DNA of 64,000 nt, taken from NCBI GenBank assembly GCA_003569705.1, contig BGOU01000010.1, positions 1 to 64,000 of the forward strand, in the 5' to 3' direction. The position numbers and the translations under genes were made by a program. The DNA comes from Nitrosarchaeum sp. GTDB lineage: Archaea; Thermoproteota; Nitrososphaeria; Nitrososphaerales; Nitrosopumilaceae. Of this stretch, positions 1 to 64,000 are shown piece by piece. Numbering within the stretch: the stretch's first letter is position 1; each line of letters opens with the position of its first letter. Below the pieces are notes generated by a model, which saw nothing but the letters and a program-made list of their open reading frames with translations, ran no database searches and was not told the origin of the DNA.

Positions 1-494
1 CCTCAAAGAAATCTCGAATTTCTAAATTCAACTCTACAAAATTACCCTTTTCTGATAACTCTGTAGATCGCGTATTAGCATTAGAGTCTTCACAACATTT
101 CAAACCTCTAAAAGATTTTATTTCAGAATCTAAACGAATTTTAAATCCGATGGAATACTGGCTTTGGCATTACCCGTAACTCTTCCAGGTGTGTCATTTG
201 TGAAATTAGGAATTTTGAAATTTACTTGGTCCTCAGAGCATTATGGATTAAAACATGTAAGGGAAACTGTGACATCTGGTGGCTTTATCATTACTGATGA
301 AAAATTAATAGGAAAAAATGTCTATGAACCATTGGCAAATTACTATGTTGAACATAGAGATGAATTAAAAAAAATCAATATTGCAAAAATATCCAAAATA
401 TGTGGAAAAAATACTTTACACATCTATTCTTAAAATGAAAAATGCGTCTGAACAAAAAATTATTGATTATGTTGTTCTAAAATGTAGGATCTAA
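1..494 (+). pseudogene. SAM-dependent methyltransferase, 5' cut by window edge, two frameshifts
   Basis: The left edge enters a class I SAM-dependent methyltransferase. Reading from base 3 gives LPFSDNSVDRVLALESSQHF, the typical post-motif region (aspartate, then a helix ending ESxxH), followed by an ExxRILNP stretch. That frame stops at 177. The continuation (DGILALALP..., then a C-terminal half ending YYVEHRDELKK) is one frame over from about base 149, so one base is missing near 147-149. Near 385-389, a run of five A, an extra base returns the reading to the first frame, giving KYPKYVEKILYTSILKMKNA and a stop at 492-494. The two indels cancel. The protein homology across both junctions is clear, but the substrate is unknown. 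It is either a decaying gene or two homopolymer-type errors. Confidence 0.7.
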
Positions 495-495
495 A

Positions 496-1584
496 TTAGA
501 CCCGAAGTATTCCTCGCTCCAATAAATTTTCTGTTGCATTTAGGTATTCTGATTCTGAAATCAAATTACCTCCTAACCACATTGTAATTGTCTTAAACCA
601 TTTTGGTATGGCTACCTCGTTTGTTAGATATTTTTTCTCAAAAATATTAGTGTCTACTAATTCTGTTTTTCCCATGTTATCGTTTATACCTGTTTCTTTA
701 TGACTGTCTGAGAACACCAGTCCTGTTTCTTTGTCGATAATCAACGTATCTTGCTTTTCTGAATTTTGTGCAATCCACACCTGATGTGAATTACCTTTAA
801 AATCATATGATGTTTCTCCTATTACTTTCAAATCTGTGGTGATCATGTCTCCAAAACTAATTGGTGTTAAAAATATGAATTTATCTATCACACAACATTT
901 CTTATTTGCTGGAATCGTTCCATGATTGTCCATGTTGATACTTGCAAACTCTTTCCATCTCTTGAAATTTTTTCTGTTTTTATTAAAATTTCATTATCGC
1001 TAATTGAATCTATCGTGTATGTTTCTTTAATGTCTTGACCATATTTGTTAGAGTATGAATATTTTATGAAATTTGATTTTGCAATGCACAGTTTTCCCTC
1101 ACTGCAACTACTATCTGTGTTATTCAAAGACGGATTTAGAATATGATCTTCTAGCATTGCTCTGATCCCATATGCAAATGACACATCTTCAATTCCTCCT
1201 CTTACCCACATTTTTGCATCATTTTTTATCCATGTTGGAATCGTACTGGAATTTCTTAGGTGCCTCTCTTTGATGTATTTTGAATCTCCAAGATATTTTT
1301 CAATTTCTGCAATTAACACCTTATCTCTTGCTGGATGCGTGCTCTTCCAAGCCACATGATTGTATAAAATTCCACATGCTCTGATATTTGGATAATTTGG
1401 ATGATTCTTGGCAAGTGTTTTCTGCACCCATTACAATATAGTCATTATAAAAAAACTCACAAAATTTTAGAATGTCTTTACTAGTTTTTATCTCGAAATC
1501 TGGATCACTTGCAAATACACTTGGCACCGCAATCCCACCCAATATTCCTATCATTATTAGGAGCACCGATACTGATAATCTCAC
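496..1584 (-). pseudogene. Secreted protein with tryptophan-rich repeat, two frameshifts
   Basis: Three overlapping frames make one protein of about 362 residues. It starts with a signal peptide (MRLSVSVLLIMIGILGG, cleavage after VFA near residue 25). A frame change near 1420 leads into a central part with IPTWIKNDAKMWVRGGIED. A second change near 930 leads into a C-terminal part with IPKWFKTITMWLGGNLIS. Total length is a multiple of three, so the two single-base shifts cancel. The IPxWxKxxxxxWxxGxI motif is the same as in the proteins at 2187-3164 and 9950-11371 and suggests an extracellular module. The function is unknown. The gene ends one base from the broken methyltransferase, so both may be decaying together. 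Confidence 0.65.
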
Positions 1585-1741
1585 TGAGATCTGTTTCTGT
1601 TTTTTTACTTATTAATTGCTAGTAGAAATTCTCTTAACTTGATGACCAATATGGAATTTTAATTCTAAATACGATTCCGACAAATTTGATAAATATCTGT
1701 GTTATTGGCTACATTTTTATTTTTGATATGTTGACTGTACT

Positions 1742-2131
1742 TTGTTGTCTGCTCAAAATAACACTGCCCTTAAACTTTACAATGAAAAATGTTCCCAAAT
1801 CCTCAAAGAGTCTGAAATTAGATTTGCTGGTATTGTGGATAAAGATGGTAAACTAATCGCTGGCGGTTTTAAAGAAGGAATTACTCCTTACGAGGGTGAT
1901 GAAACTAGACTGCATTTATTTTTGGAATTTGTATCTAAAGCCACTATTCGAAAAGAGTATGATGAAAGTTTGGGTCCAATTAATTACATTGCAGCAAGAC
2001 GTGACAAGGCAGTATTGATAAGTTTTCCATTTCCTGTTACTCAAATTCTTCTTTTAATATCTGCAGAACCTTCTGCTAACATTGAAAATTTGGCTAAGAA
2101 AATAGTTAAAATTTTTACTAATGTTAATTAA
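1742..2131 (+). CDS. DUF6659-like small protein (paralogue of 7677-8069)
   Basis: A 129-residue soluble protein with alternating strand/helix pattern: an N-terminal helix, a hairpin (RFAGIVDKDGKLIAGGF), a long central helix, a strand (KAVLISFPFP) and a final helix. This profenoid/roadblock-like order and the sequence match the protein at 7677-8069 (same IxxxGxLxAGGxK and DKxVxxSFPxP segments). I recall the family as DUF6659, abundant in ammonia-oxidising archaea and without a known role, but I could not verify this. The start is TTG at 1742, and an ATG in a different frame at 1728 is not used. A TATA-like stretch (TTGATAAATATC) lies near 1686-1697. A ligand-sensing or protein-binding role is only a guess from the fold pattern. 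Confidence 0.7.
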   Translation: MLSAQNNTALKLYNEKCSQILKESEIRFAGIVDKDGKLIAGGFKEGITPYEGDETRLHLFLEFVSKATIRKEYDESLGPINYIAARRDKAVLISFPFPVTQILLLISAEPSANIENLAKKIVKIFTNVN

Positions 2132-2186
2132 AAATTTCTCACTATCTGGCAAATTCTTTAATATGTCCTAATTTTTTATTGTTGCA

Positions 2187-3164
2187 TTGATTAGACCTTT
2201 TCTAATTTTATTTTCAATTTTACTTGTATTTGGTAATTTTATTTCGGTGTTTGGGTCTGTCCAAAATTTTTCTACAGATAAATTGACCTATTATGACGGT
2301 GACACTCTTAAAATTTCAGGTACTGTAAACTATGATCCTACAATCCCATCTGTAATACTCCAAATAATCACTCCTGGTGGAACTGGTCTTGCTGGTATTG
2401 GAACTGCACTACCAAAATCTGATGGTTCGTTCTCTTCTACATTTCATGTGGGTGGACCTACATGGTCTGATGATGGTACTTATACAATCAAAGTGTCATA
2501 TGGGGGAAATACTGAAAAAACATTTTCCTATCAAAAATCATCTGTGAATTCCAAAAATAATGTCCCTACTGATGCTGATAATTCAAATGAATTATTTACT
2601 GAAAATCCTAAAATGCGAATACCTGGATTTCCTTCGTTAGATATATCCCCTCAATATTACATTGACCGATATAACACTGAACCAATCTACAAGTCTTGGT
2701 TTGACTCTCAATTTCCTAATTATGCGATACAAGATGTTGTTGGATACAAACCAACACACATCCAAAATTTTCCTTCTCTAGACCGCTCCCCGCAATATTA
2801 CATTGACCGATATAACACTGAACCAATCTACAAGTCTTGGTTTGACTCTCAATTTCCTGATCAATCACTCTATGATGTATTGGGTTTTTCAACCTATATT
2901 CCTGATTGGATTAAGACATATGCTGAATTGTGGGCTACAGGTGATATGTCTGATTCTGAATTCATCACCGGATTAGATTTTATGTTGGACCATCGCATAA
3001 TTGTAATTCCAAATCTACATTATTCTGAACAAAACACTGTGTCTAATGTTCCAAATTGGATACGAAACAATGCTGATTGGTGGGCAAATGATTTGATTTC
3101 ACAACAAGAATTTGTAAATTCTTTAAAATATTTGATTGAAGAACAAATCATTGAAATTAAATAG
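2187..3164 (+). CDS. Secreted protein with Ig-like domain, duplicated 47-residue unit and two tryptophan-rich repeats
   Basis: A 325-residue exported protein. Residues 1-24 are a signal peptide (LILFSILLVFGNFISVFG). Residues 25-120 look like an Ig-like beta domain (DGDTLKISGTV ... DGTYTIKVSYGG), similar to the repeats in the PEFG protein at 61487. Residues about 145-230 hold two copies of a segment containing SPQYYIDRYNTEPIYKSWFD. The copies are almost identical in DNA (2649-2717 and 2790-2859), so the duplication is recent or conserved by conversion. The C-terminus has two IPxWI(K/R)xxAxxWAxxxxSxxEF units. No transmembrane anchor follows, so it is probably released or bound to the surface layer. 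The start is TTG. The function is unknown. Confidence 0.7.
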   Translation: MIRPFLILFSILLVFGNFISVFGSVQNFSTDKLTYYDGDTLKISGTVNYDPTIPSVILQIITPGGTGLAGIGTALPKSDGSFSSTFHVGGPTWSDDGTYTIKVSYGGNTEKTFSYQKSSVNSKNNVPTDADNSNELFTENPKMRIPGFPSLDISPQYYIDRYNTEPIYKSWFDSQFPNYAIQDVVGYKPTHIQNFPSLDRSPQYYIDRYNTEPIYKSWFDSQFPDQSLYDVLGFSTYIPDWIKTYAELWATGDMSDSEFITGLDFMLDHRIIVIPNLHYSEQNTVSNVPNWIRNNADWWANDLISQQEFVNSLKYLIEEQIIEIK

Positions 3165-3243
3165 TTTGCTGGAAAACAATCTTTGAATTATATTATTACT
3201 GCTGATCATATGGTTTTAATCTGATAGAGTTTTTATTAAAATT

Positions 3244-3699
3244 ATGAAAGCGACATTTGGTGCAGGATGTTTTTGGCATGTTGAAGACCTGCTTCGTAAA
3301 ACTAAAGGTGTGAAATCTACACAGGTGGGTTACATTGGAGGTAAATTGACAAATCCAACTTATGAAGAAGTATGCACTGATACAACTGGTCATGCTGAAG
3401 CTGTGCAAGTAGAATATGATCCAAATGAAATTTCTTATGATGAATTACTCAAAGTATTTTGGAGTAATCATGATCCAACATCGCTAAATCGACAGGGACC
3501 TGACATTGGGAATCAATATAGATCTGCAATATTTTTTCATGACGAGGAACAAAAAAAGATTGCACAAAAATCCAAAGAAGAACTAGAAAAATCAGGAAAA
3601 TTTCAGAAACATGTTGTGACTGAAATTGTTCCAGCTCCTGAATTTTATAAAGCTGAAGAATATCATCAAAAATATTTTCAGAAACACGGACTATCTTAA
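3244..3699 (+). CDS. msrA: Peptide methionine sulfoxide reductase MsrA
   Basis: A 151-residue protein that reduces methionine-S-sulfoxide in proteins and so repairs oxidative damage. The catalytic motif GAGCFWHVE is at residues 6-14 with the nucleophilic cysteine at residue 9. The conserved GY(I)[17 protein letters not shown] and [23 protein letters not shown] blocks follow in the usual order. The length is typical of short archaeal MsrA, which lacks the C-terminal resolving cysteine pair of some bacterial forms. It is transcribed toward the UspA-type gene and ends 2 bases from it. Confidence 0.95.
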
Positions 3700-3701
3700 A
3701 A

Positions 3702-4133
3702 TTATTTTACAATGAGTACTGGAATTTTTGATGAGTGAATGACGTAATTTGAAACACTACCCAAAAATAACTCTCTTACGGCACTTCTTCCACGTGAACC
3801 TATTACAATTAGATTGAATTTTTCTTTTTTATCATGAGCCAATTTTATGAGATTATATCCTATGTCTCCTCGCATTAGTTTTTCTTTAAAGACTATGCCG
3901 TTTTGTGCTGATAATACCTTGGCATTTGTCATCATTTTTTTAATTTCATTATCTAATTCTTTATTTACAATCACTCCTTGAAACTCTGAATGCGGCTGTA
4001 TGTTAGTAGAGTAGGCACCAGTGATTGTAGCTCCAAACTGTCTTGCCACGGATATGGCCATTTCAAGTGCACGTATGGAATTTTTGGAGCCGTCTAATGG
4101 AACTAGAATTTTGCTGATCTTTTTATTTATCAT
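3702..4133 (-). CDS. Universal stress protein UspA family
   Basis: A 143-residue single Usp domain. It has the N-terminal KILVPLDGSKNSIRALEMA strand-loop-helix and the C-terminal GSRGRSAVRELFLGSVSNYV ATP-binding motif (G-x2-G-x9-GS), so it is probably of the nucleotide-binding type. It is cytoplasmic. Members of this family are numerous in ammonia-oxidising archaea and are induced by stress in other organisms, but the specific role is unknown. It is convergent with msrA. The divergent space to the hydrolase at 4267 holds both promoters. Confidence 0.9.
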   Translation of the reverse strand: MINKKISKILVPLDGSKNSIRALEMAISVARQFGATITGAYSTNIQPHSEFQGVIVNKELDNEIKKMMTNAKVLSAQNGIVFKEKLMRGDIGYNLIKLAHDKKEKFNLIVIGSRGRSAVRELFLGSVSNYVIHSSKIPVLIVK

Positions 4134-4266
4134 AATCTGTATTTTATTTAGATCTTAAAAAACATAGACTCTATTATTACATGCGTGAAAATTTAGAAAA
4201 GTGATTAAAATTGCTGATCGGTCATAGTAACTAAATTTAACTAGCTAAGTAATTGACGCTAAACTG

Positions 4267-5058
4267 GTGCAAGAAAATTTTATTCAAGTTGACGGAAATA
4301 AGATTAGGTATCTAGAATCTGGAAATTCTAAAAATATTTTGGTGCTAGTTCATGGATTGGGAGCATCTGCTGAAAGATGGAACGGTGTTATCCCTAATTT
4401 TGCAAAATATTATCATGTGATAGTCCCTGATTTAATTGGATTTGGTTACAGTGATAAACCAATTGCAGATTACACTCCTGATTTCTTTTCAATATTTCTT
4501 GGGAAATTTTTTGATGCGCTAGAAATTAAACGTCCAAATGTAATTGGTTCTTCTCTAGGCGGTCAAATAGCTGCAGAGTATGCATCAGCAAATCCAAGTA
4601 ATGTAGAAAAATTAATTCTTGTATCACCTTCAGGGGCAATGAAGCAATCTACTCCAGCATTGGAGGCTTACATAATGGCTGCCTTGTATCCAAATGAACA
4701 AAGTGCTAAAAATGCATTTGAACTAATGGAATCTTCTGGTAATGAAGTTGATGATGGAATTATTCATGGATTTATTGAAAGAATGCAATTACCTAATGCT
4801 AAATTGGCATTCATGTCTACAGTTTTAGGACTGAAAAATTCAGAAATCATTACGCCTAAACTGCATATGATTCAGAGTCCCACTCTTGTAATCTGGGGTT
4901 CTAAAGATCCAGTAATTCCAATTCAATACGCTGATAATTTTGCATCTTATATCGTAGATTGCAAATTTCATCAAATGGATGGCTGTGGTCATACTCCATA
5001 TGTCCAAGATCCAGGTGCCTTTTCATCTATAGTTTTAGAATTTCTTTCATCTCGTTAG
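4267..5058 (+). CDS. Alpha/beta-fold hydrolase
   Basis: A 263-residue alpha/beta hydrolase. The oxyanion region is LVLVHGLGASAERW (near residues 25-38), the nucleophile elbow is GSSLGG (serine near residue 98), the acid is probably Asp in WGSKDPVIP, and the base is His in GCGHTPYVQDP. There is no signal peptide, so it acts in the cytoplasm. Sequence alone does not give the substrate. It sits directly upstream of the phasin/PHA genes in the same orientation, so a role in PHA turnover or in thioester/ester release is conceivable, but the 36-base gap contains a separate TATA box for the next gene. It starts with GTG. Confidence 0.85.
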   Translation: MQENFIQVDGNKIRYLESGNSKNILVLVHGLGASAERWNGVIPNFAKYYHVIVPDLIGFGYSDKPIADYTPDFFSIFLGKFFDALEIKRPNVIGSSLGGQIAAEYASANPSNVEKLILVSPSGAMKQSTPALEAYIMAALYPNEQSAKNAFELMESSGNEVDDGIIHGFIERMQLPNAKLAFMSTVLGLKNSEIITPKLHMIQSPTLVIWGSKDPVIPIQYADNFASYIVDCKFHQMDGCGHTPYVQDPGAFSSIVLEFLSSR

Positions 5059-5063
5059 TCTAA

Positions 5064-5072
5064 TTTATATAC
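5064..5072 (+). promoter_or_regulatory. TATA box of the AbrB-phasin operon
   Basis: TTTATATAC is centred about 27 bases before the ATG at 5095, the spacing expected for a leaderless archaeal promoter with transcription starting at or next to the start codon. Confidence 0.6.
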
Positions 5073-5085
5073 CAACAAGTTCCTA

Positions 5086-5108
5086 TAATTACCAATGAGC
5101 GGTAATTA
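5086..5108. promoter_or_regulatory. Perfect inverted repeat across the start codon (candidate operator)
   Basis: Arms TAATTACC (5086-5093) and GGTAATTA (5101-5108) are exact reverse complements, with a 7-base spacer that contains the ATG. For a leaderless gene this places the palindrome on the transcription start, where a bound protein would block initiation. The left arm belongs to ATTACCAATG, which is also found before the second phasin gene (53190-53199). The AbrB-domain protein encoded here is the obvious candidate binder (inference). Confidence 0.55.
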
Positions 5109-5520
5109 CAACCAGTTTAATCCTTCAGAGATGTTCAAAGATTGGATTCAAAAAAATGGTCGTGCACAAGCTGAATTTATGAAAAACTTTGGCTCATTAA
5201 TGGCAACCCAAAATACTCAAACATTCAATCCTTTAGAAACTCTAAAAGAAGTATCTGATAATACAAGAAATGCTCAATCTGATTTAATGAAGAATGTGTC
5301 TTCTATGCAAAACAAAAGCATGGAGACGATGTTTCAGATTGGCCAAATGCTCCCATCTTTTATGAATTGGGGTGCTTACAAAACGACTGTCAGTAGTAAT
5401 GGCAGAATCTCGATTCCAGAGGCAGAACGTAATGCACTTGGATTAGGAGAAGGCGACTTGGTCCAAGTCATAGTCCTTCCAATAGCAAAAAAATCAAAAA
5501 ATAAGGAGGTGAAACAATGA
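5095..5520 (+). CDS. PhaR-like regulator: phasin-type helical N-terminus fused to AbrB DNA-binding domain
   Basis: A 141-residue protein in two parts. Residues 1-90 are amphipathic helices rich in Gln, Asn, Met and Phe, like a granule-binding phasin (MFKDWIQKNGRAQAEFMKNF). Residues 93-135 are a SpoVT/AbrB swapped-hairpin domain (TTVSSNGRISIPEAERNALG, then GDLVQVIVLPI). In the haloarchaeon Haloferax mediterranei an AbrB-type PhaR is encoded next to phasin PhaP, represses that operon and binds PHA granules (established knowledge). The arrangement here matches: phasin gene next, 4-base overlap, and a palindrome over the start codon. I infer a sensor that sits on the granule and leaves DNA when PHA accumulates. 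The basic C-terminal tail contains a strong GGAGGTG ribosome site for the next gene. Confidence 0.7.
   Translation: MSGNYNQFNPSEMFKDWIQKNGRAQAEFMKNFGSLMATQNTQTFNPLETLKEVSDNTRNAQSDLMKNVSSMQNKSMETMFQIGQMLPSFMNWGAYKTTVSSNGRISIPEAERNALGLGEGDLVQVIVLPIAKKSKNKEVKQ
5507..5513 (+). promoter_or_regulatory. Strong Shine-Dalgarno for phasin
   Basis: AAGGAGGTG lies just ahead of the ATG at 5517, inside the end of the preceding gene. It supports the ATG at 5517 and translation within an operon, whereas first genes here are mostly leaderless. Confidence 0.6.
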
Positions 5521-5942
5521 GTAAAAACGAACAAACACCGGGAACTAAAGATGTGTTTTCAGTTTATGAAGAAAACGTAGACAAACTATTCTCTGGTATT
5601 AGACATTCAGTACCACAGTATCATCAGTCAATTACTAATGTTCAGCAAGAATATTTGCAAGCATATGAAAATATTGTAGATTCTACAATCGCACTACAAA
5701 AAGAATATGCAAAAAAAGCAGGTATTGCAACTGACATCCCACAAGCAACACTAAAAGTAATTCATGATACTGCAGAAGAATTTGTTAAAGTAGCTTCAAT
5801 ACAGAACCAAATGACACTTGCAACAATGGATGCAACACAACAAAACATCAAGGCATTCAATGATAACGCAAAATCATTTGCTGATCTAAACAGAAACATT
5901 CTACAATCCTGGATCTCCGCATTCACCACAAAGAACAACTAG
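5517..5942 (+). CDS. Phasin-like PHA granule protein 1
   Basis: A 141-residue all-helical protein, starting DVFSVYEENVDKLFSGI and ending with the motif FADLNRNILQSWISAFTTKNN. It is a close paralogue of 53229-53645: the same DVF.VYE, QYHQSITN/KYYQSITD, KEYAKKAGI/KEIVNKAGI and DNAKxFADLNxNIxxSWI blocks. Length and composition (few aromatics, many Ala/Gln/Asn heptads) suit a phasin that coats PHA granules. It overlaps the AbrB-phasin gene by ATGA and faces phaC, only 30 bases away. This is family assignment by pattern and context, without a profile search. Confidence 0.7.
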   Translation: MSKNEQTPGTKDVFSVYEENVDKLFSGIRHSVPQYHQSITNVQQEYLQAYENIVDSTIALQKEYAKKAGIATDIPQATLKVIHDTAEEFVKVASIQNQMTLATMDATQQNIKAFNDNAKSFADLNRNILQSWISAFTTKNN

Positions 5943-5972
5943 TGGTAAAATTTTATTTTTTTATTTTTTATT
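5943..5972. terminator. T-rich bidirectional terminator between phasin and phaC
   Basis: The 30 bases between the convergent genes are almost only T and A, with runs TTTT, TTTTTTT and TTTTTT on the + strand, matching the oligo-T terminators of archaea. A very similar tract follows the second phasin gene. Confidence 0.5.
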
Positions 5973-7037
5973 TTATGATCTTTCAGCAAGCCATTTTCCT
6001 AGCTCTGGGAGTACCTTGGTTTGAGATAATGAACTAGCAATCATACCTACGTGGCCTGTTGGGTACATCTTTAATGTTTTATCTTCACTTCCAACTGCAT
6101 AATGAAGAGGCATACTGCATTCTGGTGATACCAGGTGGTCTCCAACTGCAACTTGTGTGAATAACGGCATGTCTATTTTCTTCAAATCTATGTGACTTCC
6201 TCCTACATACATTTTATTTTGAATTAACAGGTTATCTTGGTAAATATCTTTGATCCATTGTCTGAACAGTGCGCCTGGTATCGGCGGTGTATCTCCTAGC
6301 CATTTTTCCACTCTTAGGAAATTATCTACAAATTTTTTATTTTCAATGTTTTTGAAAAAATTCACGTATTTCTCAATTCCCTGCTCAAATGGTTTTAGTA
6401 CTGAAAAGCAGTAATACATGAATTCCGGAGGCATGTTTCCTATGGTTTCCACCATTTTATCTACGTCCATGTGCTTAGCTAAATTACTAATTACTGTAGT
6501 GTCTCGCCATCCGTCAATTACAGGAGCTGTTGCAATGTAATTTTTCACACTTTCTGGATGCAGTGTTGTGTACGCTGTTGCTATTGTAGCTCCAGTGCAA
6601 TACCCTTGCAATGATATTTTTTCTGTAGATGATTCATCTTTGATAAATTCCACACTGCTGTCTAAATATCCATTGACATAATCATCAAAATCTAAATATT
6701 TATCCATACTCGTTGGACTTCCCCAATCTAACATGTATACATCAAATCCCTGTAATACTAAATTTCTAACCCAACTTTTTTCTGGTTGTATATCCAAAAT
6801 ATGATATCTGTTAATCAATGCATATGAAATCAGTAATGGTGTTTTGTGTTGTTTCTCTGTAAGTGGTCTATAATGTAGTAATCTTGTTTTGTCTATCTCC
6901 TGTACTATATCATGTGGAGTTACCTCAAGACTAATTTCATCTGGGGCTGAAGCTAAATTAGGTGCGTCCATAATGTTTTTGCCAAACTTCATCAACTCTT
7001 CTATGAATTTAGGATCGAATTTTGATTCACTTTTCAT
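5973..7037 (-). CDS. phaC: Class III polyhydroxyalkanoate synthase subunit PhaC
   Basis: A 354-residue PHA polymerase that joins hydroxyacyl-CoA units into polyester. The lipase-like box carries the catalytic cysteine, GYCTGA (near residue 147). The acid is in VAVGDHLVSPE and the base in PTGHVGMIASS near the end. The size fits class III synthases (about 355 residues), which need PhaE, and phaE lies directly upstream with an 11-base overlap. A GGAGATG ribosome site precedes the ATG. Class III PhaC/PhaE pairs have been reported from other ammonia-oxidising archaea. The product would be a carbon store, probably built from C4 units related to the 3HP/4HB cycle (inference). Confidence 0.93.
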   Translation of the reverse strand: MKSESKFDPKFIEELMKFGKNIMDAPNLASAPDEISLEVTPHDIVQEIDKTRLLHYRPLTEKQHKTPLLISYALINRYHILDIQPEKSWVRNLVLQGFDVYMLDWGSPTSMDKYLDFDDYVNGYLDSSVEFIKDESSTEKISLQGYCTGATIATAYTTLHPESVKNYIATAPVIDGWRDTTVISNLAKHMDVDKMVETIGNMPPEFMYYCFSVLKPFEQGIEKYVNFFKNIENKKFVDNFLRVEKWLGDTPPIPGALFRQWIKDIYQDNLLIQNKMYVGGSHIDLKKIDMPLFTQVAVGDHLVSPECSMPLHYAVGSEDKTLKMYPTGHVGMIASSLSQTKVLPELGKWLAERS

Positions 7038-7623
7038 TTTTTACATCTCCTTCATTTTTTGCCTCTCTTTTCTTTTTTAATTCAATTTCCAATTTTGTAA
7101 CTCTTTTTTTAAGAGAATGCATTTCTTTGTACACTTCATCGATTTCTTCTTTACTTGGCAAGTTTACTGATTGTAAAATCACATTTGAAATATTGCTCCA
7201 GTGTTTTGTAAGTTCAAGCTCTTTTGAAACTAACTTCCCATAGTTTACTCCAAATTTTTCTGAATCAAATAATTCTGTAAAATCATTATCAAAAATATCT
7301 ATCCATATTCTCTTAAATGACTCCATTTGTTCTACGTCATGTGGCACGTCAGGTGCTTTCAAATTGACTTTCTTTTGTGCATCGCTCCACGTTTCTGATA
7401 ATTGCTTATAGTATTCTGTTACAAATTTGTTAAATTCCATTAAACTCTCATTTATCTGGATTAATTCAGTTGAAATTTTCTTAGAATTTGAAGCAAATGC
7501 ACGCATAGGGCCCATCGAAGTCAAAGCCTGTGGCTTGCTTGCCATTAGATGGATGATGTCTGTCCAGAACAAGGAAAGATGCTTGTAATAATCTGTAGCA
7601 TCTTTTGGTGATTGCGTTTCCAC
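7027..7623 (-). CDS. phaE: PHA synthase subunit PhaE
   Basis: A 198-residue helical partner of class III PhaC. It contains the AxDVPHDVEQMESFKRIWIDIFDNDF-type central region and PSKEEIDEVYKEMHSLKKRV near the C-terminus, both typical of PhaE, and a Lys/Glu-rich tail. It is shorter than bacterial PhaE (300 or more residues) but like the archaeal ones. It overlaps the start of phaC, so the two are translationally coupled. The promoter lies in the 53-base space shared with the DUF6659-like gene on the other strand, and no ATTACC motif was seen there. Confidence 0.85.
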   Translation of the reverse strand: METQSPKDATDYYKHLSLFWTDIIHLMASKPQALTSMGPMRAFASNSKKISTELIQINESLMEFNKFVTEYYKQLSETWSDAQKKVNLKAPDVPHDVEQMESFKRIWIDIFDNDFTELFDSEKFGVNYGKLVSKELELTKHWSNISNVILQSVNLPSKEEIDEVYKEMHSLKKRVTKLEIELKKKREAKNEGDVKNEK

Positions 7624-7676
7624 GGCTTACTAATTCCATAGATCTCAATAAATAGATCGCTTGTTTAATTAGACAA

Positions 7677-8069
7677 ATGGCTAACGTTGAAGAACTAGAA
7701 AAAATATGCCAAAAAATTACAAATCTAGACCCCAAGATGAGGTCTGCACGAATTATCAATAGTAGGGGGCATCTTGTTGCCGGCGGTATGAAAGCAGGAT
7801 TACTGTCATTGGAAGCCCAAAAACAAGATGAGATGATGTTCATGGAACTTGCACTTAGAGTTCGTATGAGACATGAATTTGACAAGGAATTTGGTGAGGT
7901 TCATTTTTCCATGTCTTATAGAGATAAGGTGATTGTGATGAGTTTTCCTTTGGCAAATGACGATGTTTTGCTAGTCTCTTCTGAAAAAGAACTGGATTTT
8001 GGTAAAATCCCTTTTAAAATTCTTAAACTTGTTGAGTCACTCAAAAAATCTGTTTTAGGAACTTTTTAA
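7677..8069 (+). CDS. DUF6659-like small protein
   Basis: A 130-residue protein with the same order of elements as 1742-2131: helix, ARIINSRGHLVAGGMKAG hairpin, long helix with MELALRVRMRHEFDKEFG, a strand pair DKVIVMSFPLANDDVLLVSS and a C-terminal helix. The fold pattern resembles roadblock/LC7 or profilin-like domains. It is divergent from phaE and upstream of the phosphoribosyltransferase by 32 bases. Function unknown. The ATG at 7677 follows a TATA-like AATAAATAG near 7649-7657, a good leaderless spacing. Confidence 0.75.
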   Translation: MANVEELEKICQKITNLDPKMRSARIINSRGHLVAGGMKAGLLSLEAQKQDEMMFMELALRVRMRHEFDKEFGEVHFSMSYRDKVIVMSFPLANDDVLLVSSEKELDFGKIPFKILKLVESLKKSVLGTF

Positions 8070-8101
8070 CTCGTGATACTGAATTCTAGTACGTGATAAT
8101 T

Positions 8102-8524
8102 ATGAAAACCGAATCGCAAAACGTGACATGGACTGATATCGAAAGACTGGCTAAATTACTTTCCAAAAAAATTCTTACAATGTCAAAAGATTTTTCAAGT
8201 ATTTCTACAATTAGTCGTGGAGGTCTAGTTCCTGCAAGACTGTTGGCTGATCACATGGGAATAGACACTATTCTTGTTGACAAAAATAAAATTCCTGCTA
8301 ACTCTCTTTTTGTTGATGATATTTATGATTCTGGTGATACGTTTAAAAAAATAATTCCTAAAGTAACTGATCCTTCAAATTTTATATATGCTACATTATT
8401 TGCAAGGCAAGGCAAAAAATACCCAAAGCAACTAGTATATGCTCAAAAGACAAAAGGCGCTGAATACATTGTATATCCGTGGGACAAGTTGGAATATAGA
8501 CGGCTCAAAGATTTTGCACTGTGA
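8102..8524 (+). CDS. Phosphoribosyltransferase (Gpt/Hpt-type)
   Basis: A 140-residue type I phosphoribosyltransferase. The PRPP loop is LFVDDIYDSGDTFKK (two acidic residues, then DSGDT), preceded by ISRGGLVPARLLADHMG, which forms the PPi loop. The C-terminal VYPWDKLEYRRLKDF resembles xanthine/hypoxanthine-type enzymes and suggests purine salvage, but the base is not certain. The reading frame is open to 8093 (MII...), and ATG at 8102 is the more natural start. It is convergent with the next gene. Confidence 0.85.
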   Translation: MKTESQNVTWTDIERLAKLLSKKILTMSKDFSSISTISRGGLVPARLLADHMGIDTILVDKNKIPANSLFVDDIYDSGDTFKKIIPKVTDPSNFIYATLFARQGKKYPKQLVYAQKTKGAEYIVYPWDKLEYRRLKDFAL

Positions 8525-8569
8525 TTTTTGAAACTGTTGAATTTTTCTAGATTATTTAATTTAATATCA

Positions 8570-8860
8570 CTACATGCATTGAGGTAGTTTTCCCTCATGT
8601 CTGTCTTGATAATCTTTAATCAAATCATCTGTGATTTGTTCGTAAGATGCTGTTTGCATGTATCTTACTCTTGTAGCCCCTGAGATGCATGGTTCGCCAT
8701 TTTTGTCTTGAATGGATATTTTGATATTTTCAGAACCGCCGATGAATAAAATTTTCATTGAGGCATGCATCATGTAGACTCCTGCAGATTGTGGTATTTT
8801 TGAAATAGTCACTTCATTATAATCTAGCCAATCTGACCATGCGTTTTCATTGTTTAGCAT
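8570..8860 (-). CDS. Small conserved protein, possible GIY-YIG-like fold
   Basis: A 96-residue protein. IPQSAGVYMMHASMKILFIGGSENI followed by a helix-rich end (RVRYMQTASYEQITDDLIKDYQ) recalls the GIY-YIG core of UvrC-like nucleases (GVYxx ... ILYIGKA). However, the usual glutamate is not evident, so a catalytic role is doubtful. It sits 10 bases downstream of tfb in the same orientation and is probably co-transcribed. Fold similarity is my reading only. Confidence 0.5.
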   Translation of the reverse strand: MLNNENAWSDWLDYNEVTISKIPQSAGVYMMHASMKILFIGGSENIKISIQDKNGEPCISGATRVRYMQTASYEQITDDLIKDYQDRHEGKLPQCM

Positions 8861-8870
8861 TTTTCTCTCA

Positions 8871-9782
8871 CTAATTTTGAAGCATTTTTCTTAAACCTGC
8901 ACATCTGTTTCTAATTGTCACCTCTGTGACTCCAGATGCAATTGAAATATCTTTTTGTGATTTTACTTCACCCGTGCTAATACATGCCAAATATAACGCT
9001 GCAGCTGCTATTCCCATAGGGTCTTTTCCAGCAACCATTCCTATCTTTTTTGCTTGCTCTAGTATTGCAACAGCTTTTCTTTTGCTCTTTTCACCTAATT
9101 CTGCAATGCTTGCAATTCTAGATACTACTTTTACCGGATCTACTACTGGCATTTTTAATTCCAGCTCTCTGAAAATTAATCTATAACATCTTGCAACATC
9201 TTTTCTTCTAATATTGATTCCATCTGCAACATCATCCAAAGTTCTAGGTGTCTGTGTATTTCTACATGATGCATAAAGACATGCTGCAACTAGGCCTTGA
9301 ATGGAACGACCTCTTACAAGTTTTTTCTCCATTGCCTTTCGGTAAATGTAAGCAGCTTTTTCAACTACTGCATCTGTCAGTGCAAGTTTATCTTTTAATT
9401 TATCCATTTCATTTAGTGCTAGTCTTAGATTTCTATCTGCAGAAGAATGTGCTTGTGTCCTACTATCCCATGTTCTTAATCTCTCAATCGTACTCTTCAT
9501 TGATGATGTAAGTGGTTTTCCAGTAGAATCCTTGTTGGCAGCACCAATTACTGTTGATAATCCCATGTCATGCATCGTCAATGATGTTCCAGCACCAACT
9601 CTGGTTCTGTTTGTATCGTCATTTGCAAATGAACGCCATTCTGCACCTGTCTCTGAAATTTTATCTGAAACTACAAAACCGCATTTTCCACAAAATAATT
9701 CTCCAGTTGTTTCATCTGTTACCATTTTTTTATCACCACATGAAGGGCATTTTGGTCTGGAGACAACTGTACTCTTAAGCAT
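8871..9782 (-). CDS. tfb: Transcription initiation factor IIB (TFB)
   Basis: A 303-residue TFB that bridges TBP, the BRE element and RNA polymerase. The N-terminal zinc ribbon is CPSCGDKKM ... CGKCG (residues about 12-35), then the B-finger WRSFANDD and two cyclin repeats (RNLRLALNEMDKL ... YASCRNTQTPRTLDDVA and KAVAILEQAKKIGMVAGKDP ... VTEVTIRNRCAGLRK). The frame is open 12 codons further up to 9818, but ATG at 9782 gives the normal spacing to the zinc ribbon. Several TFB copies are usual in this group. The neighbours do not suggest a special regulon. Confidence 0.95.
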   Translation of the reverse strand: MLKSTVVSRPKCPSCGDKKMVTDETTGELFCGKCGFVVSDKISETGAEWRSFANDDTNRTRVGAGTSLTMHDMGLSTVIGAANKDSTGKPLTSSMKSTIERLRTWDSRTQAHSSADRNLRLALNEMDKLKDKLALTDAVVEKAAYIYRKAMEKKLVRGRSIQGLVAACLYASCRNTQTPRTLDDVADGINIRRKDVARCYRLIFRELELKMPVVDPVKVVSRIASIAELGEKSKRKAVAILEQAKKIGMVAGKDPMGIAAAALYLACISTGEVKSQKDISIASGVTEVTIRNRCAGLRKMLQN

Positions 9783-9949
9783 AATAATCCAAAATTCAGC
9801 ATTTAGCTTATTATTCATTTTACATAACTTCTGCAGGTTAATTGTGTGTAGGTTAAGCTAATGCTCATTCTAATTCTATAGATTTGGAATAATGCTCAAT
9901 AATAATTAGGAGTGACTAATTTTTTATTTAGTTTTTTTAATTTGAGAAA

Positions 9950-11371
9950 TTACCCTAGTAGACAATATGCGTAATTTGGTTTTAGCGAAGGATACATTAT
10001 ATTATTTGGATCAGACACATGTGCTAGTCCTATTGAATGACCCAACTCATGTGTCATTATTTTTTCCACAGTTTTTACATCATACAACTGAAAACTTCCA
10101 TCACAGTTGTAATCTCCTAATGTAACTTCTACTACTCCTTTTCCCAGATGTGCATGACCAAGTACGCCTTGCCCTATATCTCGCACTACCCATGTAACCC
10201 ATACATTTGCATCTTGTTTTTGATTGGTAATTTCAAATTCCATTCTTGCTTTTTGTCCATTTGTGCTTAATTCCTGATTTTTCCAAAACAAAAATGAATT
10301 TTGCAATGTACTGACATGATTCAACGGTAACCCTGTTGGCTGTTCATTTACAAAAACTTTGTAATGGATAACATACACGTCATCTATGATTTCATATGTA
10401 GGATCTGGAAAGTTACTGGATGCAGATTTTACCTCTTCTTCAAAATTCCATTTTATGTAGTCTCTGAGGAATTTTTTTATTACATCTTGACTTGGATTTG
10501 GGTATTCTATGTACCTTTTTTCATCTGCAACATTTTTTGAGATACTGTGCAGATATTTTTCAAATAAATAAAAATCATAATCTTTTTCTTTCTGAATCTC
10601 ATCTTGTGATTTTTTAATATTTATCACTATGATTCCTTTTTCCACCATGTATTGAATGCCTGATACAAAATCTTGGTCATTTATTGCATTTTCTGCCCAC
10701 CATGAGGCATTATTTCGTATCCAGTCTGGTATTTTTTCCACTTTTTCTGATTTTGTCTCTACTGGCGGAATTTGTATTATTTTATTTTCTATCATATATA
10801 ATAACGCTGATGCAAACTCTACATCTTCGATTTGTCCCTCTGACCACCATTTTGCAACTGGTTTGACCCAGTCTGGAATTTTTATTGTCTCTTTTTTTTC
10901 CAATCTGTCTGGTTTTTCTGTTGCACTGTATGGATATTTTGCAATTACCTTATCTGTAAATTCTTTGTAATTGTTGATCACAACACTGTCTGGTTTTCTC
11001 TTGGCTGCTTCCTCAAAGTAATACTTGGCTTCCTGATACTCTCCCAAATTTCCAAATCCAATACCCATTCCAGTAAGTGCTGTAACGTCATCTGGTTGAT
11101 ATTGAAGGATCTTGAAGAACTCTTTTAGCGATTTTTCATGATATCCTGAATTACTTAGGGCAATAGCCTTCATTTTTAATGTGGATATGTTGTTTGGGGC
11201 TATTTCTAAAATGTTATCGTATGTTACAATTGCTTCATTGTATTCTCCTTTTACAAAATGTTCATTGGCTTGTTTGAACATTATCTGTGGATCACCCAAA
11301 GTTTGAGAAAACACCGGAACTGAAATGAAACTAGAAAATAGTAAAATCACACCTAGAAAAGCACGCATCAA
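9950..11371 (-). CDS. Secreted TPR protein with matrixin-like zinc metalloprotease domain
   Basis: A 473-residue exported protein. A signal peptide (AFLGVILLFSSFISVPVFS) is followed by three TPR units (residues about 30-130). Next come two tryptophan-rich repeats (IPDWVKPVAKWWSEGQIED near 170 and IPDWIRNNASWWAENAIND near 215), a linker, and a C-terminal protease with HELGHSIGLAHVSDPNNIMYP: HExxHxxGxxH plus the Met-turn of matrixin/astacin-type metzincins. It probably binds and cleaves surface or environmental proteins. The same protease class occurs in the integrated element (37353-39295). The combination of TPR and metzincin in one secreted chain is unusual. Confidence 0.85.
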   Translation of the reverse strand: MMRAFLGVILLFSSFISVPVFSQTLGDPQIMFKQANEHFVKGEYNEAIVTYDNILEIAPNNISTLKMKAIALSNSGYHEKSLKEFFKILQYQPDDVTALTGMGIGFGNLGEYQEAKYYFEEAAKRKPDSVVINNYKEFTDKVIAKYPYSATEKPDRLEKKETIKIPDWVKPVAKWWSEGQIEDVEFASALLYMIENKIIQIPPVETKSEKVEKIPDWIRNNASWWAENAINDQDFVSGIQYMVEKGIIVINIKKSQDEIQKEKDYDFYLFEKYLHSISKNVADEKRYIEYPNPSQDVIKKFLRDYIKWNFEEEVKSASSNFPDPTYEIIDDVYVIHYKVFVNEQPTGLPLNHVSTLQNSFLFWKNQELSTNGQKARMEFEITNQKQDANVWVTWVVRDIGQGVLGHAHLGKGVVEVTLGDYNCDGSFQLYDVKTVEKIMTHELGHSIGLAHVSDPNNIMYPSLKPNYAYCLLG

Positions 11372-11506
11372 TGTACTTGATGTTTGGATTTCGGATATAT
11401 CTTATTTTCATTTTATGAAAAACTATGTTTATTGGTATTTTTGTTATTATCTTAGTTCAAAAGTCTTAGTAAATCTTTAATCTTTTAGCAAATACAAGTT
11501 TTTACA

Positions 11507-11875
11507 TTGAGTAAGATAGGTGTGGGTGAAATTATCTCCGAACTTCGTAAGAGGATTCAAGATATCCAGTTTGAATTAGATGAATTAGGAGGCCCAATTT
11601 CAGACATGCCTGAACTAATTACTTCTGCTAATCTTTTACGCTCAAATGAACATCTTACCAAAGTATCTGAAAAGCAGTCAGAATTACTATCTGCATATGG
11701 TTTGTATTCTAAGGCATTAGAAGATATGATTGCCGTAGTTTTTGATATTCAAAATGATCTCAAAAATCTCTTAAAGGAACAATCAAAACTCATTTCAGTT
11801 AGAAAATCTCCCAGATCAACTATATCAAAAAATAAGAAAAAATCTACAACTAGAAGAAAATCTTTAAAAAAATAA
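11507..11875 (+). CDS. Small helical protein with basic Lys/Ser/Thr tail
   Basis: A 122-residue protein, with a start at TTG 11507. Residues 1-90 are mostly helical with heptad character (ISELRKRIQDIQFELDEL ... LEDMIAVVFDIQNDLKNLLK). Residues 98-122 are a basic tail (KKKSTTRRKSLKK), which suggests nucleic-acid or acidic-surface contact. I do not recognise the family. It is divergent from the metalloprotease gene and convergent with birA. Codon use is like its neighbours. Confidence 0.65.
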   Translation: MSKIGVGEIISELRKRIQDIQFELDELGGPISDMPELITSANLLRSNEHLTKVSEKQSELLSAYGLYSKALEDMIAVVFDIQNDLKNLLKEQSKLISVRKSPRSTISKNKKKSTTRRKSLKK

Positions 11876-11909
11876 TGTGAATTTTCTTTATGTTATTTTG
11901 AAAGATATG

Positions 11910-12899
11910 TTATATCCCTGAAGTGATTCGTCTATTTTTCTTATTTTCTAATATGACTAGCGCACCATCATCATCAATTTTAATTGCCTTGCCTTTTATT
12001 TTTCCATCCTCTGTATTCAGTTCTATATTTTGACCAATCGTTGATGATTTTTTTGTCCAGTCTCTAATGATTTTTTTAGTATCGCCAGTATTCAATAAAT
12101 TATAAACTTGTTCTAATTCGATCAAAAATGACTGTACTAGTAAAATTGGTTTTACTGTTTTATTTTGTTCACTTAATGATGCTACTCCGTAAAAATTTGG
12201 TGTATTTTTTAAGATCTTTTCAATTTGCTTAATATCTACATTAAAATTTATTCCAACACCTAGAACTAGATTTTCTATTTTGTTTGATTCTAATGATGCG
12301 TCAACTAACATTCCTGCAACTTTTTTACCTTTAATTGTTATGTCATTTGGCCATTTCAATTCTGATTTGATATTCAGTGTTTTTTCTATTGCATTTGATA
12401 GTGCTAGTGCAGAAGCTATTGGAAATAGTGTGATTACTGATATGTCAAATTTTGGATGTAAAATTATTGAAAGCCAAATGCCTCCTTTGGGTGAAATCCA
12501 CTTTCTGCCCAATCTTCCTTTTCCACTGGTTTGTTTTTCTGCAATTATTACCGTTCCATTGTTTGCCTCATCTAGAGTCATTTTCATTGCTTGATTTTGA
12601 GTAGAATCAATTGAATCAAAATAATGGACTTGTTTTCCAAATATTTTGGTCTTTAATCCAGATGTGATTTCCCATGGTAGTAACATATCTGTGCTGGATT
12701 CGAGTCTGTATCCAAGCTTTTGTTTTGATTCTATTTTGTATCCCAACTCTCTAATTTTTTTAATATGTTTCCAAACTGCAACTCTGCTTATTCTTAAGAC
12801 ATCGCTCAAATCTTGACCTGAAAGATATTCTGTATTGTGTGATTTTAGAAATGACAGTACTTTGACTAGACCTGAATTATCATACGAACTGTACATCAA
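11910..12899 (-). CDS. birA: Bifunctional biotin-protein ligase/repressor BirA
   Basis: A 329-residue enzyme that activates biotin with ATP and transfers it to the carrier of acetyl-/propionyl-CoA carboxylase, the carboxylating enzyme of the 3HP/4HB cycle. The N-terminal 70 residues are a winged helix (LSGQDLSDVLRISRVAVWKHI). The ligase core has SGKGRLGRKWISPKGGIW (ATP/biotin loop) and LKWPNDI. The C-terminal SH3-like part ends LVILENKKNRRITSGI. The HTH domain implies biotin-dependent repression, as in E. coli. No operator was recognised. Start could be either of the first two ATGs. Confidence 0.93.
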   Translation of the reverse strand: MMYSSYDNSGLVKVLSFLKSHNTEYLSGQDLSDVLRISRVAVWKHIKKIRELGYKIESKQKLGYRLESSTDMLLPWEITSGLKTKIFGKQVHYFDSIDSTQNQAMKMTLDEANNGTVIIAEKQTSGKGRLGRKWISPKGGIWLSIILHPKFDISVITLFPIASALALSNAIEKTLNIKSELKWPNDITIKGKKVAGMLVDASLESNKIENLVLGVGINFNVDIKQIEKILKNTPNFYGVASLSEQNKTVKPILLVQSFLIELEQVYNLLNTGDTKKIIRDWTKKSSTIGQNIELNTEDGKIKGKAIKIDDDGALVILENKKNRRITSGI

Positions 12900-12946
12900 T
12901 TGTATGTGTTCTTTACTTCAAGTATAAAATATCAACTTTGTTTAAC

Positions 12947-13488
12947 TTAGAATCCGACATCAAAGTCAAATCCGCCACCGTCAGAGCCTCCCCCATCACC
13001 GCCGTCCGTACTACTGTCTGATGAACTATCTCCACCAGCATCACTTGGAATGCTTTCTGCTGGTACATAGTCTGTCATCATCATACCCATCATGCCAAAC
13101 ATCATTGAAAACATGATCATATCCATTATTCCAAAGAACATCATTGTGGGAAGAATTGATTTGTTATCATCCATGTATTGCTTTAATTTTTGTTTGTCTC
13201 CTCCTTTGTACAATAGTGACATTTGATCCCACTTGCCTTGTAGTTCATGAATTCTCTCTTCTACTTCTTTTGCTCCTTTTTCTGTAATTGTAATCTCTAT
13301 TTTTTTACCAAACCAACTCTTTTTTTCTTCCACTGAAATTAGTTCCCTTTTTTCTAATTTTTCGAGAATCAGATTTAATTCCTCAGCATCTACTTGAGCT
13401 ACATTTTGTATCTTTTCAAATTTTTGATTCCTTTTTTAATTGCTCCTAGAACAATTACATCCTTTGGCTCTTCTGGAGTCGGTTCCAT
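12947..13488 (-). pseudogene. Winged-helix-like membrane protein with Gly/Asp/Ser tail, frameshifted near the N-terminus
   Basis: The uninterrupted part starts at 13333 (EEKKSWFGKKIEITITEKGA). Upstream, ATG at 13488 opens MEPTPEEPKDVIVLGAIKKG, and a neighbouring frame carries FEKIQNVAQVDAEELNLILE and runs into EEKKSWFG without a stop. One base is therefore missing near 13415-13436 (A/T runs). The total of 542 bases plus one gives 180 residues. The N-terminal half looks like a winged helix (two-state helix pairs, then the KIEITITEKG wing). A methionine-rich hydrophobic stretch (MMFFGIMDMIMFSMMFGMMG) and a low-complexity GGDSSSDSSTDGGDGGGSDGGG tail follow. A membrane-bound regulator is possible; the function is unknown. 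Confidence 0.6.
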
Positions 13489-13544
13489 GTATTCTGGTTT
13501 TTGTTATTGTTAAAATACCCTACGATTTTACTTTTTTATATTGT

Positions 13545-14456
13545 TTATTTTAATAATTCTCTAGTTTTTAATTCAGAAATTACATTTGGTATTCCTTGTT
13601 GGTATGATGGAAATTTAAATTCGTATATTTGAGATATTTTTTTATTTGATACTTTCATTGATGTGGTGAGTAATTTTATCAAATCTCCTCCAAGAACTGC
13701 CTTTGCTACAAACATGGGTATGGTTCCAGGATGACTTGCACCTATGTTATCCGCAGTAAAATCTACAAACTCTTTGAATTTTACAAATGCAGGATCTGCA
13801 ACGATGTACGTTTCATTGATTGCATTTTTTTCTAAAATTGATACCATGCTACCTACTGCGTCATCTACGTGCAGGAATGCTTTGTAATAGTCTCCCCCTT
13901 TTGGAAGTCTGAAAGTATTTTTTAAAAGACGTTTGACTAGCACATCGTAGAACCATCCACCTGAACCATATACGTCGCCAAAATGTATCACTGTAAAATT
14001 AATTCCAAGTTCTTTGCAATTTTTCTCAAGAAATCTTTGAGCCTCTAATCTGATTTTCACAAAATCTGTATTTGGATTGTATGGAAAAGACTCATCTACT
14101 ATGCCGTCTTGTGTTTCTCCGTAAACCCCTAGTCCTGAAATGTATGTGATTGCCTTTGTTTTATCCTTAATGTGGCTGAAAAGATTTTTTGTTCCTTCTA
14201 AATTCACTTTTTCTAAAACCTTTTTGTTTTTTTCAAGTGGTGTATGTGATGCCAAATGAAAGACACAGTCAAATTCTGTATCTGGAATGTCTAATTTAGA
14301 ATCAGTCAAATCACCTATGATGTTTTTCGATTTAACATGTCCGCTTTTTCCTTTGCGGATTAGTGATGATACGCTGTATTTCTTTTCCACTAGAGAACTG
14401 ACTAATCTGGATCCTATGAAACCCGTAGCACCTGTAACTAGAATGGATTTACTCAT
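13545..14456 (-). CDS. NAD(P)-dependent epimerase/dehydratase (extended SDR)
   Basis: A 303-residue Rossmann protein. The cofactor motif is VTGATGFIGSRL (residues 7-18, GxxGxxG), and FHLASHTPLEKN and SGLGVYGE (the Ser/Tyr region) follow. The catalytic YxxxK of sugar epimerases is not in its usual form, since FVKIRLEAQRFLEK replaces it, so sugar epimerase activity should not be assumed. NAD-binding oxidoreductases of this type act in sugar or isoprenoid metabolism. It is divergent from the CoA-binding protein gene. Confidence 0.85.
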   Translation of the reverse strand: MSKSILVTGATGFIGSRLVSSLVEKKYSVSSLIRKGKSGHVKSKNIIGDLTDSKLDIPDTEFDCVFHLASHTPLEKNKKVLEKVNLEGTKNLFSHIKDKTKAITYISGLGVYGETQDGIVDESFPYNPNTDFVKIRLEAQRFLEKNCKELGINFTVIHFGDVYGSGGWFYDVLVKRLLKNTFRLPKGGDYYKAFLHVDDAVGSMVSILEKNAINETYIVADPAFVKFKEFVDFTADNIGASHPGTIPMFVAKAVLGGDLIKLLTTSMKVSNKKISQIYEFKFPSYQQGIPNVISELKTRELLK

Positions 14457-14577
14457 TATTTCTTTGATCTAATTGTATTATTACTGTATTTGTAATGAAT
14501 TGTATGTTGATAATTCCTCAATGTTGGAATAATTAGTTGATTTCAAAAATTATATTCCACTATGTTTTAGATTTTTC

Positions 14578-14988
14578 ATGGAACGTGATTCTTACACTGA
14601 TGATGAAATTAGAGGTATTCTTTCTTTAAAACACGTTGCAGTAATTGGCATGTCTAAAAATGACAACAAGGCAGCACATTATGTGCCAAAATATCTGGCT
14701 GAAAATGGATATCATATAATTCCAGTAAATCCTACAACTGATGAGATTTTAGGAAAAAAATGTTACAGTACTATTTCTGATGTTGATGGTGATATTGACA
14801 TCGTTGATGTGTTTAGACCATCTGAATCTGTACTTCCTGTTGTAGAGGAAGCTATAAAGAAAAACCCAAAGGTAATTTGGCTTCAAGAAGGAATTCATAA
14901 TCTAGAGGCTGAAGAAATGGCAAGAAAAAAAGGCATCAAAGTTGTATTCAATAGATGTATGTTGGCAGAACATCAGAGGTTATTCTAA
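14578..14988 (+). CDS. CoA-binding domain protein (YccU-like)
   Basis: A 136-residue Rossmann-like CoA-binding domain: HVAVIGMSKNDNKAAHYVPKYL, then GYHIIPVNP, DIVDVFRPSESVLPVVEEA and VIWLQEGIHN with the final cysteine segment VVFNRCML. The length equals the stand-alone family, which binds CoA (sometimes disulfide-linked) without a known reaction. The TATA-like ATTATATTCC at 14544-14553 is about 28 bases before the ATG, a leaderless layout. The next gene begins 2 bases after its stop, so they form an operon. Confidence 0.88.
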   Translation: MERDSYTDDEIRGILSLKHVAVIGMSKNDNKAAHYVPKYLAENGYHIIPVNPTTDEILGKKCYSTISDVDGDIDIVDVFRPSESVLPVVEEAIKKNPKVIWLQEGIHNLEAEEMARKKGIKVVFNRCMLAEHQRLF

Positions 14989-14990
14989 AA

Positions 14991-15359
14991 ATGACTGCAT
15001 TTGATACTTTTTACAATGATTTACATGAACTAGTCGATAAACATGAAAAAAACAATACTCCGTTAAAAGTTGAAAAAGATCTAGAGGCTGACATTGTAAA
15101 AATTTTTGGTGACAATGTCACTGCACTAGCAAGAGCTAAAAATGGATTAAATGATGTAACTGAGCTTGCATATGCTACAGCAGAACACCATCCCTATTGG
15201 AATCTGCTTTACAATTGCTCAGAAATAGCAAATATTGTTTTAGAGAAATGGAAAAGTGAACTTTCAAAAAAAGATGCAAGTGACATTGAATGGTCCATAA
15301 AGGAATTAAAACAATCCCTTGAAAAGATATCTGAGAAAATTAACGACCCTGTTATCTAG
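14991..15359 (+). CDS. Small helical conserved protein
   Basis: A 122-residue all-helical protein (FDTFYNDLHELVDKHEK ... NVTALARAKNGLNDVTELAYATAEHHPYWNLLYN). I do not recognise the family. It starts with ATG 2 bases after the stop of the CoA-binding protein, so it is translated from the same message. The frame upstream of this ATG is open but overlaps the previous gene and is not used. The AEHHPYWNLLYNCSE segment, with paired histidines and a cysteine, could bind a metal, but no known motif is present. Confidence 0.7.
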   Translation: MTAFDTFYNDLHELVDKHEKNNTPLKVEKDLEADIVKIFGDNVTALARAKNGLNDVTELAYATAEHHPYWNLLYNCSEIANIVLEKWKSELSKKDASDIEWSIKELKQSLEKISEKINDPVI

Positions 15360-15363
15360 GCAG

Positions 15364-15376
15364 AGATAAATATTCT
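15364..15376 (+). promoter_or_regulatory. TATA box of the OBG-type GTPase gene
   Basis: GATAAATATTCTT lies about 25 bases before the ATG at 15394, so the message is probably leaderless. Confidence 0.5.
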
Positions 15377-15393
15377 TAGGTTACAAACAAGTC

Positions 15394-16605
15394 ATGCCAA
15401 TTAAACTTGGACTAATAGGCAAAACAAATACTGGTAAAACCACTTTCTATAATGCTGCCACTTTATCTTCTGAAGAAATCTCCTCATATCCGTTTACAAC
15501 AAAAAAATCTGTTACTGGAATTGCACACGCAATTACATTATGTGTTCATCCGGAATTCAAAGTACAAGATAATCCAAACAATTCAAAATGTGTTGAAGGT
15601 TGGAGATATGTCCCAGTTGAATTAATTGATTTACCTGGTCTAATCAAGGATGCATGGAAAGGAAAAGGTTTGGGAAATCAATTTCTTTCAATTGCAGCAC
15701 AATCTGATGCATTACTTCATGTAGTTGATGCCTCTGGCGGTATAGATTCTTCTGGAAAAATCAGTGAGGTTGGAAGCGGCGATCCTATATCTGATTTTGC
15801 AGATATTGAAGAGGAATTAATCATGTGGTATCATAAAATTTTGGAAGGAAATAGAGACAAGGTTTCAAAGTTAATTCGAACTGGCTCTGGCACAGTTGAC
15901 GCTATTACTGATTTGTATCGTGGAGTAGGAGTCAATAAAATACATGTCAAAGATGCATTGGTTGCAGTTGGACTAGAGGAGAAGGAATTTGATGATTTTG
16001 ATATGGTTGATAGTAAAAAACTTGCTGCGCATATTAGAAAAATTTCAAAACCTACTTTGATTGTTGCAAACAAAATAGATGTTGAAGGTGCAGACAAAAA
16101 TTTTGCTAGATTGCGAGAGCGTTACAATGACTCCATTATAATTCCTGTTAGTGGTGATAGTGAATTCAGTCTAAGGAGAGCTGAGCAAAAGGGATTGATC
16201 AAATACTCTCCAGGTTCGGAACAATTTGAAATAATACACCCTGCTGATCTTAATGAAAAACAAACCAATGCGTTGGATTTTATAAAAAAAGGAATAATGG
16301 GTGAATACATGCGAACCGGTGTACAATTTGCGATAAATGTTGCAGTCTTCAAACTTTTAAAGATGAACTCTATTTACCCCGTAGCTGATGAGAAGCGTCT
16401 TTCAGATAAAAAAGGACATGTGTTGCCTGATTTGATTTTGCTTAAAGCTGGAGCAACAATTGCAGATCTTGCAAAGGAGATTCACACTGATCTTACCAAA
16501 GGATTGCTTTATGGAAAAGACTTGAGATATAATTTGAGATTGCCTGTGGACTATCAGCTAAGGGATAGAGATGTAGTGTCTCTAGTTAGTGCATCAAAAA
16601 AATAG
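15394..16605 (+). CDS. OBG-family GTPase with TGS domain (YchF/DRG type)
   Basis: A 403-residue ribosome-associated P-loop GTPase. G1 is GKTNTGKTT (residues 9-17), G3 is DLPGLIKDAWKGKGLG, and G4 is NKIDVEG, the GTP-type NKxD rather than the NxxE of bacterial ATP-using YchF. The C-terminal 85 residues are a TGS domain (DLILLKAGATIADLAKEIHTDL ... QLRDRDVVSLVSASKK). Family members act in translation or its stress control. The length is normal and no break is seen. Confidence 0.93.
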   Translation: MPIKLGLIGKTNTGKTTFYNAATLSSEEISSYPFTTKKSVTGIAHAITLCVHPEFKVQDNPNNSKCVEGWRYVPVELIDLPGLIKDAWKGKGLGNQFLSIAAQSDALLHVVDASGGIDSSGKISEVGSGDPISDFADIEEELIMWYHKILEGNRDKVSKLIRTGSGTVDAITDLYRGVGVNKIHVKDALVAVGLEEKEFDDFDMVDSKKLAAHIRKISKPTLIVANKIDVEGADKNFARLRERYNDSIIIPVSGDSEFSLRRAEQKGLIKYSPGSEQFEIIHPADLNEKQTNALDFIKKGIMGEYMRTGVQFAINVAVFKLLKMNSIYPVADEKRLSDKKGHVLPDLILLKAGATIADLAKEIHTDLTKGLLYGKDLRYNLRLPVDYQLRDRDVVSLVSASKK

Positions 16606-16630
16606 TCTGCTGTTTTACTAGTGTGCACTT

Positions 16631-16777
16631 TTAAAATTCTTTTATGCTTTGGCGAATGATAATATTTTTATCATCTGTATAATTGCAACAGGTTTCACAA
16701 AGCCAATGTGTTTTGTTTTCTTCTTTTATCCATTTTGGCAGTCTTCTATTATTGCATGTTTCACAAAATAACGACAT
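16631..16777 (-). CDS. 48-residue zinc-finger protein
   Basis: A short gene: MSLFCETCNNRRLPKWIKEE, then THWLCETCCNY, and a 15-residue tail. Two CxxC pairs 22 residues apart make a rubredoxin-like/treble-clef zinc site. It reads without a stop from ATG 16777 to TAA 16631 and fills the space between the GTPase gene and cysS. It lies downstream of cysS... nadE reading direction only in the sense of strand: cysS ends at 16853, so this gene could be the tail of the nadE-cysS operon. Function unknown. Confidence 0.6.
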   Translation of the reverse strand: MSLFCETCNNRRLPKWIKEENKTHWLCETCCNYTDDKNIIIRQSIKEF

Positions 16778-16852
16778 GTCTCATTCTGTTTCTTCCTCTA
16801 TTTGTACTGGTGTTGTACTGTGTTTATTGTACATCGAGACTGTGATTTGTGC

Positions 16853-18280
16853 CTAAAATTTCCAAATAACTGAGTTGGTAAATGTATTATTGATTATCTG
16901 CTCTGATCTTTTCTTTTTCATCCAAATTGTTTTTCCCTTGTGATCAATTAACTCTATATTCATTTCATTGAGTTTATCTCGAATTTTGTCTGCATCTTGA
17001 AATTTCTTTTCTTTTCTTAATTGTTCTCTGGTTGTGATCAAATTATCTATTTCTTGTTTTTTATCTAAAGTTATTTTGGGGATTATCAATCCTAAAATTT
17101 CTAGCATTCTTTCAAATTCCGGAATAATGATTTTAGCATCATTTGAGTCTAATTTTTCTTCAGCGGCTAAATAATTTACTTCTTTTACAAGTTTAAAAAA
17201 TGCCAATAATGCAAGATGTGTATTAAAGTCAGACTCTAATGCATTATCAAACTCTTTGCTTGTTTCTTTAACTATTAACTTGATTTGACTATTGTGATTT
17301 TCATTATTTGCATGAATTAATTCATAATAGCATGTCTCAGCTTGGCGCCATTTTGTGAGATTTTCTTTTAATAATTCTTCAGAATAGTCTATTGGTTTTG
17401 AATAATGTCCTGATAAACAAAATAATCTGATAATGTTTGCCCCCCAATTATCTAAAACATGTTTTATTGTTCTGATGTTTCCAAGTGATTTTGACATTTT
17501 TTCCCCACTAATTGTAACCATTCCAACATGCATCCAAATTTTTGCAAATTGTTTTGATGTGAATGACTCTGATTGTGCAATTTCATTTTCATGATGAGGA
17601 AATATCAAATCCCTACCACCACCATGTATGTCAAAATTTTCTCCAAGATATCTTACACTCATTGCAGAGCATTCTATGTGCCATCCTGGTCTGCCTTTAC
17701 CCCATGGGCTATCCCAAATAGGTTCAACATCTGAAAACTTCCACAATGCAAAATCGAGGGGATCCTTTTTTGCCTCATCAACTTCAATTCTTGCACCAGA
17801 TTGTAGCTCATCTATCTTCTTTTTTGATAATTTACCGTATTGTGGAAATTTTGATACTGAAAAGTACACCCCATTTTTTGTCACATATGCTATGTCTTTT
17901 TCAACTAGTTTTTTGATGAAATTCTCGATATCATCTATGTGCTCAGTTGCTTTGGGATAGTTTGTTGCACGCTTTACGTTTAGCCCGTCAAAATCTGTAA
18001 AATAGTTTTGAATGTACTTTGAACTAATTTGTTCTGCTGTTGTATTTTCTAATTTTGCACGATTTATTATTTTATCATCTACATCTGTAAAATTTTGAAC
18101 AAAGTCAACACCTATTCCCTTGCTCTCCAAGTATTTTCTTAGAACATCAAAAACAATTATTGTCCTTGCATGTCCTATATGTGATTCATCATAAACTGTA
18201 ACTCCACACAAGTAAATTTTTACCTTTTTTGAAATATCTAGCATTTGTTCTGAGTTGCTAAGTGTATCTTGTAGTTTCAT
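16853..18280 (-). CDS. cysS: Cysteinyl-tRNA synthetase
   Basis: A 475-residue class I synthetase charging tRNA-Cys. The HIGH box is in YDESHIGHARTI (near residue 36), the zinc cysteine/histidine site includes CSAMSVRYLG and HHENEIAQS, and the KMSKS box is in SGEKMSKSLGNI. A C-terminal anticodon-binding domain follows (EQLRKEKKFQDADKIRDKL). Full length. The start codon overlaps the nadE stop by one base (TAATG), so the two are one operon. Confidence 0.97.
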   Translation of the reverse strand: MKLQDTLSNSEQMLDISKKVKIYLCGVTVYDESHIGHARTIIVFDVLRKYLESKGIGVDFVQNFTDVDDKIINRAKLENTTAEQISSKYIQNYFTDFDGLNVKRATNYPKATEHIDDIENFIKKLVEKDIAYVTKNGVYFSVSKFPQYGKLSKKKIDELQSGARIEVDEAKKDPLDFALWKFSDVEPIWDSPWGKGRPGWHIECSAMSVRYLGENFDIHGGGRDLIFPHHENEIAQSESFTSKQFAKIWMHVGMVTISGEKMSKSLGNIRTIKHVLDNWGANIIRLFCLSGHYSKPIDYSEELLKENLTKWRQAETCYYELIHANNENHNSQIKLIVKETSKEFDNALESDFNTHLALLAFFKLVKEVNYLAAEEKLDSNDAKIIIPEFERMLEILGLIIPKITLDKKQEIDNLITTREQLRKEKKFQDADKIRDKLNEMNIELIDHKGKTIWMKKKRSEQIINNTFTNSVIWKF

Positions 18281-19122
18281 TACTTGTCCTCAAATGGTTT
18301 TTGTTGTGTTTCTCTCTTGTGTATGCTGTTAAGATGTAGTTGGTATACTTTATCCACAATTTGTTTTTCAATTTGTAATGTTTCCGTAGTTTTTTCAATT
18401 GAAAATTTTTTCTCAAAAATACAATATAGTATGGAATCTATATCTTCATATGACATTCCTAATTCCTTTTCAGCCTCATGTTCTTTCCATAAATGTGGGC
18501 TACTCTTTTTTTCAATGACACTTTGAGGCACGCCTAAAAATTTTGCAATCCCCCTTACTTGTAATTTGTATAATGAAATTATTGGGACTAAATCTGATGC
18601 ACCATCTCCGTATTTTGTAAAGTACCCAATCAAATACTCACTTTTGTCACTTGATCCTAATACCAGATAGTTTTTTGCATTTGCATAATAATACAAAATA
18701 TTTGTCCTTACACGTGCTCTGAGATTTCCTTTAGCCCATTCATTTGGCTCAAGATAATGCGAATATTGATTTACAATTGGGTTGATGTCGATTAATTTGT
18801 ATTCTAATCCTGTAAGTGATATCATTTTCATTGCATCTTCTGTCTCTATACTTGGCGTGATTTGTGTATCTGGCATTATGATTGCAAGTGTTTTTTCTTT
18901 GAGTGTTCTTTTACAAATATATGCCAACACCGCAGAATCGACCCCGCCACTTAGACCAAGAATTACTCCTTTTGCTTTGTTTTTTTCAATCTGCTCTAAT
19001 AGAAATTCCTCAATTACATTTGTGATGGCAGCATAATCTTGATGAATTATTTCATCTAAAATCTTCTGATTCAATAGATTATTTTTAGAAATCGTTAGAA
19101 TAAAAGTTGTGCCAAGTTTCAA
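18280..19122 (-). CDS. nadE: NH3-dependent NAD+ synthetase
   Basis: A 280-residue last enzyme of NAD synthesis, converting deamido-NAD with ATP and ammonia. The P-loop is GLSGGVDSAVLAYI, and further sites are LGSSDKSEYLIGYFTKYGDGA and the SPHLW loop. There is no glutaminase domain, so free ammonia is used, which suits a cell that lives on ammonium. nadM for the preceding step lies at 24485. It is operonic with cysS. The first ATG gives a 15-residue extension compared with many homologues, so the true start may be internal. Confidence 0.95.
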   Translation of the reverse strand: MKLGTTFILTISKNNLLNQKILDEIIHQDYAAITNVIEEFLLEQIEKNKAKGVILGLSGGVDSAVLAYICKRTLKEKTLAIIMPDTQITPSIETEDAMKMISLTGLEYKLIDINPIVNQYSHYLEPNEWAKGNLRARVRTNILYYYANAKNYLVLGSSDKSEYLIGYFTKYGDGASDLVPIISLYKLQVRGIAKFLGVPQSVIEKKSSPHLWKEHEAEKELGMSYEDIDSILYCIFEKKFSIEKTTETLQIEKQIVDKVYQLHLNSIHKRETQQKPFEDK

Positions 19123-19214
19123 ATCTGAATTATCTCATTTTGAACATACCTTGCCAATTTTGTAAATATCTGGCTCTGTGCTTAAGATATGCTCAAAAGG
19201 GTAATTGTCTTTTT

Positions 19215-19517
19215 TTAAATATCTACGTAAATTCCATCGTTTCTTGCTTCAACATGATATGTTGCTAATTTCACATCTTTAAGATAATCTTTCAATTCAC
19301 CTGTTTTAATATTGTAATGCCAAAAATGCAATGGACACTCTACAATGTCTCCTTCTAGTTTTCCTGGTGCAATTGATCCATCTTGATGAACACAAAGATC
19401 ATCTATCGCATGATACCCGTCTTGGTTAAATATCGCAATTTGTTTATTGTCGATTTTAAAGGCTTTTCCTTTGCCTATTGTAATTTCTCCTTTTTCAGCA
19501 ATTTTCTTCCAAGCCAT
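19215..19517 (-). CDS. Rieske-type [2Fe-2S] ferredoxin
   Basis: A 100-residue stand-alone Rieske domain. The cluster ligands are in CVHQDGS and CPLHFWHYN (CxH ... CxxH). There is no signal or membrane segment, so it is a soluble cytoplasmic ferredoxin like those serving aromatic or nitrite-type oxygenases. The partner is unknown. It stands alone between nadE and ahcY, reading away from ahcY. Confidence 0.93.
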   Translation of the reverse strand: MAWKKIAEKGEITIGKGKAFKIDNKQIAIFNQDGYHAIDDLCVHQDGSIAPGKLEGDIVECPLHFWHYNIKTGELKDYLKDVKLATYHVEARNDGIYVDI

Positions 19518-19567
19518 ACTACTGATTTCACGATTTTGTCATTTATTTAGATTCGCATGATAGAATT

Positions 19568-19577
19568 TTATACTCTT
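19568..19577 (+). promoter_or_regulatory. TATA box of ahcY
   Basis: TTTATACTCT is about 25 bases before the TTG at 19595. The spacing supports the TTG as a leaderless start. Confidence 0.5.
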
Positions 19578-19594
19578 TCTGAAGCCAAAATGTA

Positions 19595-20836
19595 TTGAGC
19601 AAGGTAAAGTCTAGTGCAAAATTGATTCAAGATGGTAAACTATCCTATGAATGGGCTAGATCTCACATGCAAATTTTAGACAATACTATTAATCGATTTA
19701 AAAAATCAAAACCCCTCAAAGGTATTACCCTGGGATTTTGTTTACACATAACAAAGGAGACATCTGTTCTTTTAATGGGTGCAAAGGAACTCGGTGCTAC
19801 TGTTGCATGCTGTGGTGGAAATCCCCTTACAACACAAGATGACATTGCAGCATTTTTGGCATCACAAGGAATTCACGTTTATGCATGGCATGGGCAATCT
19901 GTAAAAGAATATGATTGGTGTATTGATCAAGTATTGAATCACAAGCCTACTATTTTGACTGATGATGGTGCTGACATGAATGTAAAGGCACACTTTGATG
20001 ATAGATACAAAAACATGAAAATTCTTGGCGCAACTGAAGAGACAACTGCAGGTGTTACTAGAATCAGAGCTGTTGAAGATCAGGGTAAGCTTCGTTATCC
20101 TGTAATTTTAGTAAATGAGGCATACACAAAACACATGTTTGATAATCGATATGGTACTGGACAAAGTACAATTGATGGATATCTACGTGCAATGAATTTA
20201 CTTTTAGCATCTAAACGAGTTGTAGTTGTAGGATATGGTTGGGTAGGACGTGGCGTTGCATCTCGTTGTGACGGCATGGGTTCCAAAGTAATAGTAACTG
20301 AAATTGATCCTGTAAAAGCACTAGAAGCTCATATGGATGGATTTGACGTAATGCCAATGGCACAAGCTTGCAAAGTTGGTGATATTTTCATCACATGTAC
20401 TGGAATGACTAGTGTGATTAGAAAAGAACACATTTTACAAATGAAAAATGGTGCAATAATGGGAAATGTTGGTCACTTTGATGTTGAAATTGATAGCAAA
20501 TTTTTACTTAAAGAATCAAAATCAGTAAAAAGAGTACGAGCGAACCTTGATGAATGCACACTCAAAAATGGCAAACGTGTTTATCTGATTGGTGAGGGAC
20601 GATTGGCAAATCTTGTTGCAGCCGAAGGACATCCACCAGAAGTAATGGCACTGTCGTTTTCTAATCAGATTCTATCTGTTCTATATATTCTTAAAAATCA
20701 TGCAAAGATTGGCAATAAAATCATCAACGTTCCAGAAGAAATTGACAAACAAGTTGCAGTTGATGCACTAACGGCAATGGATGTAAAAGTTGACAAGCTC
20801 ACACCAGAGCAAGTCAAATATGCGCATAGCTGGTAA
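19595..20836 (+). CDS. ahcY: Adenosylhomocysteinase
   Basis: A 413-residue enzyme that splits S-adenosylhomocysteine to adenosine and homocysteine and so keeps methylation running. The NAD site is VVVGYGWVGRGVASR, and substrate residues are in DDGADMN, EETTAGVTRI and GNVGHFDVEID. The C-terminus AHSW corresponds to the conserved YxHxW-like tail. Full length. It starts at TTG 19595, supported by a TATA box at leaderless distance. The RHH or other regulators are not nearby. Confidence 0.96.
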   Translation: MSKVKSSAKLIQDGKLSYEWARSHMQILDNTINRFKKSKPLKGITLGFCLHITKETSVLLMGAKELGATVACCGGNPLTTQDDIAAFLASQGIHVYAWHGQSVKEYDWCIDQVLNHKPTILTDDGADMNVKAHFDDRYKNMKILGATEETTAGVTRIRAVEDQGKLRYPVILVNEAYTKHMFDNRYGTGQSTIDGYLRAMNLLLASKRVVVVGYGWVGRGVASRCDGMGSKVIVTEIDPVKALEAHMDGFDVMPMAQACKVGDIFITCTGMTSVIRKEHILQMKNGAIMGNVGHFDVEIDSKFLLKESKSVKRVRANLDECTLKNGKRVYLIGEGRLANLVAAEGHPPEVMALSFSNQILSVLYILKNHAKIGNKIINVPEEIDKQVAVDALTAMDVKVDKLTPEQVKYAHSW

Positions 20837-20873
20837 AACTTCTTAACCCCAATTAGATTCCAAACTATAACTG

Positions 20874-22529
20874 ATGAAAAATAAAGCAATCATTACTAGT
20901 GCATTACCTTATGCAAATGGAGAAATCCATTTGGGACATGTTGCATCAACATATCTACCTGCAGATGTAACTACAAGATTTTTAAAATTAAAGGGCGTTG
21001 AAGCTTACTATATTTGTGCATCTGATGATTTTGGTACTCCTATTTTGATCCAGTCTGAAAAAGAAGGAAAGACACCTTCTGAATATGTAGCACATTGGAA
21101 TAAACGTGATTATGATGATTTCACTGCATTTGGTATTGACTTTGATTTTTTTTACAAAACAAGCTCTCCTGAAAATATTGTGTTTGTTCAAGACGTATTC
21201 AAAAAACTCAATAATGCAGGCCACATATACGAAAAAGAAATAATTCAATTTTACTGTAACAATGACAAAAAATTTCTACCTGATAGATATGTCAAGGGCA
21301 TTTGTCCTTATTGTAATGCTGCTGATCAATACTCTGATCTTTGTGAAAGTTGCGGACGTGTTCCTGAAGAGATATCTGATCCAAAATGCTCTATTTGTGG
21401 GCAAACTCCTACTAAAGAAAAGACAACTCATTTATTTTTCAAGCTTAAAAATTTTGGCGATTCATTATCCAAATGGCTAGATGAAAATGAAAATCTGCAA
21501 AAAGATGTTAAAAAATACGTTCAAAACTGGATAAAATCTGGTTTGATCGACTGGGATATTACACGCGATATCTCTTGGGGTGTTCCAGTACCTCTTGAAG
21601 GTGCTAAAGACAAGGTATTCTATGGTTGGTTTGATAACCACTTGGCCTACATTTCAACTGCAGTAAAATTTCTTGAGGATAAAGGCATAAACGGAAAAGA
21701 GTTTTGGAATTCCGCAGACATTTACCATTTTATTGGTAAGGACATTGCCTATCATCATTATCTCTTTTTGCCTGCAATGCGTTTAGGGTTAAATAGCGAA
21801 TACCGACTTCCTGATTTTATTCCAACTAGAGGTCATCTTACATTACAATCAAAGAAAATCTCAAAAAGTAGAAACTGGTACATTGGGCTGAGACAATTTT
21901 TAGAATACTATCCTGCGGATTATTTGAGATATTATTTGGTTGCAATAAATCCTTATTCTCAAGACGACTTGAATTTTGATTGGGATGAATTTACAAATAG
22001 GATTAATTCTGAATTAATTGGTAATCTTGGAAATTTTGTTAATCGTGCATTGGGATTTACAAAAAAGGCATTTGATGGAGTAATTCCAGAAACTGAAAAT
22101 TATGATGAGAAAGATATTGAGGCAGAAACCAAAATAAAAAATCTTTCTGGCGAACTTGGAATATTGATGGAGCAAAATCATCTGGATAGAGCTCTAAAGA
22201 AAATCATGGAATTTTCGTCATTTTTCAATCAGTATTTCCAACACAAGGAACCTTGGAAGAAAGGACCTGGAACTACAAACTGTGTATTTTTATCAGTTAA
22301 CGCTGCCCGTAGCATGGCAATAGCACTCTTTCCATTTCTACCCGAATCATCACAAAAGATTTGGGAGCAGATTGGATTAACTGGTAAAGTCAATGAAAAC
22401 AAATGGGATTCAATATCTGATATTGGTATAAAATCTGGACATACCTTGGGTGATGCATCTCCGTTATTTGTCAAAGTAGAAGAAGAAGACATTGTAAAAT
22501 ACAAAAAACAACTAGGCCCATCAGAATGA
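20874..22529 (+). CDS. metG: Methionyl-tRNA synthetase
   Basis: A 551-residue class I synthetase. The HIGH box is HLGH in ANGEIHLGHVAST. Two zinc knuckles lie near residues 140-175 (CPYCNAADQYSDLCESCG and CSICGQTP). The signature loop is KKISKSRNWYIG, a KISKS variant of KMSKS. It lacks the C-terminal tRNA-binding OB domain, as in many archaea where that domain is separate. It overlaps the next gene by 4 bases (ATGA). Confidence 0.96.
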   Translation: MKNKAIITSALPYANGEIHLGHVASTYLPADVTTRFLKLKGVEAYYICASDDFGTPILIQSEKEGKTPSEYVAHWNKRDYDDFTAFGIDFDFFYKTSSPENIVFVQDVFKKLNNAGHIYEKEIIQFYCNNDKKFLPDRYVKGICPYCNAADQYSDLCESCGRVPEEISDPKCSICGQTPTKEKTTHLFFKLKNFGDSLSKWLDENENLQKDVKKYVQNWIKSGLIDWDITRDISWGVPVPLEGAKDKVFYGWFDNHLAYISTAVKFLEDKGINGKEFWNSADIYHFIGKDIAYHHYLFLPAMRLGLNSEYRLPDFIPTRGHLTLQSKKISKSRNWYIGLRQFLEYYPADYLRYYLVAINPYSQDDLNFDWDEFTNRINSELIGNLGNFVNRALGFTKKAFDGVIPETENYDEKDIEAETKIKNLSGELGILMEQNHLDRALKKIMEFSSFFNQYFQHKEPWKKGPGTTNCVFLSVNAARSMAIALFPFLPESSQKIWEQIGLTGKVNENKWDSISDIGIKSGHTLGDASPLFVKVEEEDIVKYKKQLGPSE

Positions 22530-23281
22530 CAAAAATCATTCCAAGAATCTCCACTAGGGGATACTATGATTTGACATATGGTAAAACAATCAAAAAGGAT
22601 TCATATTTTTTATACCCAAAAAAAGATTTTGATGGATTTATTGGTTCTAAAGAACTTGTTATAATGATTCATGGATTGAGAAATGATAATGCCGGAGCAA
22701 CGGCAAAAGTTATTCTGGCAAAAAATAGGTTATCTAGACTGGGGTATACTTTTCCAGTGATTGGATTTAGTTATGACTCCAATACTGCTGGGGCTCATCT
22801 GCTAAAATATGTTAAACGTGCCCTTTCTACAGGCCAAATAATTGCAAAGAAAAATGGCCGCAATCTTGCTATGTTTATTGAGGATTTCAAATCTAGCAGT
22901 CCTGAAACTAAGATTCGTCTTATGGGTCACTCTTTGGGGTCACAGGTAATTCTAAGCACTGTAGGACACTTGGCAAAAAAAAGTCAAAACAATGGAATTA
23001 TTGAAAGTGTTTATTTTTTTGGCGCATCTATTACAAGTGATGTGCCATCCTCAAAAAAATATGGAAAATTACTTGACAAAGTCATTAGAGGAAAAATTGT
23101 AAATTATTTTAGTCCCACTGATGAGGTTTTGAATTGGGCAAATAATGAGAAATTTGTTAAAGGACCACTTGGACTAAATGGTGCATCTGGTAAAACCATT
23201 TCAAAATATCATCAAAAATCAGTTAGCCCAAAAAATCATCGATTTGCAAGCTATGCTGCAGTATTGAAATCGTTTCCATAG
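22526..23281 (+). CDS. Alpha/beta hydrolase, DUF726-like
   Basis: A 251-residue protein with MIHGLRNDNAGATAKV (oxyanion strand), the nucleophile elbow GHSLGSQV (serine near residue 133) and an acidic loop SPTDEVLNW. The catalytic His is probably in SPKNHRFASY. The pattern of a lipase-like enzyme with a GHSLG box resembles DUF726/TMCO4-type hydrolases. There is no signal peptide. The overlap with metG shows co-transcription, but no functional link is evident. Confidence 0.75.
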   Translation: MTKIIPRISTRGYYDLTYGKTIKKDSYFLYPKKDFDGFIGSKELVIMIHGLRNDNAGATAKVILAKNRLSRLGYTFPVIGFSYDSNTAGAHLLKYVKRALSTGQIIAKKNGRNLAMFIEDFKSSSPETKIRLMGHSLGSQVILSTVGHLAKKSQNNGIIESVYFFGASITSDVPSSKKYGKLLDKVIRGKIVNYFSPTDEVLNWANNEKFVKGPLGLNGASGKTISKYHQKSVSPKNHRFASYAAVLKSFP

Positions 23282-23529
23282 ATTTTGTTTTACTGCATTA
23301 GTGTGATTCATTCGTCATTCTTTTATATCTACGATTGAATTTGTAACTTATTACGCCCAGATGATGTGATTGTCTTATAGAAAATTAATACTATACCATT
23401 TGAATGTCATTGATAAAAAAACTGACGATTCTGAAGAACTATCTGAATACCCCTGCTGATTAAAAGTACATCTTGTTTTCATAGTGCTGTTTAGTATGGT
23501 TTTTACATCGTAATGCTGTTTTTGCATTA
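23282..23529. other. Intergenic, no gene recognised
   Basis: This 248-base gap holds no open frame of note. A GATGATGTG/CTGA arrangement (23361-23421) faintly recalls C and D boxes but lacks internal D'/C' boxes. The promoter of the downstream gene should lie here. Confidence 0.4.
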
Positions 23530-24450
23530 TTGGTAAAATCAATAAATTTTGTAGTTTTGGGAAAACAAGACATTGCAGCAGAATTTGGTAAAAAAGGAAC
23601 CGTAACTGATCTTTCACTTTATGATCGAAAAGAATCAGATATTATCAAAACATGGGTTACACCTAGTGGCTTTCCTGACAAAATCCAACCTCTTTTACAG
23701 GCAATCAATCTTGCAGAATTTGTAATATTTCATGTTGATAAACTTGATAAATTTACTGGAGAGCAAATAATTGCGCTTGATACCCTCAAAAAATACAAAG
23801 GAATTTTATCTCATACTTTTGATGTCGATGAATCAAAATTAAATTCCATGATAAAGGGAACAGTCGTTGAAAAATACCTCAAAGTAGAACAAGACAAACT
23901 CAAAGAGGAAATGGACAAGATTCAACCCATCTCAAATAACGATCCACCTAAACTGGTAATTGATCACTGCTTTGACGTTAAAGGTGTTGGAACTGTGATT
24001 CTTGGCAAAGTGACATGTGGAAAAATCAAACAATATGATAATCTCAAATTATACCCTACAGGAATAGATGTGATGATAAAATCAATTCAGATGCATGATG
24101 ATCCTGTTGAGGAATCAATCTGTCCTGCAAGAGTTGGTTTGGCAGTAAAGGGTGCAAAACCTGATGAGGTTGGAAGGGGTGATGTTATTGCTCAAGCAGG
24201 TACAGTTGATGTAAAATCTGAAATTGAACTTGATTTTACAAAGAGTCCATTTTATAAAACTGACATTGCTCAAAATCAAGGATGTCTTGTAAGTGTAGGT
24301 CTGCAAATAAAGGCCGCAAAATTCTCATCTATCACACCGCTAAAACTAACATTTGAAAAACCCATAGTTTGCAATTCTGGTGATATTGCAGTAATTCTAA
24401 AACCTGAATCAACTAGCATTAGAATTCTGGGTAGCGGTCCAATTAAATAG
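23530..24450 (+). CDS. SelB/EF-Tu-like protein with degenerate GTPase domain
   Basis: A 306-residue protein. Residues about 130-306 match EF-Tu domains 2 and 3 (VIDHCFDVKGVGTVILGKV, GRGDVIAQAG, LKLTFEKPIVC). The N-terminal 110 residues align in size with a G domain but the P-loop is missing: INFVVLGKQDIAAEFGKKG has no GxxxxGK(S/T), DxxG is not seen, and NKxD is absent. A full SelB for selenocysteine is therefore unlikely. It may be a non-hydrolysing relative that binds tRNA or the ribosome, as known for truncated archaeal SelB-like proteins. The start is TTG at 23530. Confidence 0.75.
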   Translation: MVKSINFVVLGKQDIAAEFGKKGTVTDLSLYDRKESDIIKTWVTPSGFPDKIQPLLQAINLAEFVIFHVDKLDKFTGEQIIALDTLKKYKGILSHTFDVDESKLNSMIKGTVVEKYLKVEQDKLKEEMDKIQPISNNDPPKLVIDHCFDVKGVGTVILGKVTCGKIKQYDNLKLYPTGIDVMIKSIQMHDDPVEESICPARVGLAVKGAKPDEVGRGDVIAQAGTVDVKSEIELDFTKSPFYKTDIAQNQGCLVSVGLQIKAAKFSSITPLKLTFEKPIVCNSGDIAVILKPESTSIRILGSGPIK

Positions 24451-24484
24451 ACGGATTTAATTAAATCAAAATTTATCATATTTT

Positions 24485-25015
24485 ATGCGCGGATTAATGA
24501 TGGGCAGGTTTCAGCCATTTCATTTGGGCCATTTGGATTTGGTAACACAAATTCTTGATGAATGCGATGAGGTAATTATCGCAATAACTAGTTCTCAATT
24601 CAATTATTTGGAAAAAGATCCTTTCACATCTGGAGAAAGAATTGAAATGATACATGACTCGTTAAAAGAATCTGATATTGATTTATCACGATGTTTTATT
24701 ATGCCAATTGAAAACCAATTCAACATTGCGACATGGGCGTCTTATCTAAAAGCGACACTTCCTCATTTTGATAAAGTGTATAGCGGAAATGACTATGTCA
24801 AAATGTTACTGGCAGACTCTGCAATTCATGTAGTATCTCCAAAATTTCTAGACCGTTCACAATACAATGCAACTCGTATTAGACTAATGATAATATCTGG
24901 TGATAACTGGCAAAGTCTTGTTCCAAATGCAGTTGTTAAATTTTTACAAAAAATTAACGGCAAAAAAAGACTGGATGTAATATCAAAATCTGATACAAAA
25001 CCCACTGAGCATTAA
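24485..25015 (+). CDS. nadM: Nicotinamide-nucleotide adenylyltransferase (archaeal NadM type)
   Basis: A 176-residue nucleotidyltransferase making NAD or deamido-NAD from the mononucleotide. The archaeal motif is GRFQPFHLGHLDLV (residues 7-20), and the second motif is YNATRIRLMI, corresponding to ISSTxxR. Size is normal (about 170), with a basic C-terminal extension. It shares one base (TAATG) with the tiny zinc-ribbon gene, so they are co-translated. Together with nadE (18280-19122) it gives the last two steps of NAD synthesis. Confidence 0.93.
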   Translation: MRGLMMGRFQPFHLGHLDLVTQILDECDEVIIAITSSQFNYLEKDPFTSGERIEMIHDSLKESDIDLSRCFIMPIENQFNIATWASYLKATLPHFDKVYSGNDYVKMLLADSAIHVVSPKFLDRSQYNATRIRLMIISGDNWQSLVPNAVVKFLQKINGKKRLDVISKSDTKPTEH

Positions 25016-25134
25016 TGGAACCAATACGTGCATGCCCAATTTGTCCAAACTGTGGCTCAAAGAGATTTGAACGACTACCCGGTGATGCAGTCAGGGTAAA
25101 ATGTCGTGGTTGCAATAAAATAATTAATCTTTGA
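25015..25134 (+). CDS. 39-residue zinc-ribbon protein
   Basis: A tiny protein: ACPICPNCGSKRFERLPGD, then RVKCRGCNKIINL. The pairs CPxC(P)xxC and CxxC form a classic zinc ribbon like MJ0042/RPB9-type modules. It starts on the ATG that overlaps the nadM stop and ends 28 bases before ilvC. The conserved zinc site, the coupled start and the coding-like codon use make it a real gene. It may bind nucleic acid or assist a larger protein. Confidence 0.75.
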   Translation: MEPIRACPICPNCGSKRFERLPGDAVRVKCRGCNKIINL

Positions 25135-25173
25135 AATTCTATAGTTAATATTTGCAATATTTTGAGTAATACT

Positions 25174-26172
25174 ATGGCAAAAACATGGAAAGATAAGGAC
25201 ATTAGTTTAGATCCGCTAAAAAATCAAACTATTGCTGTAATTGGTTATGGCATTCAAGGTGATGCACAAGCCAATAACATGAAAGATTCAGGTCTTAACG
25301 TTATTGTGGGTCTAAAAAAAGGTGGACCGAGCTGGAAAAAAGCAGAATCTGATGGTCATACAGTAATGTCTGTATCTGATGCATGCAAAAAAGCCGATAT
25401 TATTCACGTTTTACTTCCTGATATGATCCAATCTCAAGTGTACAAAGATGAAATTGGACCAAACCTCTCTAAAGGAAAGGCATTGTCATTTTCACATGCA
25501 GCTGCAATTCATTGGAAATGGATTGTTGCTCCGGATTATGTTGATATTATTATGGTTGCACCAAAAGGACCAGGATCCAAGGTAAGAGAAACATATCTTG
25601 AAAACTTTGGAACTCCATCAATTGTTGCTGTACATCAAGACTTTACTGGAAAAGCTTGGGATAGAACATTGGGAATTGCAAAAGCAATTGGCAGTGCACG
25701 TGCCGGATTAATTCAGACAACTTTCCAAGAAGAAGTTGAAACTGATTGGTTTGGCGAGCAAGCTGATCTTTGTGGAGGATCTGCATCTATGGTAAAGGCT
25801 GCATTTGAGACACTTGTAGAATCTGGATATCAGCCAGAAATTGCATACTTTGAGGTTCTACACGAACTAAAACTAATTGTAGATTTAATTCAAAGATATG
25901 GAATCAATGGAATGTGGAGACGTGTTAGTGAAACTGCAAGATATGGTGGTTTAACTCGTGGTCCCATGGTAATGACTAGTGACACCAAAGACAACATGAA
26001 AAAAGTTCTAAAAATGATACAAGATGGCACTTTCAACAAAGAATGGATTAGTGAATATCAGAAAAATGGCAAAGATGCATTTGATAAATACATGAAAGAG
26101 ACAGATGCACATCAAATTGAAAAAGTTGGCAAGCAAATGCGAAAGATGATGTGGCCTGACTCTACAGAATAA
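25174..26172 (+). CDS. ilvC: Ketol-acid reductoisomerase
   Basis: A 332-residue NADPH-dependent enzyme of valine, leucine and isoleucine synthesis. The Rossmann motif is VIGYGIQGDAQANNMKDSG. The KARI domain has VAPKGPGSKVRETYLENFG, QTTFQEEVETDWFGEQADLCGG (Mg-binding acidic residues) and EVLHELKLIVDLI. Class I (short) form. The frame is open from TTG 25162, and the ATG at 25174 fits the family N-terminus better. The TATA box candidate TTAATATTTG at 25144-25153 supports either. Confidence 0.95.
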   Translation: MAKTWKDKDISLDPLKNQTIAVIGYGIQGDAQANNMKDSGLNVIVGLKKGGPSWKKAESDGHTVMSVSDACKKADIIHVLLPDMIQSQVYKDEIGPNLSKGKALSFSHAAAIHWKWIVAPDYVDIIMVAPKGPGSKVRETYLENFGTPSIVAVHQDFTGKAWDRTLGIAKAIGSARAGLIQTTFQEEVETDWFGEQADLCGGSASMVKAAFETLVESGYQPEIAYFEVLHELKLIVDLIQRYGINGMWRRVSETARYGGLTRGPMVMTSDTKDNMKKVLKMIQDGTFNKEWISEYQKNGKDAFDKYMKETDAHQIEKVGKQMRKMMWPDSTE

Positions 26173-26176
26173 TATA

Positions 26177-26599
26177 TTATATTTTTCTTAATTTTGAAAC
26201 GCCAATTGTAATGTGATCAATTATATCTTTTAGTGGAGTACCTGGACCAAACACTTCATCGACCCCTGATTTTTTGAGATCTTTTTTATCTTCTTCAGGT
26301 ATGACTCCTCCTCCAACCACTAGTACGTCTTTGATTCCTTTTTTGTTTAGTGCTTGCACTACTCTTGGAAATAATGTACCGTGTGCACCATTAAGTAGAC
26401 TCATTGCAATTACATCTACATCTTCATCTTCTGCAATCTGTGCAATTCTATCTGGAGTAGCAAAAAGACCCGAGTAAATTACCTCCATTCCTGCATCTCT
26501 AAATGCCCTGCACAATACTAGGGCACCTCTATCATGACCATCCAAGCCCAATTTTGCCACAAGAATTTTGACCGGTCTGGAATCTGTCTTTTGTTTCAT
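26177..26599 (-). CDS. mcmB: Methylmalonyl-CoA mutase small subunit (B12-binding)
   Basis: A 140-residue cobalamin-binding subunit. AKLGLDGHDRGALVLCRAFR is the DxHxxG signature whose His ligates cobalt, followed by DVIAMSLLNGAHGTLFPRVV and VVGGGVIPEEDKKDL. It pairs with the catalytic subunit at 30840-32450. Together they interconvert methylmalonyl-CoA and succinyl-CoA in the 3HP/4HB cycle. It is convergent with ilvC (4 bases apart). In N. maritimus the two subunits are also encoded a few genes apart (from memory). Confidence 0.95.
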   Translation of the reverse strand: MKQKTDSRPVKILVAKLGLDGHDRGALVLCRAFRDAGMEVIYSGLFATPDRIAQIAEDEDVDVIAMSLLNGAHGTLFPRVVQALNKKGIKDVLVVGGGVIPEEDKKDLKKSGVDEVFGPGTPLKDIIDHITIGVSKLRKI

Positions 26600-26727
26600 G
26601 GTTAGTGCTTGTTATTCATTATTTTAAAGCCTTTATTTGATTTTCGTCTCTGCGAAACATAGTACTTGAAATACCTTATTGAATCAAAATAAATTAAAAA
26701 ATATTCAAGATGAAAGTAAAAGGAAAA

Positions 26728-26871
26728 TTATTTGAAGGATTTTACAATACAGTCATTAATTACTTTTGAAAAACTCACTGATTCTGAGGATTCCTTGATT
26801 TGTTTTGCTTGAAGACTACGGAGTTTTTTAATGACTTCCTCATCTAGCATTATTGTAATTCTCTGATTCAT
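26728..26871 (-). CDS. 47-residue ribbon-helix-helix (CopG/Arc-type) protein
   Basis: MNQRITIMLDEEVIKKLRSL, then a second helix with SVSFSKVINDCIVKSF: one strand and two helices, the RHH DNA-binding fold. ATG 26871 to TAA 26728 reads without interruption. A strong TATA box (GGTATAAATATAA, minus strand near 26892-26904) precedes it. No toxin-like gene is adjacent, so it is more likely a free regulator than half of a toxin-antitoxin pair. Divergent from the aminopeptidase gene, which it might control. Confidence 0.75.
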   Translation of the reverse strand: MNQRITIMLDEEVIKKLRSLQAKQIKESSESVSFSKVINDCIVKSFK

Positions 26872-26974
26872 AATGACAATGTATAAAAATTATATTTATA
26901 CCTAAGGTCAATGTTCATTTTTCGTTTTTTCATTATTCGAAATTTACATAAAGCGCTAGAAAAGTACCTTTACT

Positions 26975-29473
26975 GTGAAGGTAATCCCTGTAAACTATAT
27001 GCTTGAATTTGAGCCTATTTTCAAAAATTTTACCTTTAATGGAAAAGAGATTATTACTGTAGAGTGCAAAGAACTTGTAAATTCAATTACTTTGCACTGC
27101 GCTGAGCTCAAAATAAGTTCATGCCATGTTAGACACAATGGAATTCATGAAAAGGCAGTCACCAAAATTAATGTAAAAAAAGAAGAACTTACAATCATCA
27201 TTAAAAATAAAATCAAAGGTAAGGCTTTTGTTGAAATTGAATTCACTGGAGAATTAAATGATCGTTTACTTGGGTTTTACAGAAGTCAATACAAACAAAA
27301 TGGCAAGACAAAATATCTCGCAACATCACAATTTGAGGCAGCTGATGCAAGAAGGGCATTTCCCTGCTGGGATGAGCCCGACGCCAAGGCGACATTTGAT
27401 ATTTCCATAATTGCAGAAAACAAGTTTACTGCAATCTCTAACATGCCAGTTGCATCAAAAAAGAGGATGAAAAATAAAACTCTATACAAATTTACAAAAA
27501 CCCCTGTAATGTCTACATATCTTGTCTATCTTGGTGTAGGTGAGTTTGAATATCTTACAGGTAAGATTGGCAAAATTCAAGTTCGTGTAATTACTACAAA
27601 GGGAAATAAATCAAAAGGCAAGTATTCTCTCGAGCTTGGAAAGAAACTACTTTTATCCTATGAAAAATATTTTGGAATAACATACCCCTTGCCTAAATTG
27701 GATTTAATAGCAATTCCAGATTTTGCTGCAGGTGCAATGGAAAACTGGGGTGCAATAACATTTAGAGAGACTATTCTTCTTTATGACCCAAAGACATCTT
27801 CAACTAGAACAAAGCAATACATCGCAGAAGTAATCTCCCATGAGATTGCGCATCAGTGGTTTGGAAATCTTGTTACAATGAAATGGTGGAATGATTTGTG
27901 GCTAAATGAGAGCTTTGCAACATTTATGGCGACAAAGTTTGTTGACAAGTTCTACCCTGAATGGGACTTGTGGAACCAATTTCTTGAAGATACTATGAAC
28001 ACTGCAATGGGTCTTGATTCGTTAAAAAACACACATCCTATTGATGTCAAAGTAAATTCAACATCTGAAATCCGAGAAATCTTTGATGCAATATCTTATG
28101 ATAAAGGAGGATGTGTTTTAAGAATGTTAGAGCACTATGTCGGTGAATCAAATTTCCAAAAAGGATTAAAGCAATATCTCTCTGATTTCAAATACAAAAA
28201 TGCTGAAGGTCAAGATCTTTGGGATGCAATAGGCAAGATCTCCAAAATGCCTGTACGTGCAATGGTTTTGACATGGTTAAGACAACCTGGATTTCCAGTA
28301 ATAGAGATTGAAAAACAAGATTCGACATTACATCTAAAGCAAAGACGATACATGCTGGAATCTGATAAAAAATCAAATAGCGGCTTATGGTCTATCCCTC
28401 TTTCTGTTGGAGTAAAAGATGAGTTGTTCCAAAAACTTTTTACAACAAAAGCCATGTCTGTAAAATTACCTAAAGACAATATTGGTTTTGTAGCAAATTT
28501 TGGAAGAAAAGGATTCTACCGTGTAAAATACGATGAATCCACTTTATTGGATCTTAAAATGCTTGTAGACCAAAAACAAATTCCACCAATTGATAGATGG
28601 GCAATTCAAAATGATCTGTTTTCATTATGTGTATCTGGTGATGAAACCGTTCGTAACTATCTTGATTTTTCTGATGCATACTATGATGAAGACAGTTACC
28701 TGGCATCTGTAAATGTCGCACACAACTTGTCTTCATTGTATTTTAGAGCATTTAATGAAGAATTCTCTACAGAAATTCATAATTATGCCATTAATTATCT
28801 AAAGAAAATTTTGTATGACTTGGGATGGAGCCCTAAAAAAACAGACAAACACACTGATGCTCTAATGAGGGGATTTGCGATTTCCACACTGGGTAAATTA
28901 GATGATGATGAAGTTACAATTGAATCCGAAAACAGATACAAACAATTCCTAAAAAATCCTAGTTCACTGCCTCCTGACTTGGTTGAACCTGTTTGCTCTG
29001 TTATGGCCTGGAATGGAAATTCCAAAACACATGAAGAATTAACCAAACTTTACAGAAATGCAAAAACAATGGAAGAAAAACTTCGCTTCCTTGGAGCAAT
29101 GTGTAGTTTCAAAGATGAAAAATTATTGTTAAAATCATTGAATTTCTCACAAACTTCGGAGGTTCGCTCTCAAAACATGCAGCTGCCAATCATGAAAGTA
29201 GCAGCAAATCCATATGGTAAAAAAATTCTATGGCCTTGGCTTAAGACAAACTGGCCAAAACTTAGCAAAAAAGTCGGTCGTGGTAATCCACTGTTTAATA
29301 GAATTGTTGCAAGCATCTCTTCTATTGCAGATGACTCTATGGAAAAAGAGATCCGTCAATTTTTCAAAAAGAATCCTACACCTGGTACTGAAAGGACACA
29401 AGAGCAAACTCTTGAACGAATTAGAATTAATTCCAAATTCTTGCGTAGGATGAGAAAAGAATTTACATCATAA
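26975..29473 (+). CDS. M1-family zinc aminopeptidase
   Basis: An 832-residue enzyme of the PepN/tricorn-interacting-factor group that removes N-terminal residues from peptides. The substrate motif is GAMENWGA (near residue 255). The zinc site is HEIAHQWFGN with a downstream glutamate in WLNESFATFMA. A C-terminal helical ERAP-like domain fills residues 500-832. No signal peptide, so it is cytoplasmic and probably downstream of the proteasome. It starts with GTG. Full length and intact. Confidence 0.95.
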   Translation: MKVIPVNYMLEFEPIFKNFTFNGKEIITVECKELVNSITLHCAELKISSCHVRHNGIHEKAVTKINVKKEELTIIIKNKIKGKAFVEIEFTGELNDRLLGFYRSQYKQNGKTKYLATSQFEAADARRAFPCWDEPDAKATFDISIIAENKFTAISNMPVASKKRMKNKTLYKFTKTPVMSTYLVYLGVGEFEYLTGKIGKIQVRVITTKGNKSKGKYSLELGKKLLLSYEKYFGITYPLPKLDLIAIPDFAAGAMENWGAITFRETILLYDPKTSSTRTKQYIAEVISHEIAHQWFGNLVTMKWWNDLWLNESFATFMATKFVDKFYPEWDLWNQFLEDTMNTAMGLDSLKNTHPIDVKVNSTSEIREIFDAISYDKGGCVLRMLEHYVGESNFQKGLKQYLSDFKYKNAEGQDLWDAIGKISKMPVRAMVLTWLRQPGFPVIEIEKQDSTLHLKQRRYMLESDKKSNSGLWSIPLSVGVKDELFQKLFTTKAMSVKLPKDNIGFVANFGRKGFYRVKYDESTLLDLKMLVDQKQIPPIDRWAIQNDLFSLCVSGDETVRNYLDFSDAYYDEDSYLASVNVAHNLSSLYFRAFNEEFSTEIHNYAINYLKKILYDLGWSPKKTDKHTDALMRGFAISTLGKLDDDEVTIESENRYKQFLKNPSSLPPDLVEPVCSVMAWNGNSKTHEELTKLYRNAKTMEEKLRFLGAMCSFKDEKLLLKSLNFSQTSEVRSQNMQLPIMKVAANPYGKKILWPWLKTNWPKLSKKVGRGNPLFNRIVASISSIADDSMEKEIRQFFKKNPTPGTERTQEQTLERIRINSKFLRRMRKEFTS

Positions 29474-29478
29474 CACTC

Positions 29479-29883
29479 ATGGCAAAAAAAATATTTCCTA
29501 TAATTTCTATTGTTGTAATTACTGCATTGGGATTGTTTTTTATTTTTGATTCTGATTCAAACAAAGATGTCTTAAAATCTACATTTGAAATTGATGCAAC
29601 CTATTATGATGCCGGATATGTTAAGGTTTCATATCTGGATAAAACAACAAAAACTAATCATGTTGTACTGGAAATTTTGGGAATGGATGAATCTTTTCAA
29701 AAAACTTTATCTGGTTCTGAATTTGTAGAAACTGTCCCATTTCCAGTTACTCCAAAATATGGGTGGAAAGTTCATCCTGTAACATTTCTAATAGACCATG
29801 AAGAACTTGGAAAAATTTCCCTAAAAACTGAAATCCACCCATCTGGTGAGCCTGCACCGCCAATTATCTACGGTAATCCTTAG
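29479..29883 (+). CDS. Membrane-anchored small protein
   Basis: A 134-residue protein. An N-terminal hydrophobic helix (IFPIISIVVITALGLFFIF, residues 5-23) probably anchors it with the rest outside. The remainder is strand-rich (YVKVSYLDKTTKTNHVVLEIL) and Pro-rich at the end (PSGEPAPPIIYGNP). Not recognised. It begins 5 bases after the aminopeptidase stop and ends 18 bases before meaB, so it is within that transcription unit. Confidence 0.7.
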   Translation: MAKKIFPIISIVVITALGLFFIFDSDSNKDVLKSTFEIDATYYDAGYVKVSYLDKTTKTNHVVLEILGMDESFQKTLSGSEFVETVPFPVTPKYGWKVHPVTFLIDHEELGKISLKTEIHPSGEPAPPIIYGNP

Positions 29884-29901
29884 ATCACACGCAAGATTTT
29901 A

Positions 29902-30843
29902 TTGCAGCTACAAAAAATTCATCTTGTATTGGATATTTCTGATTTAAAAAAAGGCAAAAGGGGAACAATTGCCAAAGCTATCAGCATAGTTGAAAATGAT
30001 CCTATTGAGGCAAGAAAACTAATCAAAAAAATATTCAAAGAAACTGGAAATGCATCCATAATTGGAATTACAGGACCTGCAGGTGCTGGTAAAAGTTCAC
30101 TAATCAACAAAACATCTGTAGCATTAAAAAAACTTCATACAAAACCAGCTGTTCTTGCAATTGATCCTACCAGTCATGTGACGGGTGGTGCAATATTGGG
30201 AGATAGAGTTAGAATGACAGAGTCTACTGATTCTGGAATTTATATCCGTAGTATTGCATCAAGGGGAGCGACTGGTGCTATTTCTAGATCATTGAGAAAC
30301 AGTATTAGAATTTTAGAATATGCTGGATTCAACCCAATAATTATTGAAAGTGTTGGTGCAGGTCAAACGGAAATTGAGATTTCAAATATAGCAGATATTA
30401 CCGTAGTTGTTTTTAATCCTAATACTGGTGATAGCATTCAAACCATAAAGGCAGGATTGACTGAAATTGGAGATATCTATCTTGTTAACAAAAGTGATCT
30501 TGATGGAGCCAATCAACTCTTTGACGCAGTTCGTGACTATATCGGCTCATCTGAGAAAAATCCTGTAATTTTAAAGACATCTGTTAAGAAAAACTCTGGA
30601 ATATCTGAATTTGCCAGGACCCTAAAAGAAATGATGGTTATAAAAAATAAGAACAAGCAAGTAAAGGATACGACTAGACTCGAAACTGAATTAAAAGATA
30701 TCATTTTAAATAATATGAGTGAAAAGATTGAAGCAATGCTTGATTCTGATAAAACATTTTCCAAATATCTTAAAAAAATTCAATCAAAAGAAATGGATCC
30801 TTTTGAGGCTGCAGATAAAATTACAAAGTCTTTGACAACGTGA
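29902..30843 (+). CDS. meaB: MeaB/ArgK-type GTPase, methylmalonyl-CoA mutase chaperone
   Basis: A 313-residue G3E-family GTPase that loads and protects the B12 cofactor of the mutase. P-loop GITGPAGAGKSSLINK (residues about 53-68), DPTSHVTGGAILGDRVRM with the switch I acidic residue, ESVGAGQTEIEI, and NKSDLDGA for guanine recognition. The start at 29902 is TTG. The stop overlaps the start of mcmA by 4 bases, consistent with a chaperone for that enzyme. Confidence 0.95.
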   Translation: MQLQKIHLVLDISDLKKGKRGTIAKAISIVENDPIEARKLIKKIFKETGNASIIGITGPAGAGKSSLINKTSVALKKLHTKPAVLAIDPTSHVTGGAILGDRVRMTESTDSGIYIRSIASRGATGAISRSLRNSIRILEYAGFNPIIIESVGAGQTEIEISNIADITVVVFNPNTGDSIQTIKAGLTEIGDIYLVNKSDLDGANQLFDAVRDYIGSSEKNPVILKTSVKKNSGISEFARTLKEMMVIKNKNKQVKDTTRLETELKDIILNNMSEKIEAMLDSDKTFSKYLKKIQSKEMDPFEAADKITKSLTT

Positions 30844-32450
30844 AAAGTATGGTAAAAAAAGAAAATACAAAAAAGGAATCTGCAAAACAATACGTAACTG
30901 ATTCTAATTTTCCAGTAAAGAGAATTTATCAGAGATCTTCCAAGAAATACCTCAAAGAAGATTCAGGAGTGTATCCATTTACACGTGGAATTCATCCTGA
31001 AATGTTTCGTGAAAGATTTTGGACCATGAGACAATATTCTGGTTTTGGCGATGCAAAATTAACAAATGAACGATTCAAGTTCATGCTTGAAAAAGGCCAA
31101 ACAGGTCTTAGTATGGCATTTGATCTTCCAACTCAAATAGGATATGATCCTGATTCAACACAAGCAGAAGGCGAAGTAGGAAAAGTTGGTGTATCAATTG
31201 CATCTGTTAAAGACATGATGATTGCTTTTGATGGAATTCCTTTGGGAAAAGTTAGCTCTTCTATGACCATTAATTCCACTGCATCAACATTGCTTGCATA
31301 CTATATCGTGGTTGGTGAATCACAAGGATTTCCAAGTACTGAATTAAGAGGTACAACACAAAATGATATCCTCAAAGAATACATTGCAAGAAACACATAC
31401 ATCTATCCTCCAAAACCCTCAATGAGATTAATTGGAGATATGATTGGATACTGTGCTGATAAAGTTCCACAATGGTATCCAGTTTCAATCTCTGGTTATC
31501 ACATGCGAGAAGCTGGCTGCACTGCAACACAAGAAATTGCATTCACTCTTGCAAATGCTATTGCATATATTCAAACATGTATTGACCGGGGCTTGAAAAT
31601 AGATGATTTTGCACCAAGGCTTTCATTTTTCTTTTGTTGTACAATTGAATTTTTTGAAGAAGTTGCAAAGTTTAGAGTTGCAAGAAAAGTATATGCTAAA
31701 ATTCTCAAAGAAAAATTCCATGCAAAAGATCCTCGTTCATTACAATTAAAATTCCATACACAAACAAGTGGTGAATCTTTAACTGCACAACAATCAGACA
31801 ATAACATTGTACGCGTTGCCATACAAACAATGGCTGCAGTGATGGGCGGGACTCAGTCACTTCACACAAATTCTAGAGATGAGGCATTGGCTTTGCCTAC
31901 TCAGGAATCTGCAAAAATCGCTCTTAGAACACAGCAAATTGTAGCACATGAAAGCGGAGTAACTAAAACTTCAGACCCGATGGCTGGTTCTTACTATCTT
32001 GAGGAATTATGTGATCAGATTGAAGAGCATGTTTGGAAATATCTAAAACAAATTGAAAAAATGGGCGGATCCATCAAGGCAATTGAAAAAGGATTTTTCC
32101 AATCTGAAATTCATCAGAATGCATATCGTCTAAAGAAAGAGACTGATGCTGGAGACAGAGTCATAGTTGGTGTAAACAAGTACTCTGAAGTTGAAGGAAA
32201 ATCTCCTGAATTATTAAGGATTGATGGCAGAATTGAAATCCAGCAAAAGAAAGCACTCAAAGAACTAAGAGCATCAAGAGATAATAAAAAACTCGAAAAA
32301 GCATTATCTGCAATGAAGAGTGCAGCTGACACCGATGAGAATCTTATGCCATACATCATTGCATCTGCAAAAGCGTATGCAACTACTGGCGAAATCAGCA
32401 ACACATTCAGAGAAGTGTTTGGTGAATATCGTCCAAAAGAGGTCTTTTAA
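30840..32450 (+). CDS. mcmA: Methylmalonyl-CoA mutase large (catalytic) subunit
   Basis: A 536-residue catalytic subunit without B12 domain. The TIM-barrel shows YSGFGDAKLTNERFKFML, GLSMAFDLPTQIGYDPDS, SSMTINSTASTLLAYY and GGTQSLHTNSRDEALALPT. It forms succinyl-CoA from methylmalonyl-CoA or the reverse with McmB. GTG start at 30840 (MKSM) or the ATG 9 bases on. The last codons lie inside a 16-bp direct repeat (32434-32449), the left end of an integrated element. The element supplies the present TAA stop in place of an earlier TAG followed at once by the mce ATG (inferred from the right junction). Confidence 0.96.
   Translation: MKSMVKKENTKKESAKQYVTDSNFPVKRIYQRSSKKYLKEDSGVYPFTRGIHPEMFRERFWTMRQYSGFGDAKLTNERFKFMLEKGQTGLSMAFDLPTQIGYDPDSTQAEGEVGKVGVSIASVKDMMIAFDGIPLGKVSSSMTINSTASTLLAYYIVVGESQGFPSTELRGTTQNDILKEYIARNTYIYPPKPSMRLIGDMIGYCADKVPQWYPVSISGYHMREAGCTATQEIAFTLANAIAYIQTCIDRGLKIDDFAPRLSFFFCCTIEFFEEVAKFRVARKVYAKILKEKFHAKDPRSLQLKFHTQTSGESLTAQQSDNNIVRVAIQTMAAVMGGTQSLHTNSRDEALALPTQESAKIALRTQQIVAHESGVTKTSDPMAGSYYLEELCDQIEEHVWKYLKQIEKMGGSIKAIEKGFFQSEIHQNAYRLKKETDAGDRVIVGVNKYSEVEGKSPELLRIDGRIEIQQKKALKELRASRDNKKLEKALSAMKSAADTDENLMPYIIASAKAYATTGEISNTFREVFGEYRPKEVF
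32434..32449 (+). repeat. attL: left direct repeat
   Basis: CAAAAGAGGTCTTTTA encodes the last residues (KEVF) and stop of mcmA. The core AAAAGA-GG-TCTTTT is nearly palindromic, a common form for tyrosine-recombinase crossover sites. Further AGGTCT or AGACCT hexamers at 32453-32458 (inverted) and 32540-32545 (direct) may be arm sites. Confidence 0.8.
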
Positions 32451-32705
32451 TTAGACCTTTTCTTGATTTTATTTTAATTGTAGATTATCCTATTTGTTTT
32501 GCTATTCTACAAAGAAATTCATTACTAAAACCATTGGTTAGGTCTAAGAATTCAATGTATCTTGTTTAGTGGTTTGGCTTTTTTAAAATACTGAATAAAT
32601 TTTTCTAATGATGAATTAATGCATTTCAATAATCGCAACCATAACTACTGGTAGTAATTTGAGGCAACCATGATAAAATCATCAGTACAATTTTGGGGTA
32701 TAATG
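32451..32705. other. Left end of the element, no gene
   Basis: This 255-base stretch between attL and the adhesin stop codon shows no open frame. It carries the AGACCT/AGGTCT hexamers noted for attL and AT-rich runs. Confidence 0.5.
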
Positions 32706-35243
32706 TCAATGTTTGATGTGATCTTTCCGCATTTTATAAAATGGAACTACCAACACAGCTGGAACTATCAATAGAATTAGATAGAATTGCCATGAATTTT
32801 CATTATTTTGGACAGGCTTTGACATTATCATCTCACTAGGATCTATTCCAATTTTAAAGAAAATGGCATTGATTTCCTTTTCATCTAAATCTAGATTTTC
32901 AAGATTACTTTGAAGGGATTTTTTTGTGATTAGTCCCTGTTCAAACTGATCTATTGCACGCATTATTTTTACAGGCGTAGTGTCAAGTATTCCGCCAAAT
33001 CCTTGCTCATCTGTACTTTTAATCTTAAAAGGTATATTTCCAATCTGTACATTGTTGTATGTAGCAATTACTTCATAATTCCCACTTTCCCACTTTGAAT
33101 TAAGTTTTGTTGGAATGAAATATTCTCCCCTGTCATTTAATTTGACATTGAACTTGTCTTCAGAATCATCAGGATGAATGATTGTAATTTGAACATCGGG
33201 ATATTTTGGATTCTTGCCTACATTTCCAGATATTTCAACTGAAAGATTCTTTGTTTTAAGAGAGATAGTTTTTCCAACTTCTATGGATGTGTTAATTCCA
33301 CTTTCAATAGATTCTATTTTTATCGGAACTTTAACTAATTCAGGGATTGTAATTTTTCCTGATATGTTTGAACCTGATATCACATCCTTGGTTTTATCAA
33401 ATGATGACTGTGTATCTTTGTCAACTACATGAATCATTCCAGTAGACCACGGGTGAATTGCACAATAATATGGATATTCCCCTATCTGATTAAATTGAAA
33501 CTCGTATGTGCTTGCAGGTCTCAAAAATCCATTGAATCGGTTATCTGGGCCTGATTCAGGTTTGCCACTAGTAATTGCATGAACAAACGATGCATCCTTG
33601 TTTACCCAAGAGACAATTCCTCCTTTTAGTACAGTTGATTCGCTAGGATCAAAACATGCTTTCTTTAAAGCACATTGTGGTGAAGTGTGAATAACTGGAA
33701 TATGGATTTCTACAGTTTTTAGTATAGGATTGTCTCCAAATTGCTTTAGTACAGGATCATTAACTTCAATGGCATTTTCAGTTTTGGCATATGCAGGAAA
33801 GTGAGATTCGTTCCAAGTTTCAATCAATATGTCATTTGATGATATGGACTTTGCAAACTGAATATCAAAAATTGCCCAATACGCATCAAATTCTGGAGAT
33901 GCAACTACTTTGACATTTCCAAAAATTCCTTGAGGATCGCTAATTTTTACCTGACTGCCTTTTTCATATGATACAAAAGTATCCAGTTTTTTTATGTCAG
34001 TTGATTCCATGTCTGTAAAGTATAGTGCCACATGTTCAATGTTGAATCCTTTGTATTGATCGTACAATCTAATCTGAAACTGCACATGATCACCTTTCAC
34101 TGCAATAACTGGCAATATTTCCGTAGAGTATCCCTCTAGTGGAAAGAACTGACCAATTTTTACAAATCTTTCACCATAGTTTAGGCTGTCTGATACATAG
34201 CTCTGCATGCTGTATGGAAAATAATCCTCAAACTTTTGAGAGTCGGTCATATTTCCTTGATCAGACTTTGTCAGTATTTTGAATAACCCAATGCCATTGA
34301 TTTGTGGTGGAGGTCGTGTAGATTTTGAAGATGAATCAGATTGCACAGATTGTGAAGAACTTGTTATTGTTCCAAAAGATGTAAAATGTGAAGACCATAT
34401 CACCATGTCTGATCCTACTTTGATGTAACAAGTATCAGGTTGACCAGTACCTCCAATTTGTTCACTCGTACTAGTTGGATTATCGGCAATGCACTGTGTT
34501 GTGATGATTGTTCTTTCTTCATTGTCATTTACTGCATAATATGGAATGTAATCTCCTTGATCAGGTAAAACAATTCGTACTGGATTAGATACGGATAATC
34601 GTTCTCCTTTCTTTCCAATCTCAATGCAACTTTGTAATGTTTCATCGTCTTTTTTGATGTTAGTAGGACAATTCGAAGATATTATTCCATCAGGTAAATT
34701 CATTATTCCCAAAAATTGCTGACCGCTAATAGTTGTCTGGGGTTGAAAACTGATAGTAATAGTACTGCCAGATGATTCAGTAATGGAAATTTCCAAATTA
34801 GTGTTAGGAGTTGTGACTTGATTTGATACAGCAGGAGAAAATATTATTTTTGAATCAATGTTAGAATCTACTAGAACTGTGGAGATTACCGCATCAGTAG
34901 GAATAGTTACTTCTGAATTAGACAGAGTCAAATGTGCTGTAGTTTCTAAAACGGGCAAGATGTATGGCGATACTGTGATTGTAAATGATTTTGTTCCTAC
35001 ATTACCAGATGTATCAGATGCCACACATGAGATAATAGTTATTCCCTGTGGGAATGTACTGCCTGAAGTTGGAGAACATGATACCGATACGTTTCCATCA
35101 GTCTCATCGTTTGCAGAAGATGTAAACACTACCACACTGCCAGACTCGCTTGACGCATCAACGGTCATGTCTGCAGGTACTGTTACGATAGGCGATGTCG
35201 TATCAGATGGAATGAGTGTAAATGTAGAAGATGCTGACTCGTT

Positions 35244-35506
35244 TGATGCAGTGCCAGTACCTATTGCATTTATTGCTGAAACTCTGTAATTGTATTGGGC
35301 ATTATCTGCAAGACCAACACTGCTGTATGTCGTACTAGTAGAGCCAGTGTTTGCTACTATGGTAGAGAATACACCACCTACTGGTGACTCTCTTTCTATC
35401 TTGTAACCAGTAATTGTAGAACCACCATTGTATGGTGCAGTCCATGATAGATTGATTTGAGATGTACTAATGGCAGTTGCAGTAAATCCAGTTACCTGCG
35501 ATGGAA
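35244..35506 (-). repeat. FN3-coding direct repeat, copy 1 (300-bp period)
   Basis: About 263 bases that recur at 35544-35806 with only a few mismatches. The repeat encodes one FN3 domain (IPSQVTGFTATAISTSQINL ...). Near identity at DNA level implies recent duplication or gene conversion. Confidence 0.85.
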
Positions 35507-35543
35507 TGGTTTGGATTATTGGTGTAGTTGCATTTGCTGGTGC

Positions 35544-35806
35544 AGATGCAGTGCCAGTACCTATTGCATTTATTGCTGAAACTCTGTAATTGTATTGGGC
35601 ATTATCTGCAAGACCAACACTGCTGTATGTCGTACTAGTAGAGCCAGTGTTTGCTACAATGGTAGAGAATCCACCACCTACTGGTGACTCTCTTTCTATC
35701 TTGTAACCAGTAATTGTAGAACCACCATTGTATGGTGCAGTCCATGATAGATTGATTTGAGATGTACTAATGGCAGTTGCAGTAAATCCAGTTACCTGCG
35801 ATGGAA
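35544..35806 (-). repeat. FN3-coding direct repeat, copy 2
   Basis: Second copy of the FN3 unit, exactly 300 bases from the first. One visible protein difference is GGFSTIV here against GGVFSTIV in copy 1 (Gly-Gly-Phe versus Gly-Val-Phe). Confidence 0.85.
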
Positions 35807-36537
35807 TAGCGTTAGGAACTTCAAATTCTGCCCATGATACAGAAACGGAATCTGTTTTTGTAACAGTAGTAGAACATGTGGAAGCACAACTTGCAGTAAA
35901 TTCTAAACGTAGATTTGTGTAATCAGTAATTGCGTTTGCTTGAGCTGTTGTAAGCGTTTGTGTTGATAAAGTAAATGATGATGGTAGGGGGGGATGATTG
36001 CGTCCATGATGCAATTTGTGTCGTACCTTGTAGCAGTCTTATAACAAGTGATGGACTGTTGCTCCCAAGTGCATCTTCTTTGTAGGTGTATCTGATTATA
36101 TGACCCGTGCTTAGATTTGGATCAGTCACATCACTGATTGTAAAAGTAACAACGTTTGTTTGACTTTTGGCAAGCTTGGATGATTTTGTATGGTCTGCAT
36201 CATTTCGTACTGTTTCATCGATTTCTGTATAAGACCCGCTTGCCCAATTTCCAGACGCTACACCATCTGGTCTTTCATATTGTAATGCAAATGTAGGATG
36301 TACAAAACCAATTAAGCCGAGTCCAACTATAACCATAAACAGCATACACCATTTTGACTCTGGAATTATTTTCATGATCTCTGAAACCTGATTATTGTCA
36401 CACCCCATTGTTATCAAGGATGATTTTTTGTATAAAAAGACACATGGAAATTATCAGCCATGAATGATTCCATTGTGGAACAAGTCATAGAAATCATGAT
36501 TATTTCTCATAATCTTTTTTATTCATTAGCGAATTCT

Positions 36538-37336
36538 CTATTTTCCATCCATTGCTTCAAAGAACTGTATCACTATATCCCATGGGGTAATTATCCGTCC
36601 ATTTGAAATCATCATTGGGTGATTATCCCTTAGCATATCATGAGCAACATCTGTGATTTTTGAATCCTGAGTAATTTCCCTTGCTTTTTTTGCATTAAAT
36701 GACTTTGCTTTAATTGATAAAAAATCAGGAGTTTTTTTAAGATAATCAAATTCATTGCAAATGGCATCAATCATTATTCTATCACTTAATACATCCGCAG
36801 TACCCTCAAGAACCAATCTTCTGCATTTATGTTGAAACATTTTATCAAAAATTACCTTTACCGTATCATTGTTATTGTATGTGATGGTATCTTTTTTTGG
36901 AATCTCTGAAATTTTATTTGGCAAATCATACAATTCAATAAATCCAAGCATTGAATTAATTGAAATTGCAGAATATTTCCCATCATTCTGAATTGCCGAA
37001 TATGCAAATTCAGATTTTTTCCATTCATTAAAAATATCTGATAACGTGTTGCTAGTTGAAAACAATACAAAATGATCTCTTTTTGGCAGATCTTTAACGC
37101 TCTTTTCCATGAGGGCTGACGATGTAGGCTGTTCTTGTAGATATTCTATTACTTGCTTGCTACCAAAATAGCCAACTATTTTTTTATTTTCTGTTATTGC
37201 TATTCCATCAGAAAAAGTACCCATGTAAAGTGCAAAAAATGCAACAGAGAGCCACACTGGTGTATCTGATTCGTGTTCTTATCGGGATATTTTGAATGCT
37301 TTTGGGCAAATCCTGTATCTTTGTATCTAAAATCAC
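36538..37336 (-). pseudogene. CBS-domain protein, probable frameshift near the start
   Basis: The open part (from 37257) has about 239 residues with CBS features: GIAITENKKIVGYFGSKQVI (first CBS, second half), and further units with SAISINSMLGFIEL and KCRRLVLEGTADVLSDRIM. The N-terminal half of the first CBS is missing from this frame. It is found in a neighbouring frame from GTG 37336 (ILDTKIQDLPKSIQNIPIRT), which would join HESDTPVWLSVAF after a one-base correction near 37276-37290. The corrected length is 265 residues. CBS proteins bind adenosine nucleotides. The role in the element is unknown. The frameshift is inferred from domain completeness. Confidence 0.55.
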
Positions 37337-38289
37337 CAGTTGTACACCTCACTCATGTCTCACAGACCACCTTGCTTGTTTGCCCTCCGTCATACAAATG
37401 AGTTATGGCATCCAAATCACACTGTGAGATGTATGGGTAATTAGTTGTAATCACTGGTGCCATCAAATCTTCAGGAGCAGTAGAGTGTGCCAATCCAAAT
37501 CCGTGACCTAGTTCATGTCGTACAAGTGTCTTTAGATCTTCAAGACTAATTTTATCAATGTTGTATACGGTAATTGTGGATTTGAGAATCTGATGGTTTT
37601 GTTCATCTATGATAGAATTTGTATATGCAGAATAGCCGTCAGGATTTGATAAAGCAACAAGATTGATCATTATATCGCCAGTTGGAACATCATCAAGATG
37701 AAAGTGAAGATTTTTGACAATGTTGAATTTTGTATCCTTGGTAATGCTGTTTAGTGCACCATACCATCCAGCATAGTAAATGGATCTTGTCCCCTTTAGT
37801 CCTTTATTTATTAAAGAATTATCCAACTCGATTTTTTTCTGGGACATTATTACATCCAAAATGGCATCTAGTCTCTCTTTTGTAGCATATTGTGAATTTT
37901 GAACATGGACGTGAAATAACCCGTCATTTGGTTTCTTCCAAGAGACCCATGTGTTTACAGTATCCCCTTTCAAGTTTTGAATTAGATAATTTGTAGAAAA
38001 AGACGTAGATGGTGATTGGAATAATGTGGATTAACTACATAAAGTGTTCCAACACTTGTTATAATGACAATCATTGTGACGATGACAATTAGTTGTTTTT
38101 TATTTTGTGACAGTATTTTCTTACTAAATGTTGTATGTCTGCTTTGCTCTATGATATTAGACGTGTTTTTTGTTGTTTGTAAATCATAATTTTTTGCATG
38201 ATTCAATGAATTATCCTTTGTATCATGTGCAGTTTTTCTCATATTTTCTAATGCCACATCTACATTTGCCTTTACATTTTGAGACATTA

Positions 38290-38672
38290 CAAGTGCTGTT
38301 TGTTTTAGACTCTCTGCGGTAACACTTGCTGTTTGTTTTAGACTCTCTGCGGTAACACTTGCTGTTTGTTTTAGACTCTCTGCGGTAACACTTGCTTTTT
38401 GTTTTAGACTCTCTGCGGTAACACTTGCTGTTTGTTTTAGACTCTCTGCGGTAACATTTGCTGTTTGTTTTAGACTCTCTGCGGTAACACTTGCTTTTTG
38501 TTTTAGACTCTCTGCGGTAACACTTGCTGTTTGTTTTAGACTCTCTGTGGTAACACTTGCTGTTTGTTTTAGACTCTCTGCGGTAACACTTGCTTTTTGT
38601 TTTAGACTCTCTGCGGTAACACTTGCTTTTTGTTTTAGACTCTCTGTGGTAACACTTGCTTTTTGTTTTATA
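38290..38672 (-). repeat. 33-bp tandem repeats (about 11 units)
   Basis: Eleven in-frame units of 33 bases, each containing GACTCTCTGCGGTAACACTT on the + strand, encode TAESLKQ(T/K)ASV. Differences are single bases (T/K, A/T). There are no unique spacers, so it is not CRISPR. Such arrays change copy number by slippage without breaking the frame. Confidence 0.9.
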
Positions 38673-38924
38673 TTGTCAGATACAATTTTTGCATATTTTG
38701 CCCTATTGTCTGATTCTGTTTTTATCATATTTTTTATATGCTCTATACTAACTGTTGTCATTTTTTTCAGATGTTCAGTTTCCTCTTTTGTATCTTCTTT
38801 CATATTTTTAATTTCGATCAATGCAATATCTTTCAGATTCTTATCTTTAACAACTGCATGATTTATTCTATTTTCATTTTCACGTACAGCGTCACCTAAA
38901 ATATTTTTAGATTCATTCAATGCG

Positions 38925-39225
38925 TTATTTATGATATTCTCAGCTTCAACACGTTCTCTTTCTATTAGATTCTCAGCTTCAACACGTTCTCTTTCTATTA
39001 GATTCTCAGCTTCAACACGTTCTCTTTCTATTAGATTCTCAGCTTCAACACGTTCTCTTTCTGTTGGATTCTCAGCTTCACGTACAGCGTCACCTAAAAT
39101 ATTTTTAGATTCATTCAATGCGTTATTTATGATATTCTCAGCTTCAACACGTTCTCTTTCTATTAGATTCTCAGCTTCAACACGTTCTCTTTCTATTAGA
39201 TTCTCAGCTTCAACATGTTTGGACT
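38925..39225 (-). repeat. 33-bp tandem repeats, second family
   Basis: Units of 33 bases containing TCAGCTTCAACACGTTCTCT encode AENLIERERVE. Two blocks are separated by a NIINNALNESKNILGDAVRE segment. This segment itself appears twice, so a larger block was duplicated as well. Confidence 0.88.
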
Positions 39226-39405
39226 CTATCTGATTTTTATCTTTGACAAAATGTTCAACAAAATCATCTACAAAATCATCATCCAAATGGTTCACCCAAG
39301 CCTAAATTCATATTATGTTGAGATGTATAACACCTACATAAAGAAACTGTATGCACAGCATGGCAGAAAAACTGGTTTTTGCTTATGAATAGTATTGATT
39401 CTATT

Positions 39406-39594
39406 TTATCTCCATCTATGATAACAATCAGTGCATTTCCATTTAGGATCGTCTTGTGAAACACAGCATCCGCCACCGACAATTTTCTTTTCTTCTATTG
39501 ATTTGAGATACCATTCCATATCTGCTGGATATCCCCAAAAGATTTTGGCGATATTTTTGCCATTGCATGACGGACAAGTCTGTTTTTTAGGCAT
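39406..39594 (-). CDS. 62-residue zinc-ribbon protein of the element
   Basis: MPKKQTCPSCNGKNIAKIFW, a middle helix, GGGCCVSQDDPKWKCTDCYH and a final WR. Pairs CPSC and CTDC form a zinc ribbon, and the extra CC may add to it. It begins inside the end of the 57-residue gene upstream (8-base overlap), so the two are coupled. The function is unknown. DNA- or RNA-binding is likely for a ribbon in an element. Confidence 0.7.
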   Translation of the reverse strand: MPKKQTCPSCNGKNIAKIFWGYPADMEWYLKSIEEKKIVGGGCCVSQDDPKWKCTDCYHRWR

Positions 39595-39760
39595 TTTTCT
39601 CTTCGTCTTGTTCTAATTTCCATTTATCACAAGTATGACAATGTTCTATTACTTTAGTGACCAAATTGGGTGAAATTTCATTCGGATTTGCTAACTTGAT
39701 TAATTGTGTAACCGTACCACGATCAATTCTTACGAATATTTTGTTATCCTGTTCTGTCAT
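39587..39760 (-). CDS. 57-residue protein of the element
   Basis: MTEQDNKIFVRIDRGTVTQL, then a helical part and HCHTCDKWKLEQDEEKNA. A single CHTC motif plus histidine could bind zinc. ATG 39760 to TAA 39587, coupled by overlap to the zinc-ribbon gene. Not recognised. Confidence 0.6.
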   Translation of the reverse strand: MTEQDNKIFVRIDRGTVTQLIKLANPNEISPNLVTKVIEHCHTCDKWKLEQDEEKNA

Positions 39761-39826
39761 AATCAGTTTAGTCCTTTGCTTCTAATATGCATTTTTTTAA
39801 GCAAGCTGTACTTGTTGGAATGATTT

Positions 39827-40267
39827 CTATTTTAATCCAGAAATTCCACCAAGACCCTTCATTGTAGGTTGTGGCATAGATTCAGGTGCATATTTTTTTG
39901 TAAATACATCAAGTGACCATGCCATAGGCATATTGGTTAACTGTTTTAGATATTCTGATCTTACAGCGGTAATTTCTTTTCTAATTTGTAATTGCAACTT
40001 GATGTTATTTTTTACCGAAGGATCCTCCAGCATGTCATTTAGTTTCATTAAATCTAGTTTCAGTCCCTCTAATGTTTCTCTAACAATGTGTGCAATGTCT
40101 TTTTCTGCCAGATTTGTTAACCACTGTGCGCTTCCTTCTCGTATTTTCTTTACCGTTCTGGCTACAGTGGAGATCGAAATATTGAGTTTCACACTAATTC
40201 TTTCTTGTGTAAAACCACTTAACAGCAATTCCTGTACTTGTAATCGTCGTTGTTCTTTACCATTCAT
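39827..40267 (-). CDS. HTH DNA-binding protein of the element
   Basis: A 146-residue protein. Residues 8-43 are a helix-turn-helix of the resolvase/sigma-like kind (LLLSGFTQERISVKLNISIS, TVARTVKKIREG). A long helical region (residues 50-115) and a Pro/Gly-rich end (PESMPQPTMKGLGGISGLK) follow. The plan (HTH plus coiled oligomer domain) resembles both a copy-control regulator and a phage small terminase subunit, but no large terminase is present. It is downstream of the primase-like gene with a 63-base gap. Confidence 0.65.
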   Translation of the reverse strand: MNGKEQRRLQVQELLLSGFTQERISVKLNISISTVARTVKKIREGSAQWLTNLAEKDIAHIVRETLEGLKLDLMKLNDMLEDPSVKNNIKLQLQIRKEITAVRSEYLKQLTNMPMAWSLDVFTKKYAPESMPQPTMKGLGGISGLK

Positions 40268-40330
40268 TTTTTGTGCCTGTAATGAATGGTTAAAACAAGT
40301 TAATTAGCATGTTTTTCATTCTGCTTACAA

Positions 40331-41272
40331 TCAATCATTGATTCCAAGCAATGTCAAATGTTCAAAGACTTCAGGATTTGTAGTTTGTATGGTTTCTAAT
40401 TTTCGTGGTAACTTTCCATCTTTAATTGCTTTTTTTGCTTCATATAGAATCTTTGATTTTGAATATTCTAAAGAGTCAAGCCATATATGAATAATATCCA
40501 TTGATTCTTCAACTGAAAATTTCTTAATGTTTACCAAGTATCTACACACATCAAAGAGAAGAAAATTTCTGTGATCATTAATTTTTATTTTTAATAATTG
40601 TTCAATCCATTGGAATTTTTGTGGATTGATTGTACCCGTATATTTACTAGGGTAGGATTGCTTGGTGATATGTTCAATATATTTTCTAAATGGAATATTT
40701 TTTACAGATACTCTTTGACCATTCCATGATTCTTTAAACTCTACAATACTATCATTTTTTGAATTGATCGTATATGGCACTCTAATCAAACAACTCTTTA
40801 AACTGGGATGATTCTTGGAGTCTGCTCTATCATTTGTGAGATAATCCTTTGCAAACTTTAAGAATTTCTGAGATATCTCATAATCCGATAGATTGCCCAT
40901 TTCTATTCCTTTCATAGATTTTATTTGGATTGGTTGAATGATTGCATAACCCAGTCCAGTGGATATGACTAGTGGAATCCCGCCAATTAATTCCCGTATT
41001 CTGATCTTTACGATTTCAAGTGCATCCTTATCATCAAGATCAATGAAAATGGCATTTGGTATTATCTGCTCAATTTCATTTTGCCCAAATAATGATATTC
41101 TACAATCAAACCATTTGGCGTCTTCAAAGTATTGTATAGCTTCATCGATTGAGTTTATCACAACTTGAGCATTACCTTTCTTCTTTGTAGAGATGGTTCT
41201 TGGAAAGTACGGTTCTTCAAATAGTTCTAGTAACAATTCTAAAGCAAGTCTGACCTTCTCTTTTCTAGTCAT
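40331..41272 (-). CDS. Primase-like protein (archaeo-eukaryotic primase type)
   Basis: A 313-residue protein from ATG 41272 (the frame is open to 41317). NAIFIDLDDKDALEIVKIRI gives the DxD-type metal motif of AEP primases. Then ISTGLGYAIIQPIQ occupies the place of the usual SxH/GxG strand, and NHPSLKSCLIRVPYTINSKND resembles the RVPGTLNxK region of PrimPol-type proteins of plasmids and viruses. The C-terminus is helical (PriCT-like). Its start overlaps the ATPase stop by 8 bases (ATGACTAG). It probably starts replication of the element. Assignment is by motif only. Confidence 0.65.
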   Translation of the reverse strand: MTRKEKVRLALELLLELFEEPYFPRTISTKKKGNAQVVINSIDEAIQYFEDAKWFDCRISLFGQNEIEQIIPNAIFIDLDDKDALEIVKIRIRELIGGIPLVISTGLGYAIIQPIQIKSMKGIEMGNLSDYEISQKFLKFAKDYLTNDRADSKNHPSLKSCLIRVPYTINSKNDSIVEFKESWNGQRVSVKNIPFRKYIEHITKQSYPSKYTGTINPQKFQWIEQLLKIKINDHRNFLLFDVCRYLVNIKKFSVEESMDIIHIWLDSLEYSKSKILYEAKKAIKDGKLPRKLETIQTTNPEVFEHLTLLGIND

Positions 41273-43025
41273 CTCTACTTTCCAAATCGTCGTTGATCGT
41301 TGCTTCGCAACTGGCATTTTTATGCCTATTTTGATGAGGTTGAGTGGCGTTTTGAGTGTCTTTATCTAAGGAAAGGTTTTGGATTAGTATGTCTAGTGTG
41401 ATATCCTGATTAGTATCATCAATTACCCTTAGTGTTCCCGACTCAAATCGTTGCTTGAGGTGTTTGTTTACGAATGACTCTAGGCATGACCTGTCAAGTG
41501 ACGAAGTATCGATTAGTAACGATTCAAGACCTACTTTTTCATTCTCATATTGTTTTGCTATCCAGTAGATGTTTTTGGAAGCATTCCTAGGATCTCGTGC
41601 ACTTTCTAATAATCCATGATCTACCCAAGTATCAAGATAGTTTTCAGTGAGTTTTTTCCTATCAATGTTTTCATGTTCTTTGAACTGCTTTTTGATTCCT
41701 TCAACCATTTCGTTTGCAGTTACAGCTTTGACTGTTTGATTGACCAATGATATTTCAGTAGATGTTTTCACAAAGACAGGTTTGAAGACATCGTTGAAGA
41801 ATTGTATTTTATGAGAAGGCAGTACAGAATTTTCCTTCATTAATGAAACTGCTTTTTGGATATCCTGTAATTCTACTATTGGATACACGTTGTTTCCAAT
41901 TACAATTTTGTATCTTTTGTTGGCATTACACAATGTAATAACTGCAATCACTTGCACTAGTCTACTGAATTGCCTTGATCTAGAACCTGAATCGTGTGGA
42001 AATAATGTGTAAAGTTTATCTGAATATAGATTAGTTATAGTATTTTTACTTGAACTATATCTTTTTACATTCTCAATTAGAATTTGTGTTAGTTCTTTAG
42101 CGTACTCTAAATCGTGCTTTGACACAACTTCTTCTTCAAAGATTTCAGTTGGTAATCCATGTCTTTTGGATATCAGTTCAATGCTTTTTTCATATTTTAT
42201 AGGATTACTTTTCAGAAATATTGTATCAAATCTTGTTTCCATTTCTGGAGCAATACTATGGTTTGATTCGTCTTTGGCAGAGCAATAGGTCACTGCTGGA
42301 CTACCAAGAAAGATCATTCTTTCTTGGGTGTTTCGTCCGTTGATCTTGTTTGTTACTTGATGTCTTTGTCTTTCAGAATCATGAGATAATAATGTCTTTA
42401 GTGATTCCCATAGTGACATGTTCTGAGAATCCAAAAAGATTAGCCATTTGTTACGGAAATCAATTAGGTACCAAGACTCTTTGTGTAGTTGCGCTATCTG
42501 CTTTTCAATATCCCTTTTTTCTTTACCCTTTGCATTTTCTAGTGCCTCTTCAAGCGGGATTATCTTCTCCCACGTAGGCGTAAAATCCCCATTTTCTTCC
42601 TCAATTACCTCTCGTCCGTGAGAATACTTGAATGATTGTGCAGAAGCAGAACTTAGAATTATCAATGATTGTTCTGGAAAAGTTGCACTTACCTTGTTTA
42701 CTAGGTACGTTTTACCTTCCCCACTTGGTGCAATTAATCGGCTATTTATTGGATTTTCAGTAAATGCAGATATTCCCTGAAGAATAATTTTGAGTACATT
42801 ACTATCTTCTTCTTTGATCTCTTTTTTATGGAATTTCATCAATTCATCTAGAATGTCTATGTCATTAGTGATGGGCGTAAATTCTGTTGAAGCACATTCC
42901 TTTGAATGTAGTTTATCAAACGCACTGTTTTTTGAGAATATTTTGGTACACTTTGCACATTGAACTCTTTTCTCAGTATGGTTTGAATTAGCCTTTGCAT
43001 CTTTTTTTGAATTGGATTTATTCAA
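41265..43025 (-). CDS. P-loop ATPase/helicase-like replication protein with N-terminal zinc finger
   Basis: A 586-residue protein. A C2HC-type finger is at residues 23-45 (CAKCTKIFSKNSAFDKLHSKEC). Walker A is LIAPSGEGKTYLVNKV (residues about 95-110), Walker B is WLIFLDSQN, and a sensor-like asparagine/serine strand is MIFLGSPAVTYC. A C-terminal winged-helix-like region follows (DTWVDHGLLESARDPRN). The layout of a zinc finger plus ATPase next to a primase suggests a replicative helicase or loader. TTG start at 43025, overlapping the upstream stop. No exact family was recognised. Confidence 0.65.
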   Translation of the reverse strand: MNKSNSKKDAKANSNHTEKRVQCAKCTKIFSKNSAFDKLHSKECASTEFTPITNDIDILDELMKFHKKEIKEEDSNVLKIILQGISAFTENPINSRLIAPSGEGKTYLVNKVSATFPEQSLIILSSASAQSFKYSHGREVIEEENGDFTPTWEKIIPLEEALENAKGKEKRDIEKQIAQLHKESWYLIDFRNKWLIFLDSQNMSLWESLKTLLSHDSERQRHQVTNKINGRNTQERMIFLGSPAVTYCSAKDESNHSIAPEMETRFDTIFLKSNPIKYEKSIELISKRHGLPTEIFEEEVVSKHDLEYAKELTQILIENVKRYSSSKNTITNLYSDKLYTLFPHDSGSRSRQFSRLVQVIAVITLCNANKRYKIVIGNNVYPIVELQDIQKAVSLMKENSVLPSHKIQFFNDVFKPVFVKTSTEISLVNQTVKAVTANEMVEGIKKQFKEHENIDRKKLTENYLDTWVDHGLLESARDPRNASKNIYWIAKQYENEKVGLESLLIDTSSLDRSCLESFVNKHLKQRFESGTLRVIDDTNQDITLDILIQNLSLDKDTQNATQPHQNRHKNASCEATINDDLESRDD

Positions 43026-43234
43026 TTTTTACCTTCTTCCATATTTTTAGAATAGTAAGTTGTCTTTGCAATTCCAACTGTGTCATAACATTCAAAACAA
43101 GATTTGATAGTTCTGCCATCAAATAATGTACTTAATGTATAACTGTGAATGGTATCTTCACAAAAATAGCAAGTAGATTCTTCAAGGAATTGCATCATTA
43201 ATGTTTTAGTCATATGTTCTCCAGATGTATTCAT
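43022..43234 (-). CDS. 70-residue zinc-binding protein of the element
   Basis: From ATG 43234, which overlaps the upstream stop as ATGA. FLEESTCYFCEDTIHSYTL and SCFECYDTVG give CxxC ... CxxC, a zinc-binding pair. The frame is open a little higher (43267), but the coupled ATG is preferred. Part of a chain of four overlapping genes. Function unknown. Confidence 0.65.
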   Translation of the reverse strand: MNTSGEHMTKTLMMQFLEESTCYFCEDTIHSYTLSTLFDGRTIKSCFECYDTVGIAKTTYYSKNMEEGKN

Positions 43235-43485
43235 AGAAACAGCATCCTCCACTGAATGGCTTTGCAAATTTGTTTTACAGTGTCTCTAATTTCATTGGTG
43301 GTAATTTTTGTTGTAGCCTCATCGTCAGAATTATGCTCATTTAGATGGTATAGCAAACTATACGGTGTGCCAAATTTTTTACTCTTATTGTGTAACTCTA
43401 AACATATTGGACACCTACTTTCAAGTGCAGTGTAAATTACCCTGCAAGGCTTGTGGGTTTTATCTAGTTTATCTCGTCTAACCAA
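43231..43485 (-). CDS. 84-residue zinc-finger protein of the element
   Basis: CRVIYTALESRCPICLELHN and GTPYSLLYHLNEHNSDDEAT: CPIC followed by H-x3-H gives a C2H2-like finger. It starts at TTG 43485 (MVRRDKL), 8 bases inside the gene upstream. Chain overlap with both neighbours implies one message. Confidence 0.6.
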   Translation of the reverse strand: MVRRDKLDKTHKPCRVIYTALESRCPICLELHNKSKKFGTPYSLLYHLNEHNSDDEATTKITTNEIRDTVKQICKAIQWRMLFL

Positions 43486-43660
43486 TATTAGATCCCCTTA
43501 TCGTGTGGTTTTCATTTGATTGTGATTTGGACTCTGAATCAAATGAAATATTTTTTCTATTAATCTTCGCTAGCTCGTGAAAGGCACACTGTTGTAACTC
43601 TTCATTACTATGTTCTCTTAGGTCTGTTTTACAATTAGGGCAATCTGTGTTGTTTTGCAT
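43478..43660 (-). CDS. 60-residue zinc-finger protein, first gene of the replication operon
   Basis: MQNNTDCPNCKTDLREHSNE and QCAFHELAKI: CPNC plus C-x2-H make a zinc site, and the rest is polar. It starts with ATG 43660, 55 bases from the start of the divergent gene at 43716, so both promoters share that space (ATTATATTTTATGG near 43699-43712 reads as TATA on either strand). Confidence 0.6.
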   Translation of the reverse strand: MQNNTDCPNCKTDLREHSNEELQQCAFHELAKINRKNISFDSESKSQSNENHTIRGSNIG

Positions 43661-43715
43661 TTTTCTAATACATCTACGGAAGGCTTAATTGTAAACCATA
43701 AAATATAATCATGGC

Positions 43716-44965
43716 ATGGTATCAGTCATAAAACCATTGATAAAAAGCGATATTTGGACTACAATCTATCTGCAAAAATCCATTGACATCCTTAAAGGAA
43801 AAAAACAGGAAAACACTGTAGATTTACTTGGGGCTCTAGCCATTAATGGTAATGGAACTACCGCTGACATTGCCAAGTTTCTTGGACGTATAAAATTTCC
43901 AAAAGAGAAAGCAGAAGAAAAACCTGTACTTGAATTTCAATATGATTTGGTTGACATGAATACAACTGAATCCAGATTAAAATATCACAATTACATCCGA
44001 AATAATTTTAATCGATTACTTACAGGCAGATTAAACTATACACATAGTGGGAAAAAAATAAAGGAAAATGAAAAACCAAAAAGATACACAAACCCTACTG
44101 ATCTTGGATATGTGATTATTACAGGTACTCCAGAAAATACAAAGGGAAAACATATTTCACAATATTTTCTTACACTGAAAGGATTTTTTCTCGTTTCTGG
44201 TTATGAGTTAAACAATGAAGAACTAGAAAAAATGATCAATAATGCATCAAAAATTAGTTTATTTTTTTGTTTTATCAAAACTGTAATGGATAACAGTTCT
44301 ATAGATTTTGTAATTGAAATTTTTATCAAACCAATTCAAAAAGTTTTACTTAGAAGTGATATATTTCAAGGTGGTAAAATGGATTTTTACTTTAGTAATT
44401 TTGCTGATGCTGTATCTGCATCTCTTTCTGAAAAAATGACTGAAATATTTGAAACTAGAAAAAAAAATATACTTGATAAACCTGTATCATATTTTTATAA
44501 AAAAATTACGCTTGATTATAGACGATTACATCCTACTAAAAATCTGAAGATCTTATTTATCTTAAGATCAAAGATGAGTTAAAAGATACTGAGGATATTC
44601 TCTATCATTTTAAAAAAGAAGGAATAGGCTCATTAATGGATAATGCATTTGATTTTAGTAATTCAAGAGAAGATTGGTATGATTCATTATTTGATTATTT
44701 TTACCCCTCAAAAGAATCCAATTTATTGTTTTTAAAATTTGGATATGATTCTGAAAAATATTTATTGTACAGGGTAATGCAATCTATCTCCTATACACTT
44801 ACCTCTCATGAATATCACATTATAGGTTATACTCCAAAACAACTCCCACGTTCAAAAGCATGGGAAAGAAATCAAGGATACAAAAAACCTGATAAGGCTT
44901 TTTTTAAAAAATATGGTTCAAAATTCAAATTTCCAAAAGAATTTGATCTTTCAAATCTTGATTAA
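43716..44965 (+). pseudogene. Unknown element protein, one frameshift
   Basis: Two consecutive ORFs (43716-44582 and 44636-44965) are one gene of 416 residues: one missing base in AAAAA near 44537-44541 makes RRLHPTK continue as KSEDLIYLKIKDELKDTEDI and join the second ORF. The N-terminus may be a winged helix (LLGALAINGNGTTADIAKFL). The body is helical with aromatic patches and the end is basic (FKKYGSKFKFPKEFDLSNLD). No family was recognised. Its place between the replication operon and the integrase, divergent from the former and convergent with the latter (4-base overlap), suggests regulation or a defence/maintenance role. That is speculative. Confidence 0.6.
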
Positions 44966-46479
44966 ATCTTAAGATATTTTAGAATTTTTTCAACATTTTG
45001 TTTGATTTCTTGATTGTCCTTCAATGTTTCGTGACTTTTTTCCTTTAACTCTTCAAACATTTTTGACTGCTCTGTCTTGCCCTTTCTATGGCTAGACATG
45101 TTTGAAAATACGTTAAGCGTGGATGATATTTTCTTGTAATTCTCCTCAAGTCCTTCGGCATATACTGTATGTTGCTTAGAGTAAGAATCGCTCTTATGAC
45201 CAATAAAATGCTCTGATGCTTTCTCTGAAATTCCATGTTCCAGAAATATTGTTTTTAGCAAATCTCTGCACTCATGTGACCCTAACTTAGTTCGCATTCC
45301 TTTGGTTTCAAATGAATTGATTAATCTAGCTTTGATTGCAAGTTTTGTAAATTTATCTGAAATCCAACGTGGGTTAATTGCTTTACCAAACTTGTTGAGA
45401 AATAATGGTTTTTCTACTGACATTCGCTCTCCTGTTTTGGCAAATCTATAATCTAGATAATCTTGAATTGCTTTTACTGCATCATATTCTAGAAATCCTG
45501 TATGTGAAAAATCTGATTTTAGTCTGGTTAATTTTATTGGAACTGGACACTTGGTTTCAATCTCCCACTTTTGATGATCTTCTGTTCCAAAGTGAGATAC
45601 CATTTGTTCCCATGCATAAAAATTAAAATTCTCAGCTAGAGTTGATGCATCTAATCCTCTGTGCAGTTTAACTAGCATTACTGCTTTTTCAGTAATTGTT
45701 GCACCTCCAAGTGTGATTAAATCTACAAACTCATCTATGCCAAAAGCAATTTCATCTTGGTTATTTGTTGTATCAAACTTGTTTTTGGAATTGAATTTGA
45801 ACTCTAGTGGATAGTCATTTTCTCTAAAGTATGATAGTATTGATGCATGCTTTGATGTGATATACCCTGCTTTGTGTTTTGAGTTGATTGGATCAAGCAA
45901 GTAACTTTTGATTATTTTGATATAGTCTGCTTGATTTGAATTTGGCATTTTGTACAATTCCAACATGTCTTGAACCGTATCAAATGTTACATCCTCATCA
46001 TTCATGCTAAATGTATTACTTTCTAATTTTCTGATGTTTCTACACCTAAAGGATCTTGACTGTAACCATTCATTAAATGCCCATAAATGATACCCATGTG
46101 TTGCTTGTGTTCCATGTAGGATTGTATTGCATTTGATATTTTTGAATTTAGTCGAACTGAGCTGACTAATCCAATATGCAACTGAATCTAGTTTGATAAA
46201 TTCTTCAAAACTAATTGATTTTGATTCCTTTGGTTGCTCTAGTAACATTCCTAGTTTTTTGCCGTCTCTGAGGTATCTGTAGCCCATATTTGCAACATTT
46301 CTGGCATTTGCGCTATTGGTGAATCTAGGCATTTCCTCTTTGACAAATTTTCTTGCCTCAAAAGACTCTCCTTTATGGAGTGAAGAGAGAACTTTTTTAC
46401 ATTGTTCTGTGATCATGCCAGTATGTTCAGAATCAATGTCATCAATCGTCTTGATTACGGTATATGTGGTGTTTCCCAT
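44962..46479 (-). CDS. Tyrosine recombinase (integrase) of the element
   Basis: A 505-residue site-specific recombinase. The C-terminal catalytic part shows GLDASTLAENFNFYAWEQM (near the first Arg region, motif altered), KLGSHECRDLLKTIFLEHG (H-x-x-R), EHFIGHKSDSYSKQHTVYAEG (the GH box and catalytic Tyr). A long N-terminal half would bind core and arm sites. A C-terminal coiled tail (KEKSHETLKDNQEIKQNVEK) follows. It lies 51 bases from attR, the usual place. Intact, so mobilisation may still be possible. Confidence 0.88.
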   Translation of the reverse strand: MGNTTYTVIKTIDDIDSEHTGMITEQCKKVLSSLHKGESFEARKFVKEEMPRFTNSANARNVANMGYRYLRDGKKLGMLLEQPKESKSISFEEFIKLDSVAYWISQLSSTKFKNIKCNTILHGTQATHGYHLWAFNEWLQSRSFRCRNIRKLESNTFSMNDEDVTFDTVQDMLELYKMPNSNQADYIKIIKSYLLDPINSKHKAGYITSKHASILSYFRENDYPLEFKFNSKNKFDTTNNQDEIAFGIDEFVDLITLGGATITEKAVMLVKLHRGLDASTLAENFNFYAWEQMVSHFGTEDHQKWEIETKCPVPIKLTRLKSDFSHTGFLEYDAVKAIQDYLDYRFAKTGERMSVEKPLFLNKFGKAINPRWISDKFTKLAIKARLINSFETKGMRTKLGSHECRDLLKTIFLEHGISEKASEHFIGHKSDSYSKQHTVYAEGLEENYKKISSTLNVFSNMSSHRKGKTEQSKMFEELKEKSHETLKDNQEIKQNVEKILKYLKI

Positions 46480-46501
46480 GATGGAAGTAATACAATCTAC
46501 A

Positions 46502-46514
46502 TACTAAATAAAAC
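46502..46514 (+). promoter_or_regulatory. TATA-like element ahead of mce, supplied by the element
   Basis: TACTAAATAAAAC is about 38 bases from the ATG of mce, inside the right end of the element. Since the insertion cut mce off from the mcmA promoter, a start here would keep it expressed. The match is weak. Confidence 0.35.
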
Positions 46515-46530
46515 CCATGAAATATCTAAA

Positions 46531-46546
46531 CAAAAGAGGTCTTTTA
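46531..46546 (+). repeat. attR: right direct repeat
   Basis: An identical copy of the left repeat, 51 bases from the integrase start codon (46479) and one base from the mce ATG (46548). The next bases, G then ATG, complete the TAG stop that mcmA must have had before insertion. Confidence 0.8.
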
Positions 46547-46547
46547 G

Positions 46548-46943
46548 ATGAAAATTGATCATATTGCAATTGCAGTAACTGATGTAGAGGAATCTGCCAA
46601 AGTTTACCAAGAAGCATTGGGTGTACATAGTGTTGAATTTGAAACAGTTGAATCAGAAGGTGTCAAAATTGCAATCATCCATCTTGAAAATGGAAGAATT
46701 GAATTGATGCAGCCAACAAATGATGCTAGTCCAATTAAAAAATTCCTTGATAAAAAAGGACCCGGCCTTCATCACATGGCTCTGGAAACTGATAATATTG
46801 AAAGTGAGGTTTCAAGAATGGAGGGGTGCGGGATTCAGTTTCTAGGAAAAATTAGACCTGGCTCTGCTGGCACCAAAGTTACGTTCATTCACCCAAAATC
46901 ACTTCATGGAGTTCTTGCCGAACTATGCTCTCATCCCAAATAG
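46548..46943 (+). CDS. mce: Methylmalonyl-CoA epimerase
   Basis: A 131-residue glyoxalase-fold enzyme that turns (S)- into (R)-methylmalonyl-CoA for the mutase. Metal ligands are His in KIDHIAIAVTDVEESAK, Gln/His in GLHHMALETDN and Glu in VLAELCSHPK. Normal length. In N. maritimus epimerase and mutase loci are adjacent (recalled as Nmar_0953 and Nmar_0954). Here a 14-kb element lies between them, ending one base before this ATG. Confidence 0.95.
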   Translation: MKIDHIAIAVTDVEESAKVYQEALGVHSVEFETVESEGVKIAIIHLENGRIELMQPTNDASPIKKFLDKKGPGLHHMALETDNIESEVSRMEGCGIQFLGKIRPGSAGTKVTFIHPKSLHGVLAELCSHPK

Positions 46944-47015
46944 TTATAATTTTTCACCTATCGTTTTACAGAAAACACAGCTAAAGCATAAATCTAAATC
47001 ATTTGATAATATGTT

Positions 47016-48896
47016 ATGAAAATTCGAACTCAATTAATTGTATTTTTTTCAATTATTATAATTTCTTCTATTGGGGTTACTGCATTTTTTGCAATTTCAT
47101 ATACTGAATCCGGCGTAATTGAATCTACATTATCTGATATGCGAACTCATAATGCACGAGTTATGCATGATCTTGACACACTTCATGCAAGAGCTTCAGA
47201 AGATCTTGTTTTTGCCCTTAAAAATCCAAAATTTGTAGAATATTTTGAATTGCCTGAAACTAAAGCAGGTAATGTATATGATGAAAATAACGTCCTTCAA
47301 TTTACTGAAAATCAAAGAAAACTACAACAAGATTTAGAACATTGGATATATAATTTTCAAAATAAATTTTCTGTTGATGAAACTTGTCTTATAGATACGT
47401 CGGGTCAAGAACATGCTCGATTAGTTTTGACAAAAATTGAATCTGATGAAAATCTTTCACCTAGTGAATCATCTGCTCCATTTTTTGAGTCTTCATTTAT
47501 AAAAAAACATGATGAAGTTCATGTCCAATACCCATACGTTTCACCTGATACAAATAGATGGGTTATTGCATATGCGTCTCCGATAGAATTGGGTAATGGA
47601 CAAAAAGCGGCCATATTTCATTTTGAAATGCCATTGTCTGTTTTTCAAAAATTCTTAGAGACTGATGATGGACGATTCTATGTGGTAGATCCTGCAGAAT
47701 ATATTATTGCAGATTCTGGAGGATCTGTTTCGGGTGATACAATTAGTTTTATTCCTGAAAAACAATTTCCACAATTCCAGTCGGTATTTGCATCATCTGA
47801 TTCTAATATGTTAGGCGAAATGTTTTCTCATGATTCTGGCGATGGATCTTATTTTGTAAATGGGGAAAAACACTATTATGTTTATGAAAAACTATCTACA
47901 TTTGGCTGGGTTCTAGTTCATGAGAAGCCAATTTCCATGATTCTTGTAGGAAACGGTAATGTTGCTAATCTCGTTAACACAATTATCATAGTTGCATCTA
48001 TTATTTCTATAATTGGATTTTTTGGTGTAATTCTAATATCTTCAAGAATATCCAAGCCAATTACTCTACTAGCAACCAAAATTTTAACTGAAAATCCAGA
48101 AAGATTAGAAGAATTAACATCTTCGAATCATGAAATTGGACAAATAGCCCATTCTGTAAACGACATGATTAAAAAAATCAATAAATACCAAGAAATTAAT
48201 CTTCAAAATCAAGAACTGATAATTCAAAAGCAACAACTAGAAAGACTGGCAACAATTGGTGAAAACGCATCAAAATTGACTCACAATATACGAAATCCTC
48301 TTGCTGTCATAAAAACAACCACTGAATTACTCAAATTATCTGGAAAGGAATCATTTGATGAACCTACGATGCGTAGAATAAACAGAATTATATCTGCAAC
48401 CGAAAACCTGGAAAAACAAATTCAAGATGTTCTGACTTATGTTCGTAACAAACCCCTCGATCTACAGAATGTCTCATTGGATAAATTACTGGCTATGGCA
48501 TTAGAAAACATTGACGTTCCTGAAAATATTAAAATCATTTCATTATCTACTAATCATACAATTCAATGTGATTTTGATAAATTACAAATTGTTTTGATGA
48601 ATCTAATTACTAATTCAATTGAAGCATTATCTGGTAAAGGAACAATTACGATAAATTCTGATTTAACTACTAATACAAACATTATTGAAATAATCGATGA
48701 TGGTCCTGGAATTGCACCTGATAATCTTACAAAAGTTTTTGACTCTTTGTTTACTACAAAATCTTCTGGCACTGGTTTAGGATTATCTTATTGTAAATCT
48801 ATAGTTGAACAACATGGTGGATCAATTACAATTGCTACAAATCCAACAAAATTCATAATATCACTACCCCGCCAAGTAATTTCAAAGAATATCTAG
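47016..48896 (+). CDS. Membrane sensor histidine kinase
   Basis: A 626-residue kinase. TM1 is residues 7-28 (IVFFSIIIISSIGVTAFFAI), then an extracytoplasmic sensor of about 280 residues (dCache-like, with FYVVDPAEYIIADSGG). TM2 follows near 310-335 (IIIVASIISIIGFFGVILIS), HAMP (SKPITLLATKILTEN), and HisKA with phospho-His in NASKLTHNIRNPLAVIKTTT. The ATPase has NLITNSIEALSGKG (N box), IDDGPGIAPDNL (G1) and SSGTGLGLSYCKSIV (G2). No receiver domain and no response regulator lie nearby, so the partner is elsewhere. The signal is unknown. Confidence 0.93.
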   Translation: MKIRTQLIVFFSIIIISSIGVTAFFAISYTESGVIESTLSDMRTHNARVMHDLDTLHARASEDLVFALKNPKFVEYFELPETKAGNVYDENNVLQFTENQRKLQQDLEHWIYNFQNKFSVDETCLIDTSGQEHARLVLTKIESDENLSPSESSAPFFESSFIKKHDEVHVQYPYVSPDTNRWVIAYASPIELGNGQKAAIFHFEMPLSVFQKFLETDDGRFYVVDPAEYIIADSGGSVSGDTISFIPEKQFPQFQSVFASSDSNMLGEMFSHDSGDGSYFVNGEKHYYVYEKLSTFGWVLVHEKPISMILVGNGNVANLVNTIIIVASIISIIGFFGVILISSRISKPITLLATKILTENPERLEELTSSNHEIGQIAHSVNDMIKKINKYQEINLQNQELIIQKQQLERLATIGENASKLTHNIRNPLAVIKTTTELLKLSGKESFDEPTMRRINRIISATENLEKQIQDVLTYVRNKPLDLQNVSLDKLLAMALENIDVPENIKIISLSTNHTIQCDFDKLQIVLMNLITNSIEALSGKGTITINSDLTTNTNIIEIIDDGPGIAPDNLTKVFDSLFTTKSSGTGLGLSYCKSIVEQHGGSITIATNPTKFIISLPRQVISKNI

Positions 48897-48920
48897 ATAA
48901 TGATAATTTTTAAAATCTAA

Positions 48921-49478
48921 TTATTCCATCATCTTTAATGTATCTGATGCAGTGATGATGCCTATGATCTTTGATTTTTTTGAAACTAGAATACATTTTG
49001 AATATCTGATTAACGGAACAAGAACATTTGCAGGAGTATCATAATCAACAATTGGTGGTACTGGCTCCATAGTATCTGCCAATTTTGCATTTTTTAATTC
49101 AGATTCTCCTACATCTGCAAGATGTTTGACAATTCCATCTTCTGATATTACTCCTACAAGTTCCTGCCCATTAAAAATAGGAATTTGACTAATTGATGAC
49201 TCGTGCATTTTTTTTATTGCATCATGTAGCGTGTTGCTAGGCTTTAGCTTTACAACGTCTTTGCTACAGAAATCTCCTGCTTTGTGAGATGATGATTTAC
49301 CCTCAAGACTTGCAAGACTGTCAAAGACTCTTTTAGCAGTCTCGTAACTTGGTTGACTTCTGCCTGATTCTATTTGGTTTATCATTGAAGTGCTAACTCC
49401 TGTCATAGTGGCAAGTTTTTTTTGTGTAATGCCCACTTTCAGTCTTATTTGTTTGATGGAATCAATTCTTGGTAGCAA
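48921..49478 (-). CDS. XRE-type HTH regulator with CBS pair
   Basis: A 185-residue protein. Residues 8-60 form an XRE helix-turn-helix (GITQKKLATMTGVSTSMINQ, IESGRSQPSYETAKRVFDSL). Residues 70-185 form two CBS motifs (LHDAIKKMHESSISQIPIFN, ELVGVISEDGIVKHL; CILVSKKSKIIGIITASDTL), which bind adenosine ligands. This looks like an energy-sensing transcription factor, and ppdK reads in the same direction just upstream (48 bases), a candidate target because AMP and PPi are products or substrates there (inference). Confidence 0.88.
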   Translation of the reverse strand: MLPRIDSIKQIRLKVGITQKKLATMTGVSTSMINQIESGRSQPSYETAKRVFDSLASLEGKSSSHKAGDFCSKDVVKLKPSNTLHDAIKKMHESSISQIPIFNGQELVGVISEDGIVKHLADVGESELKNAKLADTMEPVPPIVDYDTPANVLVPLIRYSKCILVSKKSKIIGIITASDTLKMME

Positions 49479-49525
49479 TGTGCATTGTTGTATATCTAAC
49501 TAGTTTTAAAATGTGCTTTGTGTGA

Positions 49526-52300
49526 TTATTTTCTTTTAGATTTACTCTTTATTGCAGATTTCTTTACTTGTTTTCTTGCATCTTTCTTTACTGGCTTTCT
49601 CGTAGATCTCTTTACTGGTTTTCTTACAGACTTTACTGGCTTTCTCATCGATTTCTTTGGTTGCTCAATTGCTGCTTGTGCTGCTGCTATTATTGCAATT
49701 GGTATTCTATGTGGTGATGCACTGACATAACTTAGATTTTCGTTATGACAAAATTTGATTGAATTAGGATCTCCCCCATGTTCTCCACAAATTCCAATTT
49801 CCATATTTGGTTTTATTTCTCGCCCAGCTGCAATTCCAATCTTCATTAGACTTCCAACCCCGTTTACATCAATTGATTGGAATGGATTTCGCTCAAGAAT
49901 TTCTTTATCCATATATTCTGGAAGGAATTTTCCTTCTACGTCTTCACGGCTAAAACTAAATGTTCCCTGTGTAAGATCATTTGTACCAAAGCTAAAAAAT
50001 TCTGCAGTACTTGCAAGTTCATTTGCAGTCAAAGCAGCTCTTACCACTTCAATCATTGTTCCAAAGTTAATTTTTAATTTCATGTTGTGTTTTAACTCCA
50101 TTTCTTTTTTGATAATATCGTAGATTTTTTTAATGTGATTCAATTCAGTGATACTGCTTATCTGTGGAATCATGATTTGTGGATGTGCGTCTACTTTATT
50201 TTTAGCCAATTCAGCTGCTGCTTCAAACACTGCTCTGATTTGCATTTCATAAATTTCTGGATGTGTGATTCCCACTCTGACTCCCCTGTGTCCCATCATT
50301 GGATTGATTTCTGCTAATTCTTTTGCTCTTTTTAGTAAAATTTTTGCTTTCTCTAATTCTCCTGTCTCGTTTCTTTGTTCTAGCTTGTAAATTTTTTCAG
50401 CCAACTCTGCTGGATTTGGTAAAAACTCATGTAATGGTGGATCCAATAATCTAATGGTTACTGCATATCCTTCCATCGCTTTTAAAATTTCAATGAAATC
50501 ACTTTTTTGTAACTCTCCTAGTTTAGTTAGAACTTTTTTTCGCTCTTCAATGTTTTCTGCCATGATCATTTCTACAAACAATCCTATTCTGTCACTTCCA
50601 TTGAACATTCTTTCTGTTCTACAAAGACCAATTCCTTGCCCTCCAAATTCTCTTGCTAGTCTTGCACCTTCTGGAGTGTCTGCATTTGCTCTTATTCCAA
50701 TCTGCTTGACTTTTTGTGCCCATTCTAGAATTGTCTTGAAATCTTCTGTGATTTTTGGCTCTATTGTTGGAATCTCTCCAAGATAAACTGAACCTGTACT
50801 ACCATCAATTGTAATTGGATCTCCTTCGTGTATTATTTTTTCATCAACACTGCACTGTTTGTTATTATAATCAATCCTCAAATCAGAGCAGCCAACGATG
50901 CATGGTTTACCCATACCTCTTGCAACAACTGCAGCGTGTGATGTTTTTCCACCCCTGCTGGTTAGAATTCCAACTGACTCAAAGAACGCAGGAACATCTT
51001 CTGGCTTTGTCTCTTCTCTAATTAGAATGACCTTAACTCCATTTTCTCCCATGACTGTTGCCCTTTTTACATCAAGTACAGCTATGCCGCTTGCTGCACC
51101 TGGCGATGCTGCAATTCCTTTTACTAGTAGAGTATGATTTTTGATAGATTTTGAATCAATTGTTCTGTGAAGTAATTGTTCTAGTTGTTCTGCATGCAGT
51201 CTTGTTAGTGCTCTGTTTTTATCAATTAATTTTTCATTAAACATATCTACTGATGTCTTTACCATTCCAACTGCATTCATCTTTGCATTTCTTGTTTGTA
51301 ACAAATAAAATTCACCTTGCTCAATTGTAAACTCTATATCTTGAGGTTCTTTGTAGTGTTTTTCTAATCTTTCACATGTTTGTGCTAATTGTTCATATGA
51401 TTTTGGCATCTCTATTTTCATCTCATCTACAGGTTTTCCTGTTCTTACTCCTGCAACTACATCTTCTCCTTGTGCATTTACTAGGTATTCTCCAAAAATA
51501 TGTCTTGTTCCATCTCCAGGATTTCTTGTAAAAACTACTCCTGTGGCACTGTCAGTTCCCATATTTCCAAATACCATTGAAACTACATTTACTGCAGTAC
51601 CCTCTGCAATATCTTTTGTAATGTTGTTTCTCTCTCTGTATATGATTGCTCTTTCTCCCATCCAACTTCCAAATACAGCTTTGATTGCTAACTCTAATTG
51701 CTCAGATGGATCAGATGGAAATTTTATACCTGTGTGTTTTTCACAAATCTTTTTGTATTCTGAAACAACTGTTTTTAGAGATTTTTCATTTAATGCACTG
51801 TCTGCTTGTACATCTTGGTTTATCTTTGCATTTTCTAAAACCTCGTCAAATTTCTTATCATCAACACCAAATACTACTTTGCCAAATAGTTGGACAAATC
51901 TCCTGTATGAATCCCATGCAAATCTTGGGTTGTTGCTTTTCTTTGCAAGACCCTCTACTGTGTCATCGTTTAATCCTAAATTCAATATGGTATCCATCAT
52001 TCCAGGCATGGATATTGCAGCCCCTGATCTTACTGATACTAGTAATGGATTTTCTTTAGAATTCCATTTCTTTCCTGTCCTTTTTTCAATTTTTGCAATA
52101 TTCTTTTTTACTTCTGGAATCAGTGTTTTTGGTAGTTTTTTGTTATTCTCATAATATTTTTTACAAACTTCTGTAGTAATTGTAAATCCAGGAGGTACAG
52201 GCAATTTGAGTTTGGTCATTTCGCAAAGCCCAGCTCCTTTTCCTCCTAGGAGTTTTTTGTTTTTTCCGTCTCCTTCATCATAAAAGTAAACTTGCTTCAT
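49526..52300 (-). CDS. ppdK: Pyruvate, phosphate dikinase with extra basic tail
   Basis: A 924-residue enzyme interconverting pyruvate + ATP + Pi with PEP + AMP + PPi, the gluconeogenic entry from the carbon cycle. The N-terminal ATP-grasp has GGKGAGLCEMTKL and VRSGAAISMPGMMDTILNLG. The phosphohistidine domain has TSRGGKTSHAAVVARGMGK. The C-terminal PEP barrel has FGTNDLTQGTFSFSREDVEG, IGICGEHGGDPNSIKFCH and the catalytic Cys in that loop. Residues about 880-924 are added: four or five (S/T)xRKPVK-type units, very rich in Lys and Arg. That tail is not part of the enzyme fold. Confidence 0.96.
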   Translation of the reverse strand: MKQVYFYDEGDGKNKKLLGGKGAGLCEMTKLKLPVPPGFTITTEVCKKYYENNKKLPKTLIPEVKKNIAKIEKRTGKKWNSKENPLLVSVRSGAAISMPGMMDTILNLGLNDDTVEGLAKKSNNPRFAWDSYRRFVQLFGKVVFGVDDKKFDEVLENAKINQDVQADSALNEKSLKTVVSEYKKICEKHTGIKFPSDPSEQLELAIKAVFGSWMGERAIIYRERNNITKDIAEGTAVNVVSMVFGNMGTDSATGVVFTRNPGDGTRHIFGEYLVNAQGEDVVAGVRTGKPVDEMKIEMPKSYEQLAQTCERLEKHYKEPQDIEFTIEQGEFYLLQTRNAKMNAVGMVKTSVDMFNEKLIDKNRALTRLHAEQLEQLLHRTIDSKSIKNHTLLVKGIAASPGAASGIAVLDVKRATVMGENGVKVILIREETKPEDVPAFFESVGILTSRGGKTSHAAVVARGMGKPCIVGCSDLRIDYNNKQCSVDEKIIHEGDPITIDGSTGSVYLGEIPTIEPKITEDFKTILEWAQKVKQIGIRANADTPEGARLAREFGGQGIGLCRTERMFNGSDRIGLFVEMIMAENIEERKKVLTKLGELQKSDFIEILKAMEGYAVTIRLLDPPLHEFLPNPAELAEKIYKLEQRNETGELEKAKILLKRAKELAEINPMMGHRGVRVGITHPEIYEMQIRAVFEAAAELAKNKVDAHPQIMIPQISSITELNHIKKIYDIIKKEMELKHNMKLKINFGTMIEVVRAALTANELASTAEFFSFGTNDLTQGTFSFSREDVEGKFLPEYMDKEILERNPFQSIDVNGVGSLMKIGIAAGREIKPNMEIGICGEHGGDPNSIKFCHNENLSYVSASPHRIPIAIIAAAQAAIEQPKKSMRKPVKSVRKPVKRSTRKPVKKDARKQVKKSAIKSKSKRK

Positions 52301-52503
52301 TTTTACCTAGGTTATCAAATCAAAATCAGGGGTTTTTAAAGTATTGCCTTTACTCTAACCTTGTATGCAATTTTTTCCTATCTGACAATATCTTATACTA
52401 CACTTACAATCTCACGAATAATTATTGTTTCTAAACTCTTTTATTTTCTAATTCTTAAATTAATGGACAATTTAGATTTCCAAGCAAGTTAATTGAATAA
52501 AAA
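52301..52503. other. Intergenic region upstream of ppdK
   Basis: No gene was seen. It should contain the ppdK promoter on the minus strand. Confidence 0.4.
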
Positions 52504-52645
52504 ATGATTAATCCTGTAGTGTATTTAGATTGCAAAAAAGAGCCTGAAATAGTGACCTTTAGAAATTGCGTCCATTATGATGAAGAAATGTGATATCTTT
52601 AACAGACGTGTTTGTTTTGATAAATGCACTCTAGAAACTTTCTAG
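52504..52645 (+). pseudogene. Cys-rich small protein, frameshifted
   Basis: ATG 52504 opens MINPVVYLDCKKEPEIVTFR, NCVHYDEE and stops at 52591. Skipping one A near 52586-52588 leads into CDIFNRRVCFDKCTLETF and a stop at 52643-52645, about 46 residues with five cysteines (spaced like a zinc or iron-sulfur site). The fit of the two halves is good, but the piece is short and no homologue can be named. A gap of about 180 bases to 52828 shows nothing else. Confidence 0.35.
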
Positions 52646-52827
52646 TCAAAACCGTCATCATATATTGAATTATCTAACGCTGGATCTAAGATATGTAAGT
52701 GATACAGTATGTTTTTTCTATGTGTAATTTTGGATCCTTTTTTCACAAAAACGTTTCTCATTTTCAGATAAAAAGACGATGGATGATTTCTACGTATACA
52801 CAATATCTTCTGGATAAACATGGGGTA

Positions 52828-53109
52828 CTATAGTTCCAATCCAAAGGATTCAGCAATACTTGAGAATTTCAAATAAGATTCTAGATACTGTCTTCCTTTT
52901 TCAGTTATTACAAATGTATTTTTGCCATCAAATTCTATTTTATTAATTAATCCAGAACCTGTTAAATTTTCCAAAAATTTTGATAGTCTAGAATGTGATA
53001 AATTTACCTTTGTTAATAGTCGTGTTGTCTTTATTCCTTCTTGTCCAGAGTCGTTTGTAGCACTAAGAAGATCAGATATTATCTGCATACTTGTTCTGTA
53101 GATTATCAT
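52828..53109 (-). CDS. Winged-helix transcriptional regulator
   Basis: A 93-residue single-domain winged helix: MQIISDLLSATNDSGQEGIK, TTRLLTKVNLSHSRLSKFLE (recognition helix), NLTGSGLINKIEFDGKNTFV (wing) and ITEKGRQYLESYLKF. Many such small regulators exist in this group. It is divergent from the second phasin gene. A perfect palindrome (53132-53153) covers its own promoter region at leaderless distance, so it is probably autoregulated and may control the phasin. Confidence 0.8.
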   Translation of the reverse strand: MIIYRTSMQIISDLLSATNDSGQEGIKTTRLLTKVNLSHSRLSKFLENLTGSGLINKIEFDGKNTFVITEKGRQYLESYLKFSSIAESFGLEL

Positions 53110-53131
53110 GTGGAATCACGTTTTTTCTTAC

Positions 53132-53153
53132 TTATAACTATTGGTAGTTATAA
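53132..53153. promoter_or_regulatory. Perfect inverted repeat between regulator and phasin 2
   Basis: Arms TTATAACTA (53132-53140) and TAGTTATAA (53145-53153) are exact reverse complements around TTGG. The left arm, read on the minus strand, doubles as a TATA-like TTATAA 27 bases before the regulator's start codon, so binding would shut off the regulator. A winged-helix dimer site of this length is typical. Confidence 0.6.
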
Positions 53154-53160
53154 CAAACTA

Positions 53161-53200
53161 TTACCATTTACTACCATTCATTACCATTTATTACCAATGT
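53161..53200 (+). promoter_or_regulatory. Four 10-bp tandem repeats before the phasin 2 TATA box
   Basis: TTACCATTTA, CTACCATTCA, TTACCATTTA and TTACCAATGT follow one another exactly. A 10-bp period puts each TACCA on the same face of the helix, fitting cooperative binding of an activator or repressor. The last unit contains ATTACCAATG, shared with the operator at 5088-5097. Confidence 0.65.
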
Positions 53201-53209
53201 ATATATAAT
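53201..53209 (+). promoter_or_regulatory. TATA box of phasin 2
   Basis: ATATATAAT lies about 25 bases before the ATG at 53229 and directly follows the tandem repeats. Confidence 0.65.
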
Positions 53210-53228
53210 CAAACAGTTATGCTAGATT

Positions 53229-53645
53229 ATGAGTAAAACTCTAGATACAAAAGATGTCTTTGGCGTATACGAACAAAACATCATTAGCAGCTTTGCTACT
53301 ATCAATAGAGAAGTACCAAAATACTACCAATCCATTACCGACCTACAACATCAATGCATCCAAACCTGTGAAAATACAATGAAATCTGTACTATCAGTAC
53401 AAAAAGAAATTGTAAACAAGGCAGGAATTAATGCAAACATTCCTGATGCAGCACTAAGTACTATCAGGGATACCAGCGATGGAATCAACAAGGTATATTC
53501 TGTACAAAATCAAATAGTTCAAACAGCTCTTGATGCAACAAAACAAAATATCCAGACATTTAACGACAATGCTAAAGCATTTGCCGATCTAAACAAAAAC
53601 ATAATCCACTCTTGGATAAACGTATTTACACCAAGAAACAACTAG
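53229..53645 (+). CDS. Phasin-like PHA granule protein 2
   Basis: A 138-residue helical protein, a paralogue of 5517-5942 along its whole length: DVFGVYEQNIISSFATI, VPKYYQSITDLQHQCIQTCE, IVNKAGINANIPDAALSTI and the end FADLNKNIIHSWINVFTPRNN. It should coat PHA granules or related inclusions. It lies 46 kb from the phaEC locus and has its own promoter with a repeat array and divergent regulator, so its control may differ from phasin 1. Cysteines in QCIQTCE are not present in the first copy. Confidence 0.72.
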   Translation: MSKTLDTKDVFGVYEQNIISSFATINREVPKYYQSITDLQHQCIQTCENTMKSVLSVQKEIVNKAGINANIPDAALSTIRDTSDGINKVYSVQNQIVQTALDATKQNIQTFNDNAKAFADLNKNIIHSWINVFTPRNN

Positions 53646-53649
53646 TGTA

Positions 53650-53676
53650 CATATTTTTTATTTTTTTATTTTATAG
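53650..53676 (+). terminator. T-rich terminator after phasin 2
   Basis: ATTTTTTATTTTTTTATTTT follows within 5 bases of the stop codon, like the tract after phasin 1. Confidence 0.5.
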
Positions 53677-53741
53677 GTCCCAATCTCTTTATTTTTTTCT
53701 TCATCCTTAATTTTTCAGGTAAAGTTGAAATGTTTAATTTT

Positions 53742-54398
53742 TTAAAGCATTGCCTTTGAAAACTCTTCAATTACTTTTGTCCAATTTTTTGCTTTGATTA
53801 TTCCACTTGCAACCAAAATTCCTTTGGATCCCAACTCTAATGCTTTTGTAACATCTTGTCCTGAAACAATTCCTGCACCACAAAGTAACTTTGTTTTGTT
53901 CTTTGCGCTATTTACAGCATCTGCTGATTTTGTGATTAGTTCTGGCTTTTCTTTTGAAACTGCCTTTCCAGATCCAATTAATTCTGGCGGTTCTATTGCG
54001 ATATAATCTGGATTTAGTTTTGCATATTTTTTAGCCTCTGCAACATCTTTTACACATACGACTGATATCATTTTTAATTCACGTAATTTTAAAACAAGTT
54101 TAGAAATTTCATCACTTGAAATTCTATGTTCACTGTGATTAATCAAAGAACCGCTGACTTTGGATTTTTTCAACAATTCTGGAATCATAAATCCTGTAGT
54201 GCTTCCTACTTTGGAATTATCTACATGTTGTGCTAAAATCGGAATTAAACTATTTGCTACTAGTCCAATCAAGTGTTGCGGAGGTGCAACTGCAATTTTT
54301 ATTTTGTATTTTTTTGAAATCTTTTCTGCAATTTTTACAAATTCTATTATTTTATCTCCTGCAATTTCTTCATAGTTTTTGCAATTAATTATGAACAT
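53742..54398 (-). CDS. tpiA: Triosephosphate isomerase
   Basis: A 218-residue archaeal-type TIM (shorter than the bacterial 250). N-terminal INCKNYEE carries the substrate Asn/Lys. Catalytic His is in INHSEHRI and catalytic Glu in YIAIEPPELIGSG, with phosphate loop LLCGAGIVSGQDV and GILVASGIIKAKNW. It interconverts DHAP and GAP in gluconeogenesis, downstream of ppdK. Confidence 0.95.
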   Translation of the reverse strand: MFIINCKNYEEIAGDKIIEFVKIAEKISKKYKIKIAVAPPQHLIGLVANSLIPILAQHVDNSKVGSTTGFMIPELLKKSKVSGSLINHSEHRISSDEISKLVLKLRELKMISVVCVKDVAEAKKYAKLNPDYIAIEPPELIGSGKAVSKEKPELITKSADAVNSAKNKTKLLCGAGIVSGQDVTKALELGSKGILVASGIIKAKNWTKVIEEFSKAML

Positions 54399-54442
54399 TC
54401 TTTGAAAATTTCTGTATTGTATTTAATCCTTGATTGGTTGTT

Positions 54443-54730
54443 TTATTGATTTATTTTTGATGTCTTTTCATATCTTTTTTTCATGAATAATACTATCATC
54501 ATAAGAAAAATTGCCGCGATATTTGTGCCTATGATAAATACATCAGACACTATAACTCCGTAAATTAACCACAAAATGGATCCTCCAGAGATGAATACCA
54601 TTAGATATTTTGAAACATCTTTGAGGCTCTTTGTTCTATGCCCTCTAATGATTTGCTCTACCCATCCTGATAAAATTAAAACCCCCGCAGCTATTCCAAG
54701 TATGGTAAGTAGAGTTCCATCAATTTCCAC
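54443..54730 (-). CDS. SemiSWEET/PQ-loop-like small membrane protein
   Basis: A 95-residue protein with three helices: LLTILGIAAGVLILSGWVEQ, YLMVFISGGSILWLIYGVIV and FIIGTNIAAIFLMMIVLFM. The motif after helix 1, IIRGHRTKSLKDVS, is the SemiSWEET/PQ-loop turn (TKSxxDxS). Such proteins work as dimers moving sugars or other small solutes. It ends 45 bases from tpiA and 9 bases after polB, so it is probably co-transcribed with polB. Confidence 0.85.
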   Translation of the reverse strand: MEIDGTLLTILGIAAGVLILSGWVEQIIRGHRTKSLKDVSKYLMVFISGGSILWLIYGVIVSDVFIIGTNIAAIFLMMIVLFMKKRYEKTSKINQ

Positions 54731-54739
54731 AATAAATCA

Positions 54740-57298
54740 CTAATTCCAAAAAAATTCGTCTAATCCAGTTTGTTTTGGCTTGCCTAACATGGTCTGAAAA
54801 TCCAAATCCATTGATGATGTGATTTGATCCAACGTAGCTTCCATAAATTCCATGTATTTTTTTGAATCTATCTCCTCTTTTTTTGCCATCTCTACTGGTT
54901 TTACTCCTGGTTTGTTCAAAATTTTAACATATGATATTTTGTCTCCTTTTTTTACCTCTCTGATCGACTCTAGTAATCTTGCGGCTCGTATGTGCTGTGG
55001 AACTGTTTTGACATATTCTGACGGCGCTTTACTGATCATCACATTAAATGTCAAGTCTTGCAGCGGTATCTCTTTTGCTTCTACTTTTTTTGCACATGTT
55101 GCAATTTTATTTGTAATCTCTTTTTTTGCTTGCTCAAAATCAGTAACTGTTTGAACTTTGGATAGCACATCAATTAACTCATAAAATAGTTTTCTGATAA
55201 ATGGCGGCGTATGTGATTTTTTTCCAGTCAAACCTTTTACGTCTACTGTTCCTGCTTTAGTTACTCCAAGATAATTTTTCTTTCTGTTACTTAATACACA
55301 ATATCTGTACACCTTGTCAACTTCTAAATCTACTCCGTGATCTTTTTTTGCCTGCTCTATTACTTTGTGAATTTGCTCATCTGTAGGTTTTTTGATAAAT
55401 AGTGAATCCGTATCACCATAAATAACTTCAATTCCTATCGCTTCGCATTTTTTGATGGTTTCTAAAATCGTGTATCTGCCAATGGCAGTTGTTGCCTCCG
55501 CTGCAGGAAGAAAATACAATGGGAAAATCTCCGCACCCATTACACCATAACTAGCATTTAGGATTACTTTGAGTGCTTGACTGACTACTGTGTATTGCTG
55601 TCTCTGTTCTTCTGTTAGGGTCTCTTGCTTTGAGAGGCTTTTGTAGTAATTTACCCTCAAATCTCGCAGTGACCCAATAATTATTGCTGTTAGTCCGTTT
55701 CTTTTTGTGCATGCCCAATGGTTTGTCTGGGGTATGGTATTTTTCTTGCATTCATCATGAGAGCATCTTACTGTTTCATATGATATGTTTCTCACCTTGA
55801 TGATACTGGGGTATAGACTTGCAAAATCCATTACGACTACATCGAAATGAATTCCTTCCTTTGGATCAATAACTAGACCTCCTCTGTATTTTTTATCTTT
55901 GATTACTGCATTTGATGATACTCCTTCTGATCTTCTCTCAAGTTCTTCTCTTTTTGGAATCAGTGCATTTCTTTGTCTGTGTTCATAATACAGTAAACTT
56001 CTAATCCACTGTGACACTCCCATCCTTGCAATATCATCAATTGGCATTCTTCCAATCCTGGCAATAATTACAAGCAAATCCATCAAAAGATCATTGTTGA
56101 AACTTGTAAGCTCGTATGTTAGCAGTGCATCATTGTAACAATAGTTTGCAGTTTGATATAGACTGAGTTGATCAAACTCTAACCCATAATCTATTTTTTC
56201 TTTGTTTAGTAGTGCTTTTGAAACACTGTTTAATGAAAAATCAGTATACTTTTGACTAAATGCATAAATCTGAAATGAACGATTTGAAAGTGTTCTATAC
56301 AAGTCAAGATGCACACCATGTTTCAGTGTGGCTGAATCCTTCATCATGTATAGTGGATTATTTTCGTTTTTTATCCCGAGTCTTTCTGCTCTGTTAAACA
56401 AATATGGTAAATCAAATTCATCCCCGTTGTATGTTAGCACAAAAGGAAATTCTTCAATTATTTTAAACGCATCTAAAATCATTTCTTTTTCTTTACTCTG
56501 ATCATAAAACACAATTCGTATATTCTGACCAAGTTCATTTACTCCTTCATCTGTGCCATCTGTTCTTAGCACAAAAATTTGATCAAAGCCACCTGTCCCC
56601 TTTAGTCCAATTGCTGTGACTTTTTTTTCTGCAATCTTTGGGTCTGGAATTCTTCCAATTTCAGCCTCAACTTCAATATCTACGCTCAATCTCTTGATTC
56701 TAGGAATTGGCTGATTCAGTAAATCTGCCCAATCTGAAATTAATTCTTTAAACTCCTTTGGGTCCACCATGTTTTCACTATCGACTTTATCCCACAACAA
56801 ACTTTTCAAAGCGAGTCTAACATCACTTGATATTTCTAAATCATGTGGTTTTATTTTTCCATCTATTATTTCGTAATATTTTCCAACAATTAATGATCTA
56901 TCGTACAGATAATTCTCATAATATTTGATATCTGATTCCCATGTCTCTATTAGGTTTCTGATGCTTTTGTCTCCAGCAGTTCCTCCAATTGTAAGAGGAT
57001 CTGCAACTGTTATTTTTGACATGTTGACATCTTCATCCTTCATCAAATCATGGCGTTTCACTGTTTTAATTTCTAAAATATCATCTCTTTCTTGCAAAAA
57101 GTCTAATTCATCTGGAGATAGTCTGGAGTAACAGTATGGCTTGTGTCCTGTTTCATCATGCCATAAAATTAATTTCTGTGATGTTGGTTCATAGAATTTT
57201 AACACTGCAGTTCTTGTTATGTTGTCATATGTTGCAGACACCAACATTGATGGTGGCATTGATGTGATCTTTTCTGTTTCTTTAACGTTAATCTGCAT
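54740..57298 (-). CDS. polB: Family B DNA polymerase
   Basis: An 852-residue replicative polymerase. Exonuclease motifs are SVDIEVEAEIG (Exo I), YNGDEFDLPYL (Exo II) and YCYNDALLTYEL (Exo III), so proofreading is intact. Polymerase motifs are DFASLYPSI (A), KVILNASYGVMGAE (B) and YGDTDSLFIK (C). The C-terminus QTGLDEFFW resembles a PCNA-interacting PIP box (QxxLxxFF). Full length. The gene for dCMP deaminase is 8 bases upstream, a sensible nucleotide/replication pair. Confidence 0.97.
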   Translation of the reverse strand: MQINVKETEKITSMPPSMLVSATYDNITRTAVLKFYEPTSQKLILWHDETGHKPYCYSRLSPDELDFLQERDDILEIKTVKRHDLMKDEDVNMSKITVADPLTIGGTAGDKSIRNLIETWESDIKYYENYLYDRSLIVGKYYEIIDGKIKPHDLEISSDVRLALKSLLWDKVDSENMVDPKEFKELISDWADLLNQPIPRIKRLSVDIEVEAEIGRIPDPKIAEKKVTAIGLKGTGGFDQIFVLRTDGTDEGVNELGQNIRIVFYDQSKEKEMILDAFKIIEEFPFVLTYNGDEFDLPYLFNRAERLGIKNENNPLYMMKDSATLKHGVHLDLYRTLSNRSFQIYAFSQKYTDFSLNSVSKALLNKEKIDYGLEFDQLSLYQTANYCYNDALLTYELTSFNNDLLMDLLVIIARIGRMPIDDIARMGVSQWIRSLLYYEHRQRNALIPKREELERRSEGVSSNAVIKDKKYRGGLVIDPKEGIHFDVVVMDFASLYPSIIKVRNISYETVRCSHDECKKNTIPQTNHWACTKRNGLTAIIIGSLRDLRVNYYKSLSKQETLTEEQRQQYTVVSQALKVILNASYGVMGAEIFPLYFLPAAEATTAIGRYTILETIKKCEAIGIEVIYGDTDSLFIKKPTDEQIHKVIEQAKKDHGVDLEVDKVYRYCVLSNRKKNYLGVTKAGTVDVKGLTGKKSHTPPFIRKLFYELIDVLSKVQTVTDFEQAKKEITNKIATCAKKVEAKEIPLQDLTFNVMISKAPSEYVKTVPQHIRAARLLESIREVKKGDKISYVKILNKPGVKPVEMAKKEEIDSKKYMEFMEATLDQITSSMDLDFQTMLGKPKQTGLDEFFWN

Positions 57299-57306
57299 GT
57301 GATCAC

Positions 57307-57870
57307 TTAGATGGAATTTTCATATTTGTTAACTAGTTCTTTTGCCCATTTGGTTATTCTGCTCTTATCTAGATGAACAACTTCAACACCTGCTTCTTTT
57401 AATAATTCAAAATCTGTTTCTGGATAAGAGTCAAGACAGACAAATTTTCTAATTCCAATTGTAATTGCCATCTTTGTGCATTCTAAACATGGGACAAATG
57501 TGGTGTATAGTATGGCACCTGCAACACCTGCCTCAATTCCTAAAATTGCGCAATGCATTATGGCATTAGCTTCTGCATGATTGCAAAGACATCTATCCAA
57601 TGATGCTCCTGATTCTATCTTCCCTTCCATTCTTAGTTGACATCGCTTACATCCTCCATCAAAACAATTTTTGATTCCTGGTGGTGTTCCATTATACCCT
57701 GTTGCCAACTGTCTGTTTTTACGTACAATTACGGCACCTACCTGTCTAGTCATACAATTTGAGCGAAGTTTGGCCAACTCTGCTTGAAGCATAAAATATT
57801 CGTCCCAATCAGGTCTCTCAAAAGACTTGTTCACACAAATCATGCCTGTTTGTTCAATATATTGATTCAT
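57307..57870 (-). CDS. dCMP deaminase (ComEB family)
   Basis: A 187-residue zinc enzyme converting dCMP to dUMP for dTTP synthesis. Zinc and catalytic residues are in CNHAEANAIMHC (HAE) and PCLECTKMAI (PCxxC). Extra zinc motif GCKRCQ with CFDGG is present in many family members. It is upstream of polB in one operon. Start at ATG 57870, with an internal ATG at 57843 as alternative. It is divergent from the CdvB-like gene. Confidence 0.93.
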   Translation of the reverse strand: MNQYIEQTGMICVNKSFERPDWDEYFMLQAELAKLRSNCMTRQVGAVIVRKNRQLATGYNGTPPGIKNCFDGGCKRCQLRMEGKIESGASLDRCLCNHAEANAIMHCAILGIEAGVAGAILYTTFVPCLECTKMAITIGIRKFVCLDSYPETDFELLKEAGVEVVHLDKSRITKWAKELVNKYENSI

Positions 57871-57988
57871 GAAATTTCTTGATTGTACCCTGTCTCAAAT
57901 TACCAAAATAACCGAAAACTATCTTTTTTGTGTAATATCTTAGACACCTCTAATTATGATCTTGTTTTATGATGTAAAATTGAATTTC

Positions 57989-58612
57989 ATGGAACAGAAT
58001 TGGAATAACCCACAATCAAAAGGACTCTCAGAACATCTCCATGGACTAAAAAAAGAAGCAGCATTAAAACCAAGAATCCAAAACTCTCTTGTGCAATTAA
58101 CTAGAACAGTATCTTCCCTTGATTACAAAGTAAAAACTTTAGATGATAAAGATGCAAAATTATTTAATCGAATCGTATTGGCAAAAAAGAATCACGACTC
58201 AACAACTGGTAAAGTACTTGCAAACGAATTAGTAGAATTAAGAAAAAATAAGAAAATTCTAACCACTCTTAAACTATCATTAGAACAAGTTAACCTTAGA
58301 TTATCTACAGTTTCAGATGTAGGCGATGCCATGGCCTCATTAGGTCCAATAATGGCAACAATGAATGCATTGAAACCCTCTCTAGGAAGAATAATGCCTG
58401 AAGTAAGTCATGAATTTGAATCTCTATTTGGTATTCTGAATGAATCCATCTCTGGTTCATTTGAAGGAAGCTTTGAATCTGACGGTGTATCTAATGAGGA
58501 AACTGAAAGTATACTAAGAGAGGCAGCAGCAGTAGCTGGAAATCGTATTGGTGATAAATTCCCATCAACCCCAACTGGAATCTCTTCATCAAACTCTATT
58601 GGTTTAGAATAA
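57989..58612 (+). CDS. CdvB-like ESCRT-III (Snf7) protein
   Basis: A 207-residue Snf7-fold protein from ATG 57989 (the open frame begins at 57956). The helical core runs LKKEAALKPRIQNSLVQLTR, TVSSLDYKVKTLDDKDAKLF, NRIVLAKKNHDSTTGKVLAN, ELVELRKNKKILTTLKLSLE. An acidic region and ETESILREAAAVAGNRIGD, a possible MIM-like helix, follow. ESCRT-III proteins form filaments that constrict membranes at division. Thaumarchaea have several CdvB paralogues and this one lacks the C-terminal winged helix. No cdvA or cdvC is next to it. Confidence 0.82.
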   Translation: MEQNWNNPQSKGLSEHLHGLKKEAALKPRIQNSLVQLTRTVSSLDYKVKTLDDKDAKLFNRIVLAKKNHDSTTGKVLANELVELRKNKKILTTLKLSLEQVNLRLSTVSDVGDAMASLGPIMATMNALKPSLGRIMPEVSHEFESLFGILNESISGSFEGSFESDGVSNEETESILREAAAVAGNRIGDKFPSTPTGISSSNSIGLE

Positions 58613-59238
58613 TCATCTAGTGTCAAAAAACAACACTGCTTAGAATTTCTTGAACATATTGCAATCAAAGAAAACAGATTAAACCTGCATGTTTGGGATA
58701 TTTCCTATTTGATGTGAATATGCTTGGTAAGATTCATCTAACACAATCAACTGAATCTATATTTGTAAAAACGACTTGTGTTAATTGTGATTATGGGCTC
58801 GTTGACCCTTGAAAAGGCAAAATAGTCTCATAAGGAACACGGTATGCTATAGTTTCTATTCGTAAATATGCTGATATTTCCATCTCTAAAATAATATCTA
58901 AAATAATATCTAAAATTTGATTCATTCTTGAAGAAAATCTAAGAAATAGTCGATAGAAATACTGTTTATAGATATAGAAATGGCACAAAATTCCAAAATA
59001 TTTTTGATATTTTATGTGAAATACTGGTAATCTCTCAACTTGTTGTATTCTATATGATGCTGTCTAACTAAGATCGTAATAGATCTAAAAGAAGAATTTA
59101 ATGTAAAATAAAATCTCATTAACCGTTTTCATAAAGTAGAAAATACATTACTAATGAAAAAATAAACTAATTTTATGTTTTGAGATCACTAAAAGCACGA
59201 AAATAAAGATGGAAATACTATCTTGTGTATGATCTTAC
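58613..59238. other. Intergenic region, mostly empty; possible 30-residue ORF
   Basis: An ATG at 58720 opens MLGKIHLTQSTESIFVKTTC, VNCDYGLVDP and stops at 58812. The CxxC segment hints at another zinc peptide but support is weak. Around 58884-58918 the 12-base unit TCTAAAATAATA is repeated nearly three times. Nothing else was seen. Confidence 0.35.
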
Positions 59239-59331
59239 ATGACGAATCAATTATACTGTCAAGTGTGTCATAAACTCAAGTATACTAGATCGGATAAACA
59301 AAAAAAGTGTGAATGCAAAGACGTTGTTTAG
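59239..59331 (+). CDS. 30-residue zinc-finger peptide
   Basis: MTNQLYCQVCHKLKYTRSDK and QKKCECKDVV: CQVC plus CxC give a possible zinc knuckle. It ends 55 bases before the channel gene start. Short size makes it uncertain, but the Cys pattern is like the other micro-proteins of this window. Confidence 0.45.
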   Translation: MTNQLYCQVCHKLKYTRSDKQKKCECKDVV

Positions 59332-59386
59332 ATCACATCTGAAAGTAGCAAGGTATAATAATTCAATTAATAGTTTTAAAAAAGTA

Positions 59387-60310
59387 ATGCAAAGTTCAAA
59401 AAATTATTTACTTGCAATTTTATCATTCTCGTTAATTCTAATTGGTTTTAATTCTGCATTTGCACAAGAAAGTTTTGTTGAAGGTGTTTATGGTCCAACA
59501 AGTGATGCAATAAGAGAATTTGCAGTAAGTATTGCCGATAGCACTCCAAAAATAATTGCCGCTGCAATTTTGCTTGTAATAGGTTTCATAGCTGGTAAAC
59601 TAATTGGCAGAGCCGCAAACAAAGCTGCAACTGCAATTCTCCAAAAAACCAGTCAGAAAAATCAAGAATTACATGTTGCAGAGGGTGTATATGGTAAATT
59701 TAATTCTGTAAGTTTAATTTCAGCCACAATTCGTTGGTTTGTCTACTTGTTTTTCATAGTTGCAGCAGTTAATGCTTTACAGTTTGACCAACTTTCATCT
59801 GCACTTACAAATCTATGGCTATGGGTTCCTAACCTCCTTGCATTTGTATTGATAATTGTAATTGGCTCTATTGTTGTCAACTTTGTTAGTAAATGGGTTG
59901 AGCACCAACTAGTAGATCATCAGATTGCAAGTCCACGAATTATTATTGCTATAATCAAGGCAGTTATTTACGGCATAGTGTTTGCAATAGGTTTTACACA
60001 ACTAGGCGTTGGTGAGACAATCATTCCAATTCTTGTATCTGCCTTTGCATGGAGTATTGCAATTGCAATAGGTGCATCAATTGCAGTGGGATTAGGATTT
60101 ACATTAAAAGACATACTGCCATCAGCAATAATGGGTGCATCAACTCAACGCTCAATCCTTAAAGTGGGACAAAAAGTCAAAATTGGCGAAGTTACTGGAA
60201 CTATCACTGCATCGCATTTGCTACATGTTATTGTAACAAATGATAGAAATGAAAGCATTGTAATTCCAACCAAAACATTGATGAATCAAACAATCATTAT
60301 TTTCAACTAG
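59387..60310 (+). CDS. MscS-like mechanosensitive channel family protein
   Basis: A 307-residue membrane protein from ATG 59387. The frame is open to 59309, but ATG 59387 gives a signal-like helix (YLLAILSFSLILIGFNSAFA) and a TATA box (GGTATAATAAT, 59352-59362) fits. Two conserved TM-helix motifs (PKIIAAAILLVIGFIAGKLI; NLLAFVLIIVIGSIVVNFVS), a third and fourth TM, and a final pore-type helix (IAIGASIAVGLGFTLKDILP) lead into an OB-like beta domain (GQKVKIGEVTGTITASHLLH). Short members like this may gate ions in osmotic shock. Confidence 0.82.
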   Translation: MQSSKNYLLAILSFSLILIGFNSAFAQESFVEGVYGPTSDAIREFAVSIADSTPKIIAAAILLVIGFIAGKLIGRAANKAATAILQKTSQKNQELHVAEGVYGKFNSVSLISATIRWFVYLFFIVAAVNALQFDQLSSALTNLWLWVPNLLAFVLIIVIGSIVVNFVSKWVEHQLVDHQIASPRIIIAIIKAVIYGIVFAIGFTQLGVGETIIPILVSAFAWSIAIAIGASIAVGLGFTLKDILPSAIMGASTQRSILKVGQKVKIGEVTGTITASHLLHVIVTNDRNESIVIPTKTLMNQTIIIFN

Positions 60311-60410
60311 ATTTTTCCAAAGATAAAACTAGTCATAATTCATTATTCTACAAAAAATTGAGCTTGTAATATCAAAAACTCCATTAAGGTGATATTTAGA
60401 AACATATCTG

Positions 60411-61133
60411 TTGCAAGACATATCTGAACCAAGACATCTTGAACCACATCTTAAGGAATCAAGTGCTATGCGCGATTTTGTTTTTGGTTTTGGTGATGGG
60501 ATAAATACTTCACTAGGTATTACCGCTGGAGTTGGTGGTGCTGATGTTTCAGCCAACATAATAGTTCTTGCTGCATTAGTTGGAATGTTTACTGGTGCAA
60601 AAGCAATGGCAGTTCAAAATTATCTTGCAGTGAAAACCCAAAGACAATTACTGACATCAGAAATTGAACGTGAGAAATGGGAGATTGAACATAAGCCAGA
60701 TGATGAAAGAAGAGAAATAGAAGACATCTACAAAGCTAAGGGTTTTTCAGGAAAAGAACTTGAAATGATTGTAGATAAAATAACTTCTGATAAGAAAGTG
60801 TGGCTTGATACAATGCTCACCGAAGAACTAAATTTGAATTTGGATATTGCAGGTAGTCCACTAAAAAGTGCCATGCGAATGTTTGTTTCTTTTCTAATTG
60901 GTGGAATGTTGCCTATATTGCCATTCTTCTTTTTCTCTGGATTGGATGCACTTTTTGTTGCAATCGGAATTAGTATTTCTACCTCTTTTACTGTCGGTGT
61001 GATTAAATCAAAAATGGCAAACACAAACAAAATAATTGGAGGTCTGGAAATGGCAGGACTAGGCACTGGAATCGCTTTGATTGGATACGGTATTGGCAGT
61101 GAGTTATCTAATTTAGGAATAATTGGTATTTAG
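60411..61133 (+). CDS. VIT1/CCC1-type iron/manganese transporter
   Basis: A 240-residue transporter. The first helix pair is RDFVFGFGDGINTSLGITAG, then IIVLAALVGMFTGAKAMAVQ. A cytoplasmic charged metal-binding segment (EREKWEIEHKPDDERREIED, then GFSGKELEMIVDKIT) matches the VIT1 insert. Three more helices follow (MFVSFLIGGMLPILPFFFFS, LFVAIGISISTSFTVGVIKS, GLGTGIALIGYGIGSELSNL). It moves Fe2+ or Mn2+ out of the cytoplasm against protons. TTG start at 60411. No iron-responsive operator was recognised. Confidence 0.88.
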   Translation: MQDISEPRHLEPHLKESSAMRDFVFGFGDGINTSLGITAGVGGADVSANIIVLAALVGMFTGAKAMAVQNYLAVKTQRQLLTSEIEREKWEIEHKPDDERREIEDIYKAKGFSGKELEMIVDKITSDKKVWLDTMLTEELNLNLDIAGSPLKSAMRMFVSFLIGGMLPILPFFFFSGLDALFVAIGISISTSFTVGVIKSKMANTNKIIGGLEMAGLGTGIALIGYGIGSELSNLGIIGI

Positions 61134-61219
61134 TTATTACATCATATTTAGCCGATACTGATTATTACTATGAATGATTTCTACGCTGTTGTTATATTCA
61201 AAATCATCCTACATCAAAT

Positions 61220-61327
61220 ATGAAATCCTGGAAATGTTATAGATGCGACCTTACATTCAAACAAGAACTACATGCTCACATCCATCAGGATATTACAAAT
61301 CATCCTTTTAATCAGATCGGAGCTTAG
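61220..61327 (+). CDS. 35-residue C2H2 zinc-finger peptide
   Basis: MKSWKCYRCDLTFKQELHAH, IHQDITNHPFNQIGA: C-x2-C-x7-F-like core and H-x3-H fit a classic C2H2 finger. ATG to TAG in 108 bases. Its presence in an otherwise empty gap and the textbook motif make it credible. Confidence 0.6.
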   Translation: MKSWKCYRCDLTFKQELHAHIHQDITNHPFNQIGA

Positions 61328-61486
61328 ATTCCGTATTTCTTGATATCATCATTTTTGATGTATGAGTGTTTAAGATGACATGTAATTTTTTCTAAAAAAT
61401 ATGGTTTTTGTTTTAAACCATAGATCAGAAGATTATTGTTGATTTGTATAGGATAATTAATATACAAACAGTTTCTCATAAATAAA

Positions 61487-62287
61487 ATGCTCAAGATTAC
61501 ATTGTTGGTTTTAATTGCCATGTCTATTCCCCTTTCTGCTTTTGCAGAACCAATGATTGAATTGAGTACTGCTCAAACTGAAATACAATCTTTAGATTCA
61601 GTATTGGTTATTGGTAAGATAACCGGCGTATCTGTTTTCAAACCCGTTATCCTTACAGTCATTTCTCCTGATGGGGAAGTTGTCTATGCTCCAGAATTAC
61701 CAATTGATAATGATGGTGTGTTCAAACGATTAATCCATCCAACACTTCCAAGTTTCAAGGATGGTACATACACGGTAATTGCAAGTCATGCAGATACAGA
61801 AAAAACTGCACAAATACAGTTTACAGTAATTGGCTCAACTGTCCCACCAAAAGGTTCACCCTCTCCAGAACCTGAAATAACAACTCCAAAACCAAGTGCT
61901 ATCACTCTTTCAACTGAAACTACCGTTGGCGATAATAATATTACAGTAACTGGAAGTACAACCAGTTTTACAACCGACATTACATTTACCATAACTTCAC
62001 CTAATGGAAACTTGATTTCAATTGCACAAGTCACACCAGACACTGATGGTAAATTTTCAACCAAAATCATATCTGGAGGAGCAATGTGGAAAGAAAATGG
62101 ATTTTACACTATTACTGCAAATCAGGGCCTTTCATCAGAACATAAACAGTCTGTACAAGTAGAGATAAACAATGGTGTAGTTGTGCCAGAATTTGGACCA
62201 ATTGCAGTAATGATTTTAGTTGTGGCAATAGTGTCTATAATTGCAGTCTCTTCAAAGTCACGACTCAATATTGTTCAAAAATACTAG
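61487..62287 (+). CDS. Exported protein with two Ig-like domains and PEFG-type C-terminal sorting tail
   Basis: A 266-residue surface protein. Signal peptide (LLVLIAMSIPLSAFA), two beta-sandwich repeats (residues 20-115 and 130-230), each with the pattern GKITGVSVFKPVILTVISPD ... DGTYTVIASH and GSTTSFTTDITFTITSPNGN ... GFYTITANQG. The C-terminus VVPEFGPIAVMILVVAIVSI, followed by SKSRL, is the PEFG-CTERM signal found in thaumarchaeota, cut and anchored by an archaeosortase-like enzyme. A TATA box (TTAATATACAA, 61455-61465) precedes the ATG. Confidence 0.85.
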   Translation: MLKITLLVLIAMSIPLSAFAEPMIELSTAQTEIQSLDSVLVIGKITGVSVFKPVILTVISPDGEVVYAPELPIDNDGVFKRLIHPTLPSFKDGTYTVIASHADTEKTAQIQFTVIGSTVPPKGSPSPEPEITTPKPSAITLSTETTVGDNNITVTGSTTSFTTDITFTITSPNGNLISIAQVTPDTDGKFSTKIISGGAMWKENGFYTITANQGLSSEHKQSVQVEINNGVVVPEFGPIAVMILVVAIVSIIAVSSKSRLNIVQKY

Positions 62288-62374
62288 ATTATAATTAATT
62301 TTTTAATTCTATTTATGATATTATCATTTTACATACTATGAATTTATGTTCTGAAAAATAATCCCCTCGTAATT

Positions 62375-63646
62375 TTAGACAATTCTATGAGACAATCTAT
62401 ATTTCAAATAAATTCTAAACATTACCAGTGATGACAGTATTATGCTAACTGCTATGATAAACGCAACTGAATAACTTATGGCGTTTGAAACATAACCTGC
62501 AGTTAATGCTCCTAAGAATATCCCTATTCCTGTCATGAAACTATTCACCCCAAGATATGTTCCTTCAAAGCCTTTGGGAATTGCTTTAAAAATAATTATT
62601 GAATTTGAAACACTGAAAATAGAAAATGCTGAAACCATCAAACATGATGAAATCATTGCCATCAAAAGCGAATTAACTCCTGCCATGCTGGGAATTAGTG
62701 ATGCAGCGACGATAATTCCTAAAACTCTTGGTAAATATGATATCTGTGTTGCACGCTCTTCTGTGATCCTTGAAATCAAGCGTGGAACAAAGAAAAATAT
62801 CGTAAGTAACACCATTGTTTGAATCATGTACACTAGAAAAACTTCTGAATTTGTAAAATCATGTTTTTTCAGAAATGGTATGAATGCTGTAAAGAAAATA
62901 TTACTTCCAAAATAAAATAAAAAATTTGTAAGGAAGAGTATTCCTATCTCATGAGACATTTTTCTTTGGAAAATTGATATGATTGGCTTAAAATCATGTG
63001 GATGAGGAATTTTAGTAAAGATAAATTGAAAATTCATCCTGGTGTGATCAAAAATATGTCTTATTCCGTGTATTGAATGCACTATGGTGTGTCTTTCTAT
63101 GGTGCTTTTACTGCCTACTCCAACGCTTAGAATTGTTGCAGCTGCACTTACAATTGCACAAAAAAGAAAATATGGTCTAAGATCAAAAAATGTGTCCCAG
63201 ATAGAACCTACTAAAAATGCGGTAAGACTTCCAAAACTAGTTATGATTGAAATTTGTGTAAATAGTCTGCTCCATTGATTGTTTGGTACTGATTCCATTA
63301 CTAGAATTTGTGTTACTGGGTTTTTTCCGATAATGAAAAATCCTGCAACTGATGAAATTATAAAAACCGCATTCAAATCAACTGTAAAAAATAATACTAT
63401 GCTGCAAATTGTAATTGCTGAAAAACAAATAAACAATATCGCCCTCTTTACGTGGTATTTGTCAATGACTTTCCCCCAAAAAATTGCACCAATTGCTGAT
63501 AGCGCATAATGAAGCCCTACTACAATACCGACATCTACTACGTTACCACCAAGAAAAAGAACATACAATGGTATGACAATATGTAATCCTTCTGCTGTTA
63601 TGCTGGCTGGTAATACAAAAAACATCCATCTTTTACTTGTCTTCAA
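62375..63646 (-). CDS. MFS transporter
   Basis: A 423-residue major facilitator with 12 predicted helices. The first pair is VLPASITAEGLHIVIPLYVL and YALSAIGAIFWGKVIDKYHV, with the G-x3-D-R-like motif A as WGKVIDKYHVKRA. A central cytoplasmic loop (residues about 185-235) separates the halves. Drug or metabolite export is typical, but the substrate is unknown. The ATG at 63646 has no neighbour in operon on the upstream side for about 230 bases. Confidence 0.85.
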   Translation of the reverse strand: MKTSKRWMFFVLPASITAEGLHIVIPLYVLFLGGNVVDVGIVVGLHYALSAIGAIFWGKVIDKYHVKRAILFICFSAITICSIVLFFTVDLNAVFIISSVAGFFIIGKNPVTQILVMESVPNNQWSRLFTQISIITSFGSLTAFLVGSIWDTFFDLRPYFLFCAIVSAAATILSVGVGSKSTIERHTIVHSIHGIRHIFDHTRMNFQFIFTKIPHPHDFKPIISIFQRKMSHEIGILFLTNFLFYFGSNIFFTAFIPFLKKHDFTNSEVFLVYMIQTMVLLTIFFFVPRLISRITEERATQISYLPRVLGIIVAASLIPSMAGVNSLLMAMISSCLMVSAFSIFSVSNSIIIFKAIPKGFEGTYLGVNSFMTGIGIFLGALTAGYVSNAISYSVAFIIAVSIILSSLVMFRIYLKYRLSHRIV

Positions 63647-63875
63647 TCTGTCATCCTTGTCCTTTTTGGATATTATTTTGATATCTTAACTGAATCCATA
63701 TTTTGATGTATTGTCTTGGCTTCAAAAAGACATTATAGCTTGAAGATTTGACAGATTAACAAAAAGAATTGATTATTTCTCGACATTTTTTACCGTCTTG
63801 TCTCTTACAGGATGTATATTTCTGATTTATGTTCCAATGTTTTACTAAAATTATGGGGGGGGGGGATGTGCGCTT
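63647..63875. other. Intergenic region with an 11-G tract
   Basis: No ORF was seen. It contains the promoter of the MFS gene (minus strand) and a run of 11 G at 63855-63865, rare in such AT-rich DNA. Confidence 0.5.
63855..63865 (+). repeat. Homopolymer of 11 G
   Basis: Eleven consecutive G, 10 bases past the stop codon of the partial gene on the minus strand. Length is prone to slippage in cells and in sequencing. Confidence 0.8.
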
Positions 63876-64000
63876 CTATCTCATTGTATCTTGATCATTA
63901 AATGGCATTTTTTTATTAATTCTATTCCAGATATTCATATTGGCAATTATTCCACTAATAAAAATCGCATATGCCATGAGATATGGAATATCCACAATAT
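63876..64000 (-). CDS. C-terminal part of a membrane protein, cut by the window edge
   Basis: The minus-strand frame from the edge reads VDIPYLMAYAIFISGIIANM, NIWNRINKKMPFNDQDTMR and a TAG stop at 63876-63878. One hydrophobic helix and a polar basic tail are visible. Too little remains to name it. Confidence 0.55.
   Translation of the reverse strand, partial: IVDIPYLMAYAIFISGIIANMNIWNRINKKMPFNDQDTMR

Follow-up and report, generated by a model that had tools for sequence, protein, structure and literature searches.

What does the short stretch between a winged-helix gene and a phasin-like gene do in this Nitrosarchaeum contig (Nitrosopumilaceae), and does it hold the sites of one DNA-binding protein or of two? 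Ammonia-oxidizing archaea are abundant but hard to manipulate genetically, and to our knowledge few operators are known in them. The window analysed here is the whole stretch of 64,000 nucleotides. An earlier note on it had described a dense regulatory block between the two genes, with a palindrome over one promoter and a tandem array at the other, and had proposed that two different proteins may act there. The following features were found, with coordinates counted in the window:

52828-53109, minus strand: divergent winged-helix gene (93 aa; Pfam HTH_45, 58.3 against a cut-off of 25.5)
53109 (minus) to 53229 (plus): intergenic stretch of 120 bp between the divergent ORF starts
53132-53137, minus strand: TTATAA, read by consensus only as the TATA box of the winged-helix gene; distance to the ATG about 25 nt
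53132-53153, no strand: palindrome TTATAACTA-TTGG-TAGTTATAA, with perfect 9-bp arms and a 4-nt loop
53142-53146, minus strand: inverted box (TGGTA on the plus strand, TACCA on the minus strand), 5 nt upstream of the TATAA of the winged-helix gene
53152-53156, plus strand: degenerate box AACAA, a fifth slot in the same 10-bp phase
53162-53196, plus strand: candidate operator array, TACCA at 53162, 53172, 53182 and 53192, with exact 10-bp spacing
53200-53208, plus strand: TATATATAA, read by consensus only as the TATA box of the phasin gene; distance to the ATG about 25 nt
53229-53645, plus strand: phasin-like gene for a protein of 138 aa, with 52% identity to the phasin at 5517

Most of what had been described is present: the palindrome, the phasin TATA box, the position of the block between the two genes, and the array on the upstream side of the phasin TATA box. 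The last box ends 3 bp before this TATA box, and the array adjoins the TATA/BRE region. The boxes are in helical phase, with a start-to-start spacing of 10 bp. The description as four exact 10-bp repeats was correct for TACCA and its spacing only, since the surrounding 10-mers differ (ATTACCATTT, ACTACCATTC, ATTACCATTT and ATTACCAATG). Slots equivalent to that of AACAA contain AACCA or TACCA in other genomes. The distance from the start of the inverted box to that of the first direct box is exactly 20 bp, and all boxes lie on one 10-bp grid. Read on its minus strand, the window gives ACTACCAATAGTTATAAG, which is the phasin-type layout of box, gap and TATA facing the winged-helix gene. Both TATA boxes lie so close to the start codons that leaderless mRNAs would be expected. 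Of 20,000 dinucleotide shuffles of the 120-bp stretch, none gave four TACCA spaced by 10 bp, while 186 (about 1%) gave a perfect 9-bp inverted repeat. Most likely, the block is a bidirectional promoter with an operator made of TGGNA-type (TACCA/TGGTA) boxes on a single 10-bp grid.

Under the earlier proposal, a second protein might act at the palindrome. Its arms are already imperfect in L013, the nearest relative (TTATAAGTA-TTGG-TAGTTATAA), and perfect arms are absent elsewhere; only TTATA and the inverted TGGT box are conserved within it. It reads as a composite of the minus-strand TATA box, the inverted box and a non-conserved right arm. Because the arms are not conserved and such a repeat is expected by chance at the frequency given above, the palindrome was rejected as an independent operator; what it holds is one inverted box of the same type as the array. 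The inverted-box layout is also found at six other loci (L119, L124, L125, L139, L143 and L144), and winged-helix/phasin pairs in other genera repeat it, for example as TACCAATG-TTTATAAA. One binding specificity acting on both promoters would explain the block more simply than two.

Which genes carry the array was examined in the genome of the window and in its relatives. In a Pfam search, the product of 53229-53645 gave no family above its cut-off. Elsewhere in the 1.46-Mb genome, three exact boxes occur only at C7:207120, directly upstream of a paralogous phasin-like gene, and the combination TACCA-N3-5-TATATA is found only at the two standalone phasin promoters. Among relatives fetched by protein similarity and labelled Nitrosarchaeum and Nitrosopumilus, the boxes are present at phasins down to 45% identity, and the DNA further upstream is unrelated. 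We scanned 101 genomes of the family with the pattern TACCA-N5-TACCA-N3-5-TATATA and, as a control, with the reversed pattern. The pattern, itself derived from the same phasin upstream sequences, was found at 34 distinct places in 29 genomes, against one match of the reversed control. All 34 places lie directly upstream of a phasin gene; in the last of them (L043) the contig ends shortly after the start codon, and the remaining codons match a phasin N-terminus.

The upstream regions of 78 standalone phasin-like genes were then read, 38 strong and 40 weaker. An ACCA box stands at the TATA box in 38/38 of the best-scoring promoters, a count that is descriptive, since the cut follows the HMM score rank and was set after the sequences had been seen. 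The gap from TACCA to TATA is 3-5 nt in 37 of these 38, and there are 55 TACCA pairs at +10 where shuffles give 0.055. More independent tests are the reversed-pattern control and a second family. When 300 genomes of the class were scanned, the pattern was found in one further family (f3), where 16 of 20 sampled matches precede phasin-like ORFs, some of them weak profile matches; three matches look like chance and one is ambiguous. The window is AT-rich and many low-score tandem repeats are found in it (43 rows), and the array could be supposed to be a neutral repeat of this kind; its box, spacing and position, however, are conserved before phasins in two families next to unrelated upstream DNA. 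The neutral reading was rejected by this conservation, and its probability is close to nil. The question of conservation in relatives, raised with the first description of the block, can thus be answered: the box spacing is kept across genera and in the second family. We regard as sound the reading of the array as a phasin-specific, TATA-abutting operator of AbrB type that is conserved across ammonia-oxidizing archaea. No description of this element was found in the open-licence literature searched.

Variants of the element were also seen. Locus L138 has TGGCA, TGGCA, TGCCA, TACCA and TACCA on a single grid, which shows that the fourth letter of TGGNA can vary, while most other loci keep T. 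In genus g17 the phasin promoters (L165-L169, L175) contain TACCAAATATTTATATACCA followed by TTGGTTGTAATAACCAATGG and have no upstream array; these boxes and the inverted pair downstream of TATA appear to be a rearranged version of the operator. In genus g6 the phasin promoters L129, L131 and L136 have an extra TACCA past TATA, some 22 bp downstream from the last of the upstream boxes, and the AbrB-phasin promoters of this genus have boxes on both sides of TATA. Genome G051 has 11 phasin-like matches, several with arrays, and this set is a local family expansion.

The close association with TATA would also be found if the boxes were a dedicated core-promoter or activator element, recognized for example by one TFB isoform, that gives phasin promoters their strength with no sensing of granules involved. 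The last box adjoins TATA and overlaps the BRE position in 38/38 promoters read, and a TFB-like gene (8871-9818, zinc-ribbon N-terminus read by eye) lies at most 1 kb from the PHA cluster described below. However, the boxes reach up to several helical turns upstream, and in some genera, as at the AbrB-phasin gene, they lie downstream of TATA, an arrangement that does not match a BRE; in addition, no other promoter of the genome has TACCA-N3-5-TATATA. This explanation is very unlikely.

The sequence of the boxes points to a family of proteins. On the other strand, TACCA-N5-TACCA is TGGTA-N5-TGGTA, with TGGNA boxes 5 bp apart, and fits the published AbrB consensus TGGNA-N5-TGGNA (PMC11497800); a bipartite TGGNA motif obtained for AbrB by ChIP-seq is also cited in PMC11135676. 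When the window array is taken from its minus strand, its motif and spacing are those of the Bacillus AbrB sites. In Bacillus, AbrB acts as a global transition-state regulator and has its DNA-binding domain at the N-terminus, whereas the thaumarchaeal AbrB-phasin has this domain at its C-terminal end, after a phasin-like part, and the thaumarchaeal arrays, of up to four or more boxes, stand at a narrow set of genes. The AbrB-phasin is encoded in a PHA cluster of the same window, at 4.2-8.1 kb:

5070-5106, plus strand: boxes of the AbrB-phasin promoter, TACCA at 5070 (just past TATA) and 5090 (joined to the start codon)
5095-5520, plus strand: AbrB-phasin gene, helical N-terminal part and C-terminal AbrB domain; proposed binder (archaeal PhaR)
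5517-5942, plus strand: phasin gene in an operon with the AbrB-phasin, its start overlapping the AbrB-phasin stop
5973-7623, minus strand: phaC and phaE (class III PHA synthase), on the other strand relative to the AbrB-phasin gene

The C-terminal AbrB-like domain matches TIGR01439 over residues 96-127 of 141 (32.4 bits, cut-off 28.3), and the AbrB part alone finds solved relatives by sequence. The AlphaFold model of the whole protein is of low confidence (pLDDT 53). The N-terminus is predicted to be phasin-like and helical, and its binding to PHA granules is putative. Many genera of the window's family have boxes at the AbrB-phasin promoter, for example ATTACCA-ATGAG-TGGTAAT, which extends into the start codon, while in the second family the AbrB-phasin promoters are mostly without boxes. 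In the window, the box at 5090 lies in ATTACCA-ATGAG-CGGTAAT, which has a single mismatch to a dyad; relatives have this dyad in perfect form. The dyad TTACCA-N5-TGGTAA is found at many AbrB-phasin start sites and also at unrelated places, and was therefore counted only as support.

The dyad ATTACCA-ATGAN-TGGTAAT spans the AbrB-phasin start codon in the window (5088-5106) and at L077-L105, L256, L257, L259-L261, L276, L277 and L281. The residues under it, Gly3 and Asn4, are invariant in the alignment of the AbrB-phasin family, so that constraints on DNA and on protein may be entangled here.

Across the 101 genomes, 82 have both AbrB-phasin and phasin, 18 have neither and one has phasin only (Fisher P 5e-19, without correction for phylogeny). 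In the near-complete genome G041 a phasin and an array were found and AbrB-phasin was not detected. In the second family, 14/14 pattern-bearing genomes encode AbrB-phasin. The AbrB-phasin, already named as a possible binder when the block was first described, is a good candidate on these grounds. Two other AbrB-domain proteins of the genome (C2:24867 and C3:193228) are above the AbrB family cut-off, and the site fits AbrB proteins generally, so either might bind the array instead. No genomic link of these two to phasins was found, however, and a place in the PHA cluster, fusion to a phasin-like part and boxes at the gene's promoter are each found for the AbrB-phasin only; a role of either of the two at the array is highly improbable.

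The main rival to the AbrB-phasin is the neighbour of the phasin-like gene. The winged-helix protein, or its universal paralog, could bind the TACCA boxes and regulate both the phasin and itself, the AbrB-phasin being then only a granule protein. The winged-helix gene is the divergent neighbour of array-bearing phasins at about 10 loci in several genera, most of which have a box at the TATA of the winged-helix gene, and the promoter of the universal copy has a GGTAATACC-like site just upstream of TATA. However, most array-bearing phasins have no winged-helix neighbour, and the protein is encoded in 101/101 family genomes, including the 18 with neither phasin nor array. In phasin-less genomes the site of the universal copy varies to GAGTAATACTC; it is no TACCA array, and we know of no TGGNA preference in the winged-helix family. 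Its universal presence and the different promoter of its paralog make the winged-helix protein the weaker candidate, and its control of the array is unlikely.

The winged-helix gene of the block is a paralog of this universal copy (G000 C1:124525, 85% identical). Against the profile NF053610 of Sso10a-type chromatin proteins its product scored 55.9 bits, below the cut-off of 60. Across the family, the promoter of the universal copy contains a strongly conserved block, TATTTATCTGATCTGAAT..GGTAATACCCTTATAT (L226-L254, L302; G000 C1:124525), which reads GAGTAATACTCTTATAT in phasin-less genomes. This block looks like a separate, unexplained operator.

For the AbrB-phasin, the closest known system is the haloarchaeal PhaR, described in PMC9049629 as a repressor of its own gene that has an AbrB domain at its C-terminus and four tandem repeats in its promoter. 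The AbrB domain of the window is 67% identical to Haloferax larsenii PhaR over 36 residues. The H. larsenii phaRP promoter contains TACCA-N5-TGCCA-N5-TGGTA-N4-TGGGA, that is, four TGGNA boxes 9-10 bp apart (P 0.0005 by shuffle). The array was not seen in the other two of the three haloarchaeal phaRP promoters read, so that the kinship of the thaumarchaeal array with the PhaR operator is suggestive and not proven. The phaRP operon of Haloferax mediterranei and its PhaR were reportedly studied by Cai et al. in 2015, work summarised in PMC9049629; the phaRP sequence was not found in the plasmid collection. Both systems have a C-terminal AbrB domain, a gene followed directly by a phasin gene and close to phaEC, and tandem repeats in the promoter. 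Unlike in haloarchaeal phaRP, arrays of the window type are also present at unlinked phasin genes, adjoin TATA and lie in a bidirectional promoter; phaEC of the window is on the opposite strand. Bacterial PhaR, as far as we know, has neither a DNA-binding domain nor an operator related to AbrB. The likeness to PhaR of Cupriavidus and PhaQ of Bacillus megaterium is limited to the proposed logic, that of a PHA-responsive, autoregulated repressor of phasin genes with promoters of their own (PMC9049629).

We consider it probable that the array is a PhaR-type operator bound by the AbrB-phasin, with granule formation titrating the repressor and inducing phasins. When PHA granules are absent, the AbrB-phasin would occupy the boxes, which recur once per helical turn; binding would probably be cooperative and would block the access of TBP and TFB. 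The phasin genes, and in many genera the operon of the AbrB-phasin itself, would be kept low. As granules grow, the phasin-like half would draw the AbrB-phasin onto their surface and the boxes would become empty, so that phasins would be made in proportion to granule surface. The protein on the boxes may also activate instead of repress. The phaE promoter of the window has no TACCA box, which fits a control of the coat proteins and not of polymer synthesis. On a wider scale, one can imagine a dedicated PHA-granule regulon of ammonia-oxidizing archaea. Its sensor of free granule surface would be a fusion of phasin-like helices and an AbrB domain, which would act on several unlinked phasin genes by way of helix-phased TGGNA arrays placed at TATA, and the site grammar would be common to Bacillus AbrB, haloarchaeal PhaR and thaumarchaeal AbrB-phasin; for this wider proposal we see the case as evenly balanced.

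The operator is defined to the base and conserved over two families, its targets are coat proteins of PHA granules, and there is one candidate binder. Together these make the control of carbon storage directly testable in vitro. The AbrB site grammar known from Bacillus can here also be recognized in archaeal promoters.

Elsewhere in the window, two tandem repeats with nearly identical units lie inside genes, one at 35245-35807 (300-bp period, 99%) and one at 38294-38670 (33-bp period in 11 copies, 97%), the latter coding for a ERERVEAENLIE-type repeat. Both are within a stretch of about 32-46 kb that holds several unfamiliar ORFs.
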